Below, one piece after another: positions 1 through 64,000 of a stretch of DNA of 64,000 bases. Both the position numbers and the translations under genes were made by a program. Source of the stretch: Myxacorys californica WJT36-NPBG1 (GTDB lineage Bacteria > Cyanobacteriota > Cyanobacteriia > Leptolyngbyales > Leptolyngbyaceae). The first letter of the stretch is position 1; each line of letters begins with the position of its first letter. The stretch spans positions 1 through 64,000 of the forward strand of contig JAHHHO010000030.1 of the NCBI GenBank assembly GCA_019359315.1, in the 5' to 3' direction. The notes beneath the pieces were generated by a model. It was given only the letters and a program-made list of their open reading frames with translations. It was not told where the DNA came from and did not search any database.

Positions 1-1
1 G

Positions 2-118
2 ATGAATCGATTTCGACGCGTGTTGATCCGCTGGGAGAAGAAGCCAGAACACTACTTAGCAATGCTCCATTTATCGTGTGCTTGCATTGTGGTGCGGGCA
101 ATTCAGGTTTTCGGCTAG
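2..118 (+). mobile_element. C-terminal end of an IS5-type DDE transposase (cut by window edge)
   Basis: The frame from base 2 to a TAG at 116-118 reads NRFRRVLIRWEKKPEHYLAM followed by a short hydrophobic tail. This closely resembles the conserved C-terminus of IS5/IS4-superfamily transposases common in cyanobacteria, where the tail follows the catalytic glutamate region. The rest of the gene lies before the window, so it cannot be judged whether the element is intact. No clear terminal inverted repeat or target duplication could be identified downstream. The reading frame at base 1 is also open for 42 codons but resembles nothing. Confidence 0.7.
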
Positions 119-247
119 GCTCTTAGGAGGAAAACGGCTGAAATGCCTACTATGCAGAGGTTGTGGCGATTTTTGACCAAAATGGTTGAAATGCTTGCCA
201 GATAAAGCTTTCAAGGATTTTTCGCCTTATTTCCAGACAACTCTATT

Positions 248-1078
248 ATGAAAAAGCCTCTTCACTGGCCGATCGGCTTGCTCTATGTTGGATTAATTTT
301 ATATACCGTCATAACATTCATTCCATTTACATGGGCATTATCTGCGTCATTCAAATCGTTGGCAGAAATTTCATCTGGCGGCTCTAATTTCGTTCCTCAA
401 ACGTTCACGTTTGACAACTACAAGCAGATTTTCTTGCAAGAGCCATTGTTTGGACGGTGGTTATTTAATAGCGCGATCGTTGCGCTAATCGTGACGTTGT
501 TCAACTTGTTGTTTAACTCAATGGCAGGCTATGCGTTGGCTAGAGTTCAGTTTCCCGGAAATCGTTTTCTGTTTTTCTTGATTCTGGCGGTTCTTGTTGT
601 TCCGGCGCAAATCACGTTGCTACCCAAGTTTTTGATCCTCAAATCATTAGGCTGGCTCAATTCTTATCAAGGACTGATCATTCCAACTGTCGTCAATGCC
701 ACGTTCATTTTCATGATGCGACAATTTTTTCTCAACTTTCCAAAAGAATTAGAGGAAGCGGCTGCATTAGATGGGTTAAATCGATTTGAAACGTTTTTTC
801 AGGTGGTGCTTCCGCTAGCCAAACCCGCTTTAGCGGCGCAAACCATCTTTATCTTTATGGGATCTTGGAATGAATTTTTACTGCCACTGGTTGTCATGTC
901 AGATCCAACCATGTTTACCTTACCCATCGGCTTAAATGCCTTCAAAGGACAATACATCACCTACTGGAACTACATCATGGCAGCCTCAATGGTGTTTACA
1001 CTGCCTGCGCTGGCGATTTATGCATTCTTCAACCGCTACTTTATTCAAGGCGTCACGTTTACTGGCGGCAAAAGCTAA
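248..1078 (+). CDS. Carbohydrate ABC transporter permease (MalG-type)
   Basis: This is an inner-membrane permease subunit of a binding-protein-dependent sugar importer. The 276-residue length and six predicted membrane segments (the first at about residues 9-31) fit the MalG/UgpE family. The cytoplasmic EAA loop is visible at residues 167-190 (EELEEAAALDGLNRF, with the conserved Gly176), where the ATPase docks. The start ATG has no strong Shine-Dalgarno sequence. No partner permease, binding protein or ATPase lies in the window. The other subunits may be upstream beyond the transposase end, or the gene may be an orphan using a shared ATPase, which is common in cyanobacteria. The substrate cannot be deduced from sequence alone. 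Confidence 0.88.
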   Translation: MKKPLHWPIGLLYVGLILYTVITFIPFTWALSASFKSLAEISSGGSNFVPQTFTFDNYKQIFLQEPLFGRWLFNSAIVALIVTLFNLLFNSMAGYALARVQFPGNRFLFFLILAVLVVPAQITLLPKFLILKSLGWLNSYQGLIIPTVVNATFIFMMRQFFLNFPKELEEAAALDGLNRFETFFQVVLPLAKPALAAQTIFIFMGSWNEFLLPLVVMSDPTMFTLPIGLNAFKGQYITYWNYIMAASMVFTLPALAIYAFFNRYFIQGVTFTGGKS

Positions 1079-1229
1079 TGATATAAACAACAAAGAGAAC
1101 ACTGCTAAAATCACGGTTAATAAAACTATTCTTGAAGAGCTTATCGCACGACTAGGATAGCCTTACTTAAGGAATTGACTACAATCTGCATGTAGTCAAC
1201 TTCCTAAAACAGTTCGGAAATTAGTAATT

Positions 1230-1481
1230 GTGATACGAAACGTTCTTTTGATAGTTTTCACTCTGATTATTGTATCAAGTTGCGGGAAAAAACAACCTGA
1301 TAACGCTCCGTTAGGCAGCATGTGTGGATTTCCACCACCAGAACAAAACTACAACTGCAACACGCAACCTGATTTGTCTGGACTCGCTTTGTATTCATTT
1401 GCTGTTTTGGCAGCGCAATTTGTTTTGCCCCCTTTGGCATTGCTGTGTTTTGTTTTATTGTTGTCTAAAGTGTTGAAATAA
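1230..1481 (+). CDS. Small putative lipoprotein with C-terminal membrane segment
   Basis: An 83-residue ORF with a GTG start. Its N-terminus reads as a lipoprotein signal: one Arg, a hydrophobic stretch (VLLIVFTLIIV), then SSC with Cys18 as the likely lipidation site. A Cys- and Pro-containing middle follows, and residues 57-81 form a second hydrophobic helix ending in Lys. I do not recognise a family. The signal-like architecture makes it more credible than a random ORF of this size, but codon use and conservation could not be tested. It stands alone between the ABC permease and a structured repeat. Confidence 0.45.
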   Translation: MIRNVLLIVFTLIIVSSCGKKQPDNAPLGSMCGFPPPEQNYNCNTQPDLSGLALYSFAVLAAQFVLPPLALLCFVLLLSKVLK

Positions 1482-1674
1482 AAAGGAACCACAATGATCA
1501 GGTTCTTATGATATACAGCGCTGCCCTGTTCGGCTAGTTTTTTTTTCAAGGATATTAGACTAATTAAAAAGTAAAAGATAACGTTGTTTTGGGAACGTTG
1601 ATCCAGTCAGATTTCCAGACAGGAGATGACCCAAATCAATCTAACCGCTTACGCTCGTGATATATAGACAACTG

Positions 1675-1796
1675 ATTGGCAGCGGATTCACTAACGGATG
1701 TAGCGGATAGACAGATGAGAGAAACCTGTCATCCGCTATATCTGTTCCATCCGCAGGCAAAGCCTCTTCCGAAGGTTCCTCACATCCGCTGCCAAT
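1675..1796. repeat. Nested palindromic element built from GCGGAT/ATCCGC motifs
   Basis: Perfect 13-bp inverted repeats (ATTGGCAGCGGAT at 1675-1687 and its complement at 1784-1796) enclose a second hairpin. In that hairpin TAGCGGATAGACAG (1701-1714) pairs with CTGTCATCCGCTA (1726-1738) except for one bulged A, with an 11-base loop. Further GCGGAT-like half-sites lie between. The 122-bp element sits just upstream of yebC and could be a non-autonomous palindromic repeat or a structured leader. Confidence 0.6.
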
Positions 1797-1856
1797 GTAA
1801 GATTACTGCAAGATATCCTATATATCGAACGTTGGTACTGTAACTCGACTTCAGAT

Positions 1857-2663
1857 ATGGCAGGACACAGCAAGTGGGCAAACATTAAGCGTCAGAAAGC
1901 CAGAGTTGACGCGGTTAAAGGAAAAGTATTTACCAAAATTTCGCGGGAAATTATCGTCGCGGCTCGCAGTGGTGTTCCTGATCCGACGGGCAATTTTCAA
2001 TTGAGAACGGCGATCGAGAAGGCAAAAGCGGCAGGCATTCCCAACGACAACATTGAGCGCGCGATCGCAAAAGGCGCTGGCAGCTTTGGAGGAAACGACA
2101 CGCTCGAAGCCATTCGTTACGAAGGGTATGGTTCAGGCGGTGTTGCTGTTCTAATTGAAGCGCTCACCGACAATCGCAACCGGACGGCAGCAACGCTGAG
2201 AGAAGCCTTCAGCAAAAACGGCGGAAACTTAGGTGAAACGGGCTGTGTAAGCTGGATGTTTGAGCAAAAAGGCGTTGCCGAAATTTCATTTATTGCCAAT
2301 GACACCCGACGCGGACGAGGCCGTTCGGCTCAAACCGAAATCGATGAAGAGGCACTGCTCGAAGCATGTCTCGAAGCGGGCGCAGACACGTATGAATTGA
2401 GCGACGCCGAAACCGGAAAAGTTGCAGAAGTCTTCACTGAAGTCGAGAACCTAGAAACGCTGAGCCAAACTCTTCAAGACAAGGGCTACACTGTGACTCA
2501 GGCGGAGTTACGGTGGCTCCCTCAAACGACAGTAGACGTTACCGATTCTGATCAAGCGCGATCGCTGCTCAAACTAATGGACGCTCTAGATGATCTCGAT
2601 GACGTACAAACTGCCACGGCTAACTTCGACATGGCAGAAGAACTCATGTCTGCGGCGGTTTAA
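1857..2663 (+). CDS. yebC: YebC/PmpR-family protein
   Basis: A 268-residue member of the YebC/TACO1 family. These are cytoplasmic proteins described as transcription regulators (PmpR type) and, more recently, as helping ribosomes translate proline-rich stretches. The family N-terminus MAGHSKWANIKRQKA is exact, and the central motif YEGYGSGGVAVLIEALTDN is present. The protein is about 18 residues longer than the usual 245-250 because of a basic insertion near residues 149-163 (TRRGRGRSAQTEID). The ATG is 60 bp past the palindromic element. No co-transcribed neighbour is obvious; the next gene starts 150 bp downstream on the same strand. Confidence 0.95.
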   Translation: MAGHSKWANIKRQKARVDAVKGKVFTKISREIIVAARSGVPDPTGNFQLRTAIEKAKAAGIPNDNIERAIAKGAGSFGGNDTLEAIRYEGYGSGGVAVLIEALTDNRNRTAATLREAFSKNGGNLGETGCVSWMFEQKGVAEISFIANDTRRGRGRSAQTEIDEEALLEACLEAGADTYELSDAETGKVAEVFTEVENLETLSQTLQDKGYTVTQAELRWLPQTTVDVTDSDQARSLLKLMDALDDLDDVQTATANFDMAEELMSAAV

Positions 2664-2816
2664 CCTCATCCCTCAGTAACCTATAGAGAAGCTTGACATT
2701 GTGCGTTGCTCCGAAACTGAAGCAGCACAACTCATCATTCAGAAGCGCTTACAGTTGATAGGTTTTGAGGTTTGAGAGAGAATAGGTGTAAAGTTTCGTA
2801 TCGTTAGTTTAGAAAA

Positions 2817-4064
2817 ATGGCGTTAGAGCAACTAGTCGCAAGCCAATCGGTAAGTCAGCGCGATTCCGATGCCTATGACATTGCGATCGTAGGCGGCGGC
2901 ATCGTCGGAACCCTTTTTGCTTGTGCGCTGAAAGATTCAAACTTAAAGATTGCTCTGATCGAAGCAGAAACCCAATCTCAGGCAGTTGCCAAAGCCCAAG
3001 CGTATTCCATCTCGCTACTCTCAAGCCAGATTCTACAAGGGCTTGGCGTCTGGAAAACCATTCGTCCGCAGATTGAAACCTACAAGACCGTTCGCCTATC
3101 CGACGCTAACCATCCCAGCGTTGTAAAGTTTGCGCCAACCGATATTGGCACACAAACGCTAGGTTACGTTGCCGAACATCGAGTGTTACTGACCGCACTA
3201 CAAGAGAGTCTTGAACACTGCTCAAACGTCCTGCACCTTTGTCCTGCCAAGGTTTTGAAGACAGAATTTCGGGCAGAGGATGCCATTTTAGACGTTGCCA
3301 TTTCTGATCAGATTCATTCCATTCGGACTCGGTTAGTCATTGCGGCTGACGGGTCGCGATCTCCGCTTCGCCAGCAAGCTAACATCCGCACCTACGGTTG
3401 GAAATACTGGCAAGCCTGCGTCGTTGCCACCTTTCAACTCGACGCATCTCATAACAACACCGCCTATGAATGGTTTTGGGAAGGCGGGCCATCGGGAATC
3501 TTGCCGCTTCCTAACAACCGCTGCCGCATCGTGTGGACAGTGCCAAAAACCGAAGCCGAAGCAATGCTGGCGCTCAGCGACAACGAATTTACAGAACGGT
3601 TCATTCAACGCTATGGAGCGCACTTGAGTAACCCCAAGCTGGAAGGCGAGCGCTACGTCTTCCCCGTGCAATTGCTCCACAGCAGTCGCTATGTTGCCTC
3701 GCGATTAGCCTTGATTGGAGACGCGGCTCACTGCTGCCATCCCCTCGGTGGACAAGGCATTAATATGGGCATTCGAGATGCCGCAGCATTAGCGCAAGTC
3801 TTGCAAACCGCGAGCGATCGCAACGAAGACATTTCTAGTATTAAAGTTCTCAAGCGCTACGAGCGATGGCGTCAGTGGGAAAACCTGATCATTTTGAGCG
3901 TGACTGACGTGCTAAATCGAACATTTTCTACTCAAATCGCACCTGTTGTCTTTCTCCGTCGTATCGCACTTTGGATACTTGGAACCGTGCAACCAATTAA
4001 ATCGCTGACCTTCCGCCTCATGAGTGGACTGGTTGGGCGTACACCAAACCTTGCTCAACGGTAA
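2817..4064 (+). CDS. FAD-dependent UbiH/COQ6-family hydroxylase
   Basis: A flavin monooxygenase of the UbiH/VisC/COQ6 family, 415 residues. In cyanobacteria such proteins are candidates for a ring hydroxylation in prenylquinone (plastoquinone) biosynthesis, but this substrate is inferred. Three FAD/NADPH motifs are visible: the N-terminal dinucleotide fold (DIAIVGGGIVGTLFACAL, residues 21-38), the middle DGSRSPLR motif, and the C-terminal LIGDAAHCCHPLGGQGINMG that binds FAD ribityl. A short Ser/Gln-rich leader precedes the Rossmann fold. The ATG at 2817 is in a good position just ahead of it. queC follows 71 bp downstream on the same strand, so the two may be co-transcribed although their functions are unrelated. 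Confidence 0.88.
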   Translation: MALEQLVASQSVSQRDSDAYDIAIVGGGIVGTLFACALKDSNLKIALIEAETQSQAVAKAQAYSISLLSSQILQGLGVWKTIRPQIETYKTVRLSDANHPSVVKFAPTDIGTQTLGYVAEHRVLLTALQESLEHCSNVLHLCPAKVLKTEFRAEDAILDVAISDQIHSIRTRLVIAADGSRSPLRQQANIRTYGWKYWQACVVATFQLDASHNNTAYEWFWEGGPSGILPLPNNRCRIVWTVPKTEAEAMLALSDNEFTERFIQRYGAHLSNPKLEGERYVFPVQLLHSSRYVASRLALIGDAAHCCHPLGGQGINMGIRDAAALAQVLQTASDRNEDISSIKVLKRYERWRQWENLIILSVTDVLNRTFSTQIAPVVFLRRIALWILGTVQPIKSLTFRLMSGLVGRTPNLAQR

Positions 4065-4135
4065 AGGAAACAGCAATTGGAAAGCGTTGAAACGATGAGA
4101 ATATCAGAAAGGCGTTTCCTATTCCTGCTCTTCTT

Positions 4136-4837
4136 ATGGCTTCTAAAGCGATCGTTCTTCTATCTGGCGGTTTAGACTCTGCAACCTCAGCGGCTCAAGC
4201 GAGCGCAGATGGATTCGAGATCATTGCGCTCTCGTTTCGCTACGGGCAACGGCACGATCGCGAACTCCTTGCGGCCAAACAAGTCGCTAGCCATTTGGGG
4301 ATTCAAGAGCATTTCACTGTCGATGTGAATTTAGCCCAGTGGGGTGGTTCTGCCTTGACAGATGAAGCGTTAACCGTGCCGACCGAGGGCGTAAATCCTA
4401 CTGAAATTCCCATTACCTATGTGCCAGGGAGAAATACCGTGTTTATTGCGATCGCGCTCTCCCTGGCCGAAGCCAAACAAGCCGATGCGATCTATCTAGG
4501 CATCAACGCTGTCGATTATTCTGGCTACCCCGATTGCCGACCCGAATTTTTAGAGGCATTTCAAACCTTGGCCAGCCTTTCCTCAAAGGCGGGAATCGAA
4601 GGCAGAGCGCCAAAACTCGTTGCTCCACTTGTGATGGATTCTAAAGTTGATATCGTGCATCGCGCCTTGCACCTTGACGTGCCGCTCTCCCTAACCTGGT
4701 CATGCTATCAGGGCGGAGAGCAACCTTGCGGTGTCTGTGATTCGTGCCGAATTCGCGATCGCGCTCTAATTGAAGCAGGACAGTCCAAATTAGCTACTCC
4801 TCAAGGTAGAGCATTTTATTCTTTGAATCCATCTTAA
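4136..4837 (+). CDS. queC: 7-cyano-7-deazaguanine synthase QueC
   Basis: QueC converts 7-carboxy-7-deazaguanine to preQ0 using ATP and ammonia, in the queuosine tRNA-modification pathway. The PP-loop SGGLDS lies at residues 10-15, and the substrate-binding stretch YVPGRNTVF is present. Four zinc-ligand cysteines occur near the C-terminus (Cys190, 198, 201 and 204, in [15 protein letters not shown]). The length of 233 residues is normal. No other queuosine genes are nearby and no preQ1-type aptamer was recognised upstream. Confidence 0.96.
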
Positions 4838-5341
4838 TGATCTCGTTAAATTTTCAACGAAATAATCTATGATTTCATGCACAGAATGATTAAAGCGATC
4901 GCTCAAGGTTACTTCACAAATCCCTTTAAAGTCTAAAGAAAATCTATTTCTATTTCTGCTAAAGAAGGATGCTCATTTCGCCTTTAGTGACGACAGATAC
5001 AAGTATTAGAAATGAAGTAATTCTTTAATAATGCGAGTAAGTACTGCAACAGCATCTTAATCTTTCTACAACTTCTTCAAATCCTCTTCCGGCCTAGCTT
5101 TGGCTACTTCTAGCCATGTTCTTAACATCTTACAAATCTTCTACGAAGCATTAAAAATTTACTGTTTGTTCCAATCGTTCAGAGCAAAAATCCATTTCGA
5201 TTCAAACCCTAAGAAAAGTGGAAGCACTTAAACGCAAAAGAAACCTGAAGAAGTAATCAGTGAAGCATTTATAGCGATATTTGCTCTAAAAAACAGCCTT
5301 TTGCGGTCGCTATATTAACAAGTAGCTTGCTAAGGTTAACT
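4838..5341. other. Intergenic region, 504 bp, no gene seen
   Basis: AT-rich sequence with stops in all frames. An 8-bp inverted repeat (TATAGCGA at 5270-5277, TCGCTATA at 5307-5314) lies just before the following gene and could be a regulator site or part of a promoter. No tRNA, small RNA or terminator with a convincing stem and T-run was found. Confidence 0.4.
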
Positions 5342-5728
5342 ATGATATTTGAATCCAATTACGTTCTGCTGTTATCACAACGGCGCGATGAGTTATACGG
5401 ACTAGAATCACTTCTAGGACGACTAAAGTTTCGTGTGCAAATCGCAGACTCGATCGAACACGCTGTTGCCACAGTGAGACAGGCTCCTCCTTGCCTCGTT
5501 ATTCTGTACGGCAATGACTGGTCTGAATTGCCTTTGCATCGACTGAGAGCGATCGCAGATTCAGAAAGCATTACACTCGTTGTTTTAACAGACTGTCATA
5601 TGCCACGCTGGTTGTATCAAGACCAAAATCCTGGTTTTGATGGCTTCCTGGTTAAACCGCTCAGTAGTGATATTCTCTCTTCTCTAGTTCAGTCTGCTTC
5701 CGCTCGCCAACGGTGCTTAGCCTCTTGA
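5342..5728 (+). CDS. Degenerate response-regulator receiver-like protein
   Basis: A 128-residue protein with the alternating strand/helix pattern of a receiver domain and a C-terminal VKPLSSD motif that matches the conserved Lys-Pro of strand 5. The acidic pair after strand 1 is missing (VLLLSQRRD instead of a DD motif). Strand 3 ends in ILYGND without a clear phospho-acceptor Asp. It is therefore likely a pseudo-receiver that works by protein contact rather than phosphorylation. The ATG at 5342 is preferred over an in-frame TTG five codons upstream because AAGG precedes it. No kinase is adjacent, and the gene is followed by a deacetylase gene 64 bp away. Confidence 0.6.
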   Translation: MIFESNYVLLLSQRRDELYGLESLLGRLKFRVQIADSIEHAVATVRQAPPCLVILYGNDWSELPLHRLRAIADSESITLVVLTDCHMPRWLYQDQNPGFDGFLVKPLSSDILSSLVQSASARQRCLAS

Positions 5729-5792
5729 TCTCTATCTAATTTCGCTAAATTAAGATTTTATTGAATTCGCGTAATTTGTTCAGTTTTAGTCA

Positions 5793-6470
5793 ATGTCCTT
5801 TGCTCCGATTTATCCTTTCTTGCATCGTCTTTTAAAGCCTACGTTTCCTCAGTGCCTATGGTCAGGTCGTGACGATAGCCCTACGATCGCGCTTACGTTC
5901 GATGATGGACCCCACCCGCAATATACGCCCCTGTTACTAGATGTCCTTGACCATCACAAGATTTCTGCCACTTTCTTTTGGTTAGGGGCCTGCGTTGAAG
6001 ATTACCCCGATCTAGCTCGCCAGGTTTACCAGCGCGGTCATTGGATTGGACTACACGGCTATGATCATCAAGCCTTCACGGGTTTGACCGCAACCGAGCT
6101 TAAAGCAACCCTAAATCTTACAAAAACTGCGATCGCTAAGACGTGTCAAATCAACCCTAAAACCTTGATAGATGTTCGTCCTCCCTACGGTCTGTTCGCT
6201 CCCCAAACTCTAAGCTATCTGCAACGTTGGAACTACCGCACTGTAATGTGGAGCATTATTCCTGAGGATTGGGCGCGTCCTGGTTCGTCAATTGTGGTGC
6301 AGCGAGTCTTAAACCAGATTCAAAACGGCTCCATTATCGTTCTTCATGATGGCGCTGACGGTGGCGAAGACGTTGCAGAAACAGTTGATCGTCTCGTTCC
6401 TGAACTTCTACAGAAAGGCTATCATTTTTCTACTATTGATCAGGTTTGGTCAGCATTGCCCCACCTTTAG
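5793..6470 (+). CDS. Polysaccharide deacetylase (NodB homology domain, CE4)
   Basis: A 225-residue CE4 enzyme expected to remove N-acetyl (or similar) groups from cell-wall or exopolysaccharide sugars. Motif 1 TFDDGPHP lies at residues 35-42 (catalytic base and metal Asp). Motif 2 is LHGYDH with metal His88 and His92. Motif 3 is RPPYG, motif 4 is the DWARPGSS region, and motif 5 is IIVLHD. No cleavable signal peptide is obvious, so localisation is uncertain. The protein is essentially a single NodB domain without extra carbohydrate-binding parts. Confidence 0.92.
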   Translation: MSFAPIYPFLHRLLKPTFPQCLWSGRDDSPTIALTFDDGPHPQYTPLLLDVLDHHKISATFFWLGACVEDYPDLARQVYQRGHWIGLHGYDHQAFTGLTATELKATLNLTKTAIAKTCQINPKTLIDVRPPYGLFAPQTLSYLQRWNYRTVMWSIIPEDWARPGSSIVVQRVLNQIQNGSIIVLHDGADGGEDVAETVDRLVPELLQKGYHFSTIDQVWSALPHL

Positions 6471-7443
6471 TGATGCTTTTAGTAATCCTTTTTAAGCAGT
6501 TAGTAAAATTATTAGTTTTAAATAGTTAGTACAAGTTAGTACGACTGTTAATTAAGCCTTCTTAATAATGTACTTCTGAAACCATAAAACATTCTAATTT
6601 CTTAACAACTTACCCTGTTACAGCTTGTATACTCTCGGAGAGGAGTAGGCCTTCTCAAAGCCTGTTCAACTTAGGAGATACAAAGCGGTTTCGCCATCGC
6701 CCCCAGTTTGTTTTGGCTCTTCTGACATCAACATCTAACTTAATATTTCCCCCTAGTCTGATCCCTTAAATTTGGGCTACCGTATCATCATAGAGCCGTA
6801 ATTCAGGATCCCAAAACCATCACAAATGCTTTTGGAGATGCTATGGGGCAGGATGTAACAGTAAATCCTGCTTCAGCTATTCCTGATTTGGTCTGCGAAA
6901 TAGTTGTTTGCTTTGATAAAAGTGCTTCTCTTTCGTTCTCACATCACTGCTGTAATCCCAATATTGCGGAGTCAGGTCTTTGCTCGATGACTTTTTGTAA
7001 AGGAGCCCAAGTGGTGATTTGATTGAGGTTTACATTGCAAATGCGTGTTTCTATCGGCATCACTTTTCAGCCTCAGAAATAAAGGTTCATAAAATAGGTG
7101 CAACTTTTGTGAGAAAGGCTACAATCGGGGAGACATTACAACATTTATCAATTAAGATTTGTGCATTGGTACATCTGCCCAACGGTATATTTCCAGGGAA
7201 GGCAGGATACCCTATTTGCTTGCACAATTCCCATAAACGTGATGAATGTCAGGTTTTGTCATGCATGGTTCTACTTGTAGGCGATGTATGCACACCACGC
7301 AATGACCTCAACACCCGCTATTGAGTCGCTTGCTTGATGACTCACTTAAAGTTGAGTAATAGCTGGACTGAGCTAGATACTGTTTCCGCTGCCACATTTT
7401 TTCGACTACTTTTTGACTACTTAAGGAGCATGAGGAACGCGGC
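6471..7443. other. Long region upstream of sigA (973 bp), no confident gene
   Basis: There is no recognisable gene. A TTG-started ORF at 7019-7324 and an ATG-poor open stretch around 6760-7020 translate to sequence resembling no family I know. A purine-rich AAGGAG site at 7421-7426 lies about 17 bases before the sigA ATG, with AGGAACG closer in. A short dyad (TTGATGACTCAC and following) occurs around 7332-7355. The region probably holds sigA promoters and a long untranslated leader. Confidence 0.4.
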
Positions 7444-8580
7444 ATGACCCAAGCCAACGACGTACTACTTGAAGCACTCGATAGCACTCCTGCAGAAGAT
7501 GCGTTTGAGAGTGATTTGGGGGGAGGATACGACGACATAGATGAGGATCAAGAGGATTCTGATGGCGTCGAAGAAGAGGGCAAGTCAGGCAAGGCTCGGG
7601 CTACCCGTCGCCGAACACAAGCCAAGAAAAAGCATTACACCGAAGACTCGATTCGGCTTTACCTTCAAGAGATTGGTCGAATTCGCCTCCTGAGGGCAGA
7701 CGAAGAAATCGAACTTGCTCGTAAGATTGCTGATTTGCTAGAGCTAGAGCGCATCCTGGTCAAAATGACCGAGAAGCTAGACCGCGTTCCGTCTGATGCG
7801 GAATGGGCAGAAGAAGTGAAGATGCCCTTGCCGCAGTTTCGGTATCGCTTGCACTTGGGTCGCCGCGCTAAAGATAAGATGGTGCAGTCGAACCTCCGGC
7901 TCGTGGTGTCGATCGCCAAGAAGTACATGAACCGGGGCCTGTCGTTTCAAGATCTGATTCAGGAAGGCAGCTTGGGTCTGATTCGGGCGGCTGAAAAGTT
8001 TGATCACGAAAAAGGCTACAAGTTCTCAACCTACGCAACGTGGTGGATTCGGCAAGCAATTACCCGAGCGATCGCGGATCAGTCCCGTACCATTCGTCTT
8101 CCTGTTCACTTGTACGAAACCATTTCTCGCATTAAAAAGACGACCAAGCTATTGTCGCAAGAAATGGGGCGCAAGCCAACGGAAGAAGAAATTGCGACTC
8201 GGATGGAAATGACGATCGAAAAACTGCGGTTCATTGCCAAGTCTGCTCAGTTGCCGATTTCGTTAGAAACGCCGATCGGTAAGGAAGAAGATTCTCGCTT
8301 GGGCGACTTTATCGAGTCGGATGGCGAAACCCCTGAAGATCAGGTGTCTAAGAACCTGCTGCGGGAAGACTTAGAAGGAGTTTTGGCAACCCTTAGTCCC
8401 CGTGAGAAGGACGTTCTCAGATTGCGCTATGGTCTAGACGACGGACGTATGAAGACCCTAGAAGAAATCGGGCAAATCTTCAATGTAACTCGTGAGCGCA
8501 TTCGCCAAATCGAAGCGAAGGCACTCCGCAAGTTGCGTCACCCAAATCGCAACAGTGTTCTAAAAGAGTACATTCGCTAA
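7444..8580 (+). CDS. sigA: Principal sigma factor SigA (group 1, RpoD-type)
   Basis: The major housekeeping sigma-70 factor, 378 residues, directing RNA polymerase to consensus promoters. An acidic N-terminal stretch (residues 1-45) is followed by a basic patch ([13 protein letters not shown]) and then region 1.2 ([16 protein letters not shown]). Region 2 contains [37 protein letters not shown] and [11 protein letters not shown]. Region 3 follows, and region 4 carries the helix-turn-helix [20 protein letters not shown]. The size and sequence match cyanobacterial SigA rather than the shorter group 2 factors, which lack the long acidic N-terminus. The gene is monocistronic and ends in a strong intrinsic terminator. 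Confidence 0.97.
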
Positions 8581-8603
8581 TTTCAATTCATCTTGATCTC
8601 TCT

Positions 8604-8636
8604 ACCCGGTGGTTTCAACTCCATCGGGTTTTTTAT
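8604..8636 (+). terminator. Intrinsic terminator of sigA
   Basis: A 9-bp stem (ACCCGGTGG at 8604-8612 with CCATCGGGT at 8621-8629, one G-U pair) and an 8-base loop are followed by a run of T to 8634. It lies 24 bp after the sigA stop codon. Confidence 0.9.
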
Positions 8637-8785
8637 TAGCCATTTGCTATCAAATAGCAGCCAATGGATATATGAAATAACGTGTGCTTTTTGTCCTTCA
8701 GCCCCATAAAAAATTGGACACTTCGGTGTGAAGCATCCGCAAGACTAGCTTTTAGGTTAACCAAAAATTTAGAGGAGAGATTCAA

Positions 8786-8977
8786 TTACATTAGACCTAA
8801 AAAACGTAGGACTCCTTCACCGGAAAAGAATTCAGTGAACAAAGCAGCAACAAAACCAATCATGGCGAACCGTCCATTCCATAATTCTGCTTGGGGAGTA
8901 AAGCCAAACTTCCAAGCGTTACGGTTTTCTACAGAAGCAGGAGCAGTAATTCTTTGTGTATCTTGCATGGTAGTCAT
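8786..8977 (-). CDS. High-light-inducible (HLIP/SCP) one-helix protein
   Basis: A 63-residue thylakoid protein of the LHC/HLIP superfamily. These bind chlorophyll and carotenoid and protect photosystem assembly under light stress. The chlorophyll-binding signature ELWNGRFAMIGF lies at residues 31-42 within the single membrane helix (about 31-51). An in-frame start 22 codons upstream would add a hydrophobic leader unlike the family, so the ATG at 8977 (MTTMQDTQR) is chosen; another ATG lies three codons later. The gene is read leftward toward the sigA terminator. Confidence 0.88.
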   Translation of the reverse strand: MTTMQDTQRITAPASVENRNAWKFGFTPQAELWNGRFAMIGFVAALFTEFFSGEGVLRFLGLM

Positions 8978-9255
8978 ACTCTGGGGTGCATTGGCTACCG
9001 TTATGTTAAACAATATTACAAAAAGTGTCAAAGCGTGAATCAACGTGTTCTACCGCTTAAATGTTGCAGTTTAGAAACTCAAAAAACGCGTTGAGCGGCT
9101 GCAAACTTAGAGAAACTCACGATTCTTATGTCAATTCAACGAAAGATTACTTAATAAATATGTTCCGAAATGCTGACTTTAGGGCCTAAAGATTCTGCAA
9201 ACTCGATATGGAGCTATCATAGGAACGATTGATTGATATTTGTAACGAATCGTCA

Positions 9256-10689
9256 ATGATTGTTTCTGACTCTGGTTTAGCGAAGATTAAGGCATCTGTG
9301 ACAGAGAAGATTTTCTTTGGTCACGAGCCAACGACTGAGTTAATCGCTATTTTGCTAGTCTATTTTGTCCAAGGCATTCTAGGATTAGCGCGATTAGCGG
9401 TCAGTTTCTTCCTCAAAGATGAACTGGCGCTGAGTCCTGCTGAAGTATCCGCTCTGTTGGGCATCGTAGCGATTCCGTGGATGATAAAACCCCTATTTGG
9501 ATTTATCTCCGATGGATTACCTATCTTTGGATATCGCAGACGCCCTTACCTAGTACTATCTGGAATTTTGGGTACGTCGTCCTGGGTGATCATGGCGACG
9601 CTTGTTCACTCTCCTTGGGCAGCAACGGCTGCGATCGCGCTGGGTTCTCTCTCGGTTGCCGTTAGTGATGTCATTGTCGATTCGATCGTCGTAGAGCGTG
9701 CTAGACATGAATCAGTGAGCGGAGCAGGATCGCTACAGTCTCTGTCTTGGGGCGCTTCTGCCCTAGGCGGGCTGATTACCGCCTACTTCAGTGGCTTATT
9801 GCTGCACGTTTTTGATACTCGCACTATTTTTCTAATCACAGCGACCTTTCCGCTAATTATTTCTGGTGTAGCTTGGTTCATTGCTGAAACTCCAGTGACT
9901 GCAAAGTCAGATTGGTCAGTGGTGCGCCATCAGCTAGGGCAACTGAAGCAAGCGGTGTCTCAAAAAACGATTTGGATGCCCACTGCATTTCTGTTTTTAT
10001 GGCAAGCCACTCCAACGGCTGAGTCTGCTTTCTTCTATTTTTCTACAAATGAATTGGGATTCGAGCCAGAGTTTTTGGGTCGAGTCCGGTTGGTGACTAG
10101 CATTGCTTCGCTCTTGGGCATTTGGGTGTTCCAACGGTTTTTGAAAGCCGTCCCCTTTCGCACAATTTTTGGATGGTCAATTGTGCTGTCGTCGGTGCTA
10201 GGAATGTCGATGCTGCTACTCGTGACCCATGCTAACCGGACGCTGGGAATTGACGATCGCTGGTTCAGTTTAGGTGACAGTTTAATTCTCACCGTCATGG
10301 GACAGATTGCATTTATGCCAGTGCTGGTTCTAGCCGCGAGATTATGTCCACCGGGAGTGGAGGCAACCCTGTTTGCGTTGCTAATGTCAGTTGTGAACCT
10401 GGCAGGGTTGGTTTCTTACGAATTTGGGGCGCTGTTAACGCACTGGTTAGGAGTAACCGACACTAATTTCGATAAGCTCTGGCTGCTCGTAGTCATTACG
10501 AATGTCACAACGCTGCTGCCATTTCCGCTGTTGGGTTGGCTGCCTAGTACGGTTGAAGCAACGTCGGTTGAACAGCCTGCGCCTGCTCTAGAAGCTGACC
10601 CTGCAAAACCAATCGGGCAATCTTTCTTGCCGAATCTGGTTTCTGCTTGGACTTCTAAACAGCCCGAACCTGTTGAGGAGCCAAAATAA
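9256..10689 (+). CDS. Folate-biopterin transporter (FBT/BT1) family membrane protein
   Basis: A 12-helix major-facilitator-type carrier of the BT1 family, best known from the Synechocystis and chloroplast folate transporters. The family N-terminus FFGHEPTTELIAILLVYFVQ is clear, followed by LGLARLAVSFFLKDELALSP and the loop DGLPIFGYRRRPY between helices 2 and 3. The ATG at 9256 is preferred because the protein then begins as family members do. A TTG at 9229 with AGGA in front of it would add nine residues. The C-terminal 45 residues are Pro/Glu-rich and hydrophilic. The carotenoid oxygenase gene starts 67 bp downstream, suggesting co-transcription. The substrate is inferred from family only. 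Confidence 0.87.
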   Translation: MIVSDSGLAKIKASVTEKIFFGHEPTTELIAILLVYFVQGILGLARLAVSFFLKDELALSPAEVSALLGIVAIPWMIKPLFGFISDGLPIFGYRRRPYLVLSGILGTSSWVIMATLVHSPWAATAAIALGSLSVAVSDVIVDSIVVERARHESVSGAGSLQSLSWGASALGGLITAYFSGLLLHVFDTRTIFLITATFPLIISGVAWFIAETPVTAKSDWSVVRHQLGQLKQAVSQKTIWMPTAFLFLWQATPTAESAFFYFSTNELGFEPEFLGRVRLVTSIASLLGIWVFQRFLKAVPFRTIFGWSIVLSSVLGMSMLLLVTHANRTLGIDDRWFSLGDSLILTVMGQIAFMPVLVLAARLCPPGVEATLFALLMSVVNLAGLVSYEFGALLTHWLGVTDTNFDKLWLLVVITNVTTLLPFPLLGWLPSTVEATSVEQPAPALEADPAKPIGQSFLPNLVSAWTSKQPEPVEEPK

Positions 10690-10756
10690 GACTGTCCTTC
10701 GGCGGATCAAGACGACTGCCTGAATCGCACAATTCAACTTTAGATATTCAGACGAT

Positions 10757-12286
10757 ATGCAACTGTTTGAACACGCTTCTACTGTCCCGATTACGTCATA
10801 TAACACTGAGGAATGGCAAAAGGGATATCGATCGCTTCATCAAGAATATGAGTACTGGATTGATGAAATAGAGGGTGAAATTCCTCAAGCGTTGGAAGGG
10901 ACGCTGTTTCGCAATGGTCCTGGATTGCTCGATGTGAATGGGCAACAGCTTCAGCACCCGTTTGATGGCGATGGAATGATCTGCGCGATCGCCATCAAAG
11001 ACGGACGCGCTCATTTCCGCAATCGGTTTGTCAAAACGGAAGGCTATTTGGCCGAGCAGAAAGCGGGCAAGATTTTGTATCGGGGCGTATTTGGTACGCA
11101 GAAGCCCGGAGGTTGGTTAGCGAATGCTTTTGACACTCGGACCAAAAACATCGCGAATACTCAAGTTCTGTATTGGGGCGGAAAGCTGTTGGCGCTTTGG
11201 GAAGCCGCAGAACCACATCGCCTTGATCCACAAACATTGGAAACGTTGGGACAGGAATACTTTGATGGTGTGCTGTCGAAAGGCGCACCGTTTGCGGCTC
11301 ACCCGTGGATCGATCCGGTGAGCCAGTTTGATGATGGCAAACCGTGCTTAGTCAACTTTTCGATCAAAGCAGGGTTATCGTTTACGATCGCGATTTACGA
11401 ACTCGATTTAAATGGCAAGATTGTGCGACAGCACGATCATCCCGTTCCAGGCTTCGCGTTTATTCACGACTTCGCGATCACGCCGAACTACTGTATCTTT
11501 TTTCAAAATCCAGTCGATTTTAATCCGATTCCGTTCTTAGCAGGCATGAAGTCCGCAGGGGAATGCATCAAGTTTCGCCCTGACAAGCCGACGCGCATCA
11601 TTCTTATTCCTCGTGATACGTCTTCTGGTCGCCCCACTGCCCAAATTCTTGAAACGCAGTCAGGATTTGTGTTCCACCATGCAAATGCTTACGAAGAAGA
11701 TGGAGAGATTATTCTCGATTCGGTGTGCTACGAGAACTTGCCGTCTGTTGAACCGGGTTCGGACTATCGACAAACAGATTTCGAGGCGTTAGCGCCTGGT
11801 CAATTGTGGCGGTTTAACCTCAATTTGGCAGATCAAACGGTCAAGCGCGAACTTCTGGAGCAACGCTGCTGCGAGTTTCCGTTCGTGCATCCAGGTGTAG
11901 CGGGACGGAAGCACCGCTATATCTATATGGCAGCAGCTCATGCCTCGAGTGGAAATGCACCGCATCAAGCCATTCTAAAAGTAGATGTGGAGTCGGGAGA
12001 GCGATCGGTCGCCAGCTTTGCACCGGACGGATATGTTGGTGAACCTGTGTTTGTGCCGCGCGATCGCTCTGATGAGTCTGGGCTGTATACCCAGGTGCAG
12101 GGTGATGAGGATGACGGTTGGTTGCTAGCGATCGCATATGACAGCAAAAGCGATCGCTCTTCAGTCGTCATTTTGGACGCGAAGAACGTGGAGCAGGGCG
12201 CGATCGCGCGGCTGCACTTCAAGCACCACGTTCCCTACGGATTGCACGGCAACTTTACACCTCATTATTTTGAGTCAGAGAGTTAG
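10757..12286 (+). CDS. Carotenoid/apocarotenoid cleavage oxygenase
   Basis: A 509-residue RPE65/CCD-family non-heme iron oxygenase. The four iron-binding histidines can be placed: His182 (FAAHPWIDP), His237 (FIHDFAITP), His307 or 308 (FHHANAYEEDG) and His497 (YGLHGNFTP). Spacing and length match Synechocystis apocarotenoid-15,15'-oxygenase, which makes retinal from apocarotenals. It could also be a beta-carotene-cleaving relative. The start ATQ-free N-terminus runs straight into the propeller motif LEGTLFRNGPGL. Its 3' end overlaps the convergent reductase gene by 4 bp. Confidence 0.92.
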   Translation: MQLFEHASTVPITSYNTEEWQKGYRSLHQEYEYWIDEIEGEIPQALEGTLFRNGPGLLDVNGQQLQHPFDGDGMICAIAIKDGRAHFRNRFVKTEGYLAEQKAGKILYRGVFGTQKPGGWLANAFDTRTKNIANTQVLYWGGKLLALWEAAEPHRLDPQTLETLGQEYFDGVLSKGAPFAAHPWIDPVSQFDDGKPCLVNFSIKAGLSFTIAIYELDLNGKIVRQHDHPVPGFAFIHDFAITPNYCIFFQNPVDFNPIPFLAGMKSAGECIKFRPDKPTRIILIPRDTSSGRPTAQILETQSGFVFHHANAYEEDGEIILDSVCYENLPSVEPGSDYRQTDFEALAPGQLWRFNLNLADQTVKRELLEQRCCEFPFVHPGVAGRKHRYIYMAAAHASSGNAPHQAILKVDVESGERSVASFAPDGYVGEPVFVPRDRSDESGLYTQVQGDEDDGWLLAIAYDSKSDRSSVVILDAKNVEQGAIARLHFKHHVPYGLHGNFTPHYFESES

Positions 12287-13281
12287 ACCATCGTGATGGC
12301 AATTTTGCCGACGGCATGACCTTCCTCACTATAGGCATGAGCAGCGGCAATTTCAGAAAGCGGGTAGGTTCGATCGATAATCGATCGAATCTTGCCCGTT
12401 TCCATTTGTTCTTTGAGGTAAATGAGGTCAACGCGATTGGCCCTAGCAAGAATGACTTTGGCGGTTTGACCAGGCAGAACGCGGGTTAGCAATGCTTGAA
12501 GGTAGTTCTTGGGATCGGGTTGCGTGGTGACGTAAATTCCCTTTCCGGTGAGGATACGCTTGCAGGCGGAGTAGGGCTTTGAACCAACGACATCGAAGAC
12601 CAAATCATAAGATGTGGCTTCTTGAGTGAAGTCGGTTTGCTTGTAGTCGATGATGCGATCGGGCGACAAGCTGTTCACGAGATCAATGTTTTGTGTGCTG
12701 CAAACCGCCGTGACATGTGCTCCAAAGAGCTTTGCGATCTGCACAGCAAAAATGCCAACGCCACCTGACGCCCCATTGATTAACACTCGTTGTCCAGCGT
12801 TGAGCTTTCCTGCATCTCGTAAGGCTTGTAGTGCAGTGGTTGCAGCCAGTGGAATGGAAGCCGCTTCTGGATAAGACAAATTCTCCGGCTTGGCAGCCGT
12901 TACTTTCTCCGGAACCGCTGCATAATCAGCATAAGCACCGCCAGGAAACTGATTGGAGTAGGCATAAACGGCATCCCCGACGTTGAGATGTGTTACCTGA
13001 ACGCCAGTTGCAACCACTTCTCCAGCAATGTCAAACCCTAACACCATGGGAAATTTCTGTCCGGGTAACAATTTGAGCATCCCTTTGCGAATTTTCCAAT
13101 CGATAGGATTCACGCTGGATGCATAAACTCGAATTAGGACTTGATCGGCTTTGACTTGAGGCGGCGCAATGTTTTTGATCTCAAACACGTCAGGCGATCC
13201 ATATTGCGCTATGACTGCCGCTTGCATGGAACCATTAATGACGGTGGTTTCAGTTGGAGTCGGACTTGAGGAGGTTGTCAT
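12283..13281 (-). CDS. NADP-dependent MDR-family oxidoreductase (quinone-reductase type)
   Basis: A zinc-independent medium-chain reductase of 332 residues. The N-terminal GroES-like domain begins at about residue 19 (MQAAVIAQYGSPDVFEI), after a Thr/Ser/Pro-rich tail. The nucleotide-binding fold shows INGASGGVGIFAVQIAK, the NADP-type motif of quinone oxidoreductases. No structural or catalytic zinc cysteines are present. The shorter start at the internal Met19 is also possible. It overlaps the end of the carotenoid oxygenase convergently. The substrate is unknown; family members reduce quinones or alpha,beta-unsaturated carbonyls, so apocarotenoid aldehydes are conceivable but unsupported. 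Confidence 0.88.
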   Translation of the reverse strand: MTTSSSPTPTETTVINGSMQAAVIAQYGSPDVFEIKNIAPPQVKADQVLIRVYASSVNPIDWKIRKGMLKLLPGQKFPMVLGFDIAGEVVATGVQVTHLNVGDAVYAYSNQFPGGAYADYAAVPEKVTAAKPENLSYPEAASIPLAATTALQALRDAGKLNAGQRVLINGASGGVGIFAVQIAKLFGAHVTAVCSTQNIDLVNSLSPDRIIDYKQTDFTQEATSYDLVFDVVGSKPYSACKRILTGKGIYVTTQPDPKNYLQALLTRVLPGQTAKVILARANRVDLIYLKEQMETGKIRSIIDRTYPLSEIAAAHAYSEEGHAVGKIAITMV

Positions 13282-13362
13282 CAGAATTACCTAAGCGATA
13301 GAGAGCCTTGCCTCTGTAGTAACGACATGTATGACAGAAGCGCTTACCTCTTCAGACAGACT

Positions 13363-14217
13363 TCAGCCAAAGACGACGGTGCGATTTCCGTACACCAACA
13401 CACGATTTTGTAGATGCAATCGTACTGCTCTCGCTAAAACGACTCGCTCCAAATCTTTTCCTTTACGAATGAGGTCGGCGGTGTTATCACGGTGACTGAC
13501 GCGAACGACATCTTGCTCAATGATGGGACCTTCATCTAGGTTTTCGGTTGTGTAATGCGCAGTGGCACCAATAATCTTGACGCCCCGTTCAAACGCTCGC
13601 TCGTAAGGATTTGCACCCGCAAAGGCAGGTAGAAATGAATGGTGAATATTAATCACTGTTGGAAACTTCGCAATGAAATCTGAACTTAGCACTTGCATGT
13701 ATTTTGCTAACACTACTAAGTCAATGTTGTATTGCTGCAAGAGTTCTAGCTGTCTTGCTTCTTGCCCTGCTTTTGTTTCTTTTGTGATGGAAATATGATG
13801 AAAATCGATGCCAAATTGGGCTGCGATCGCGCCCAATTTCTCATGGTTGCTGATAATCAACGGCACTTCTGCCCGCAACTCTCCCGACTGCTGACGCCAA
13901 AGCAAGTCAAATAAACAGTGATCTTGTTTGCTCACCCAAATGGCGATTCGAGGCGTCGTATCCGAAAAGTGAAGTTGCCAGGTGGCGTTGAGGGGAGACG
14001 CAATGGCTCGAAATGCAGGCTCAATCACCTCACGGGGCAAATGAAACCCTTCCAACTGCCACTCAATCCGATTGAGAAATAGCCCCGCTGAAAAGTCGGT
14101 ATGTTGGTCGGCGTGAATGATGTTGCCACCATTCGAGTAAATGAAGTTGGCAATCTTAGCGACTAAGCCTTTTTGGTCAGGACAGGAAATGAGCAGGGTA
14201 GCCGTTGGAGTACTCAT
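13363..14217 (-). CDS. purU: Formyltetrahydrofolate deformylase
   Basis: PurU hydrolyses 10-formyl-THF to formate and THF, balancing one-carbon pools. The 284-residue protein has an N-terminal ACT domain (residues 7-85, beginning LLISCPDQKGLVAKIANFIY) and a formyltransferase-fold catalytic domain. The catalytic Asn-His-Asp set is in INIHHSFLPAFAGANPY and the DEGPIIEQDV segment. Its ATG lies 5 bp after the stop of the upstream DUF4340 gene, so the two are very likely co-transcribed. Confidence 0.95.
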   Translation of the reverse strand: MSTPTATLLISCPDQKGLVAKIANFIYSNGGNIIHADQHTDFSAGLFLNRIEWQLEGFHLPREVIEPAFRAIASPLNATWQLHFSDTTPRIAIWVSKQDHCLFDLLWRQQSGELRAEVPLIISNHEKLGAIAAQFGIDFHHISITKETKAGQEARQLELLQQYNIDLVVLAKYMQVLSSDFIAKFPTVINIHHSFLPAFAGANPYERAFERGVKIIGATAHYTTENLDEGPIIEQDVVRVSHRDNTADLIRKGKDLERVVLARAVRLHLQNRVLVYGNRTVVFG

Positions 14218-14222
14218 TGAAC

Positions 14223-14978
14223 TTATTGAGAGGGCGCAGGGGATGACGAAGGAGTAGGACTAACGCTAGTTTGAGGCGCAGGGGATGGAGTGGGAGAACT
14301 ACTTGCTGAAGGCGATGGAAAAGGAGCAGGGCTACTAGGAGGAGAAGAGCTAGACGACGAAGGTGTAGGGCTGCTGCTGGGCGAAGGGCTAGACGTTGCC
14401 TTAGGATCTTTCTTCGGCTTTTCTTTCTTCCATTCATCTAATGGACGATCGACGGCGTTTTGAAAATCGATCGGCACTAGCAACACAGCTAACTCTCGAT
14501 TGGTGTTGACTGGGGGATCAGCTAAAGCATACAAAAAGTTGCGATTGAAGTTTGGTTTACCAAGAACGAATTGATGAATCTGCTGATTGGCCAGTTTGAT
14601 TTCGACTGTGGCGGAGGGTTGATCCAATCCAAATTCTGATTTGCGCGTGGTTGCAATAGTGAGAGTGCGATCGCTGCGCCCCGTTGCTAATAAATTCAGC
14701 AAAAATGCCACTGCGCCATCATCGGCTTGCGTTGTTTGTGGGGCAGTCATCTGCCAAACCGAAGGCACGACTCCCGGTTTCCGCTCAAATGCCAGCGTAG
14801 GTTGCTTCGAGGTTTTTACCGTAAAGCTAGTGACATCTGCCTCTTTGAAGTTAAAAATAGGCTTTGATGTGGACTGAGCTTCGTCTGGCTTGGGCTGTCT
14901 AAACTCTTGATAGTAAACAAATCCACCGAGCGCGATCGCTAGAAAGACCAGAATTAAAGAAGTACGCTGAAATTTCAT
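14223..14978 (-). CDS. DUF4340-type membrane-anchored protein with Ser/Pro-rich tail
   Basis: A 251-residue protein with an N-terminal membrane anchor (residues 7-23, LILVFLAIALGGFVYYQ). A periplasmic-type domain follows, resembling DUF4340 (FNFKEADVTSFTVKT, the W-containing strand VWQMTAP, and FGLDQPSATVEI). From about residue 188 it ends in a low-complexity tail made almost only of Ser, Pro, Thr and Ala. The tail gives long spurious ORFs on the other frames. The function of DUF4340 is not established. The tail looks like a cell-wall-spanning or disordered linker. It is co-directional with purU (5 bp gap). Confidence 0.75.
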   Translation of the reverse strand: MKFQRTSLILVFLAIALGGFVYYQEFRQPKPDEAQSTSKPIFNFKEADVTSFTVKTSKQPTLAFERKPGVVPSVWQMTAPQTTQADDGAVAFLLNLLATGRSDRTLTIATTRKSEFGLDQPSATVEIKLANQQIHQFVLGKPNFNRNFLYALADPPVNTNRELAVLLVPIDFQNAVDRPLDEWKKEKPKKDPKATSSPSPSSSPTPSSSSSSPPSSPAPFPSPSASSSPTPSPAPQTSVSPTPSSSPAPSQ

Positions 14979-15021
14979 AAGCTAATTCATCGGGCCTTGA
15001 CAATCTCGTTCCTCGATTTGG

Positions 15022-15246
15022 TCATTCTACTATTCTGGTCTGTCCATTGAAGAAGTAACGTGCAGAAGTAATTGCAGCCCTGCTTAGTCTAATGTCAGGA
15101 CATCCAAAAGGAGCTGCATTGCATCGCACTTGATTTCTCTGCACCAGAAACAATGGATCAACATTTACTGGCAATGGCAGTCGATTCAACAGCGTACCCA
15201 GCGCGATCGCGGCTTGCTCAGCCGTAAGTCCAACTGCCGCCAGCAA
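15022..15246 (-). CDS. Possible small hypothetical protein or gene remnant
   Basis: A 74-codon ORF starting at TTG with an in-frame stop just upstream and no clear ribosome site. The translation (for example LPLPVNVDPLFLVQRNQV, then RYFFNGQTRIVE) looks protein-like, but I recognise no family. It might be the C-terminal remainder of a decayed gene. It lies between the DUF4340 gene and a response regulator, all on the minus strand. Low confidence. Confidence 0.25.
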   Translation of the reverse strand: MLAAVGLTAEQAAIALGTLLNRLPLPVNVDPLFLVQRNQVRCNAAPFGCPDIRLSRAAITSARYFFNGQTRIVE

Positions 15247-15353
15247 TCTTCAATTATCTTGCCGCCCTAGATAATCTTCTGCGATTTTGCCAAAAACGCT
15301 TAGAGTAGTACTAAAGTACGTTCTACTTTATCCTCTGCATCTCATGCCTAACC

Positions 15354-15752
15354 TTATTCTGCTGGCAGCAACGCCACAATCTGATCGACAAACGCCTGAT
15401 GATCGACCACTGGTTTTGAAATGTAGTCATCTGCCCCGCTTTGCTGAAGGAAATTCTCGCGATCGCCCTCCATTGCATGGGCTGTTACCAAAATAATTGG
15501 CAAGTCAGCCGTTTGTGGATCGCCCTTCAGCAGTTGAGTCAGCTGAATACCATTCACCGATTTTCCTTGATAGGCACTCCGAGCGAGGGAGACATCCATC
15601 AAAATGATGTCCGCTTCACCGGACTGAGCAATTTGGATCACTTCATCCCCATTTTCGGTATGCTTGACCGCTAAACCACCCCGCTTCGTCAAAATTTTCG
15701 AGAATACCCGCGCATTGATCAAATCGTCTTCTACAATCAGAACCGTTTTCAT
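15354..15752 (-). CDS. CheY-like response regulator (stand-alone receiver)
   Basis: A 132-residue single receiver domain. The acidic pair Glu8-Asp9-Asp10 (VEDD), phospho-acceptor Asp53 (IILMDVSL), switch Thr90 (LVTAHAM) and Lys113 (YISKPV) are all present, so it should be phosphorylated by a histidine kinase. There is no output domain, so signalling is by protein contact, as in CheY/PatA-type or PleD-type pathways. No kinase is adjacent. It is divergent from the gyrase-type gene, and the shared 230-bp upstream region contains a 19-bp tandem repeat. Confidence 0.9.
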   Translation of the reverse strand: MKTVLIVEDDLINARVFSKILTKRGGLAVKHTENGDEVIQIAQSGEADIILMDVSLARSAYQGKSVNGIQLTQLLKGDPQTADLPIILVTAHAMEGDRENFLQQSGADDYISKPVVDHQAFVDQIVALLPAE

Positions 15753-15811
15753 GAGGTGAGCCTCTATGGGCGATACACAATTTTCAAGACCACGATGTTT
15801 CAGGCAACATT

Positions 15812-15849
15812 CTCAAACAAACCACTAAAACTCAAACAAACCACTAAAA
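15812..15849. repeat. Perfect 19-bp tandem duplication
   Basis: CTCAAACAAACCACTAAAA occurs twice head to tail (15812-15830, 15831-15849). It lies between the divergent CheY-like and gyrase-type genes, in the leader or promoter of one or both. Confidence 0.9.
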
Positions 15850-15982
15850 CAACTGATGAAGCAAAATAAGCGCTCTCAGCCTATAACGGATATCACCGCT
15901 TAAGGGACGCAATCCGGATAAGTATGACTACACTGAAGTTGCAGCACCGTATTCTAAAGCTCGGAACGAAGGGACAGGACTC

Positions 15983-18553
15983 ATGGCGAAACAATTAAAT
16001 ATTCTCCCAACAGGACAGGTTATCACGACTGCCCTACACACGGAGATGCAGCAGTCATATTTGGAATACGCCATGAGCGTGATCGTCGGTCGCGCGTTAC
16101 CCGACGTGCGCGATGGATTAAAACCCGTCCATCGCCGCATTCTGTATGCCATGCACGAGCTAGGATTAACCCCAGACCGCCCCTACCGCAAGTGTGCCCG
16201 CGTTGTTGGCGACGTGTTAGGTAAATATCATCCCCACGGCGATCAATCTGTGTATGACGCCTTGGTACGGCTGGTGCAAGACTTCTCAAGTCGCTATCCG
16301 CTGCTGGCAGGTCATGGTAACTTTGGCTCCGTGGATAATGATCCGCCTGCGGCGATGCGGTATACCGAGACGCGCTTAGCGGCGATCGGGAACGAAGGAT
16401 TGCTGACGGACATTGGAGAAGCGACGGTCGATTTTGTTGGCAACTTTGATAATTCTCAGCAAGAGCCGACGGTACTTCCAGCTCAACTGCCGTTCCTGCT
16501 GCTCAATGGAAGCTCAGGAATTGCGGTCGGTATGGCGACCAACATCCCGCCTCACAATTTGAACGAAGTGGTAGACGGCTTAGTGGCGCTGATCGATCGT
16601 CCAACCATTAGTGATGACGATTTGCTAGCGTTGATTCCCGGTCCTGACTTTCCGACAGGCGGAGAAATCATCGAAACGAGTGGCATTCGAGAAGCCTATC
16701 TCACGGGTCGGGGTAGTGTGCCGGTGCGGGGCGTCACCAGCATGGAAGAAGTGAACGTCGGGCGCGGCAAACACCGAAGAACGGCGATTATCATCACAGA
16801 ATTGCCCTATCAGGTCAATAAAGCTAGTCTGATCGAGAAAATTGCGGATTTGGTCAATCAAGGGAAGCTCGAAGGGATTGGCGACATTCGCGATGAGAGC
16901 GATCGCGATGGCATTCGCGTTGTGATCGAACTGCGTCGGGATGTTAATCCTCACAAAATTCTCAACTATCTCTACCGTCAAACGGCTCTGCAAAGCAATT
17001 TCGGCGTCATTCTGCTGGCGATCGAAAACGGGCAGCCGAAGCAAATGACGTTGCGGGAGTTGCTGCAAGGCTTTCTCGACTTTCGGGAAGTTACGCTGAC
17101 TCGGCAATATCGTCACGAATTTGAGCAAGCGGAGCATCAGCTTCACATTGTCGAAGGTCGCTTAACGGCACTTTCAAATCTGGATGAGGTGATCGACATT
17201 CTGCGTCATGCCCCAGATGGCAGCACCGCAAAACTTCAGCTACAAGAGCGATTGGATCTCAGCGATCGCCAAGCCGATGCCATTCTCTCAATGCCATTGC
17301 GACGACTGACTGCCCTAGAGCATCAAAGCTTGCAAACCGAGCGGGACGAACTCGCGACAAAGATGGCGGAATTAAACAAACTGCTCAGCGATCGCCGCGA
17401 ACTGCTCAAAGCTCTGAAGAAAGACCTGCGATCGCTTAAAAAACAATATGGCGACGATCGCCGCACACGCATTCTCACCCTCAAAGAACGCAGTAGCGAC
17501 GAACCAGCAGCAGCGACCGCTATCCAGTCCGCTGCCGCTGCATCTCCCAATTTCACGCTGTCATTTGACTTCGAGGAAGACGTTCAAGAAACCGTTGTCG
17601 AAATTACGCAACGGGGATACGTGCGGCGGATGACGCCCAAATCTTACGAACGCCAAAATCGCAATCGCAATGATGATACAGCCACTGCCGGACTAGAAGA
17701 CGGAGACGATTTCGCCACGCAGACGCAATTTACAACCACGAAAGAAACGCTGGTTGTGTTTACGCGCAGCGGAAAAGCGTATCCCATCAAAGTGCGTGAT
17801 ATTCCGCAAGCCACGGGCAAATCGAAAGGAGCTCCCTTAGTCACGCTCCTACCCGCCGCCGCACAAGGCGCTCCAGACGCGATCGCAGGGGCATTCATTT
17901 TGCCAGAAACCCTCGATGAGCAATCTGTTTTACTCCTCACTGGGCAAGGACGAATCAAACGCTTAGCGCTTTCTGAATTTGCTGACCTTACCGGACGCGG
18001 GCTGACCGTTCTCAAACTCAAAGAAGATGATCAGCTGTTGGGCGTTAGCTTAGTGCAGTTGGGTGAGCAGGTTGTGTTAGCAACGTCGAATGGGCGAGTG
18101 TTGCGCTTTGAAGTTATGGATGAGCAAGTTGCGATCGCCAGCCGCACGGCGCAAGGCAACATGGGAATGCGCGTTGGGAAGAAAGAAACGATCGTCGGAT
18201 GGGCGATCGCGACGAAAGCCGATACGTTTCTGATGGTGTCGCAACAGGGCTATGCCAAAAAAATGGCGATCGGATCGCTGCGTCGTGCCAATACAGGAGA
18301 GCTTGGTACTCAAGTCTTCCAGTTTGAGAATAAGACAGATATGCTCGCTGGCATTGTTGCGGTGCTACCGGAAGCGCTGGTGTTTCTGTTAACGAACGAA
18401 AATCATCTAGCGCGAATTGAGGTTGATGCGGTTGAAGTGAGTCGGAAAGATGACAAGAGCGATCGCATTGTCAAACTTGGCAAAACGGAACGCATCACGA
18501 ATGTTAGTCTTCCGATTCTCTATGGCAGTGCCACAGATGATGCTGAAGAGTAG
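15983..18553 (+). CDS. DNA gyrase/topoisomerase IV subunit A-type protein
   Basis: A type IIA topoisomerase DNA-cleavage subunit of 856 residues. The N-terminal breakage-reunion domain contains [20 protein letters not shown], the [12 protein letters not shown] helix and the catalytic tyrosine in [10 protein letters not shown] (about residue 128). A coiled-coil tower follows, then a C-terminal beta-pinwheel with repeated VxxxTxxGxxxR-like blades. At the position of the GyrA box (consensus QRRGGKG) the protein has [11 protein letters not shown], so the box needed for DNA wrapping is degenerate. Cyanobacteria usually carry two GyrA-like proteins, and this may be the second, ParC-like one. The assignment to gyrA or parC is therefore open. 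A gyrB/parE gene is not in the window. Confidence 0.9.
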
Positions 18554-18589
18554 CGATCGCGCTTGAGAACGAAACAGCAGACGTAGCGA

Positions 18590-18615
18590 TAGATTAAGTT
18601 GTCCAGCTTAATCTA
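18590..18615 (+). terminator. Terminator-like hairpin after the gyrase-type gene
   Basis: A perfect 9-bp stem TAGATTAAG (18590-18598) and CTTAATCTA (18607-18615) with an 8-base loop, 37 bp after the stop codon. It is followed by a T-containing but not pure T stretch. Confidence 0.5.
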
Positions 18616-18741
18616 TTCGTTCTTCGGCAACGTGACATCAAGAATTTCATGAAGGCAACGTAGCTACGCGCTGAAGATTTTTGCGAGAAATCAAACTGTT
18701 CGTGCCCACCGTCACTAGTCCAATCACTGAGATGGGAAGTC

Positions 18742-19218
18742 ATGCATGAAGCATTCGAGATACGGTTATTTCATAAGCAAGACGCTGAACAAGTCGCACA
18801 GTTATTCCATCAAACCGTGCGCGAAATTAACATTCGTGACTACTCGAATGCTCAGATCCAAGCATGGGCACCAGAAGACATTTACTTTAGAAACTGGGCT
18901 GAAATTTGTTCTGCCCAATATACCTTTGTGGCCGATGCAGCAGGCACAATCATTGGTTTCGGAGAGTTAGAAGCGAATGGTCACATCGACTGCTTTTACG
19001 TTCACAAGACCTATCAGCGGTGCGGCGTAGGCAATCAGATTTATCAGGCAATTGAAGCAAAAGCGTTAGAAATTGGGTTAAATCGGTTGTTTGCTGAAGT
19101 GAGCATTACAGCAAAGCCGTTTTTCCAGCGCGTGGGATTCTCGACGGTTAGAGAACAGCAGGTTGCCCGTCGGGGAGAACAATTCACCAATCATGTGATG
19201 GAAAAGTTTCTAGACTGA
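18742..19218 (+). CDS. GNAT-family N-acetyltransferase
   Basis: A 158-residue single-domain acetyltransferase. The acetyl-CoA pyrophosphate-binding motif A (YQRCGVGNQIYQAIEAKA, matching the Q/RxxGxG/A pattern) follows strand 4 (HIDCFYVHKT). The end of the fold has FFQRVGFSTVREQQV. The N-terminal helices contain the Trp-rich region typical of the YafP/ElaA-like subgroup (AWAPEDIYFRNW). The acceptor substrate cannot be predicted. Confidence 0.9.
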   Translation: MHEAFEIRLFHKQDAEQVAQLFHQTVREINIRDYSNAQIQAWAPEDIYFRNWAEICSAQYTFVADAAGTIIGFGELEANGHIDCFYVHKTYQRCGVGNQIYQAIEAKALEIGLNRLFAEVSITAKPFFQRVGFSTVREQQVARRGEQFTNHVMEKFLD

Positions 19219-19253
19219 GCTTCGATTGCGATCGCACCGATCCGGACCTAACA

Positions 19254-19510
19254 ATGAATAGGATGCGATCAGAGCAAAGTACAACCCTAGAAGAAGCGCA
19301 ATTAGCGCAAAGCGCAACTCCGAAGGAAACGCAACTCGGCATTTCTTCCGTTCGCCAACTCACGCCGCGCGAATTACAAATCGCCACTCTAGTTGCAAAA
19401 CGTTACACAAGCTCAGAAATTGGAGCGCGCAGCTTTGGATCACCCAAAACTCGGTCGAGCAGGTCCTCAAACGTATGTTCCGCAAGCTTGACTTCTCAGC
19501 ACGGCATTAG
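19254..19510 (+). pseudogene. Frameshifted LuxR/GerE-type HTH protein
   Basis: The frame from the ATG at 19254 encodes the start of a LuxR-type helix-turn-helix (QLTPRELQIATLVAKRYTSS, then EIGA). The second half continues in a different frame as LWITQNSVEQVLKRMFRKLD and ends at TAG 19508-19510. The two join if two bases are removed from the GCGCGC at 19425-19430, restoring EIGAQLWITQNSVEQ. It therefore looks like a 2-bp expansion of a GC dinucleotide run. The intact product would be an about 85-residue HTH-only regulator. The 5' part also carries a dispersed repeat (19301-19330). A sequencing error is possible. Confidence 0.75.
19301..19330 (+). repeat. Dispersed repeat, copy A
   Basis: ATTAGCGCAAAGCGCAACTC followed by CGAAGGAAAC. 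It closely matches copies at 55454-55486 and 55974-56006. This copy lies inside the 5' coding part of the LuxR-type pseudogene. Confidence 0.7.
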
Positions 19511-19551
19511 CCGCCACACTACACAATTCGGATTTCTAAACGTACTAAAAG

Positions 19552-19600
19552 CTTGTAGCCCACAACCTGCGTCAAGTGACATCAGACTGTGGGCTACAAG
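19552..19600 (-). terminator. Terminator of the rimP-infB operon
   Basis: A perfect 13-bp stem: CTTGTAGCCCACA (19552-19564) and TGTGGGCTACAAG (19588-19600). On the minus strand it begins 14 bp after the infB stop and is followed by TTTTAG. A 23-base loop is longer than usual. Confidence 0.75.
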
Positions 19601-19614
19601 TTATAGAATCCAAT

Positions 19615-22600
19615 CTATCTGGCTAATGTTCTACGCTTCGTCACCATGCGGTAAGCCTCGATAATATCGCCTTCCTTCCAGTCGTTGAAATTATCTAAAC
19701 CAATACCACACTCGTAACCAGAATTGACTTCACGTGCGTCTTCTCGCATCCGCTTAAGCGAATCCAAGTTGCCGTCGTGAAGCATCTGATTACCCCGATG
19801 CACTCGCACCTTGCAGTTCCGAATCAGCTTACCAGACTGCACATAGCAACCTGCAACTGCCCCGCGACCTACCGGGAAGACGGCACGAACTTCCGCCTGA
19901 CCCAATGGTTCTTCAACCAGTTCAGGTTCTAGCAGACCTTCCATCGCACCTTGGACATCATCGAGCAAGTTGTAGATGATGTTGTACTCTCGCACATCGA
20001 CCCCTGCTCGATCTGCCGCCTGACGTGCTCCCGTTGCCAGCGTTGTGTTGAAGCCGATAATGACTGCATCACTCGCCGCCGCCAAGTCAACGTCCGTTTC
20101 AGAGACTTCACCCGGAGCCGCATACAGAACCCGGACTTGAACCTCATTTTGTGGCAGTTGCCTTAGCGATCCCAGAATTGCTTCGACAGAACCCTGTACG
20201 TCCGCTTTGAGAACGAGATTGAGTTCTTTCAGTTCGCCTTCTTGAGCCTTAGCAGACAGAGTATTCAAGCTGACGCGGCGAGACGACATTGCTGCCAATA
20301 GCCGCGACTGACGCTGTTCATCCGCTTTCGCCGACGAGACTGCCCGCGCCTGTTTCTCATCTGGGAAGACCTCGAATTCATCTCCCGCAGCTGGAACGTC
20401 AGCCAAGCCTAAAACTTCCACCGCAAAGGAAGGAGAGGCAGCTTGGACACGCTGAGCACGATCGTCAACCATTGCCCGGACCTTACCTAGCGATGAACCA
20501 GCGACTAAAATGTCACCGACTCGCAACGTTCCATTCTGAATCAGCAAGGTGGCAACCGGACCTTTCGCCTTATCAAGGTGAGCCTCGATGACCGTTCCTC
20601 TAGCGGCTCGGTCAGCGTTGGCATAGAGATCTTCGACTTCAGAGACCAACAGGATCATGTCGAGCAGCGTATCGAGGTTATCCCCTGTAATTGCGCTGAC
20701 GGGAACCATAATCGTGTCACCGCCCCACTCTTCCGGTACCAAACCGTATTCTGTGAGTTCTTGCTTGACGCGATCGGGCTGAGCGCCTTCTTTGTCGACT
20801 TTGTTAATCGCCACGATGATCGGCACTTCTGCCGCCTTCGCGTGACTAATTGCTTCAATTGTCTGAGGCTGAACCCCATCATCGGCAGCTACAACTAGAA
20901 TGGCAACGTCTGTGACTCGCGTACCGCGTGCCCGCATAGCCGTGAAGGCTTCGTGTCCCGGCGTATCGAGGAACACTACCTGTTCCGGTTTGCCGTTATG
21001 CTCGACATCCACGTGGTAGGCTCCAATGTGCTGAGTGATTCCACCCGCTTCACCTTGCGCCACCTTCGTTTTACGAATCGAGTCAAGGAGGGTTGTTTTA
21101 CCGTGGTCAACGTGACCCATAATCGTGACCACCGGAGGACGCCGTTGAAGCAGTTCGCGATCGGAGGCATCGACCATCTCGGTCACTTTCTTAGCGGCAG
21201 CCTGTTTCTCACCCTTCTCGACCAGAATGCCGTACTCTTCGGCAATCATTTCGATAGTCTCGACATCCAAAGTCTGGGTAATCGTTGCCGCCGTTCCCTT
21301 CATGAAGAGCTTCGTGATGATTTCAGTCGAAGAGACTGCCAACAAATTGGATAGCTCTTGCACAGTTAGACCACCTGTGACTTCGATGATCTCTGGCCGC
21401 TCAACCTTAGTTTCCTGGTTACGGCGATCGCGACGATCACGAAGGCTGCTTCCTCCCTTTTTGCGCTGGGTTGGTGCTGCGATCGCAGCGGGCTTAGCTG
21501 GCTGGCCCGGTAAGCCTTTAGGCTTAGCAGGACGCGCTAACGACAGGCTGACCTGAGTAGACGTCACACCGCTTGCATCTTCTTCATCCAGCAAATCGAG
21601 ATCATCATCATCCTCATCAATTCGAGGCTGAGCACGACGCTTCCCTTTGGCCGGGGCTTTCGCTGACTCTTGGTTTTCTTCCTCCTCGTCTTCCCAAACC
21701 TTCCCGCGCTTAGGTTTAGGAGGAGTCGGACGATTGAGCTGAAGCTCAGCCGCCTCTTGAGGACTTGTAGGGGGCTTAACCGGGCGATCTGCCTTCAGAA
21801 TCGGCTGAATCACGGAAATCCCATCTTGGATATCCTCGCTACCTGCCTGCATCGGTTTAGGGCGACGCAATTCAACCACTTGCTGAGGTCTTGCCCCTTC
21901 AGCAGGCTTTGCGGGTTGACCCGGACGTTTGCCATTTGGAGCTGCAGATCGTTGGGGTCTAGCGGTATCCCGCTGATTGCGTCCCTCCTGCGGAGCCTCA
22001 GCACTCTCAACTGCTTCAGGCTGGCGATCGCGCTTCAGAATTGGCTTGCTATTCAAGCCCGGTCGCGATGGGGGAGCCGGACGAGGGGGAGGAGAGGCCA
22101 AAGGCTGCTTCCGGGCTTCTGGGGCGGGTTGAGGAGCTACGGGCTGAGGCTCAACAGCAGCTGGGGCAACTGGAGGCACTTCCTCGACTGGAAGAGGCGC
22201 TTCATCAACGGGCTCAGGCTCCACCACTGAAGCCGGGGTTGGAGTTGGAGCAGGCGGATTAGCGGCCACAGGTGGCTTAGCAGCGGCAGGTGGCTTAGCA
22301 GCGGCAGGCGGATTAGCGGCCACGGGTGGGCGGCTTGGCTCACTGGGTTTAGCAGGAGCGCTTGGAGCTTGTGCCGCTGGAGGTTGAGGAGCAGAGGGCG
22401 ATCGCAATTCGGGAGCCTGCTCAGGTGGGGCTGAGCGGGTAATCGGACGGCGAATTTCTAAAATTTGCTGTTTCTTCTGAATATTCAAGGGCGTTTTCTT
22501 TCTAGAATCGACAGATGGGGAATGGGCGGCTTGACGGGCAGGAGGCGCCTTCGTCGAAGCAGGATGGCTGGCGGCGTATTTTTCTGCCGCAGACCGGATG

Positions 22601-22764
22601 CGCTCGGCTTCCGTCTCGTTGATGGTGCTGCTATGGCTTTTGACTGCGATATTTAGTTGTTCACAAATAGCAAGAATATCTCGATTGTCCAAATTCAATT
22701 CTTTCGATAGCTCGTAAATTCTGACTTTGCCGTTGTTCATCCACTCTTCCCTCGTTCGATCCAC
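19615..22764 (-). CDS. infB: Translation initiation factor IF-2
   Basis: The GTPase that delivers initiator tRNA to the ribosome. 1049 residues, long because of a Pro/Ala-rich disordered linker (about residues 70-440), as in other cyanobacterial IF-2. The N-terminal IF2 domain is [20 protein letters not shown]. The second IF2_N segment is [21 protein letters not shown]-domain motifs are GHVDHGKTT (G1), DTPGHEAF (G3) and NKVDKEGA (G4). Domains II to IV follow, including the C2 fMet-tRNA-binding region near [18 protein letters not shown]. It is the last gene of the rimP-nusA-ylxR-infB operon. Confidence 0.98.
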
Positions 22765-23083
22765 GTGTTGTCACATAAGTTGCCTTCTGTTCTGACTAAA
22801 ACGACATTTGATTTGATCAGTTGGTGGCAGTGGCTTCGCAAATGAAGCCTGTAAGAAACTTAACTTGAAAGCCGCCCAGAAGATTTTAGCTAAGCAGCCT
22901 TCTACAGACTAGCCTATCTCACACCATTAGAATTTCACTCTACTTTAGAATTCTAGACGAATGAAAGACGGATAGATTGTATCAGCGATTTTGAGATCAT
23001 CTTAGCGTCTCGATTGTTTTGGTCTATTAAGTTTCGCAATTATAGCGAGTGTTGGGCGACAGTTTGCTTCTAGGATGCTGCCT
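22765..23083. other. Gap between ylxR and infB (319 bp), no gene
   Basis: There is no coding signal. A small perfect hairpin, GGCTTC (22832-22837) with GAAGCC (22844-22849), lies about 70 bp upstream of infB within the operon and may affect infB expression. Otherwise nothing was recognised. Confidence 0.4.
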
Positions 23084-23383
23084 TTATTCTATCGTAGGTC
23101 TATCATTGCCCAACTGCTGACGCTTAACTAGTGGGTGAGACTCAAGCTGCTGTGTAAGCGCTTGATAAACGGACTCAGGAACAGGAGCTTTTAGAACACG
23201 GCTGAGCCGATCTTTTTTACGGGCAATCTGAAGGCAGCCACTCTGTGGACATAAGTACGCCGATCGTCCCATTCCCTGATTCAACGCAATCTCATGGGAA
23301 GGATAGAGGCGGACGACTCGAAGAAAGGCTTCTTTCGGAGCAACTTTGCGACAACTGATACAGCGACGGTAGTTTGGCAGCAT
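23084..23383 (-). CDS. rnpM: YlxR/RnpM-family RNA-binding protein
   Basis: A small basic protein of the YlxR (DUF448) family, recently described as an RNase P modulator in Bacillus. The family motif CISCRKVAPKEAFLRVVR starts at the sixth residue after RR. GMGRSAYLCPQSGCLQIARKK follows, with the GRSAYLC signature. The ORF is open 41 codons further upstream, but that extension is unrelated to the family, so the ATG at 23383 (MLPNYRRC) is used. It sits between nusA and infB, its conserved position. Confidence 0.9.
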   Translation of the reverse strand: MLPNYRRCISCRKVAPKEAFLRVVRLYPSHEIALNQGMGRSAYLCPQSGCLQIARKKDRLSRVLKAPVPESVYQALTQQLESHPLVKRQQLGNDRPTIE

Positions 23384-23524
23384 GATGGCAGAAGAGAACC
23401 GGAGGGATGAGGGAGGGTAATGCTCCACTTTCGCAAGGAGGGATCCAATAAGAATCAAGACTAGTTTTCTCCCTGTTTGCGAAGTGTCACCGTAGGCGTC
23501 CCTCACCCTTTGCTTAACAAAGCA

Positions 23525-24826
23525 CTACTCTGACTCCAATTCCCCTTGAGCAGCAACCTCCACAAGCGGTTCTTGAGGCTCGGTTTCAGGCGTTTCGTCA
23601 GCCTCATCCAAATATTCTTCCTCCTCCTCGTAGGCTTCTTGCGCCTGACGACGGGCTTCGATCGCGGCTGAAATCTTCTCGCCTTCTGCTTCTGCGTCGT
23701 ACTTCTTGCTATCTTTAATATCAATTTTCCAGCCCGTCAGCCGTGCGGCGAGTCGGACGTTTTGACCTTCTTTACCGATCGCGAGACTCAGCTGATCTTC
23801 TCCGACTAAGATGTGTGCTTGTCGCCCTTCGGGATCAACTAAACGCACCTCATCCACACGTGCAGGACTCAATGCATTGGAAATATAGGTAGCTGGATCA
23901 GGCGACCATCGAATCACGTCTATTTTTTCGCCTCGTAATTCATTCACCACGGCTTGTATTCGAGAACCGCGTGCTCCAATACAAGCACCCACGGGATCGA
24001 CATCTCGCTCTAAGGTATCTACTGCAATTTTGGTCCGAGGACCGACATAGCGAGACGGAGGATTGGCTTCTCGCGCCACCGCTACAATTCGCACGACATC
24101 GTCCTGAATTTCAGGAACTTCGTTCTCAAATAGGTAGACGACCAAGCCTGCGTCCGCTCTAGACACTAAAAGCTGAGGGCCGCGATGAGAGCCTTCACTC
24201 ACTTTCTTGAGATACACTCGGAAGGTGGCGTTCGCCCGATAGTTATCGTTGGGAAGTTGATCCCGCTTGAGCAGTTCTGCCTCAACTTCGGGCTGACCAA
24301 AGCCACTGTTGACCGCCATGATCACCGACTGCCGCTCGAAGCGTAATACCCTTGCCTGAAGAATAGTGCCTTCCAAATCTTGAAATTCTTCTTGCACCAA
24401 TTTGCGCTGTTGATCCCGCAGTTTTTGAGCCAAGACTTGCTTGGTTTGAATGGCGGCCATCCGCCCAAACTCGCCTTGATCAGGTGTAACATCTAGCACA
24501 ACCGTATCTCCAGTTTGAGCTTCAGCTGCAACTTCCTGAACTTCTTTTAGCCCGATTTCGTGATCTAGATTTTGAACTTCATCGACAATCGTTTTCGTTG
24601 CCAACACGCGGAAACCTTCTTCTTCGATGTCTAGCTCAACCTCGAAGTTATCAAAATAGGTTTCATCAAACAGATTGCTATCCATCTTCTGAGTCCGACG
24701 GAAGCGCTCGTAGCCTTTGATCAACGCCTCACGCAGGGCAGCTTGAACCGATAGCTTAGGCAGGTTGCGATCGCGACTGATGCCATCGATCATGTCTTTG
24801 AGTCCGGGCAAAGCGACCATTGACAT
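23525..24826 (-). CDS. nusA: Transcription termination/antitermination factor NusA
   Basis: NusA binds RNA polymerase and nascent RNA and modulates pausing and termination. 433 residues. It has the N-terminal RNAP-binding domain, an S1 domain (GTILQARVLRFERQSVIMAV region) and KH domains with VDPVGACIGARGSRIQAVV and SLAIGKEGQNVRLAARLTGW. The C-terminus is a short acidic tail (residues 385-433) rather than the AR2 repeats of E. coli NusA, as usual in cyanobacteria. It starts 37 bp after rimP. Confidence 0.97.
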   Translation of the reverse strand: MSMVALPGLKDMIDGISRDRNLPKLSVQAALREALIKGYERFRRTQKMDSNLFDETYFDNFEVELDIEEEGFRVLATKTIVDEVQNLDHEIGLKEVQEVAAEAQTGDTVVLDVTPDQGEFGRMAAIQTKQVLAQKLRDQQRKLVQEEFQDLEGTILQARVLRFERQSVIMAVNSGFGQPEVEAELLKRDQLPNDNYRANATFRVYLKKVSEGSHRGPQLLVSRADAGLVVYLFENEVPEIQDDVVRIVAVAREANPPSRYVGPRTKIAVDTLERDVDPVGACIGARGSRIQAVVNELRGEKIDVIRWSPDPATYISNALSPARVDEVRLVDPEGRQAHILVGEDQLSLAIGKEGQNVRLAARLTGWKIDIKDSKKYDAEAEGEKISAAIEARRQAQEAYEEEEEYLDEADETPETEPQEPLVEVAAQGELESE

Positions 24827-24863
24827 AAAATTAATCTCCGTAGTATTGAGTTGTTAGAAAGAG

Positions 24864-25328
24864 TTACTCTTCGCCATCAGCCAAGTGAACCGTTTTCACT
24901 AAAGAACGAGGAATTGCGATCGAGCGTCCTTTTAAGTTGATGTGAACTGCATCCTCGTCTCGGCGCACTAAATTGCCGCTCCATTCGGCTCGATGATTGA
25001 AGGGCTCAGAGGTCGTAACGATAACTGGAAACCCCCGAAATGAGGTAAATTCCCGGTCAGTTGTCAGCGAGTTTGGAATTCCAGGGCTTGAAATCTCTAA
25101 AACATAAGCATCAGGAATCAAATTGGACTCATCCAAAGCTGCTTCTAGAGCGCGACTCATCTGTTCGCAATCTTCCAGTCCTGTATCGTCCTCTTGATTC
25201 CGCACATCAACCCGCAAAACAGGCGGACTCTGATGGGTATGAAATACGGCTGTCACCACTTCTAAGCCCAATGACTGAGCTACCGGAGCAGCTAGATCCA
25301 GAATTTGGGGAATTAAAGGATGCGCCAT
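24864..25328 (-). CDS. rimP: Ribosome maturation factor RimP
   Basis: An assembly factor for the 30S subunit, first gene of the nusA-infB operon. Starting at the ATG at 25328 (MAHPLIPQILDLAAPVAQSL) it is 154 residues, the usual length, with GGAGGG about ten bases upstream. The motif YVLEISSPGIPNSLTTDREF is diagnostic (VLEVSSPG in the family). The C-terminal SH3-like domain contains the DAVHINLKGRSIAIPRS stretch. An upstream in-frame start would add 14 residues not seen in the family. Confidence 0.95.
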   Translation of the reverse strand: MAHPLIPQILDLAAPVAQSLGLEVVTAVFHTHQSPPVLRVDVRNQEDDTGLEDCEQMSRALEAALDESNLIPDAYVLEISSPGIPNSLTTDREFTSFRGFPVIVTTSEPFNHRAEWSGNLVRRDEDAVHINLKGRSIAIPRSLVKTVHLADGEE

Positions 25329-25597
25329 CGACAGATTACCCTCCAAATAAAAAAAGTGGGTGTCCCCCACTTCTCATGAAACGACTGAATTTCACGAAAT
25401 TTAGTGACAAGCAAAACTACTGCTCTCACTGACTGCCATTTTAGCGAATTAATTTAGAAATGATACAGTCAGAATGGAGATGTAGGTAAAGTCAAAACAT
25501 CAGAAGGCTGGTAGGAGTATTCAAGCAGTAAGGTCGTGGGGGTAGGAATGTAGTAGTAAACTGTGCTATTATGACAAACAGCGAATTAAAGACGTTC

Positions 25598-25668
25598 GCG
25601 GGCATAGTTTAGTGGTAAAACCATAGCCTTCCAAGCTATTGATGCGAGTTCGATTCTCGCTGCCCGCT
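25598..25668 (+). tRNA. trnG-TCC: tRNA-Gly (anticodon TCC)
   Basis: A complete 71-nt cloverleaf: acceptor GCGGGCA (25598-25604) with TGCCCGC (25661-25667) and U as discriminator at 25668. The D-arm is of the TAGTTTAGTGGTAAAA type. The anticodon stem ATAGC/GCTAT has loop CTTCCAA (anticodon TCC at 25630-25632). The T-arm is GCGAG TTCGATT CTCGC. CCA is not encoded. A short T-run follows. Confidence 0.97.
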
Positions 25669-25780
25669 TTTTGAGATGTTGTTGAGTAAATTGCTCCCCC
25701 ATTTCGGGCATCGCAAAATTATTCTGAGTAGCACTTTTGAGCATTAAAGCGTACAGCAATGCTAGCAAGCTAGTTTTTAG

Positions 25781-27031
25781 CTACTGACTCATGGCTTGTC
25801 CTGCCAACCAACCCGTCGTCCATGCGCTTTGGAAGTTAAATCCACCCGTTACCCCATCGATATCTAATACTTCTCCTGCAAAATAAAGTCCAGAGCAGCA
25901 TCGGCTTTCCATCGTTTTGAAGCTGACCTCCTTCAAACTAACACCGCCACAGGTGACAAATTCTTCTTTAAAGACGCCTTTGCCCGCGATCGCATAACTG
26001 CCTTGCGTGAGTTCTCCAATCAAGGCTGCCATTGTTTTATTAGAAAGTTCTGCCCAACGCATTTCGGGATCGATGCCAACACTGGCAACGAGTTTCTCCC
26101 AAAGGCGGCGAGGAATCATCACCGGACAATTTGCCGCGATCGTTTTTCTCGAAATTTGGTTTCTCACTGCCGTTAGCTCTTGTCGCAACGTTTCGGGATT
26201 GTGCTGCGGCAACCAATTAATCTGCAACGTAGCTCGGTAGTGATGCTGATGCAGAAATCTTGCACTCCAAGCCGACAGTTTTAGCACCGCCGGACCGCTT
26301 AAGCCCCAATGTGTTACTAACAAGGCTCCAGTCTGCTCTAGCTTCGTTTTGCTGTCCTCTGTTTGCAGCCGCAATCGAACTGGATCAACCGCTACGCCTG
26401 CAAGATCTTGCAAGCGCTCATCCACTACATTAAAGGTGAACAGGGATGGAACAAGTGGTTCAACCGTATGTCCTAGCGCTTGCGCAAACTGATGTCCATT
26501 TGGATTGCTGCCTGTGGCAATCAAAACGCGATCGGCGCTCAGGATTTCACCTGAACGTAACTCTAGTTTGAATCCATCATCTTTTTTTACAACCGACTTT
26601 ACTGCCGCACCAAGTCGGAGGGTGATGCCTAATGATTTAGCTTGGTCGATCAAGCAGGTGGCGATTGTGCGGGCATCATCGGTCACGGGAAACATCCGTC
26701 CGTCGGCTTCGGTCTTGAGGGCAACGCCGCGATCGCGGAACCAGTCCACCGTATGCTGCGCTTGAAATTGCGAGAACGCCCCTCTCAATGCTTTTCCGCC
26801 TCTTGGATAATGTTGTACCAGCAAGGCTGGCTCAAAGCAGGCGTGCGTCACATTGCAACGTCCGCCACCTGAAATTAGAACCTTCGAGAGGAACTGATGC
26901 CCAGCTTCTAAAATGGTGACATGAGCTTGAGGATTGGAGTTGGCACACGCAATTGCGCCAAAAAATCCTGCCGCTCCACCCCCGATCACCACAACGTGTA
27001 GTGGCTGATCCATGCTTGTAAACTCCGTCAA
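25781..27031 (-). CDS. BaiN/RdsA (HI0933)-family FAD-dependent oxidoreductase
   Basis: A 416-residue flavoprotein of the HI0933/YhiN family. The FAD dinucleotide motif VVVIGGGAAGFFGAIACA begins near residue 13. The family signature KVLISGGGRCNVTHA follows, and the C-terminus has GGVSLKEV and the VLDIDGVTGGFNFQSAWTTG motif that closes the FAD site. Physiological substrates of the family are mostly unknown; BaiN acts on bile-acid intermediates in gut bacteria, which is unlikely to apply here. An internal Met7 is an alternative start. Confidence 0.92.
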   Translation of the reverse strand: MTEFTSMDQPLHVVVIGGGAAGFFGAIACANSNPQAHVTILEAGHQFLSKVLISGGGRCNVTHACFEPALLVQHYPRGGKALRGAFSQFQAQHTVDWFRDRGVALKTEADGRMFPVTDDARTIATCLIDQAKSLGITLRLGAAVKSVVKKDDGFKLELRSGEILSADRVLIATGSNPNGHQFAQALGHTVEPLVPSLFTFNVVDERLQDLAGVAVDPVRLRLQTEDSKTKLEQTGALLVTHWGLSGPAVLKLSAWSARFLHQHHYRATLQINWLPQHNPETLRQELTAVRNQISRKTIAANCPVMIPRRLWEKLVASVGIDPEMRWAELSNKTMAALIGELTQGSYAIAGKGVFKEEFVTCGGVSLKEVSFKTMESRCCSGLYFAGEVLDIDGVTGGFNFQSAWTTGWLAGQAMSQ

Positions 27032-27083
27032 ACCATCCTCTCTAAGCTAACGCGGTTTGGGGAGCCTTGCGAATCGACAAATT

Positions 27084-27848
27084 TCATAAAGCTGCCACTA
27101 AAATGGGCTTACTCTGGTGCTTTTGAGGCGCAGCAGCATCCTCTACGGTGACAGCAACAGCGGCAACCCATTCTCTAGAACGATGAACATCACACACCGC
27201 AAGAGCTTGAGCGGCATTTCCTTGAGCATCGACTTGAAACACATCCGTTAAAATCGCATTTTGCGAATCGGTGGTGAAAGGCGCTCCTGGCTTCAGAACT
27301 GTCCACAGAGCATAGACCTTTCCTGGAGGTAAAGGAGGCAAATTCTTCGCCGTTAGCGTTCCTTCCAGGCTCTTGGGATCGACCGCAACTGTAGCGGCGG
27401 CTGGTAGATCCGGAGTTGTGCTGCGCAGTGCGTAAGTCAATCTATTTTGAGGCTGGACTGGACTTTGAGACGCTTGTTGAGATTGCCGCAGCTGATAGTT
27501 ATTGATGGCTAGAGCAATAATTAGCCCTGCTGCTAGAAGTTCTAAGATTTGTCTGAGCCGAATCGGAAATTTACGGCCAGAGGACGGACTCGGATCAGCC
27601 GAAGCCCGATTGGCATGGGAAGCCCGATTGGCATTGAGAATGGCATCACGCAGGTGAGCAGGCGGCGCAGCCTCGGACGGCGCAAAGGAGAGTTCTAGCG
27701 CATCTTGCATTTGCGCGACGGCTTGCGCGATCGTAGGATCGGTCGCCAAGAGCCGCTGAAATTCTTCTGCCTCTTCAGCATCCAAATCTCCCAACACATA
27801 GCCTGCAACTAGTAGCTCTATTTGTTCTGACGGCAGCGGCCCAGCCAT
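27084..27848 (-). CDS. Anti-sigma factor (RskA-type), membrane anchored
   Basis: A 254-residue single-pass membrane protein. The N-terminal cytoplasmic part (LLVAGYVLGDLDAEEAEEFQ) is an anti-sigma-type helical domain without zinc ligands. The membrane helix is at about residues 101-118. The periplasmic part resembles the RskA C-terminal domain (LPPLPPGKVYALWTVLKPG and VAVTVEDA). A short duplication, NRASHA followed by NRASAD, sits before the membrane helix. The gene follows the ECF sigma gene with a 9-bp gap, the usual pairing, so it very likely sequesters that sigma factor until released by a signal. Confidence 0.9.
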   Translation of the reverse strand: MAGPLPSEQIELLVAGYVLGDLDAEEAEEFQRLLATDPTIAQAVAQMQDALELSFAPSEAAPPAHLRDAILNANRASHANRASADPSPSSGRKFPIRLRQILELLAAGLIIALAINNYQLRQSQQASQSPVQPQNRLTYALRSTTPDLPAAATVAVDPKSLEGTLTAKNLPPLPPGKVYALWTVLKPGAPFTTDSQNAILTDVFQVDAQGNAAQALAVCDVHRSREWVAAVAVTVEDAAAPQKHQSKPILVAAL

Positions 27849-27857
27849 AGTAAATGC

Positions 27858-28445
27858 TTACCTCGTGTAATCTGTGAGCGTTTGGCGCAGCTTAATTAGC
27901 CCCCGCCGGGCTCTGGTTTTTACGGTGCCCAAAGGCAAATTGAGTTGCTCAGCAATCTGAGACTGACTCAGCCCCTCGTAGTAAGCCAATCGCAAAATTT
28001 GCTGCTGATCGCTAGAAAGCTGCGTGAGGGCGGCCTGTACTTCCTGAGACTGTTCGAGTTGAGAGGCATACTCTGAGGGAGAATCGACCCCACCCTCTGG
28101 AGATTGGTTTGTCTGCCATCGTCTCAAGGATTCGCGAGAGCTAGTGCGCGATCGCAGCCGGTCAATCGAGCGCGATCGCGTCAAAATCGCCAGAAACGTT
28201 CTTAGTGACCCGCGAGCCGGATCGTAGGAACATTTTTTAGCCAGCATTAGAAAAATGTCTTGAGTCAAGTCCTCTGCCTCTTGAGGATCAGTCAAAATTT
28301 TGAGTGCCGTTCCATAGACTAGTCCTACATGACGATCATAGAGAATTCCTAGAACATCCGCCCGTCCGGCCCTCAACAAACGGTAGAGTTCCGTATCAGT
28401 TTGTTGAGAGGAACTATCGGGGCTACTAGATGACTCAAACTGCAT
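27858..28445 (-). CDS. ECF-type RNA polymerase sigma factor (SigG-like)
   Basis: A 195-residue group 4 sigma factor. Region 2 contains LVYGTALKILTDPQEAEDLTQDIFL, with the AEDLTQ core-binding motif, then the promoter-melting segment. Region 4 contains LTQLSSDQQQILRLAYYEGL and the HTH SQSQIAEQLNLPLGTVKTRA. A Ser/Gln-rich leader and a linker separate the regions. ATG 28445 is chosen; a TTG three codons earlier is less likely. With its RskA-type partner it forms a sigma/anti-sigma module probably responding to an envelope or oxidative signal. No target could be assigned. Confidence 0.93.
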   Translation of the reverse strand: MQFESSSSPDSSSQQTDTELYRLLRAGRADVLGILYDRHVGLVYGTALKILTDPQEAEDLTQDIFLMLAKKCSYDPARGSLRTFLAILTRSRSIDRLRSRTSSRESLRRWQTNQSPEGGVDSPSEYASQLEQSQEVQAALTQLSSDQQQILRLAYYEGLSQSQIAEQLNLPLGTVKTRARRGLIKLRQTLTDYTR

Positions 28446-28571
28446 GATGCACAATAGTGAAACTCAAATGAACCGCCAACGCAACGCGCTCAAGAGGGTA
28501 GTCACATTATTGAACACAAACGACAAACTGGGAATAGTTATGAACATTTGTAGTACGGCGATCGCGGCTAA

Positions 28572-29657
<1,086 letters not shown>

Positions 29658-29683
29658 AACCTAATCAATCTTGGATTTCCTGA

Positions 29684-29710
29684 AATGCCCTCTCGCAGGG
29701 AGAGGGCATT
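29684..29710. terminator. Bidirectional terminator between por and emfourin gene
   Basis: A perfect 11-bp stem AATGCCCTCTC (29684-29694) with GAGAGGGCATT (29700-29710) and a 5-base loop. It lies between two convergent genes (4 bp from the minus-strand stop) and can serve both strands. Confidence 0.8.
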
Positions 29711-29713
29711 CTA

Positions 29714-30082
29714 CTAACCGCGCCGTGCTTTTTCCATGCACCAGTTCAACAACGGACGCAACGATTCAGGAACACTTGCCTCTCCAACTCTCACCGTGTG
29801 GTGCTGGTTGCCATCTTCGATCGTAATCTCATACTGAAACCGATCCGGTTGTGGGGCAGCCGGGATCTCGGCGGGCAATCCAAAAAAGTTTGCCGACTGA
29901 ACAAGATGCTGGAGTTGCTCGGTTTCAGTAGCAGGTAAGGTTGCCGTGTCTACTGAGGTTGTCACGATCAATCCAGCAAATCCACCACTCCGCTCAAAGG
30001 TGACACGCATAGACGAATGAAGGGATGAACAAGAAAGAAGTAGAAGTACCGCAACAATAGCGCATAACACTGCTTTTCTCAT
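29714..30082 (-). CDS. Emfourin-type protealysin inhibitor with lipoprotein signal
   Basis: A 122-residue protein with an N-terminal signal (hydrophobic residues 4-17, then SC with Cys18). The mature domain beginning MRVTFERSGGFAGLIVTTSV resembles emfourin, a small inhibitor of M4 proteases of the protealysin type. The stretch LVQSANFFGLPAEIP and the C-terminal RFQYEITIEDGNQHHTVRVG fit that family. It follows the M4 protease gene by 38 bp on the same strand, the pairing known for emfourin/protealysin. The lipoprotein-like N-terminus is unusual, since characterised emfourin is described as lacking a signal peptide. Confidence 0.8.
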   Translation of the reverse strand: MRKAVLCAIVAVLLLLSCSSLHSSMRVTFERSGGFAGLIVTTSVDTATLPATETEQLQHLVQSANFFGLPAEIPAAPQPDRFQYEITIEDGNQHHTVRVGEASVPESLRPLLNWCMEKARRG

Positions 30083-30120
30083 GTTTTCATCCCAGTGTCT
30101 TCATCTCAGTTCAAACTCTA

Positions 30121-31185
30121 CTAAATCACCCCGACTGTCTTCCAAGCATTCTGAACGGCTTTCTTTTCATCACTGTCGCGTCCGTACAACTCACCCGCGA
30201 TCGTCACCGTCGTATTAGCAGCACGTTTGAAGTTGGATTGCGATCGCAGCCGATCGGTCAGCGCGATGTACCAAATTTTTCCGGCTTTCTCCCAAGCATA
30301 GCCGCCCATCTCGCTGGCTGCTAGATAAAAGGCGCGATTGGGAATTCCAGAGTTGATATGAACGCCTCCATTGTCTGCTTTTCCGGTATAAATTTTGCTC
30401 ATATCCGCAGGCTGAGGATCTTTGCCCAACACTTTATCGTCGTAAGCCGTTCCGGGCGCTTTCATCGATCGCAACGCCGTGCCGTCTACCTTGTCAGTTA
30501 AAAGTCCTGCGCCGATCAGCCAATCCGCTTCTTCGGCAGTCTGATTCAAGGTACGCTGCTTGATCAAGCTGCCAAACACGTCGGACATGGATTCATTTAG
30601 CGCGCCCGGTTGTCCCTTATAGACCAATCCAGCTTCGTGTTGCGTAACGCCGTGGGTTAGTTCGTGCCCAATAATATCAATCGAGATTGTAAAGCGATTG
30701 AACAACTCTCCGTCGCCATCACCATAGACCATCTGGCTTCCATTCCAGAAAGCGTTGTCATACTTCTGATCAAAATGCACTGTAGAATCTAGGCGCATTC
30801 CGAAGCTATCGATCGAGTTGCGCTCGAAAATGTCGTAGAAAAAGTCGTAGGTTGCGCCTGATCCATCGTAGGCTTCATCTACCATTACATCTCCGGTTGG
30901 TGGATCACCTTCTCCGCGCACTCGCTTTCCAGGAAGATCAGTTCCCGTACCCGCGTCAAAGATAGTGCGGCGCTTTTCTCCTGCGATCGCCACATTGAAG
31001 TTAAGTGCTCCAACGATCGCACGACGCTCCCGAAACTGCTCGGACGCCCGAATACTTTGCAGCGCCCATTCTTTTTGCGTCGAATCTCCGTTCAGAACAA
31101 TCTGATCGCTCATGTGAGGCGGCAGAATGCAGCAGATCGGACAAATATGATTGAGCGAAGGCTTACATCTCTTGTTTCTCGCCAT
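30121..31185 (-). CDS. Protealysin-like M4 zinc metallopeptidase
   Basis: A thermolysin-fold protease of 354 residues. Zinc ligands are His174 and His178 in HELTH and Glu198 in the GALNESMSD motif; Glu175 is the catalytic base. The transition-state His is in DNGGVHINSGIPNRAFY. The N-terminus has no signal peptide but a short precursor segment with CPICCILPPHM, the PPHM motif typical of protealysin-like short propeptides that are removed autocatalytically. It is probably cytoplasmic or exported by a non-Sec route. The adjacent emfourin gene supports a protease-inhibitor pair. Confidence 0.92.
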   Translation of the reverse strand: MARNKRCKPSLNHICPICCILPPHMSDQIVLNGDSTQKEWALQSIRASEQFRERRAIVGALNFNVAIAGEKRRTIFDAGTGTDLPGKRVRGEGDPPTGDVMVDEAYDGSGATYDFFYDIFERNSIDSFGMRLDSTVHFDQKYDNAFWNGSQMVYGDGDGELFNRFTISIDIIGHELTHGVTQHEAGLVYKGQPGALNESMSDVFGSLIKQRTLNQTAEEADWLIGAGLLTDKVDGTALRSMKAPGTAYDDKVLGKDPQPADMSKIYTGKADNGGVHINSGIPNRAFYLAASEMGGYAWEKAGKIWYIALTDRLRSQSNFKRAANTTVTIAGELYGRDSDEKKAVQNAWKTVGVI

Positions 31186-34987
<3,802 letters not shown>

Positions 34988-35012
34988 TTTGAGTTAAGCG
35001 AATAGGTTTAAG

Positions 35013-35050
35013 CCCCCGATCGCATCATGTGCGCTCTGGGGCCTTGTTTT
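35013..35050 (+). terminator. Terminator of apcE
   Basis: An 11-bp stem with two mismatches (35013-35023 with 35031-35041, outer CCCC/GGGG) and a 7-base loop, followed by CCTTGTTTT. It lies 26 bp after the apcE stop. Confidence 0.65.
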
Positions 35051-35092
35051 GAAAAACGGTTCCAAGTGCAGGTTTAAAGGTTTAAGAGTGTA

Positions 35093-36408
35093 CTAACTGC
35101 CATCTCTAAATTCACTAGAATCGTAATCGGGTAAACCTAGAGCTTGACGAAGATGCTCATCATAGACTCCCTCTTTGCAATCGTGAGATGTCAATTGTTC
35201 CTTCTTTAGGTTCTTTGATTGTCTAAAGTCAGGCTTCCATTTCTGCTCAGGCTTATTAGCTTCAGGGTGTTCAGCTAAATAAGCTGCTATCTCTTCTTTA
35301 TAACGCTCATTTTCTTCAGCTTCATGATCCTCCCAAGCTGACTGCATTTCCCAGTCCCAATGGCGGTGCTCCCAATATTTACTATCCCAAAAGATAGTTT
35401 ATGAAAGAATAGTGTCTTCTAAGTCAGCCTCTCTAAATACTGCTCCTTGTACATGCGCACAACTCAAGTCGGCTCCTTTAAGTATGGCGTCGCTAAAGTC
35501 AGCGTCATAGAGAAACGCACCGTTTAATTTTGCTTCCCTTAATTCGGCTCCATTCAACTTTGCTCTATTAAGGTTTGCATAATGCAAGCTTGCATTTATA
35601 AGATCAGCTTCTCCAAGGTCAGCGCCTTCAAGATCAACATCGCGAAGATTAGCACTTGTGAAAATAACTTCTTTAAGAGTAACTCCTGCAAGGTTAGCTC
35701 CCCTAAAATCAGCGTTTGAAAAGTTGCTGCCTGGGGGAAAATTGAATCCGCGAAGGTCAGCCTTTCTTAAATCAAGCGTTAGTCCTTCTTGATTTAGCTC
35801 AACCTGGCGTCTTCCTAAAACGTTTAAAATTCTTGAATTTGCTGCTTGTCATAGTTTGAGATGCTGCCTTTGGGCGTCTTATCGGAGGAGCGCGGAAGCT
35901 TCTCTCGAACATAAGCATTGAGAACCTTTATAATTGTCCATTGATCGTTGGGAGAATCTTTTGCAAGCCTCTCCAGCAGAAAGATTCCGCCTAGACATTC
36001 TACGGGTCTGCCAGTACTTAATTGTTCAACCGCTTTTGAAAAACGATCTGTAATGAGGCGCGATTCTGTGAGTTCAGATTCTTCTTTAAATTTTTCTTCG
36101 TCCTGCTCTAACTTTTTTTTAGCAATATTCAAATTTTTCTCCGCGATCGCAACAGTCTTACTAGCAACCCTAAAATTCAGATATAAAACGACACCACCCG
36201 TGATCGTAGCAACTGTTCCTAGACCACCAAAAATAGCCTTTGAAGTTTCTAATGATGCATTCAGTTTCTCTTTAGCAGTAGTCTTAGTATCCTGCTGAAC
36301 TGCTAACCAATTGGACGCAACGATACAAGAAAGCAATACCAGTGATCCAATGCCTAAAGATGCTATTGCAGTAGATAGCGTCGAAATTTCTCTTTTATAT
36401 CTGTTCAT
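35093..36408 (-). pseudogene. Broken pentapeptide-repeat membrane protein (frameshift and nonsense)
   Basis: Three minus-strand ORFs look like one ancestral gene. The first part (from ATG 36408 to a stop at 35824) has two membrane segments, a coiled coil (AEKNLNIAKKKLEQDEEKFK) and the block VECLGGIFLLERLAKDSPND, which normally leads into pentapeptide repeats. The repeats continue in another frame (RILNVLGRRQVELNQEG, then LRKADLRG and many A(D/N)LxG units) down to TAA at 35399. Adding one A near 35830 would join the frames. Beyond that TAA the same frame stays open (TIFWDSKYWEHRHWDW) into an acidic tail ending at 35093. A two-gene arrangement or a functional split protein cannot be fully excluded. 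Confidence 0.75.
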
Positions 36409-36607
36409 TAGGCATGATTGTAGTAAACGACGCCATGAGAAATAGTACAGGCTCCTATCATTGTGGAAACACAGCATATCCGTCAAGAAATTCAAGAGAA
36501 GTACCGCGATTGCTGAGTTCGTCGTCGCTCAAACGATAATCCTCATTTAAGCGATCGCTTAAACCATCCAAGTACAATACTTAAAGAACATTCAGGTTTG
36601 TACCACC

Positions 36608-36886
36608 ATGCAAAGCTATTCCCTGAAAGAAGTTCGTGAATTGCAAGACGAAGTTTTAGAGAAAGCTGCCGTTGAGCCAATTCTGCTGACGGAAGAATCT
36701 AAACCGGGCTATGTCATCATGTCGGCTCAAAATTACCAGCAGTTGCTCGATAAACTGACGGCTTTAGAAGATCGTGCATTGGGTCAACTAGCAGAAACGG
36801 CGCTCAAAAATTCTCAGATGGTAGGTGTGGAGACTTTTACAGCCGAGCTTCAACGTTTAGCGAATTTGGAAAGTAGCGATTTGTAG
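36608..36886 (+). CDS. Phd/YefM-type antitoxin
   Basis: A 92-residue antitoxin of a type II system. The N-terminal DNA-binding part (MQSYSLKEVRELQDEVLEKA) and the strand PILLTEESKPGYVIMSAQNY match the Phd/YefM fold, where the protein binds its own operator. The acidic, helical C-terminus would wrap the toxin. The stop codon is one base before the toxin ATG, the typical coupled arrangement, so the pair is probably autoregulated from a promoter upstream of 36608. Confidence 0.85.
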   Translation: MQSYSLKEVRELQDEVLEKAAVEPILLTEESKPGYVIMSAQNYQQLLDKLTALEDRALGQLAETALKNSQMVGVETFTAELQRLANLESSDL

Positions 36887-36887
36887 C

Positions 36888-37169
36888 ATGGCAAAGCTAG
36901 ATGGTCTTGAGACTGTTCTCGATTTTCTAAAAGGATTACAGCCGAAAATCGTTGCCCAAATTGCTAAAAAAGTATTAGCACTTAATATCGATCCGCGACC
37001 CGCAGACAGCAAAGAGTTAATCGGATATCCAGGATGCTACCGTGTGGACAGTGGCGAATATCGAATTATTTATCGCTTTGATGCTGAGGAAGACTTGGTA
37101 GAAGTCATCCTAGTGGGTAAGCGGAATGACGATGAAGTGTATAAACAACTGAAGCGGTTTTTAGGATAG
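36888..37169 (+). CDS. RelE/ParE-superfamily toxin
   Basis: A 93-residue toxin partner. It has the helical hairpin followed by a sheet seen in RelE/ParE proteins: KKVLALNIDPRPADSKELIG, GCYRVDSGEYRIIYRFD and VEVILVGKRNDDEVYKQL. The G-Y-R-x-x-x-G-x-Y-R-I-I-Y pattern is the family hallmark. Whether it cuts mRNA on ribosomes (RelE) or poisons gyrase (ParE) cannot be told from the sequence; the C-terminal KR-NDDEVY is closer to RelE-type. It is translationally coupled to the upstream antitoxin. Confidence 0.87.
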   Translation: MAKLDGLETVLDFLKGLQPKIVAQIAKKVLALNIDPRPADSKELIGYPGCYRVDSGEYRIIYRFDAEEDLVEVILVGKRNDDEVYKQLKRFLG

Positions 37170-37229
37170 ATAGCTTGTGATGCGATCGACATTGCCAAGC
37201 TCTGAAAGATTGCCCTGCCTACAGGCTCC

Positions 37230-38654
37230 CTAACCGCGACCAAATCGTAAGGTCATAAAAACGAACCGAGCAATAAAGATACTCGCAATGATCCAAGTGG
37301 CGATCGGAACTTCCCGCGCCTTGCCTTGAAACGTTTTTAAGATTGGATACGTGATGAAGCCGATCGCTAATCCTTCTGCGATCGAGTAGGTGAGTGGGAT
37401 CATAAAAACCGTGAGAAACGCTGAGATTGTCTCTGCCATGTCATCCCAGTGGATTTCTCTCACCTCCACTAACATCATGGCTCCCACAATCACCAACGTA
37501 GGAGTTGTCGCAAAAGCAGGAATCGCTTTGAAGAGCGGAATGAAAAATAGCGCGATCGCAAATAACGCAGCAATGACGATCGCTGTAAATCCTGTCCGGC
37601 CTCCCTCAATGACCCCGGCTACAGATTCAACATATGTCGTTACGCTAGACGTTCCAACCAATGGACCTACGGTGGTTGCTACGGCGTCTGCCATCAGCGC
37701 TCTATTTGCTCTCGGTAACTCGCCATCAGCACCGATATATCCTGCTCGCATTCCGACGCCAGTGAGGGTGCCAATCGTGTCAAAAATGTCCACAAACAGA
37801 AACACAAACAGAACGGCTAACCAGTCGATAAAGTTCTGCCCATTCAGGCGAGATAGCCCCCCGATCGCGTGTCCGACAATATCTTTTGGCAATTCTGGAA
37901 AGGCAAACAATTCGGTTGGCATGGGTGCAACTCCGAAGATCCAGGCAAGCCCCGCGGTGATCAAAATTCCCAATAACAGCGCCCCTCTGATTCGTCGCAC
38001 TACCAGTGCTCCTGTGATTAATAGTCCTATTGCTGCCAGTAGAGTATTCGGCTGAGCGAAGGTTCCAAACGCTGTCTTCGTCGCGTCATTGGCAACAATC
38101 AGTCCCGCCCCGCCTGCGGCGACATCACCCGACAAGCCGATATAAGCAATGAATAACCCAATTCCACCGGCTGTAGCGTGTTTGAGGGAAACAGGAATCG
38201 CCGTAATCAGCAACCGCCGAACATCGGTGAACGTCAGAATGATGAATATAATTCCTTGAACAAACACGCAGGACAGCGCAAGTCGCCAATCAATTTTGAG
38301 TCCGATTACGACAGAGAAGGCGAAAAAGGCATTTGTGCCCATGCCGGGAGCGAGTCCAAACGGGTAGTTGGCAAACATGCCCATGCAAAATGTACCGATC
38401 GCGGCGGCGATCGCAGTTGCAACCGCAAGCTGAGCGAACAAATCGCCCGATGTTTGAAGAAAGATTGCATTTGAGAGAATAATCGGATTGACGACTAGGA
38501 TGTATCCCATTGTCATAAACGTAGTGATGCCCGCTAAAATCTCGGTGCGAAAGTTGGTTTTGTAATAGCCAAATCTGAAGTAACGAGCGATCGCGGCTTG
38601 CCAACGAGTGTAAGACGGATCGCTGGGGGGACGCTCGGAATCGAATGAACTCAT
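37230..38654 (-). CDS. NCS2-family purine permease (AzgA type)
   Basis: A 474-residue membrane carrier of the AzgA/PbuG branch of NCS2, importing guanine, hypoxanthine or adenine with protons. The signature N-terminus EILAGITTFMTMGYILVVNP and the GLAPGMGTNAFFAF helix (GxxPGMGxNAxF) are present, as are DIFDTIGTLTGVG and SSVTTYVESVAGV, which carry substrate-binding Glu/Asp residues in the family. It is divergent from a guanine deaminase gene (214 bp between the starts), which supports a purine-salvage role. Confidence 0.93.
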   Translation of the reverse strand: MSSFDSERPPSDPSYTRWQAAIARYFRFGYYKTNFRTEILAGITTFMTMGYILVVNPIILSNAIFLQTSGDLFAQLAVATAIAAAIGTFCMGMFANYPFGLAPGMGTNAFFAFSVVIGLKIDWRLALSCVFVQGIIFIILTFTDVRRLLITAIPVSLKHATAGGIGLFIAYIGLSGDVAAGGAGLIVANDATKTAFGTFAQPNTLLAAIGLLITGALVVRRIRGALLLGILITAGLAWIFGVAPMPTELFAFPELPKDIVGHAIGGLSRLNGQNFIDWLAVLFVFLFVDIFDTIGTLTGVGMRAGYIGADGELPRANRALMADAVATTVGPLVGTSSVTTYVESVAGVIEGGRTGFTAIVIAALFAIALFFIPLFKAIPAFATTPTLVIVGAMMLVEVREIHWDDMAETISAFLTVFMIPLTYSIAEGLAIGFITYPILKTFQGKAREVPIATWIIASIFIARFVFMTLRFGRG

Positions 38655-38868
38655 CTGTTAGCGCTCCGGATTTGAGTATGATTCCTACATTAGTGAAATT
38701 TAGAGGTCGCTTGTAGCCCCTTATTCTATTTTCTTGATAAAGGTTTGATTGTTCTTTTCACTACCTATTGAGAGAATAAACTGATTCACAACTGTAGATC
38801 AATCGCTCTATTTCACTAGTAAAATCGCTCTAAACAAGCATTAGCTGTAATTGATTTTGAGTAAGCTT

Positions 38869-40227
38869 ATGCCGTCAGCAAGCAGTCAGTCACCTCAGGC
38901 AATTCGGGGCGCTTTTCTTGATTTTGTGAACGACCCATTTTATGTATCTGATGCAGAAAGTGTGCGCTATATTCCTGACGGATTGCTGATTGTGGAGAAG
39001 GGCGCGATCGCAGACTTTGGATCGTATGCTGATCTGCAAGCCAAATATTCTCAAGTTGAAATCGTAACGTATCCTGGCAAGATCATTATGCCGGGATTTA
39101 TTGATACTCACATTCACTACCCGCAATCCGAAATGATTGCCGCTTACGGAGAGCAGCTTCTGGAGTGGCTCAATAAATATACCTTTCCAACAGAACGAAA
39201 GTTTCGAGATAAAGCTTATGCTCAAACCATTGCTTCCCTATTTTTAGATGAATTGCTAAAGAATGGAACCACCACTGCTTTGGTGTTTGCGACCGTTCAT
39301 CCTCAATCGGTTGATGCTTTTTTTGAGGAGGCGAGCCGTCGTAACCTGCGAATGATTTCAGGAAAAGTATTGATGGATCGAAATGCCCCTGACTATCTGA
39401 CTGACACGCCCGAAACTGCTTACGAAGAGAGCAAACAACTGATTCAAAAATGGCATAACAACGGTCGTTTACTGTATGCAATTACGCCCCGATTTGCCAT
39501 TACTTCCACTCATGAACAACTGCGTTTAGCCGGAAAACTGCTGCAAGAATTTCCTGATGTTTATCTGCACACACATCTTTCCGAAAATCTTAAAGAAGTA
39601 GAGTGGGTTGCCGAACTTTTTCCGGAGTGTAAGAACTATCTTGATGTGTACGATCGCGCTGGGCTAGTTGGAGAAAAATCAGTGTTTGCCCACGGAATCC
39701 ACTTGAGCGAGGATGAGTTCAAACGCCTATCCGCCGCAAAAGCGGCGCTCTCCTTTTGTCCAACCTCAAACCTATTTTTGGGCAGTGGACTGTTCAAACT
39801 GCACAAAGCCAAGTCCCTCAATCAGCCTATAAAAGTGGGGCTGGGAACCGATGTTGGCGGGGGAACTAGTTTCTCAATGCTGCACACTCTAAACGAAGCC
39901 TATAAAGTAGCCCAGCTTCAGACCCAATCTCTCTCCGCTTTCAAAGCATTATTCTTAGCCACGCTCGGAGGGGCAAGAGCACTCTCGTTAGAAGACAAAC
40001 TGGGTAACTTCGATCCAGGTAAAGAGGCAGATTTTGTAGTTCTAGACTTGCAAGCAACGTCGATCATGGCAACTCGCACGGGAGGTTTATCTACCCGATT
40101 AGCACAAGGCTCAACAGAGACGGAATTGCGAGAAGAACTGGCAGAAAAAGTGTTTGGCATGATGATGTTAGGTGACGATCGCGCTATTCATGCCGTTTAT
40201 ATTGCGGGTGAATTGGTACACCGTTGA
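38869..40227 (+). CDS. guaD: Guanine deaminase
   Basis: Converts guanine to xanthine and ammonia. With the ATG at 38869 (MPSASSQSPQ; a TTG six codons earlier is possible) the protein has 452 residues. The amidohydrolase motif PGFIDTHIHYPQ carries two zinc-ligand histidines. Substrate residues match known guanine deaminases (EWLNKYTFPTERKF). The later ligands are in HTHLSEN, FAHGIHLS, and LGTDVGGGTSFSM with the final Asp. Its partner across the divergent promoter is the AzgA-type permease, and a Rieske oxygenase gene follows 137 bp downstream. Confidence 0.95.
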   Translation: MPSASSQSPQAIRGAFLDFVNDPFYVSDAESVRYIPDGLLIVEKGAIADFGSYADLQAKYSQVEIVTYPGKIIMPGFIDTHIHYPQSEMIAAYGEQLLEWLNKYTFPTERKFRDKAYAQTIASLFLDELLKNGTTTALVFATVHPQSVDAFFEEASRRNLRMISGKVLMDRNAPDYLTDTPETAYEESKQLIQKWHNNGRLLYAITPRFAITSTHEQLRLAGKLLQEFPDVYLHTHLSENLKEVEWVAELFPECKNYLDVYDRAGLVGEKSVFAHGIHLSEDEFKRLSAAKAALSFCPTSNLFLGSGLFKLHKAKSLNQPIKVGLGTDVGGGTSFSMLHTLNEAYKVAQLQTQSLSAFKALFLATLGGARALSLEDKLGNFDPGKEADFVVLDLQATSIMATRTGGLSTRLAQGSTETELREELAEKVFGMMMLGDDRAIHAVYIAGELVHR

Positions 40228-40364
40228 TCGCTTTACAGAAGTTCGTCGGAATTAAATTTTACTGTTCAGTAGCAAAGGTAACTGCGATCGCGCCTCTCAC
40301 GCCTGATATTGTATAGCCTACATGTTGCTGTCCGTGCGTGTTCTGTTGTCAGCCGTCATAACAT

Positions 40365-41399
40365 ATGGTTAACACCGTTCAAAAAGCGACCTATCCCAGA
40401 GGGTGTACCTTTGCCCCATCCGATTGGGATGCCCTAGCTCCGTTTTGGTATCCGATCGCATTTAGCCGCGAGGTCAACGAGCAGCCGATCGCAGCAACGC
40501 TGCTCGACCAGCGCTTGGTCATTTGGAGAACCTCGACGGGTGTATCAGTGGCAAATGACCTGTGTCTGCATCGCGGCGTTCCCCTCAGTATGGGACACCT
40601 TAGCGACGATCAACTGGTGTGTAAGTATCACGGCTTTCACTACACGGCAGACGGACGCTGTGCGCTGATTCCAGCCGATCCAGCGGCCAGCATTTCCGCA
40701 AAACTTTGTCTCAAAACGTATCCCGTTAAAGAAGCCTACGGCTTGATTTGGACTTCTCTGGCGGGAGGTGAACCTCCCTTGCCTGAGTTTCACGAGTGGA
40801 ATGACCCGCACTATCAGCAAATTCTGCCCAGTGCTGTCGATCTCGATGCGGCCTCAGGGCGACAGATGGAAGGCTTTCTGGACGTGGCTCACTTTGCCTG
40901 GGTTCATGCCGAGTCGTTTGGCGATCGCAACAATCCGCTGGTTCCCCGCTATGAGGTGGAGCAGACCGCAACCGGGATTTGCGCCAAATATCTCAGTACC
41001 GTCAGCAATTTTCCCAAAGGGTTGCAAGATTTAGCGCCTCCTGACTTTCAATGGCTGCGTGTGTTTGAAGTCTTTTTTCCGTTTACCGCTCGGCTCAGGG
41101 TTCATTTTCCAAACGACGGACGGCTTTGCATCCTCAACGCGGCCTCTCCCGTTTCTGCCCGCAAGACACGGGTATTTTGCCCGATTTGCCGCAACTTTGA
41201 TCAAGACATGCCGCTAGAGCCAGTGTACGAATTCAACTATCAGATCTTTGCTGAAGACAAGGAAGTGGTAGAGGCGCAGTATCCGGAAGATTTGCCGCTC
41301 GATCTGTGTGCAGAGTTTCATATTGGGGCAGATCAAACCTCGATCGCCTACCGCCGAGGATTAGCCAATCTTGGACTCGGTAGATCCTACACGAGTTGA
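40365..41399 (+). CDS. Rieske [2Fe-2S] oxygenase, alpha-subunit type
   Basis: A 344-residue mononuclear iron oxygenase. The N-terminal Rieske domain shows the cluster ligands CLHRGVPLSMG and CKYHGFHY (CxH...CxxH). The catalytic domain has the helix MEGFLDVAHFAWVHAESFGD, containing the D-x2-H-x4-H iron ligands of the family (D-V-A-H-F-A-W-V-H). The length fits single-component VanA/NdmA-like demethylases or the PaO/TIC55-like group. No ferredoxin reductase gene is adjacent. The position after guanine deaminase and a purine permease raises the possibility of a purine-related substrate, which is inference only. Confidence 0.9.
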   Translation: MVNTVQKATYPRGCTFAPSDWDALAPFWYPIAFSREVNEQPIAATLLDQRLVIWRTSTGVSVANDLCLHRGVPLSMGHLSDDQLVCKYHGFHYTADGRCALIPADPAASISAKLCLKTYPVKEAYGLIWTSLAGGEPPLPEFHEWNDPHYQQILPSAVDLDAASGRQMEGFLDVAHFAWVHAESFGDRNNPLVPRYEVEQTATGICAKYLSTVSNFPKGLQDLAPPDFQWLRVFEVFFPFTARLRVHFPNDGRLCILNAASPVSARKTRVFCPICRNFDQDMPLEPVYEFNYQIFAEDKEVVEAQYPEDLPLDLCAEFHIGADQTSIAYRRGLANLGLGRSYTS

Positions 41400-41513
41400 G
41401 GAAAATCTCACTCCAATCTTTTCTACCCTCTAATCTCCAATCTAAGAGGGATGAATCATAGAGTTTATAGCCCTACAACTAAAGGGTCTTTGCGCTTCGT
41501 TTGATCTACAGCT

Positions 41514-42266
41514 ATGGGTGTGAGAAAACTGGTACCACTCACAGTGACACCAGAACTTCAGCAGAAGTTGATTCAAATTCACGATCGACTTTGCCAAGAA
41601 TATGAGTGCCCAATCGCCTATTTTCACGATCTTGATCCGTTGAGTGAATTAGTGTCTGCGCTGCTTTCTCATCGGACTCGCAATGCCGATTCTGCCCATG
41701 CCTTTGCTCAACTGCGAGAACAGTTTGAAACTTGGGAAGCGGTTCGAGATGCGCCTGTAAAAGACGTTGAAGCCGCGATCGCACGGGCAACTTGGGCAGA
41801 TCAAAAAGCGCCACGAATTCAACAGGTTTTGAAATTGATTAGCGATCTTCTCAGCCGTGATCACCCTACTGCTCCGCTTTCTCTAGACTTTCTGGCAGAA
41901 ATGACTGAAATTGAAGCTAGAGCATGGCTAGAAGCCCTTCCCGGCGTTGGACCAAAAACGAGTGCCGCCGTTCTTTCGTTTAGCTGCTTACGGCGTCGTG
42001 CCCTTCCTGTGGATAGTCACCATCATCGCGTTGCGTGTCGTTTAGGTCTCATTCCTGCCAGCGTTGCCGTCGGACCGTCTCATGCCATTCTCGAATCCCA
42101 ATTGCCTGCAGAGTGGGATGCTCAACAGGTTTACGACAACCATGAAGTGCTAATGCTGCATGGGCAGCGCTGTTGTTATTATCAAAAACCAGCGTGCGAT
42201 CGCTGTGTCGTTCTAGATCTCTGTCCGTTTGGTCAAAAGGGCTACACGTCGAAGACTGGCGGGTAG
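41514..42266 (+). CDS. nth: Endonuclease III-type DNA glycosylase (HhH-GPD)
   Basis: A base-excision repair glycosylase/lyase, 250 residues. The helix-hairpin-helix LEALPGVGPKTSAAVL contains the catalytic Lys, and VDSHHHRVACRLGL contains the catalytic Asp (LPGVGxKTA and VDTH in E. coli Nth). The C-terminal cluster CYYQKPACDRCVVLDLC matches C-x6-C-x2-C-x5-C for a [4Fe-4S] cluster. The sequence departs from classical Nth in several places and could be one of the two Nth-like paralogues in cyanobacteria. It ends 12 bp from the convergent membrane-protein gene. Confidence 0.9.
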   Translation: MGVRKLVPLTVTPELQQKLIQIHDRLCQEYECPIAYFHDLDPLSELVSALLSHRTRNADSAHAFAQLREQFETWEAVRDAPVKDVEAAIARATWADQKAPRIQQVLKLISDLLSRDHPTAPLSLDFLAEMTEIEARAWLEALPGVGPKTSAAVLSFSCLRRRALPVDSHHHRVACRLGLIPASVAVGPSHAILESQLPAEWDAQQVYDNHEVLMLHGQRCCYYQKPACDRCVVLDLCPFGQKGYTSKTGG

Positions 42267-42278
42267 AGAGTCACCGAA

Positions 42279-43649
42279 CTATTCTTTCTGACCTTGTAAA
42301 CTACTCAAACTTCGACTGGCAACATCTGCACTTAAGCCCCAGAGAATTAACCCCAAATAATCGGGGAAAGGTCTTGCGCCAAACGTTGCTCCGTTTTGCA
42401 CATAAAGTGTGTTGAGACCAACAAGCGATAAACCTGCTAATAGAATGAGTGAAAGCACAGGACGCACAACCCAATAGGTAGCTTCCGCCCGAACTTGATC
42501 TGAGACGCCAGAAAGCGTGACTAAAAACCGCCGGAAACGCTCCCATCGGCTTGGCTCTTTGATCAAAATAGGCGGATTCTTGAGGTTCTGCTCTAAATTG
42601 GCTGAAGCAGCTCTGACGGTTTCACGGATCTCTGACTCCTCGCCGCCACGAATCCCAATCGTGTCTAGCAGGTCACTTACTTGCTCGAGCAATTCCTTTG
42701 CTTTACCATCGTCTTCTTGAGCAATTCGCGATCGCGCTTGAGCAATGGTCGCGATCGCATCCTCAATGACATCTTCTGGTAAAGGTTCAACTCGTTCTTC
42801 TAACCTAGTTTCTATAGATCGCAGTTTAATTAAAACATCCAAGCGATTTCTGATTGCTGTAGCGTTGGCTTTGGCAGGGTCAAGCTGTTCTCGAAATACT
42901 AATTTTCGCGTTTTAGCAATCATTCCTACCAGTATTTTTTGATCCTCAGGATTCGCCAGTGCGACATCTGCTTCAAGTCGATTCACCTCCTGAAGGGCTA
43001 GGGCTTGAGGTTCGCCTCGCTTTTCCATATATTTGATCAGCCGACCGAGAACAATGCCAAACAGTAGAACGAGCAATGGCATGAGCGGACCACTCCTCAC
43101 GCTCAGATCAATTGGCAAAATGAGACGGTTTCGTTGGTCGGCTAATGTGAGGTGGACGGCTCCCGTATACTGATCCGGAGGCATATTCGACCGATTGAAG
43201 GTCAGAACTAGACTGCTGATTTGGTTTGCGGGCAGCGATTTAGAATTTTCTGACAGCGCGATCGCAGCACAAGACGATTGATTCGACGCCTGACAAGGAA
43301 TTTGGCTCGGCAATTGATAATTTGTCAGATTGCCTTCAACAATTACGGCTGAACTGACAATGTTGACGGGTGTTAGTGCAGAATTATCGAAATAGAGTTC
43401 AGCGCGGTCAGTCAGGGCACTTTGCGGAAACAGAAGCTCAGCCAGAGCGCAGTCCCACGTACAATTCACTAACTGAAGCTGAATTTGCCCGGTTCGCTTT
43501 AGTAACGTTAACGTCGGTAGTGCGATCGCAGGGGCTGTGAGAGTGGGTTGCGGTTGGGCAGGACGGTTGCTGTCTCCCTCATTTTGCGCTAACACTGAAG
43601 GCTGAAGCATTGCCAATGGAATGAGAAATGTGAGTATCCAGCGTTTCAT
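42279..43649 (-). CDS. Membrane protein of unknown function with periplasmic and coiled-coil domains
   Basis: A 456-residue protein. A signal peptide is at residues 1-21 (MKRWILTFLIPLAMLQPSVL). A mainly beta-strand extracytoplasmic domain (to about 186) has four Cys (63, 67, 119, 127) that could form two disulfides. A membrane helix is at about 188-204, then a charged helical cytoplasmic region (about 205-388). Two hydrophobic segments near the C-terminus end in LGLILWGLSADVASRSL. I recognise no characterised family. The layout suggests a sensor with an external domain and internal helices. It is divergent from the gasdermin-like gene with 280 bp between starts and could belong with it, but this is unproven. 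Confidence 0.75.
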   Translation of the reverse strand: MKRWILTFLIPLAMLQPSVLAQNEGDSNRPAQPQPTLTAPAIALPTLTLLKRTGQIQLQLVNCTWDCALAELLFPQSALTDRAELYFDNSALTPVNIVSSAVIVEGNLTNYQLPSQIPCQASNQSSCAAIALSENSKSLPANQISSLVLTFNRSNMPPDQYTGAVHLTLADQRNRLILPIDLSVRSGPLMPLLVLLFGIVLGRLIKYMEKRGEPQALALQEVNRLEADVALANPEDQKILVGMIAKTRKLVFREQLDPAKANATAIRNRLDVLIKLRSIETRLEERVEPLPEDVIEDAIATIAQARSRIAQEDDGKAKELLEQVSDLLDTIGIRGGEESEIRETVRAASANLEQNLKNPPILIKEPSRWERFRRFLVTLSGVSDQVRAEATYWVVRPVLSLILLAGLSLVGLNTLYVQNGATFGARPFPDYLGLILWGLSADVASRSLSSLQGQKE

Positions 43650-43929
43650 TTTTTTACCTTTCAGCGTTAACTTAATTTGGATGACTGCGGAACGCTTTCG
43701 ATTATAAATAAGCGTTTTTTCAACTTTATATTCTATTTTTGATGGTTCGACAGCCGCAATACAAAAGTTAGTAACCTCTTCAAAAATGTTGCTTTTCCAA
43801 TAATTTTTTCTGCTGCGAGCAACGATCTGGTTTTGTACAACCCAATCTTTAATGAACCTTTAATATTGGAAGGAATAATCAAATTTAAATTAGAGTTTTC
43901 CCATATCTTTTATCAGGAAGTGATGAAAC

Positions 43930-44385
43930 ATGCCACCTTGCAAAGATCAGGCAATCAATCATTTAAACGATCTCGGATACAACGTAATTCGGCTACCAAA
44001 AGCAGGAATTACCCCATTACTTGTTCTATCGCGTGCGCCCAACGCTTCGACTACAACCCTTTACGGTCACATCACTGATCTCATCGTCGATCCGGCTCCC
44101 TCGTTGCCGAAAGTGTTTGAAAATATTGAAGCGGGAACTATTAGCGGCTTGAGAACCAATAAATTAGAGTTCAATTTAGGCATTTCATTTTTGAAGACTT
44201 TGCTATCAGCGATCGGTGGAAAAAGCGCGGGAATTGAAGCTGCGTTTGACAACAGTTCTACAATCGAATTTGAATATGAGAATGTTCTATATGATACGGT
44301 AATGCCCGCTTCAGTAACGAAGTTTTTGAGAGGAGCAACACCCTTTATTGATGAGCAGTTTCTTAATCGATGCAAACCTCACTGA
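43930..44385 (+). CDS. Short bacterial gasdermin-like protein (N-terminal half)
   Basis: A 151-residue protein resembling the N-terminal half of bacterial gasdermins, pore-forming cell-death effectors. Features that match what I recall of the family: a Cys close to the N-terminus (Cys4 in MPPC, where gasdermins can be palmitoylated), the segment HLNDLGYNVIRLPKAGITPL (residues 11-30), a Gly-containing hydrophobic helix (LGISFLKTLLSAIGGKSAG, 83-101), and strands TIEFEYENVLYDTV (111-124) followed by VTKFLRG. Full-length members are roughly 250 residues with a short inhibitory tail; here the protein stops after about 55 percent. Its last 35 bases overlap the pentapeptide gene in another frame. 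AGGAAG precedes the ATG. No protease gene is adjacent. It could be truncated, a frameshifted fusion, or a distinct short class. Confidence 0.6.
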   Translation: MPPCKDQAINHLNDLGYNVIRLPKAGITPLLVLSRAPNASTTTLYGHITDLIVDPAPSLPKVFENIEAGTISGLRTNKLEFNLGISFLKTLLSAIGGKSAGIEAAFDNSSTIEFEYENVLYDTVMPASVTKFLRGATPFIDEQFLNRCKPH

Positions 44386-45376
44386 AGCTGATTTGCGAGG
44401 GGCAGACCTGCGAGGCAGCATTCTCGTTCGTGCCCAAGTTGCGAGAGCGAATTTTACAGGAGCAGATTTAACAGGAATTTGCATTGAAGACTGGAGTGTC
44501 AGCAGTAAAACTCGCTTTACTGATGTGCGCTGTGATTATATTTTTCGCAAATATCAAGATGGACAACCTAGCGATCGTTACCCCATTGATAGAAACTTTG
44601 AACCGGGAGAATTTGCTTCATTGTTTGCAGAACCTGAAGACGAGGTGGAATTAGTCTTCAAAGGCGAGTTTAATATTGCTGCTCTCAGTCTTGCACTCTA
44701 CAAATTGCAGACGAATGCTCCAGAACTAAATTTAGAGCTTAGAGGCGTAGAACAGCGTGAAAAACTTTGGGTGGCAAAAATCAAGAGCACCAGTAGTTTG
44801 CTCAATGAACGGCTCATTGAAGAACGTTTGACCTCAGTCTATCAAGACCCTTCTGATGGCTCTATAACTGTAGAGGAAACGATTAAAAACTCGATTTACC
44901 GAGACTATGAAGAAACAAAACATCGGTTGGCAGAAAGTGAGCTGTTAGTTAAACAGCTTGCTGGGGTCACTGGAAATCAAGCAGAAGCATTGAAGGAATT
45001 GTCTAAACAATCATTTGGCAACAGCTTCTTCATCACAGGCAGCACCATCACAAATCTCGCTGGCTCTGGGCAGATCGAATATCACGAAGCCGCCGACCAA
45101 GTTCGCAGCCTCGTTACAAATAGTGCTGATCCTAATCAAGTGATTCCAACTCTCCAAAGTTTATTTATGCAACTGAGCGAGCAAAAGGTAGCAACCACCT
45201 CTGGAACTCAGCTTGAATTTATCCAGCAATTGATCTTAGCTGAAGCCGAAAAAGATCAAGCGTTCAAACAGTTTTTGACTCAGCACGAGCCGCAAATCAT
45301 TAGCGCCATGCCGAGCGGCGCGATCGCAACTGCCATCCAATCCGCTATTCAGTCAGTGAACTCCAAGCTTCCTTGA
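44351..45376 (+). CDS. Pentapeptide-repeat protein with helical C-terminal region
   Basis: A 341-residue protein. It starts directly in pentapeptide repeats (ANLTEADLRGADLRGSILV, then ANFTGADLTG, residues about 7-45). A block follows that caps such repeats in cyanobacterial proteins (IEDWSVSSKTRF, VRCDYIFRKYQDGQPSDRY and FEPGEFASLF). A mixed region (LVFKGEFNIAALSLALYKLQ) comes next, then a charged helical stretch and a hydrophobic-poor tail with NSFFITGSTITNLAGSGQIE. Family members with this C-terminal part usually have a different N-terminal domain, so this may be the back half of a larger protein. The ATG at 44351 follows a TTG. It overlaps the gasdermin-like gene and ends in its own terminator. 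Confidence 0.75.
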   Translation: MSSFLIDANLTEADLRGADLRGSILVRAQVARANFTGADLTGICIEDWSVSSKTRFTDVRCDYIFRKYQDGQPSDRYPIDRNFEPGEFASLFAEPEDEVELVFKGEFNIAALSLALYKLQTNAPELNLELRGVEQREKLWVAKIKSTSSLLNERLIEERLTSVYQDPSDGSITVEETIKNSIYRDYEETKHRLAESELLVKQLAGVTGNQAEALKELSKQSFGNSFFITGSTITNLAGSGQIEYHEAADQVRSLVTNSADPNQVIPTLQSLFMQLSEQKVATTSGTQLEFIQQLILAEAEKDQAFKQFLTQHEPQIISAMPSGAIATAIQSAIQSVNSKLP

Positions 45377-45423
45377 CATTTCCTCTAGGCTATCTGCGGT
45401 AGATTTGGTAGGGTTTTAAGATG

Positions 45424-45465
45424 CGCTCCTCTAGCACCAGGTTTTGGGCAGAGGAGCGATTTTCG
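45424..45465 (+). terminator. Terminator of the gasdermin-like/pentapeptide unit
   Basis: A perfect 9-bp stem CGCTCCTCT (45424-45432) with AGAGGAGCG (45450-45458), 17-base loop, followed by ATTTTCG. It lies 48 bp after the pentapeptide gene stop and before argF. Confidence 0.75.
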
Positions 45466-45497
45466 TTCCAGCTATTTACTGAGGGAGCTACTGCGGA

Positions 45498-46433
45498 ATG
45501 GGAGGACTGAAAGGACGGGATTTATTGAGCTTGGCAGATCTCAGCACCGATGAGATGAAAGACTTGCTCGATCTTGCCGCTCAACTCAAGGCAGGAAAAA
45601 TTCGCCCACGAGCGGAAGTCGATGGACATGTGCCAGTGCTAGGGCTACTGTTCTACAAAGCGTCCACCCGCACCCGCGTTAGCTTTTCGACCGCCATGTA
45701 TCACTTAGGCGGACAGGTTCTCGATTTGCCGCTTCATGCCACTCAAGTCAGTCGCGGAGAACCGATCGCAGATACTGCTCGCGTCCTCGATCGCTACCTC
45801 GATGTCCTCGCGATTCGTACTTTCGATCAGCAGGATTTGAAAGTATTTGCCGAGTATGCTCAGATTCCGGTGATCAACGCACTAACGGATCTGGAGCATC
45901 CTTGTCAGATTCTGGCGGACTTGCAAACGATTCAAGAAACCTTTGGAGGATTGTCGGGATTAACGTTGACCTATTTAGGAGACGGAAACAACGTGGCGCA
46001 TTCGCTCTTGCTAGGCTGTGCTTTGGTTGGCATGAACGTTCGGATTGCGGCTCCTGAAGGGTTTCAGTGTGACAGTGCGATCGTAGAGCAAGCCCGTGAA
46101 ATTGCAAACGGCAACTCTGACATTCTGCTCACAAGCGATCCGATTGAAGCCACAACAGGGACGCACGTTCTCTACACCGATGTTTGGGCAAGCATGGGAC
46201 AAGAAGACTTGGCAGAATCGCGGATTCCGGTGTTTCAGCCCTATCAGATCAATGACGACTTGCTAAGCCACGCAGACAAGGATGCGATCGTGCTTCACTG
46301 TCTCCCCGCGCACCGAGGCGAGGAAATTACGAATGAGGTGATGGAAGGTTCTCATTCTAAAGTTTGGGATCAGGCTGAAAATCGGATGCACGCTCAGAAA
46401 GCCCTGTTAGCTAGTTTGCTCGGAGCGGTGTAG
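45498..46433 (+). CDS. argF: Ornithine carbamoyltransferase
   Basis: ArgF makes citrulline from ornithine and carbamoyl phosphate in arginine synthesis. 311 residues. The carbamoyl-phosphate loop is KASTRTRVSFS (STRTR). The DLEHPCQILADLQT motif (HPCQ) and the ornithine/hinge motif HCLPAHRGEEI with catalytic Cys are present, as is DVWASMGQE. GAGGGAG lies upstream of the ATG. It is monocistronic, flanked by two terminators. Confidence 0.97.
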   Translation: MGGLKGRDLLSLADLSTDEMKDLLDLAAQLKAGKIRPRAEVDGHVPVLGLLFYKASTRTRVSFSTAMYHLGGQVLDLPLHATQVSRGEPIADTARVLDRYLDVLAIRTFDQQDLKVFAEYAQIPVINALTDLEHPCQILADLQTIQETFGGLSGLTLTYLGDGNNVAHSLLLGCALVGMNVRIAAPEGFQCDSAIVEQAREIANGNSDILLTSDPIEATTGTHVLYTDVWASMGQEDLAESRIPVFQPYQINDDLLSHADKDAIVLHCLPAHRGEEITNEVMEGSHSKVWDQAENRMHAQKALLASLLGAV

Positions 46434-46506
46434 TAATTGGTAGCAACGGATTTGGTAGCGGATGGATTAGACCTTTTGCAAAAATGAATAGTCCTAATAA
46501 TCAAGC

Positions 46507-46540
46507 CTTCCCGTGGTTCAAGCCATGGGAAGTTATTAAG
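46507..46540 (+). terminator. Terminator of argF
   Basis: A 10-bp stem CTTCCCGTGG (46507-46516) with CCATGGGAAG (46523-46532), one G-U pair, 6-base loop, followed by TTATTAAG. It lies 74 bp after the argF stop. Confidence 0.7.
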
Positions 46541-46577
46541 CAGGATTAGACTAGATAAGCAGTCTGCATTACTCACT

Positions 46578-47588
46578 ATGTCTATCTCGTTTACAGATAT
46601 TGCTGCTGCTAGCGATCGCATCTCTGGCATCGCTCATCGCACTCCGGTTTTGACCTCAGCCACGGTGAATCGGCGAGCTAGGGCAGAAGTCTTTTTCAAG
46701 TGTGAGAACTTTCAGCGGTCGGGGTCGTTTAAGTTTCGGGGGGCTTACAATGCGCTGGCTCAGCTATCCGAGGAACAACGCAAGCAAGGGGTTTTAGCCT
46801 ATTCGTCCGGCAATCATGCTCAAGCGTTGGCGTTAGCAGGTCAGATTATGCATGCTCCGGTCACGATCGTCATGCCAAGTGATGCGCCAGCGGTGAAGCA
46901 AACCGCGACAAAAGAATACGGGGCAACAATTGTGTTCTACGACCGCACCACTCAAAAACGTGAAGACATAGCGCAAACGATTTTAGCAGAGCGTCAACTC
47001 ACCCTGATTCCACCGTTCGATTGTGCGCCTGTGATTGCCGGGCAAGGAACCGCCGCCAAAGAACTGATCGAAGAAGTTGGTGACTTGGATGTGTTGCTGG
47101 TGTGTGTTGGGGGTGGCGGATTGATTTCGGGAAGCGCGATCGCAGCGAAAACCCTCTCTCCCAACTGTGAAGTGATCGGAGTTGAACCCAAACGCGCCGA
47201 TGATGCAACGCGATCGTTTAACACTGGAACATTACAGACGGTGGAGAATCCGACTACGATCGCGGATGGGGCAAGGTCGAGATCGCTGGGTCAACTCACT
47301 TTTCCGCTGATTCTAAAGTATGTGGATGACATGGTAACGGTTTCAGATGCCGCGATCGCGCGATCGATGTTCTTTCTATGGGAACGGCTTAAAATCGTAG
47401 TCGAGCCGACCGGAGCGTTAGCTGCAACTGCTTTATTGGAAGGAATTGTGTCATTTCCAGATGCAAGGATTGGTGTGATTATTAGTGGCGGAAATGTAGA
47501 CATCAAAGAAGCCGGAAAATTGTTTTCAAAAGCAACAGCAAAAGAGAAATATCAGCCTCGTCGTCCTCTCGCTCAGGAACTGAGTTAA
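46578..47588 (+). CDS. PLP-dependent serine racemase/threonine dehydratase-like enzyme
   Basis: A fold-type II PLP enzyme, 336 residues. The PLP lysine is in NFQRSGSFKFRGAYNAL, the phosphate loop is VCVGGGGLISGSAIAA, and the substrate loop is AYSSGNHAQALALAG. There is no C-terminal ACT domain, so it is not the biosynthetic IlvA type. It is close to serine racemase, catabolic threonine dehydratase and threo-3-hydroxyaspartate ammonia-lyase, which cannot be told apart by eye. The thioesterase gene starts 2 bp after its stop, implying co-transcription. Confidence 0.9.
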   Translation: MSISFTDIAAASDRISGIAHRTPVLTSATVNRRARAEVFFKCENFQRSGSFKFRGAYNALAQLSEEQRKQGVLAYSSGNHAQALALAGQIMHAPVTIVMPSDAPAVKQTATKEYGATIVFYDRTTQKREDIAQTILAERQLTLIPPFDCAPVIAGQGTAAKELIEEVGDLDVLLVCVGGGGLISGSAIAAKTLSPNCEVIGVEPKRADDATRSFNTGTLQTVENPTTIADGARSRSLGQLTFPLILKYVDDMVTVSDAAIARSMFFLWERLKIVVEPTGALAATALLEGIVSFPDARIGVIISGGNVDIKEAGKLFSKATAKEKYQPRRPLAQELS

Positions 47589-47590
47589 CA

Positions 47591-48007
47591 ATGGATGCGT
47601 TTATCACTAAATTGCGAGTTCGACATTATGAAATGGACACGTTAGGACATGTGAACAATGCAATTTATCAACAGTATTTAGAACAAGCTGCGATTGAGCA
47701 TTGCGAACATCTAGGATTAACTCTCAATTGCTTCCGTGAATTAGGTGGCGCGTTTGTTGTTCGTAAATTAGAGATTGAATATTTAAGTTTTGCTGTTGCG
47801 GGTGATCTGCTTGAGATTAAAACCTGGGCGGAAACGATGAAGGGAACTCGTGCCGTGCGGCACTACGAGATTCGCAAGCAAGGCGAAGAGAATTTGGTAG
47901 TGAAAGCGCAAGCCGTTTGGGTTTGGGTAGAAACTTCAACTATGCGTCCGAGAGGGATTCCAGAGGCAGTATTTGAAGCGTTTGGGCAGTTGAAGAGAGA
48001 TATTTAG
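47591..48007 (+). CDS. Acyl-CoA thioesterase (4HBT hot-dog fold)
   Basis: A 138-residue hot-dog-fold thioesterase. The motif VRHYEMDTLGHVNNAIYQQY matches the 4-hydroxybenzoyl-CoA thioesterase (YbgC/FadM-like) signature with the catalytic Asp in MDTLGHVNN. The rest has the beta-strand pattern LEIKTWAETMKGTRAVRHYE. The substrate is unknown; candidates are fatty acyl-CoA or acyl-ACP. It is translationally coupled to the upstream PLP enzyme. Confidence 0.9.
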   Translation: MDAFITKLRVRHYEMDTLGHVNNAIYQQYLEQAAIEHCEHLGLTLNCFRELGGAFVVRKLEIEYLSFAVAGDLLEIKTWAETMKGTRAVRHYEIRKQGEENLVVKAQAVWVWVETSTMRPRGIPEAVFEAFGQLKRDI

Positions 48008-48039
48008 AAGGTTGAATCAAATACAAGATAGTTACACAA

Positions 48040-49131
48040 TTACCTAAACCGAATTCCTAATCCTGATTGGTCATTTGGGACAACTCTACCATTCTCAAAT
48101 GATGCGCCGATGAACGGGTCATCCAACAAATTCAGATGACTATCCAAATCTAAATAATCTGCTAATGGTGATAGCTGTGCCAATGCTGTATTTGATAATG
48201 CACTATCGGAATAGCAACCAAACATTACTTTAAGATCATGTGCTTTTGCAAGATGAATCATTCGCAATGCTTCCGATAAACCGCCCGATTTCATCAGCTT
48301 GATATTAATACCGTGGACGCGATCGCTCAGCATGGGAATATCTCGACTCGTGAAACAACTCTCATCCACAAAAATGGGCAGCGGCGACAGGTAAAAGAGT
48401 TTGGGCAACTCAGATTCTCGCCCTTTCGCTAAGGGTTGCTCAATGTACGTAACGCCGCGATTAGCACCTTGTGCAACTCCGAAGGAATCGCACAGCCAAT
48501 GTGACATCTTCAGCGTCGATTCCACATCCCATCCGCCATTTGCATCAACGCTAATCTGAGTAATCTGAGGCGCAGCCTCTTGCACCGCTTCAAACATCGC
48601 TTGATCGGCTGCAATTCCTTCAGGACTGCCAAGTTTGACTTTCAATGCTTGAATGTCCCGCCACGGCGATTCTACCGTTCCTTTGCCGAGCCAATCTAAG
48701 ACTCGTTGTTTTGCCGCTTCAGGTGTGCTGATGCCAATCGTCACCGAGGTGGGAACGATGCGATCGCGATCTAGTCCCCATAGTTGCCAGAGGGGAAGCC
48801 CGACATATTTACCTAGCCAATCGTACAAAGCGATATCCAAAGCAGCGCGGGCAGCAGATGGAACGTTTGCCTGGTGGAGAAGCTGCTCAATGCGCTGACG
48901 TTCGAGCGGACTGAGCGGCTTTAGCAGGGGTGCGATCGCTTGAAGAGAGCGTGCGATCGCGTCAGTCGTTTGCGGGTTTTCTCCGATCGAAAACGGTGAC
49001 GCTTCTCCCCATCCTTCTACCCCATCATGCTCAATCCTGATCCAAACATTCGTCGTTTGCGCCGTTGTGCCTCGGCTAATCGTAAGCGCAAAACGCTTAT
49101 GTACTGTAAAGGTCTGAATCTGAATTTCCAT
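48040..49131 (-). CDS. Dipeptide epimerase of the enolase superfamily
   Basis: An L-Ala-D/L-Glu epimerase-like member of the muconate lactonising subgroup, 363 residues from the ATG at 49131 (a TTG start four codons earlier is possible). Catalytic features are the Lys-x-Lys at the end of strand 2 (ALKVKLG), metal ligands in SVDANGGWDVE, YIEQPL and VDESC, and the second base Lys in INIKLMKSGG. Its likely role is recycling of murein peptides. It is convergent with the thioesterase gene. Confidence 0.9.
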   Translation of the reverse strand: MEIQIQTFTVHKRFALTISRGTTAQTTNVWIRIEHDGVEGWGEASPFSIGENPQTTDAIARSLQAIAPLLKPLSPLERQRIEQLLHQANVPSAARAALDIALYDWLGKYVGLPLWQLWGLDRDRIVPTSVTIGISTPEAAKQRVLDWLGKGTVESPWRDIQALKVKLGSPEGIAADQAMFEAVQEAAPQITQISVDANGGWDVESTLKMSHWLCDSFGVAQGANRGVTYIEQPLAKGRESELPKLFYLSPLPIFVDESCFTSRDIPMLSDRVHGINIKLMKSGGLSEALRMIHLAKAHDLKVMFGCYSDSALSNTALAQLSPLADYLDLDSHLNLLDDPFIGASFENGRVVPNDQSGLGIRFR

Positions 49132-49344
49132 AGTGGGGTTCAATTGGGGGTGTCGGAGTCTCGGAAGTAAATCGCCTTAATCGTACCCAATGCCCTTCTA
49201 CGTTGCACCATTCCTTTAACAAGCGAGGTGACCAACCCAGCGATTACTTAATCGTCTAATTTACCAGATAAGGTTTCTGAACAATTAGCAAATCCATACT
49301 TAAACAACCAACATGCCAACTTAAGGTCGAATACTTTGGAATGA

Positions 49345-49380
49345 ATAAAATAAAAAGGTTCTAGCAGTGTTGCTAGAACC
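49345..49380 (-). terminator. Terminator of the RemA-like gene
   Basis: A perfect 10-bp stem GGTTCTAGCA (49357-49366) with TGCTAGAACC (49371-49380) and 4-base loop. On the minus strand it is followed by TTTTTATTTTATT. It lies 17 bp after the gene stop. Confidence 0.92.
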
Positions 49381-49396
49381 TAAACGATTGAATAAC

Positions 49397-49753
49397 TTAT
49401 TCTTCAATAATGTCTCGAATTCGACGCTCTAATCGATCGAGATCTAATCCACCTTCGTCACGAGTAAAGCGACGAACCGTACCATTCAAGTTTTGCAAAT
49501 CAGATAGCAGATCGTGCAAAACTTCTTGCTGTTGCCGAGCTTGTGTCACCTCTCGCGGCTCTTGAACTAAATCCCGCACAATCGAATCCTCAGCGCGGGA
49601 AGCCACCAGTGGTTCGCTTTGACCTTCTAAGTGAATAAATGTTCGACGGCCTGGACCCCGCTCCTCTTCAATGGGAACAACGGCAGTCACTTGGTCAGAA
49701 CGCACATATTTGCCAAATCCTAAATGAACCAGTACGGACGACTGAATTCTCAT
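49397..49753 (-). CDS. RemA-like conserved protein
   Basis: A 118-residue protein. The N-terminal half (VLVHLGFGKYVRSDQVTAVV, then PIEEERGPGRRTFIHLEGQ) has the strand pattern and the GFG-x-x-V motif of the RemA (DUF370) family, DNA-binding regulators of biofilm genes in Bacillus. The C-terminal half is helical and ends in an amphipathic segment (LDLDRLERRIRDIIEE). I recall similar proteins widely in cyanobacteria without a known role. A RemA-type DNA-binding function is inferred from resemblance only. It is monocistronic with a strong terminator. Confidence 0.65.
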   Translation of the reverse strand: MRIQSSVLVHLGFGKYVRSDQVTAVVPIEEERGPGRRTFIHLEGQSEPLVASRAEDSIVRDLVQEPREVTQARQQQEVLHDLLSDLQNLNGTVRRFTRDEGGLDLDRLERRIRDIIEE

Positions 49754-50032
49754 ACTTATGCTTTGCTCTTTCAGATATTCCTATTATCTCTAATTCTTCA
49801 GTCTAAAGGACTAATTTAGAGAACGGTTTATCCCCCTATTAAGGGCGAGATTTCCGATAAGGTAAGTAATGTCTTTTGGCTGATTTTTTTCGCCCAAATT
49901 CTTCTTGAATAGGAACTAAAGGTGAGCAGTAGATCTGCTAATATTTTTCGCTCAGAAACTTATCAAGAGGACAAAAATTAGTTCGTGATCTACTGCTTGA
50001 AATGCACTCTAATTATTCTGCAAGGTCATAAC

Positions 50033-50524
50033 ATGCAAGAGCAAACTTCGGATCTATTCAAAAAATTGGTGAGCAGCGAACGTGCTGTTGCCTTCACTCT
50101 CGGCATCATATTTCTATTAATAGGAATTGCAGGATTCATTCCAGCATTCATGCAACTTCCGGGTGATGCCCCTGTTACAGATGTCCTTGTACCGAGACTA
50201 TCGTTTTCAGATGGCTATGGTCATCTATTTGGCATCTTCCCAACCAACTACTTACATAACGCTGTTCACATCGTTGTTGGTCTGCTTGGTATTGCCGCAG
50301 CAACTAGCTTCGGTGGATCGTTGGTTTATAACCAAGGATTCGCAGTGATGTACGTTGCGATCGCGCTGATGGGATTGCTTCCTGCAACCAATACAACGTT
50401 TGGTCTAATGCCAATCTATGGTAACAACGTTTGGTTTAATGCGCTCACAGCGATCGCGGCTGGTTATGTCGGCTTTGTAAAGCCTGCTGAGGTCAAAGTC
50501 AACTCGACGCCTAGCGCATCTTAA
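50033..50524 (+). CDS. DUF4383-type four-helix membrane protein
   Basis: A 163-residue membrane protein. The ATG at 50033 (MQEQTSDLFKKLVSSERAVA) is preceded by AAGG. The ORF extends 16 codons upstream, but that sequence is unlike the family. Four membrane segments are visible (about 21-38, 69-87, 97-115 and 126-143). The central GYGHLFGIFPTNYLHNAVHI is typical of DUF4383 proteins. The function is not known. It ends at an intrinsic terminator. Confidence 0.82.
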   Translation: MQEQTSDLFKKLVSSERAVAFTLGIIFLLIGIAGFIPAFMQLPGDAPVTDVLVPRLSFSDGYGHLFGIFPTNYLHNAVHIVVGLLGIAAATSFGGSLVYNQGFAVMYVAIALMGLLPATNTTFGLMPIYGNNVWFNALTAIAAGYVGFVKPAEVKVNSTPSAS

Positions 50525-50557
50525 GTTCTGTACCGATTTCTATTGCTTTGATAAAGG

Positions 50558-50592
50558 AAGCACTCTTAGCCAGGGTGCTTTCGCTATTTTTT
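50558..50592 (+). terminator. Terminator of the DUF4383 gene
   Basis: AAGCACTC (50558-50565) pairs with GGGTGCTT (50573-50580), one G-U pair, followed by TCGCTATTTTTT. It lies 34 bp after the stop codon. Confidence 0.75.
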
Positions 50593-50618
50593 AAATATCC
50601 TGATCAACAGCGCCAATT

Positions 50619-50834
50619 ATGCAATCTCCAAACTTTTTTGTATTTTTGCGTTACCTATGCACTGAACGCGCTAGGCAGAAGTCTACCTCATTGCCCGAGG
50701 CATGCTTACTAAAGTCACCCTGCGGCTGCGCACATCCAGGTCAAGACCTTCGGTGCGAAGATTGCCCCTACCTAGAAGCATGTCTATCTCGCGCCAAAAT
50801 TCAGGAGATGCAGAGAAATCATCTGCTTCGCTAG
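50619..50834 (+). CDS. Small cysteine-rich hypothetical protein
   Basis: A 71-residue ORF with ATG start. Five of its seven cysteines lie in the C-terminal half (CGCAHPGQDLRCEDCPYLEA then C), a spacing that could bind zinc or an iron-sulfur cluster. The N-terminal half is basic. I do not recognise a named family. It begins 26 bp after the terminator of the preceding gene and has no clear ribosome site, so it would need its own promoter. Moderate support from the ordered Cys pattern. Confidence 0.5.
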   Translation: MQSPNFFVFLRYLCTERARQKSTSLPEACLLKSPCGCAHPGQDLRCEDCPYLEACLSRAKIQEMQRNHLLR

Positions 50835-50925
50835 GTTCTCCTTTTCAGATTTGGGTCTAGATGCAGAGCACTGTAAGAGACAGTCCTGCTAAGCAAGGAC
50901 GCCTCTAAGGGGGCGGGAACTCCCT

Positions 50926-51834
50926 TCAAACCGCCTTCTTCACGGGTTGCTGTAACAAACTTTTCACAATCTCTGGAATCTCAGATGGGCGGTCTGCCAC
51001 TGGCACTCCGGCGCGCTTTAATGCAGCAATTTTGCTTTCTGCTGTGCCAACGTCTGGGCCAAAATCGGTGGCTTGAGACTCAATAATGGCTCCTGCATGT
51101 CCCATCCGTCGATCACGGGGGGCGCTCCGTCCAGCAACATAGGCAACGACAGGCTTCTCAATCGCTTCAGCAATATGATGAGCGGCAATTTCTTCACTAT
51201 CTCCGCCGATTTCCCCGACCAGCACAATGACATCCGTTTGGTCATCTTCATCGAGGATTTGCAGCCACTGCGGAAAGGTTGACCCCACGATCGCATCCCC
51301 GCCAATGCTTACCGCAATGGATTGCCCTAGCCCTGCCTGCGTTAATGACCAAGCAATCTCATAAGTTAGGGTGCCGTTCCGGCTGATAAGGCCAACCGAG
51401 CCAGGTCGGTACAGGTCGGGGGGGTGGATTCCGAGCAGCAGTTGATTGGGGACAATAATGCCAGGACTATCAGGGCCGACAATTAGGGTTTCAGTCGCTT
51501 CAGCCGTGCGAATCAGATGCACCATATCCAACGGAGGAATGCCCTGAGTCACGAGAACAATTTTTCGCACGCCCGCCGCGATCGCTTCGAGGGCAGCATC
51601 CAACACCGCGTACGGAGCCGAAAAAATCACTGATGTATCGATTGCGCCAACGCTTGGTAGAGCTTGCTCCACCATGTCAAATACCGGAATTCCAGCCAGC
51701 GATCGCCCTCCATATCCTGGACTAATTCCAGCGACCACCGTGGTTCCATAGGCTTGCATCAAGGGAGCATAACTTGCACCTAACGGTTCGATGATGCCCT
51801 GAATAATGACTTTGTTAGCTGCCGTAAAATTCAT
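50926..51834 (-). CDS. sucD: Succinate-CoA ligase, alpha subunit
   Basis: The alpha subunit of succinyl-CoA synthetase, 302 residues from the ATG at 51834 (MNFTAANKVIIQGIIEPLGA). The ORF is open 52 codons upstream, but this part is not family-like. The CoA-binding Rossmann domain contains VVAGISPGYGG and the NGTLTYEIAWSLTQAGLG motif; the phosphorylated histidine is in RRMGHAGAII. It works with sucC, which lies 394 bp upstream on the same strand, an unusually wide spacing. It acts in the modified cyanobacterial TCA cycle. Confidence 0.93.
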   Translation of the reverse strand: MNFTAANKVIIQGIIEPLGASYAPLMQAYGTTVVAGISPGYGGRSLAGIPVFDMVEQALPSVGAIDTSVIFSAPYAVLDAALEAIAAGVRKIVLVTQGIPPLDMVHLIRTAEATETLIVGPDSPGIIVPNQLLLGIHPPDLYRPGSVGLISRNGTLTYEIAWSLTQAGLGQSIAVSIGGDAIVGSTFPQWLQILDEDDQTDVIVLVGEIGGDSEEIAAHHIAEAIEKPVVAYVAGRSAPRDRRMGHAGAIIESQATDFGPDVGTAESKIAALKRAGVPVADRPSEIPEIVKSLLQQPVKKAV

Positions 51835-52228
51835 AAAGAGGGAGGAGTTTAGGGATACAAATCTAAACTTGAGGATGACTAGGCTTGAGGTGACTAGGAT
51901 AGCGAGAGTTACAACCCTCGTTTCTGTAGGGACTATAAACGTTCTACTATGCGCCTGCAAGCCGCTACCAAACAGTAGTTCAGATATCAAGTATTAGAGT
52001 TTCTCAGCGTTTGAACTGGATAAACGAAAGCTAAGTTCAGGTTAAATGTTAGAAATTTAAGCGCTACTAGCAGAATACGAGATACCTTATTATAGTTCTG
52101 CTGAATAGGTGGCTAAATCTGAGAATTTCCTAGATTAAACAATGGTGACAAGAATAATGCTGTTAAATTCAGTATTCTTACGGCACTATCTATAATTTAA
52201 GGTAATTTAAGAAATGGTTAATTTAAGG
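51835..52228. other. Gap between sucC and sucD (394 bp)
   Basis: AT-rich with no gene recognised. The first part is formally open as an upstream extension of sucD but does not resemble the protein. It may hold a separate sucD promoter, as the two subunit genes are normally only a few bases apart. Confidence 0.4.
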
Positions 52229-53440
52229 TTAAGTATCTCGATTTCTAACTAAAGTTAGAGCCTGGGCGATCGCCTTGTCCAAGTCTTCCACCAGGATGGT
52301 TGGTGTTTTAGCCAAAGTCGCTTTCGCATCTTGAAAGTGCGATCCGACGAGGCGGACTACGAGAGTTGGAAGCGGCTTAACGCGACTGAGGCGAATCTCA
52401 TCCTTCACCTGCCCGACGGGTTTAACAATTGAAATCGGGTGCTGCAAAAATTTTGAGATTGATTCAGCCACCCGATCGCAGGACAACGTTCCACTCACGA
52501 TGTTAATCAAAACCACCTTGATTTGCTTGTTGCGCGTTAGCAACTCTAACCCTTGTTCTAGACGTTGGCACAAGGTTTCAGGCAAGGCATCAGAGTGAGT
52601 TTCGCCACCAATGTTGAGGAAATTAACAGGTTTTCCGCCCGCCTGACACAGCAAATCCATCGTCGCCATCGTTAAGCCTGCGCCATTGGCTAGAATCCCG
52701 ATTTGCCCATCAGGATCCACCGTCGATAGCACTTCAGGCAGACGCGCCAAAGCAGGCTTATGCGGTGTTGCGCCTTGTGCCGATCGCGTGTCTAACGCCG
52801 CTAAAGCGGCATGGCGTCCCAAAGCGGCATCATTAACCGTGACTTTACCATCGAGCGCCATTACGTCACCTTCAGCATTCACTGCTAAAGGATTGATTTC
52901 TACCAAATCTAAGTCCTGGCTGAGGAACAGACCATACATGCGCTCAATCACGTCTGTTACTACGTTTAAAAGGTTTCCTTTTAAGCCCATTTTCAGCGCA
53001 AGACGACGCGCATAGAACGGCGAAAACTCTTGATCTACCACAATCTGCTGCATTTGCGCGATCGCCGTTTGCACATCCACGCCGCCCTGAGCCGAACCAA
53101 GCAGCACCGGGCGACGAATCGATCGATTGAGAATGACCGCTAGATACAGTTCTTGTTTGCTGTCAAACTTTGCTTCGGCTAACAGCACCTTAGGCAATTC
53201 CCCCATAATCGGCAGGTTAAAAATGGTATGCGCCGCCGCGATCGCATCGATCGTATTCGACACCAACCGAACGCCCCCTAGCCGTCCGCGTCCACCAATA
53301 TAGACTTGTGACTTCAGCGCGATCGGATAGGGAATGGCAAGACTTTTTAGATCGGCGGGGCGATCAATGCGCTGCGAAGGTGGAACCGGAATTCCGACTC
53401 CACGAAACAATTCTTTCGCTTGATATTCCAGTAAGTCCAT
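52229..53440 (-). CDS. sucC: Succinate-CoA ligase, ATP-grasp beta subunit
   Basis: The beta subunit, 403 residues from the ATG at 53440 (MDLLEYQAKELFRGVGIPVP); a GTG directly before it is an alternative. The N-terminal ATP-grasp part has KSQVYIGGRGRLGGVRLV (GGRGK/RxGGV nucleotide loop) and VEINPLAVNAEGDVMALDGK (metal site). The C-terminal ligase domain has ILANGAGLTMATMDLL and NFLNIGGETHSDAL. In the family the second motif reads more often GGRGKAGGV. It is upstream of sucD on the same strand. Confidence 0.93.
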   Translation of the reverse strand: MDLLEYQAKELFRGVGIPVPPSQRIDRPADLKSLAIPYPIALKSQVYIGGRGRLGGVRLVSNTIDAIAAAHTIFNLPIMGELPKVLLAEAKFDSKQELYLAVILNRSIRRPVLLGSAQGGVDVQTAIAQMQQIVVDQEFSPFYARRLALKMGLKGNLLNVVTDVIERMYGLFLSQDLDLVEINPLAVNAEGDVMALDGKVTVNDAALGRHAALAALDTRSAQGATPHKPALARLPEVLSTVDPDGQIGILANGAGLTMATMDLLCQAGGKPVNFLNIGGETHSDALPETLCQRLEQGLELLTRNKQIKVVLINIVSGTLSCDRVAESISKFLQHPISIVKPVGQVKDEIRLSRVKPLPTLVVRLVGSHFQDAKATLAKTPTILVEDLDKAIAQALTLVRNRDT

Positions 53441-53467
53441 CACGTGCTGTTTGATGTGGGCTGTTTG

Positions 53468-53493
53468 ATTGAGTGATTAAATTGAGTGATTAA
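53468..53493. repeat. Perfect 13-bp tandem duplication upstream of sucC
   Basis: ATTGAGTGATTAA occurs twice head to tail (53468-53480, 53481-53493), 28 bp upstream of the sucC start on the minus strand, in its leader or promoter. Confidence 0.9.
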
Positions 53494-53537
53494 GCGGCAG
53501 TTGCCCAAGTGCTTAAATTAAATTAGGTACTTTGAAC

Positions 53538-54443
53538 TTAACCTGCTTTATGCTGATTCTTCCAGTCTTTGGCAACTAAATCAATTTTGTAGAATTTTTG
53601 CCAGAACAGATCGACCAGTCGAGTGGGCAGCAGTTTAGTCATCATAAATATCGTTAAATCTCCGGCAGTAGCCGCCACATAGCGACACCGGGGGCGGGGC
53701 ACTCGAATGGCTTCGATGATCACCTTTGCCACCTGTTCAGAGGTCCAAGCTTGACGACGAGTGATTTTGTCAAGATTCTCAAGATTCTCAAAAGCAGCGC
53801 GGTAAGGGGAATTTAGCCCGCCGTTGGGAATTTTGTCATCAACTTCGCGATTAATCACGTCAAAGAATTCGGTACTGACGGGGCCTGGTTCGATCACGCT
53901 GACTTGAATATTGAAGGGGGATAACTCGCGGCGCAAAGAGTCGCTCAGCGCTTCTAGAGCAAATTTAGAGGCACTGTATAACCCGCCAAAGGGAAACGCA
54001 ATTCTGCCAGCGAGCGAACTGACATTTATAATCTTTCCCCCGCCTTGACTCCGCATAACGGGCGTTAGGGCTTGAATCAGCGCGATCGTACCCAACACAT
54101 TTACCTGGAACTGTCGTTGCACGGCGGCAGCCGGAATTAATTCGATCGGCCCCATTTGCCCGTAGCCCGCGTTATTCACCAATACATCAACGCGTCCAAA
54201 CTTCGCGATCGCGGTTTGCGCCAAGGCTTCAACTTGCGCCACGTCTGCCATATCCGTTGGTACAGTGATGACTTCGGCTCCTGCTTTGCTGCACTGATCG
54301 GCAACGTGAGTGAGCTTATCTTGGCTGCGAGCCGCCAGGACTAATCGAATTCCTGTCCAGCGATGGGCTAAGGCTTTTGCTAAAGCTGCTCCAATACCAG
54401 CGGAGGCACCTGTAATCAAAACGACTTGTTCAGAAGGGTTCAT
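53538..54443 (-). CDS. SDR-family NAD(P)-dependent oxidoreductase
   Basis: A 301-residue classical short-chain dehydrogenase. The nucleotide motif GASAGIG is at residues 12-18, NNAG in VDVLVNNAGYGQMG, catalytic Ser in INVSSLAG, and the Tyr-x-x-x-Lys in YSASKFALEALSD. The C-terminal extension of about 40 residues ends in a basic, partly hydrophobic segment (IFMMTKLLPTRLVDLFW), as in membrane-associated DltE/YqjQ-like SDRs. The substrate is unknown. Confidence 0.92.
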   Translation of the reverse strand: MNPSEQVVLITGASAGIGAALAKALAHRWTGIRLVLAARSQDKLTHVADQCSKAGAEVITVPTDMADVAQVEALAQTAIAKFGRVDVLVNNAGYGQMGPIELIPAAAVQRQFQVNVLGTIALIQALTPVMRSQGGGKIINVSSLAGRIAFPFGGLYSASKFALEALSDSLRRELSPFNIQVSVIEPGPVSTEFFDVINREVDDKIPNGGLNSPYRAAFENLENLDKITRRQAWTSEQVAKVIIEAIRVPRPRCRYVAATAGDLTIFMMTKLLPTRLVDLFWQKFYKIDLVAKDWKNQHKAG

Positions 54444-54560
54444 GAATTGCTCCGACGCAAAAATGTTTAAACAGAACCAGTAAAGGGCTTATTTGTCATT
54501 ATTAATACTTCAAAGGGGATTCGGGTTGAGTTGTTATTAGTTTGTTGCATTGACAGCGGC

Positions 54561-55247
54561 TTAGTGTCTGCATTGATGCTTGTCTATTTTTGACGGCATT
54601 GCTTTTGCTAACACAATGACACCTCTGACACCAATTTCATAACGTCTGAAGGTCTGCATTGCCGATCGCACTGTTGCACCTGAGGTGTAAATATCATCAA
54701 ACAGCAGAATGGGTGTGCTTTGAGCAGGACGCTGAAACGCTTTGCCTAACTCGAAGGCTCCGTTGAGCGTCTGTTCTCGATCGGTTGCAGACAACTTAAA
54801 CAGCGCTTCGGTAGCTTGGGTGCGCTGCAAGGCGTGAGCTTGCAATCGGCATCCTGTTAGGTTACAGAATTCGCGGGCTAACAGTTCGGCCTGATTATAG
54901 CCGCGCTGCCGTTGTCGTTCGGGGTGAAGCGGAATCGGAACAATGATCGGCTGGATCTCTCGACGGATGGGTGAGGTGAGCCACGCTTGAGCCACCTGCC
55001 GACCCAACGGAACTGCCAAATCGGAGCGATGCTCATATTTCAATTGCGCGATCGCACGTTTTAACGCTCCACCGTAGCTGCCCCATGTAAAAACGTGAGG
55101 GGACTCGTGCCAAAATTGAGATGAGTTGGCAAACCGTTGCTGATCAAGTTTTCTCTGGCAATAGAGACAAAACTCTGTGGATGTGGGGCGCTGACAGAGA
55201 GGACAAGCTGACTTGAGGAAGAGACGAAAAACGGAATCTAGACGCAT
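54561..55247 (-). CDS. ComF-family phosphoribosyltransferase-like protein
   Basis: A 228-residue ComFC/GntX-like protein, linked to DNA uptake in competent bacteria. An N-terminal four-Cys zinc site (CPLCQRPTSTEFCLYC) precedes a phosphoribosyltransferase fold with PRPP motif ILLFDDIYTSGATV. Start ATG 55247 is used; a GTG four codons upstream is an alternative. No other competence genes are nearby. Cyanobacteria able to take up DNA usually carry it. Confidence 0.92.
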   Translation of the reverse strand: MRLDSVFRLFLKSACPLCQRPTSTEFCLYCQRKLDQQRFANSSQFWHESPHVFTWGSYGGALKRAIAQLKYEHRSDLAVPLGRQVAQAWLTSPIRREIQPIIVPIPLHPERQRQRGYNQAELLAREFCNLTGCRLQAHALQRTQATEALFKLSATDREQTLNGAFELGKAFQRPAQSTPILLFDDIYTSGATVRSAMQTFRRYEIGVRGVIVLAKAMPSKIDKHQCRH

Positions 55248-55453
55248 TGAGGTTGGCACAGCTAGGTTCGGCTACTGAAGAGTTGCTTTGCAGACTCCGC
55301 AGCGCAGAAGGTTTTGAGGGGAACAAGCAACACCTTTTCAGAATGCCCTTAGATAAGGATGTGATGTTCAACGATCGCGCTTCGTCGATCATGCAGAAAT
55401 TGTTCAGAATTTATGCTCTGGAAAAAGGGTGTTCTACAATCAGACGGAACCGC

Positions 55454-55486
55454 GATTAGTGCAAAGCGGAACTTCAAGGAAAACGG
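55454..55486 (+). repeat. Dispersed repeat, copy B
   Basis: GATTAGTGCAAAGCGGAACT followed by TCAAGGAAAACGG, 33 bp, intergenic. It agrees with copy C (55974-56006) at about 28 of 33 positions and with copy A (19301-19330). Confidence 0.7.
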
Positions 55487-55526
55487 TTTGCAAGCTCTAA
55501 CGGATCGCTGTTGCCATCTATAGACC

Positions 55527-55602
55527 GTGGGTAATCTGTGGATAGTTTTTGCCGCATAGAAGAAATGGGTGGTCTGTGGACAATTTTTATTGGATAGAAG
55601 AA
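55527..55602. repeat. Imperfect 38-bp tandem duplication at a gene start
   Basis: Bases 55527-55564 and 55565-55602 agree at about 29 of 38 positions. Both contain TCTGTGGA, a T5 run and ATAGAAGAA. The second copy contains the likely GTG start of the PEP-synthase-like gene; the first has the same GTG in a different frame because 38 is not a multiple of three. Confidence 0.75.
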
Positions 55603-57918
55603 ATCAAGTCAGAGCAATCCGTGTGGGTTGGAGAGCAAGCTCTTCATCTCAGCCAACTAGCGCGGAAAGGCTATTCTGTGATGCCAAATTTTGTGATTTC
55701 GGCACAGGCGTTACGAGAGTTTTTGGCGTCCATTCACCAGGAAGACCCCTTTTTTGCTGACTTAGCTGAGGCTTCCTTGCGGTTAAATGTCGAAGACGCC
55801 GAGCAACTACAAGCGATCGCACGGCAAATTCGGCAGACCTTCCAAGCGACTCCGCTGCCCCAAGCTTGGATCAAGGCTCTAGAACCCTGTCTTAAACTTC
55901 TGCCTACCATTCCGCCCAAGAGCGCTGAAGCTTCGCAAGCGGTCATTCTTCGTCCGTCGTTTGCTGTAAGCCCGATTAGCGCAAAGCGCAACTTCGGAGA
56001 AAACGGCTCTGCCAAATCTTCCTTATTAGATTTGACGAATTTGATTGAACCGCAGGTATGTAGGCGAACCGTAGACAGCATTGTTTCAGGCTTAAAGCAA
56101 CTTTGGGCAGAGCTTTTCCGAGCGCGAAATTTGGTGTATTTGCAACGCGCCAAGCTCTCTCTTCAAGATCTTCATTTTGCAGTGATTGTGCAGCCGATTG
56201 GCTCGGCTGAGACATCGGGGTATTTGCAAGCCAATTCAACTGATTGGGAAATTTTAGCGACGTGTGGATTACCGATGTCGATCGAGCGGGGTGAAGTGTT
56301 GCCAGATGTCTATCACCTCAATTTGGCTCGTGAGACGGTGGCATCGCAAGCTCTCGGAAATCAGACCATTGTTTATCAAATCAGCGATTCAGATTCTCCG
56401 TTGGAGCGCCACCCTTGGAATCATTCTCAGCAGCTTGTTCTACAGCCCCAAGACTTACAGCGCTTTCTGAGGCTGGCACAGCAATTGCAAACCGAGTTTG
56501 GCATGGCGATCGCGCTGGAATGGCAGTTCTATCAAGACGCTCTCTATGTCACTCAGGTTCAGTATTGCAAGCCGGATCAGGACACCGATGCTAAATCAGA
56601 ATTGCCTCAGTCGGTGATCGCCGTTGGTGTTGGTGCATCGGGGGGACGAACGATCGCACGGGCTGAAGTCCTTACTAATAGCGATCATCTGCCGCTTACC
56701 CTTCCCCCAGAAACGGTGTTGGTTGCATCAGAAATTTCGCCAGATTGGTTGCCATTGATGCAACAAGCTACCGCGATCGTTTCCGAGCAAGGCGGCCTGA
56801 CGAGTCATGGCGCGATCGTAGCCAGGGAATTAGGTATTCCAGCGATTGTGGGAGCGGGGCAAGCAACTCAGCAGATTCGGACAGGAGATTGGGTCGTGGT
56901 CGATGGGGATGAAGGAAAGGTGTATGACGCCCAAACAGAAAAGCTGAAGCCTCGTGATGCTGTGAGTGCATCTCCTCTCACGCCCACAATGAATGTGCCG
57001 ATTGCAACTCGCCTTCTGGTGGCGCTTAGTCAGCCTGATCTAGTTGAGCGGGCGGCTCAGCTTCCCGTAGATGGAGTTGGATTGTTGAGATCTGAGTTAA
57101 TGATGGTGAGCATTTTAGATCAACATCATCCTCAACATTGGATCAGACAAAATCGCCAATCGGAATTAATTAAACGCCTCGCTCAACAGATTGAGAAATT
57201 CGCTCAAGCGTTTTCGCCGCGCCCTGTGTTCTATCGAAGTTTGGATCTGCGATCGCATGAGTTCCAATCGCTGCGAGGACAGGAACCAATCTCAGAACCT
57301 AATCCGATGTTGGGGCTGCGCGGTACGTTTAGTTATGTTCTCAATCCAGAATTGTTTGATCTAGAACTTGAGGCATTGGAGCAGGCGATGAGCGCCAAGC
57401 ACAACGAAGGAACCGCGACGGGCTACTCTAATTTGAGATTAGTGTTGCCGTTTGTGCGAACGGTTGAGGAATTTTCGTTTTGTCGATCGCGGGTTGAGCA
57501 AGCGGGTCTCATGCAGCACGCTCAGTTTCAACTGTGGATTATGGCAGAAGTTCCGTCAGTGATATTTCTGCTGCCAGAGCTTGTGAAAGCTGGAGTGCAA
57601 GGAATTTGTATTGGCACTAGCGATTTAACTCAATTGATATTAGGCGTTGATCGCGATCAGGGAGTTTTGGCGACAAGGTTTGATGAAACGCATCCAGCCG
57701 TTATGAATGCGATCGCTCAACTGATTCAATCGGCTCGTGCGCTCAAGATTCCCTGTTCAATTTGTGGTCGCATTCCGACCCACACTGACTTTATTGATCA
57801 ACTGGTTGAATGGGGCATCCCGTCGATTACCACTAATCTTGATTCGGTTGAGGCGACCTATAGCGCGATTGCTCGGGCTGAGCAACGGTTATTGCTAAAA
57901 AACGCTCGCAATTCTTAG
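55576..57918 (+). CDS. PEP-synthase-like protein with degenerate ATP-binding domain
   Basis: A 780-residue protein from the GTG at 55576; a TTG at 55549 would add nine residues. The C-terminal two thirds match phosphoenolpyruvate synthase: the phosphohistidine domain SEQGGLTSHGAIVARELGIP, and the PEP-binding barrel with FYRSLDLRSHEFQSLRG, EPNPMLGLRG, GICIGTSDLTQLILGVDRDQ and the catalytic Cys region CSICGR. The N-terminal ATP-grasp part is weak: where PEP synthases have an RSSATAEDLP-like loop, this one has ILRPSFAVSPISAKRNFGEN, part of which is encoded by a dispersed DNA repeat. It may have lost ATP-dependent PEP synthesis. It stands alone as a transcription unit. Confidence 0.82.
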   Translation: MDNFYWIEEIKSEQSVWVGEQALHLSQLARKGYSVMPNFVISAQALREFLASIHQEDPFFADLAEASLRLNVEDAEQLQAIARQIRQTFQATPLPQAWIKALEPCLKLLPTIPPKSAEASQAVILRPSFAVSPISAKRNFGENGSAKSSLLDLTNLIEPQVCRRTVDSIVSGLKQLWAELFRARNLVYLQRAKLSLQDLHFAVIVQPIGSAETSGYLQANSTDWEILATCGLPMSIERGEVLPDVYHLNLARETVASQALGNQTIVYQISDSDSPLERHPWNHSQQLVLQPQDLQRFLRLAQQLQTEFGMAIALEWQFYQDALYVTQVQYCKPDQDTDAKSELPQSVIAVGVGASGGRTIARAEVLTNSDHLPLTLPPETVLVASEISPDWLPLMQQATAIVSEQGGLTSHGAIVARELGIPAIVGAGQATQQIRTGDWVVVDGDEGKVYDAQTEKLKPRDAVSASPLTPTMNVPIATRLLVALSQPDLVERAAQLPVDGVGLLRSELMMVSILDQHHPQHWIRQNRQSELIKRLAQQIEKFAQAFSPRPVFYRSLDLRSHEFQSLRGQEPISEPNPMLGLRGTFSYVLNPELFDLELEALEQAMSAKHNEGTATGYSNLRLVLPFVRTVEEFSFCRSRVEQAGLMQHAQFQLWIMAEVPSVIFLLPELVKAGVQGICIGTSDLTQLILGVDRDQGVLATRFDETHPAVMNAIAQLIQSARALKIPCSICGRIPTHTDFIDQLVEWGIPSITTNLDSVEATYSAIARAEQRLLLKNARNS
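55974..56006 (+). repeat. Dispersed repeat, copy C (inside a coding sequence)
   Basis: GATTAGCGCAAAGCGCAACT followed by TCGGAGAAAACGG. It lies inside the PEP-synthase-like gene and is translated as ISAKRNFGENG at about residues 134-144. Confidence 0.75.
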
Positions 57919-58184
57919 CGTTGCTGAATCTGGATACAAATCCCTCAATTCGCCCTTATTCAAGCCCTCTGCCGCAGAAGATGCAGAGCAAGCATTTCGT
58001 TAGAACGCAGCGTTTTGACTGTTCTACCCCAGTCGTAAACTGCTCAATGGGGTCAGGCTATCTGATGAGCAGTCGCCGTAATCTTTATGAGATAAAGCCT
58101 TATTTTGCTTGGAGACGCGATCGTATGAGTAAACTCTCTCAAATTGGTCTGCGTTTTTCAGCGAATCTAATTCACCTTGAAGGA

Positions 58185-58238
58185 AATCAATAAACCAGAA
58201 CTCGCAATCAATAAACTAGAACTCATAATCAATAAACG
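58185..58238. repeat. 21-bp tandem repeat, two copies and a third partial
   Basis: AATCAATAAACCAGAACTCGC (58185-58205) and AATCAATAAACTAGAACTCAT (58206-58226) are followed by AATCAATAAACG (58227-58238). The rest of the 58194-58545 gap is AT-rich, has related TCAATAA/TCTCAAAA words and holds no gene. Confidence 0.85.
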
Positions 58239-58382
58239 TTTATAGCGAATTAGATTTTGCTTAAACGAAACTTATCTATCAATTCTCAAAACTAGATTTT
58301 CTGTTCTGTTAATCAATAATGCAGTTCTCAAAATCAAGTTTAGAGTTGGACAAACCAAGTTGAGCTAAACCAATCCGTATTC

Positions 58383-58425
58383 AAAAAACTAGCTCTCCAA
58401 TTTCTGTAAAAAACTGGAGAGCTAG
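58383..58425 (-). terminator. Terminator of the lipoprotein gene
   Basis: A perfect 11-bp stem CTAGCTCTCCA (58389-58399) with TGGAGAGCTAG (58415-58425), 15-base loop. On the minus strand it is followed by TTTTTT. It lies about 120 bp after the minus-strand gene at 58546-59289. Confidence 0.85.
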
Positions 58426-58545
58426 GCAGCGCGAAACGAAAACTGAAAGAGGAGGGAGGGCTGAAGGCGACTGTAGAAATTCACGTCCGAATTCAGCAAC
58501 GCCAATTCATTATGTTAATGGATTATTTCTGCCCCTAGAGCAAAA

Positions 58546-59289
58546 CTATGGCTTAGAGCAGCTTTGAGGGGAGCATGTCACCTCTACTGAACCAACTGAT
58601 GCATTGTCCTGAAACTGCTTTGTTGTGTTGTTTTCGCCCGCTGGAGAAGGATAAATGCCTGAAAATCCTCCTTTAGCAGCAGTCCGAAAAGAAATGTTTG
58701 GAGCGGGTTGAGCCGTAAAGTTGACGTATTCTCTAGACTCATTTGAGGTGTTGTAAGACAAGGTTGCATCTCCATAAATGGCTTCGGCTTGCTGGATTGA
58801 TGTTCCCGCTCCTACCCCTTGGGCTGTCCGGTAACTAGAATTATCGGTCACGAGCGCTGTAATCACATCTGAATCCTCCAGCTTTATGCCAGCAGGGTAA
58901 AGGATGCGATATTGTACTTCTCCTGATTGACTCACTGCGATCGCGTCAAAATCGACCATAAAAGGTGACTCTACTTTGAAGGTAGAACTTGCCCCTAGTT
59001 TTTGCTTCAACTCTCCTAACGTCATTCCCAAACGGGCAGAGCCAATTCCTTCTGCTGAAATTGTTTTAGCGGCTGAGACACTGTTCTGTTTTAGAGAACT
59101 TGGGCTAAGAGTCGCAGACGGCTGAACCGAAGTAGTTGAGACGCTGTTCTGTTCTGGAGCACTTGGGCTAGGAGTTGCAGACGGTTGGACCGAAGCAGAT
59201 GGGGTTGTACGACTAGAACCGCATCCCGCTAGAACTACGATTAAGCCAGTCGTAATGATTAAAGTAAACGGCTTTAAAGCTTGATTCAT
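58546..59289 (-). CDS. Putative lipoprotein with duplicated Ser/Pro-rich linker
   Basis: A 247-residue protein from the ATG at 59289 (MNQALKPFTL). The signal ends in a clear lipobox VVLAGCGSS with Cys22 or so as lipid site. A 21-residue linker unit (SVQPSATPSPSAPEQNSVS-like) occurs twice. The remaining domain (IGSARLGMTLGELKQKLGAS, VDFDAIAVSQSGEVQYRILY and ALVTDNSSYRTAQGVGAGTS) has the layout of periplasmic BLIP-like or DUF-type proteins in which an Arg/Gly-x-x-L-G-M-T-x-x-E motif recurs. No function can be assigned. Confidence 0.8.
   Translation of the reverse strand: MNQALKPFTLIITTGLIVVLAGCGSSRTTPSASVQPSATPSPSAPEQNSVSTTSVQPSATLSPSSLKQNSVSAAKTISAEGIGSARLGMTLGELKQKLGASSTFKVESPFMVDFDAIAVSQSGEVQYRILYPAGIKLEDSDVITALVTDNSSYRTAQGVGAGTSIQQAEAIYGDATLSYNTSNESREYVNFTAQPAPNISFRTAAKGGFSGIYPSPAGENNTTKQFQDNASVGSVEVTCSPQSCSKP
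59081..59206. repeat. 63-bp in-frame tandem duplication in the lipoprotein gene
   Basis: The unit starting CTGTTCTGTTTTAGAG at 59081 recurs at 59144 (CTGTTCTGTTCTGGAG) with a period of 63 bp, duplicating 21 codons of the Ser/Pro linker. Confidence 0.8.
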
Positions 59290-59426
59290 AACTATTGAGT
59301 TAATCCTTTTTATCGACGACATTGATTCGAGTACCCCGATAAGTAGGCTCTGGTCAGCCTTTGGTGATCCAGATTGTTTGGTAGCCCCAGTTTTTTGGCA
59401 ACCTAAGATGCGAAAGCTACATTCAA

Positions 59427-59462
59427 TGAATTTGCAGATGAATTTGCAGATGAATCTGCAAT
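59427..59462. repeat. 12-bp tandem repeat, three copies
   Basis: TGAATTTGCAGA occurs at 59427 and 59439 and as TGAATCTGCAAT at 59451, in the gap between two minus-strand genes. Confidence 0.85.
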
Positions 59463-59517
59463 GGTATCTAACCTCACTAAAAGCTTATAAGAACCGTATT
59501 TTTCAGCGAATAATTGA

Positions 59518-60357
59518 TTATCTGACATACCCTCCTTTGGTTAGAAAGGCTTTTAGCTCAGTGAAAAATTGTTCGCGATCGCTCCCTTTATAAGCACTGC
59601 GCAATCGCTTCCAGCCATCTTCCTGCTGATTTAATAAGTATTTGTCAGCCATATACGCTGCTAACACTCCTTTCACTTCACCGTCTTCTTCTCCAGCATT
59701 GGTGTAGGACTGCCAGTAGCGATAAGCATCTGCATAAATAGCTTTTGGATAGCGGCGTGTTTCATCAATCATCTTGCCGCGATCGTAACGCCAAATTTGA
59801 ATTGGAAAGCCTGATCCAGCAAAGCTTGCAAAAGCATAGGCAAAGGAAGGATCAGCGCTCATAAACTCAATCGTTCCATTCTTATCTACGTCTTGCAATC
59901 CATAGCCTATATCAGCCCAATCATGCTGCATAGCAACGTAGGTCTTTTTGGCCGCATCGTAGCGGTAGATCAGAGAATACGTGCAGCAGTGCGCCCCGCC
60001 TGTAAAGAAATCTGCAATCACTTCAGGCTCTTTGTCCCCATCCAAATCTTGAACCACGAAGCCGGACTTCACAGAGCTTTTTGACGAACCATCTGCAAGA
60101 TCAATGATTGGACGATCGTACTCGTTGACCTTGGGTGACTGATTAAAAACAGCTTGTCCGGCTCGCGTGATCTTCAATCGGACATTGCTGTACTTATAAG
60201 CATCTTTCTCTGGTTTTTGGTAAGAAAGCTCAGCCCGGACATTGCCTTGTTGTGCAGTTTTAACCATTCCAAGAGCATGAGCCGGCAAAACAGCAACACT
60301 AATGAGACCAACACTTAAGACAACTTTGGAAATGGCAGAACAAATGGCATTCATCAT
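59518..60357 (-). CDS. Secreted protein with FG-GAP-like calcium-binding motif
   Basis: A 279-residue exported protein. The signal peptide covers residues 1-29 (ending VLPAHALG, with AHA as likely cleavage site). The domain then includes VVQDLDGDKEPEVIADFFTG and a second DVDKNGTIEF segment, both D-x-D-G/N-D/N-x-x-x-E/D calcium-binding loops as in FG-GAP/VCBS repeats. A Cys pair (AHCCTYS) follows. I recall similar secreted proteins in cyanobacteria without function. An alternative start is Met2. Confidence 0.78.
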   Translation of the reverse strand: MMNAICSAISKVVLSVGLISVAVLPAHALGMVKTAQQGNVRAELSYQKPEKDAYKYSNVRLKITRAGQAVFNQSPKVNEYDRPIIDLADGSSKSSVKSGFVVQDLDGDKEPEVIADFFTGGAHCCTYSLIYRYDAAKKTYVAMQHDWADIGYGLQDVDKNGTIEFMSADPSFAYAFASFAGSGFPIQIWRYDRGKMIDETRRYPKAIYADAYRYWQSYTNAGEEDGEVKGVLAAYMADKYLLNQQEDGWKRLRSAYKGSDREQFFTELKAFLTKGGYVR

Positions 60358-60435
60358 CTAACAGAAAACGGCGGGTTGATTACTAAAAATAGCTACAACC
60401 GCCGTTCATGAGAATCCAGATCAAATTTGCAGAAG

Positions 60436-61125
60436 TTAATCGATCGCAAACTGAGAGCGAGACTGCCGCGATTTCCAGTAGGTAAACAATGCCAAATGAA
60501 CAGGTTTGATCAGAGCGTACAATCCAGCCACTATCAGAAAGGTCAGCATCATGGCCAACAGTGGGCGCTTTCCTAACAAATCATCGAGTACTGTCATCGC
60601 GACTTCATCAAGGCGCGTGACCAAATCCCAACTGTTAAATCGTAAAAATCGTCCCAAATAGATCCCGATCGCGCTCAGTCCATGAAGCATCATTTCAGCC
60701 AGCAAAATCCACTGAGTCAGGCCCCGCCGATTTAAGTAATATCCCAAATTAATCAAAGACAGAACATAAGCCTCAAATCCCGCCCCAATAAACAGGACAT
60801 ACAGCGGAATCAGCACGAGTGTGACAAACCAGGCCGAATTGGCGGACTGGACATGATTAATAAAGTGAATAATATCCGTCAAAATGTAAGGGGCATTTGG
60901 CAGAAAGGCAATGAAGACAACCACTCCTATCCACCACCAGAACGATCGATGGCGCGATCGCAGCCCAACGGGTGGCAGCGTTAATGTAGAAGCAGGGAGT
61001 TGAGTTTGTCGAAATAAAAGAACGCTCAGCACCAAGGGGATAAATGCCAAGAAGAGATTCCAACTCATCCACCGAGCGTTGTCTAACAGAACGGACCAAG
61101 CTTGTGAAAGGAGAGATCTAACCAT
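60436..61125 (-). CDS. DUF1361-type membrane protein
   Basis: A 229-residue membrane protein from the ATG at 61125 (MVRSLLSQAW); the ORF runs 13 codons further upstream but the shorter form fits better. Six or so membrane segments are visible. The motif AFLPNAPYILTDIIHF is diagnostic of DUF1361 (FLPNAPYxLTD). The family has no known function. It is leftward, downstream of petG in the same orientation, but the petG terminator lies between. Confidence 0.85.
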   Translation of the reverse strand: MVRSLLSQAWSVLLDNARWMSWNLFLAFIPLVLSVLLFRQTQLPASTLTLPPVGLRSRHRSFWWWIGVVVFIAFLPNAPYILTDIIHFINHVQSANSAWFVTLVLIPLYVLFIGAGFEAYVLSLINLGYYLNRRGLTQWILLAEMMLHGLSAIGIYLGRFLRFNSWDLVTRLDEVAMTVLDDLLGKRPLLAMMLTFLIVAGLYALIKPVHLALFTYWKSRQSRSQFAID

Positions 61126-61261
61126 AATAGAAGTTGGGAAGGTGACGCACAGCAATTTCAGCACGCTTACAGAATGCTGCTCTAGTGCTGGTTCACCATA
61201 GCTTAAGGTCGAAGCTTGTCATTCGTATGACGGGTTCATAACCATTCCAAGAATTATTTTC

Positions 61262-61296
61262 AGCAAAAAACCGCTCCGATAGTCTCAGAGCGGTTT
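61262..61296 (-). terminator. Terminator of petG
   Basis: A perfect 9-bp stem AAACCGCTC (61268-61276) with GAGCGGTTT (61288-61296), 11-base loop. On the minus strand it is followed by TTTTTT. It lies 43 bp after the petG stop. Confidence 0.9.
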
Positions 61297-61338
61297 CGGT
61301 AACAGCATCACCTACAGGTTTAGGCTATGGGTTTAAGC

Positions 61339-61452
61339 TTATAGGTTTAACTTATTATCCCGGCGATATTGAGTGTAAGCTGCAACAAATAAGCCCGCCA
61401 GCGTCACTGGAATAAGCCCTAATACGATGCCCAGCAAAATTGGCTCAATCAT
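61339..61452 (-). CDS. petG: Cytochrome b6f complex subunit PetG
   Basis: A 37-residue single-helix subunit of the cytochrome b6f complex in thylakoid membranes. The translation [20 protein letters not shown], then a short [11 protein letters not shown] tail, matches PetG (family start MVEPLLSGIVLGLI and AAYxQYxR). GGAG lies 9 bases before the ATG. The gene is shorter than the usual cut-off for ORF listing. It is back to back with cytM (222 bp between starts) and ends at a strong terminator. Confidence 0.95.
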
Positions 61453-61674
61453 GACTGAATCTCCTCAGTTCTTTAAAGTTCTGAAACATTGCGATTTGCT
61501 CTTATTGTCTATCCTACTTGGTCTGGAGGTCAATCAGTGCCACGAATTGGGCAATGAGATTTAGGTTTCGCGAGAGATTCATTCATCCTCAAGGTCAAGT
61601 GTTGCCAAAATTTGTTAAAGTCTGTTTAGTAAATGAGTGAACATTCTTTACAAGCTGGACTGAAGTAAGACCCT

Positions 61675-62049
61675 TTGAACGAGCAATTTGCCAAACCTGT
61701 CGTCTCTCCCCAGAAATTGGTTGCGATCGCATTAGTGGTCGTGATTGCCATTGTGCTGGGCGTGCTGTCGGTTTATGAGATTCGGAAGCCTGATCCATAC
61801 GCTCGAGAGGTGCTGGCGCTTCAAGGCGATAGTACTCAGGGTCACGCCATTTTTCAAATCAACTGTTCGGGCTGTCACGGCATCATGGCAGACGGAAAAG
61901 TGGGGCCTAGTTTGAAAGGCATTTCTACCCGGAAATCGCGTGCGCGATTGATCGATCAGGTCATTAGCGGTGAAACGCCCCCAATGCCTAAGTTTCAGCC
62001 GAGTCAGAAAGAAATGGCAGATTTGTTGAGCTATTTAGAAAGCTTGTAA
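61675..62049 (+). CDS. cytM: Cytochrome cM
   Basis: A 124-residue membrane-anchored c-type cytochrome. A single N-terminal membrane helix (residues 16-36, LVAIALVVVIAIVLGVLSVY) lacks a clear cleavage site. The heme site is Cys64-Ser-Gly-Cys67-His68, and the axial Met104 is in PPMPKFQP. The surrounding ADGKVGPSLKGIS and QKEMADLLSYLESL match cyanobacterial CytM, which modulates respiratory and photosynthetic electron flow. Start is a TTG with an in-frame stop nine bases upstream; no ATG or GTG is available before the membrane helix. Confidence 0.9.
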   Translation: MNEQFAKPVVSPQKLVAIALVVVIAIVLGVLSVYEIRKPDPYAREVLALQGDSTQGHAIFQINCSGCHGIMADGKVGPSLKGISTRKSRARLIDQVISGETPPMPKFQPSQKEMADLLSYLESL

Positions 62050-62069
62050 GTAAGCCTTGCAAATTGAAT

Positions 62070-62207
62070 GGCTGTAATAGGAATAACGTGATCGATGTGA
62101 AATGTTGCTTCTTGCCCAGCTTAGGACAAGCCGCAATACTCGCAGCGATCGCTTGCTCTTTCAATTACTACTCGGCGCAAGAAAGCTGGAATCGTAGAGA
62201 CATCTAC
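62070..62207 (-). pseudogene. HNH endonuclease remnant
   Basis: Reading leftward from 62207, the frame translates as STIPAFLRRVVIERASDRCE, then YCGLS, a TAA stop at 62121-62123, then GQEATFHIDHVIPI. This is the first half of a cyanobacterial HNH endonuclease: the CxYCG zinc motif and the catalytic DH are still recognisable. The second CxxC pair and the C-terminus are gone, as homology ends near 62075, just before the cytM gene. One nonsense codon (probably from CAA) and a 3' truncation make it non-functional. Confidence 0.75.
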
Positions 62208-62412
62208 TACTGTTTTGTAGCAGACTGCGATCGGAGATGAAGTAAGGACAAAAACTCTGCTAACTCGACCAATCCTTCTGCTTCTTGACGTTCTTGTGGA
62301 GCTAGATCCTCTCCGAATCCTGACGATCCAGCAAAAACTGAAGGCGCTCTTGAACAGCTTCAGGCAGTCGAAAACAAGTTAATTCAACTAGTATCTCAAT
62401 CACTTCAGACAT
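62207..62412 (-). pseudogene. Small antitoxin-like gene with a 1-bp deletion
   Basis: From ATG 62412 the frame encodes VELTCFRLPEAVQERLQFLL, then DRQDS and a premature stop. In another frame it continues as GEDLAPQERQEAEGLVELAE, then FLSLLHLRSQS, and stops at 62207. One missing base at about 62311-62318 would restore a 68-residue protein of the type often found directly upstream of HNH endonuclease genes in cyanobacteria. That role and the term antitoxin-like are inference. Its end abuts the HNH remnant, consistent with a decayed two-gene unit. Confidence 0.7.
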
Positions 62413-62449
62413 ACTTCAGACATATTAAAACCTTCAGACATATTAAAAC
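62403..62449. repeat. 18-bp tandem repeat upstream of the decayed unit
   Basis: CTTCAGACATATTAAAAC occurs at 62414-62431 and 62432-62449, with a partial copy CTTCAGACATA at 62403-62413 that contains the start codon of the antitoxin-like relic. Confidence 0.9.
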
Positions 62450-62494
62450 TTCTTTATAGAGTCAGTGTATCCTGTAAATCTCGTTCATCTCTCC

Positions 62495-63859
62495 CTATGA
62501 GAGAGCCTTTAAACATAACTGCCGGAAGTGATCGCCGCGTTGCTCAAAGTTTGGATATTGGTCAAAGCTGGCACACGCAGGCGAAAGCAAGACGACCTGA
62601 GCAGAGTACTGTTTGGCCACGTCTCGCGATCGCGCCACTGCCCGCTCCATGGTTTCCACAATTTCGTAATTAGAATATCCAATTTCGTCTAACCGCTTGG
62701 CAAACGCAGAAGCCGCTTCACCAATTAGCAGCACGGCAGCCGCTTTCTGCTGGATGACACCTAGCCACGCCTGATCATCTCCGACCTTCGGCTCACCACC
62801 CGCGATCAAAATTGCTGGACTCTTGACAGCAGATAAGCCGACTTCGGCAGCATCGTAGTTCGTGGCTTTACTGTCATTAATAAAGTCGATCCCGTTCCAG
62901 GTGCAAATATGCTCCAATCGATGCGCCACACCGGGAAACTCTGCCACAGCTTGTGCGATCGCGCTCTTTTCCACTCCCGATAAATGCGCTGCTGCTACGG
63001 CCATCAGCAGATTCTGCACATTGTGCGCTCCCGGCATTCGCAACGCATCTGCCCGAACGATGCGTTCCCCTCGGACGATCACCCAGCCGTCTTCAAGGTA
63101 TGCCCCCAGTTCCGGGTTGCCAACCAATTTAGACTTACCGATTACGCTCGTCCAGCAAGCATCTGCTCGAACCGGATACGCTCCCTGAAGCCCAATATTT
63201 CTGAGGTAGGGATCGTCGCCATTAAAGATCTGAGTTTCAGATTGCCCCAGTAAGTGAGCTTTGATGTTGAAGTAATTTTCAAGGGTTTTATGGCGAGCCA
63301 GATGATCGGGTGTAAAGGTTGTCCAGATGCCGATTTGCGGCGCGATCGCAGGCGAAGATTCAATTTGGTAGCTGCTGAGTTCTGCGATCGCATAGTCTGG
63401 TTTTTCTTTTAATAGCGCCACTTCGCACGCGGCGTAGCCAATATTGCCAAAGGCAGGCGCACGACATCCCGCCGTCTCAAAAATTGCAGCCGTTAGCGCG
63501 GTTGTCGTTGTTTTACCATTTGTGCCTGTAATGGCGATCCAGGGGCAGTCTCGAAGATAGCGCCACGCTAGTTCCATCTCCCCGATGGTGTCAATTCCTA
63601 ATGCCCGCGCTGACAATAAACTCGGTACATCCCACGGCACACCCGGACTGACCACAACCAAGTCTGGCTGAGTAGATTCTGGACTAAAGGAATCACCAAG
63701 CTGAACCGCGATTCCTTCAGAGAGAAGCTCTTGTTGTTGCTGATGCAAAGCAGGAGATGTCCCGCGATCGCTAATCGTGACACGCCATCCTTCTCGGTTC
63801 AGCAATCGAGCGGCTGCATTTCCAGATTTTCCCAAACCGATCACAGAAGCGCTTGGCAT
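62495..63859 (-). CDS. murD: UDP-N-acetylmuramoylalanine-D-glutamate ligase
   Basis: MurD adds D-glutamate in peptidoglycan precursor synthesis in the cytoplasm. 454 residues from the ATG at 63859 ([20 protein letters not shown]); a GTG eight codons upstream is less likely. The Rossmann-like N-terminal domain contains GLGKSG, the ATP loop is [17 protein letters not shown], and the Mur ligase motifs include [15 protein letters not shown] and [20 protein letters not shown]. The protein is complete and of normal length. It reads leftward, away from the window end. Confidence 0.97.
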
Positions 63860-64000
63860 AGTCAAGAGGCGAAAAATTTGCACCCTCTATAGTACTGCTT
63901 TATGAAAGTACTGCTTAAAGATTCATTACAGTTCATAAAATTGTGACATGATATTTCCTACGCGTATAATTTCCTCGTTAGAATGTAACGACACATGTAC

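Follow-up and report, generated by a model that had tools for sequence, protein, structure and literature searches.

An emfourin-family inhibitor with a predicted lipoprotein leader beside a protealysin-like protease without a signal peptide in the cyanobacterium Myxacorys californica

Emfourin (M4in; PDB 6zyg) of Serratia proteamaculans is reported to inhibit protealysin and thermolysin and shares an operon with the protease, and deletion of m4in lowers FtsZ, which fits a meeting of the two proteins inside the cell (PMC9505478). Other papers report protealysin in outer-membrane vesicles, with a type VI route proposed (PMC11172720), and both protealysin and grimelysin in vesicles (PMC7311988, PMC11172720). 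A title listed among the references of PMC6778150 reads 'Protealysin is not secreted constitutively'. The view of an earlier note on this DNA, in which known pairs come together within the cell, agrees with the m4in deletion and with that title, but covers only a part of what is published, given the vesicle and type VI reports. The site of action of protealysin-like proteases is unsettled: those read here are signal-less, yet Serratia members are reported both inside cells and in vesicles. Among the papers listed by a literature search, with subscription papers mostly outside its scope, none dealt with lipidated or exported emfourins.

The window analysed here is a stretch of 64,000 nucleotides from Myxacorys californica WJT36-NPBG1 (contig JAHHHO010000030.1). 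On its minus strand the protease gene comes first, and the inhibitor gene follows after 38 bases in the window genome and after 23 in Myxacorys almedinensis, the sole congener compared (loci L007/L023). The earlier observation of a lipobox emfourin beside a leaderless M4 protease is confirmed, and the features concerned are collected in Table 1.

Table 1. Features of the inhibitor–protease pair, with positions counted along the window.
Feature	Position	Strand	Basis or remark
Emfourin-family inhibitor with lipoprotein leader, 122 aa	29714..30082	(-)	PF20242, AlphaFold2 model
Asp80 codon, candidate zinc-coordinating aspartate	29843..29845	(-)	Alignment
Met25 codon	30008..30010	(-)	Place at which many leaderless homologues have their start codon; opens strand 1 of the model
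Leader, residues 1-24, lipobox LLSC	30011..30082	(-)	Sequence; kept in congener L007/L023
Cys18 of lipobox	30029-30031	(-)	Sequence
Inter-gene spacer, 38 bases	30083..30120	(-)	TGGGATGAAAA ahead of leader Met common to both Myxacorys genomes
Protealysin-like M4 protease, no signal peptide, 354 aa	30121..31185	(-)	PF01447/PF02868, best PDB match 2vqx
PPHM of short precursor, CPICCIL before	31111..31122	(-)	Sequence; most cyanobacterial homologues have it or a near variant

The protease matches both the Peptidase_M4 and the M4_C domains, and its best PDB match is the protealysin precursor (E 9.2e-117, residues 19-353). Like protealysin and other protealysin-like proteases, it has a short precursor with a PPxM-type motif, the M4 catalytic motifs and no signal peptide: CPICC stands at residue 15, PPHM at 22, HELTH at 174, NESMSD at 197 and GGVHINS at 273, and the N-terminus, MARNKRCKPSLNHICPICCILPPHM, contains no signal-like segment. 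A hidden leader is ruled out, since an in-frame stop lies 5 codons ahead of Met1, and the gene reads as intact; the earlier description of an M4 protease with a PPHM short precursor and no signal was therefore correct. The neighbouring protease is the only PF02868 match of the genome, and a second M4 target with this domain was sought there and not found. Only one of 117 distinct PP-motif protealysin-like frames was flagged as signal-like (L051, owing to its CPICCIL stretch), and 11 more M4 frames had no PP motif, four secreted-type ones among them.

The inhibitor, which begins MRKAVLCAIVAVLLLLSCSSLHSSMRVTFERSGG, passes the curated cut-off of 27 for PF20242 (Emfourin) with 98.5 bits (E 2.9e-28). 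Read by eye, residues 1-24 (MRKAVLCAIVAVLLLLSCSSLHSS) form a lipoprotein-type signal with an MRK n-region, a hydrophobic core and L-L-S-C. The leader of M. almedinensis is MRKAVLCAMVAIFLVSCSSLHSS, and its lipobox was flagged by our home-made script. The two Myxacorys leaders differ by 9 substitutions (3, 0 and 6 at the first, second and third codon positions) and one whole-codon gap, and the four residue replacements are all conservative (I/M, V/I, L/F and L/V). With an equal number of substitutions placed at random, a BLOSUM total this high arises in 0.35% of placements, whereas so few residue changes arise in 12% (P 0.12, weak) and so few class changes in 9% (P 0.09, weak); constraint on the leader is thus indicated by one of three measures, in a small sample. 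The genome encodes the signal peptidase II LspA (PF01252, E 2.4e-38), which lipoprotein processing requires. The signal claimed earlier at Cys18 is real, as judged from LLSC, the n-region and conservation in the congener; lipidation of the inhibitor is a well supported prediction, and the leader is very probably in actual use.

The AlphaFold2 model of the inhibitor has a mean pLDDT of 90.4 and a pTM of 0.76. Its first strand spans residues 25-33 and so begins at Met25, from which the tether after Cys18 would comprise six residues only. The model aligns to Serratia emfourin at Z 5.1 (rmsd 5.0, 82 residues, 22% identity), and a Z below 8 may reflect a common arrangement. Mago nashi chains gave the best fold matches (Z 7.2-9.4, above 6zyg); a functional meaning of this match was set aside, and we read it as a shared arrangement. 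The Streptomyces protease inhibitors sermetstatin, SSI and SSTI matched the model at Z 4.4-4.8. A PDB sequence search with the cyanobacterial emfourin alignment missed 6zyg, which was reached by fold comparison and through a proteobacterial relative that matches it with E 1.7e-33. The likeness to Serratia emfourin consists of Pfam membership by way of that relative, an aligned Asp and the weak fold match, whereas 6zyg and its nearest proteobacterial relatives do not have the lipobox leader, or any other. The Asp80 column was read in 21 chosen rows, taken from cyanobacteria and from two samples, one around a Methylococcales record and one around a Chloroflexi record, and all 21 have Asp there. 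In the NMR work on emfourin an Asp reportedly coordinates the catalytic zinc of the protease, and we take Asp80 to be a candidate for this inhibitory-loop residue.

Leaders were surveyed among emfourins by our own reading together with one home-made rule for signal-like starts. Across 134 non-redundant loci (the window locus left out, the congener in, and L186, which lies below the Pfam cut-off, included), the rule found signal-like starts at 14 in frame, against 2 and 1 in the shifted frames, and lipoboxes from an ATG at 4 in frame against 0 and 0. The script missed 28 further loci, most of which were read by eye, L159 and L187 excepted. In the phylum sample, the family occurs in 21 of 386 genomes and carries a leader in three: the window genome, its congener and G380, whose leader is Sec-like (L020). 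In the order, the family is encoded by 25 of the 42 genomes, and leaders of three kinds (lipobox, Tat-like and hydrophobic) are present in 6 of these 25 genomes and in 3 of 11 genera. They comprise the lipobox leader in both Myxacorys genomes, a TRRxF Tat-like leader in 3 of 4 genomes of genus g158 (Stenomitos, Tildeniella), and a hydrophobic leader with a GTG start in the single genome of Leptolyngbya FACHB-36. By the earlier note, homologues uniformly lacking the signal would have refuted its reading; this is half borne out, since most homologues read have no leader and many have an ATG exactly at Met25, yet the lack is not uniform.

A contig collection contributed 80 loci, kept from 215 candidates, with leaders at seven (L023, L024, L038, L049, L082, L085 and L096), some of these genes also being part of the order sample. 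Around the Methylococcales record, 24 of 398 genomes were over the cut-off, with one Sec-like leader (L150). Around a Syntrophaceae record, the family occurred in 2 of 345 genomes, with a leader in L132 (the same gene as L085), the other locus being L193; around G425, the genome of L049, 3 of 343 were over the cut-off, with a leader in L127 (the L049 gene) and none by eye in L194 and L195. Weak possible leaders at L029, L030 and L095 were left out of the counts, and the remaining emfourin loci that were read had none. Taken together, a leader-bearing inhibitor is predicted to be paired with a leaderless protease in Myxacorys, the Stenomitos group, FACHB-36, L096 (a Synechococcales MAG) and L150 (in the proteobacterial sample). 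The Stenomitos and Tildeniella loci L038, L082 and L119 are like Myxacorys in this pairing and unlike it in the kind of leader. Emfourins with no M4 match in the examined flank are L029, L043, L085 and L020 (the last with none within 3.3 kb); of these, L085 and L020 bear leaders. At L022, a 712-aa open frame contains two emfourin-like stretches (SSGGFAGRTYET and SSGGFTGRTYET), the match being below the cut-off.

In a tree built by a quick method from the joined protease and inhibitor cores (107 rows; 25 loci with no script-recognised protease in the flank and three secreted-type pairs were left out), the Myxacorys pair sits in a 12-row clade (SH-aLRT 99) whose other ten rows are leaderless. 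In the genomes compared, the leader characterises the genus as a whole, surrounded by relatives that have none, and comparable export leaders seem to have arisen repeatedly in other bacteria. Under the assigned labels the tree requires at least six changes of leader state; L049 is doubtful, its protease start being uncertain, and the count would presumably be five with its row removed. In Stenomitos rutilans (L076) the inhibitor is leaderless and the spacer is of zero bases, with the protease stop adjacent to the inhibitor start, whereas its relatives L038, L082 and L119 have spacers of 124, 156 and 193 bases that carry the Tat-like leader. In the sister Phormidesmis locus L025, an 89-base spacer without an in-frame ATG lies where Myxacorys has its leader, with a faint likeness to Myxacorys just ahead of the inhibitor ATG. 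It is a speculation that the Myxacorys leader was recruited from spacer DNA.

A different arrangement was found in the sample around the Chloroflexi record, in which 26 of 251 genomes were over the emfourin cut-off. By our reading, 17 of the 26 have a leaderless protealysin-like protease with a leaderless inhibitor. In five genomes, divergent emfourins have lipobox-like leaders by eye (L175, L177, L181, L183 and L188), of which the strict script called a lipobox in L181 alone. L175, L177 and L188 directly precede M4 proteases with N-termini that look signal-like by eye; the FTP propeptide motif scores above its cut-off in L177 and L188, but below it in L175. As in Myxacorys, an emfourin domain follows a lipobox and its gene adjoins that of an M4 protease, but the Chloroflexota protease has a signal-like N-terminus and a long precursor, the emfourin is on a longer tether, and its gene precedes that of the protease. 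Two kinds of pair occur in genome G1046, one leaderless (L162) and one exported (L188); L184, truncated at the end of its contig, resembles the exported pairs. The literature examined holds no description of this lipobox-bearing emfourin branch. A signal-bearing protease with a lipobox emfourin is the design expected of an envelope guard. Since the Chloroflexota pairs match in leader state, inhibitor and protease would usually share a compartment, and Myxacorys and a few others differ.

We propose, with a probability of roughly one half, that in Myxacorys an envelope-anchored lipoprotein emfourin guards against a protealysin-like protease released without a signal peptide. After export, the emfourin would receive a lipid on Cys18 and stay at the outer face of a membrane, anchored through its six-residue tether. 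Mature protease would leave cells through lysis of neighbours, in vesicles or by another leaderless route, and on reaching the envelope would be blocked by the anchored emfourin, which would act like a surface-bound immunity or guard protein against protease released by kin; a cytosolic form started at Met25 may perhaps exist alongside. That the protein is lipidated, where it lies, that it inhibits its partner and how the protease is released are steps that we infer. This proposal rests on the conserved lipobox leader, the difference in length of the spacer ahead of it between the two Myxacorys genomes, the presence of LspA and a leaderless neighbour as the only M4 match, and also on the recurrence of leaders beside leaderless proteases, the exported Chloroflexota pairs and the vesicle reports. 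Against it stand the minority status of leaders (6 of 25 genomes in the order), the retention of Met25, the weakness of two of the three tests of leader constraint, the title denying constitutive secretion of protealysin, a search for an injection route whose one sheath-family match is prophage-like, and the short tether, which may crowd a bound protease. The earlier interpretation as a whole is thus partly supported. If the inhibitor is useful outside, the protease must arrive there, and lineages with a leader-bearing inhibitor and a leaderless protease are natural experiments through which the question of protease release becomes testable in easily handled cyanobacteria.

Contractile injection was considered as a release route and rejected. 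A single-profile search gave one sheath-family match in the genome, and it lies within a prophage-like cluster, so that no dedicated injection route was found with this profile. The cluster (L192, C23:15000-33500) has terminase, portal, head, sheath, tape-measure and endolysin matches. A thylakoid-anchored contractile system may escape a single profile; the ghost-cell paper (PMC8894136) serves as background here.

The main rival of an envelope guard turns on Met25. Many leaderless cyanobacterial homologues have an ATG exactly at this place, although its invariance in the alignment is partly an artefact, the leaderless rows having been begun at that ATG. The ATG at the old start is kept in the leader-bearing window gene, L007, L024, L038, L082, L119, L150 and L020; TTG occupies the place in L049 and L085 and Ile in L096, and none of the five Chloroflexota lipobox emfourins has an old start of the ATG/TTG type. 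Since Met25 is kept, internal initiation is possible, and one gene may give two products, a lipoprotein from Met1 and the ancestral cytosolic inhibitor from Met25, so that cytoplasm and envelope are both covered. Persistence of the ancestral start as ATG or TTG in the loci just listed is consistent with this, as is the synthesis of the protease itself in the cytoplasm. However, strand 1 of the model begins with Met25, whose retention structure alone could explain; L096 carries Ile at this place; and retention over a small divergence, among rows that are not independent, could be due to chance. The window gene has no Shine-Dalgarno match ahead of Met25, which counts against a second product, but this does not settle the matter, as the sister L025 also seems to begin at that place with no such match. 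We consider two products rather unlikely. A broader proposal, equally tentative and doubtful in our view, is that emfourins are immunity proteins whose location can be switched: in several lineages with leaderless protealysin-like proteases, a leader of the lipobox, Tat-like or Sec kind would have been added independently upstream of the old start codon, the codon being mostly kept, so that one gene could guard cytoplasm and envelope against protease from dying kin or neighbours.

It is improbable that the leader is untranslated and that the inhibitor starts at Met25, being cytosolic like its relatives. The internal start raised in the earlier note draws on the many leaderless homologues that begin exactly there, and the 89-base spacer of Phormidesmis L025 is similar in length, with some likeness before the ATG. 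Yet lipobox, charge and hydrophobicity are kept in the congener, the two leaders differ by a whole-codon gap and a codon-position bias, and signal-like starts are in excess in frame over the shifted frames. Just as improbable is a lipoprotein that protects the surface from thermolysin-like proteases made by other organisms, predators or competitors, and has little tie to the neighbouring protease: emfourin is reported to inhibit thermolysin too (PMC9505478), and leader-bearing emfourins L020, L085, L181 and L183 have no M4 match in the examined flank, but inhibitor and protease are closely linked in both Myxacorys genomes.

A further feature concerns the protease precursor. Within four residues before the PP motif, 103 of the 117 protealysin-like frames have a Cys (positions 31111-31143 of the window, and homologues), which in most of the cyanobacterial precursors belongs to a longer CPICC stretch or a near variant of it. 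The precursor 2vqx, aligned from SVIPPYM, does not have CPICC there. The Cys before PPHM is a possible zinc or cysteine-switch ligand.
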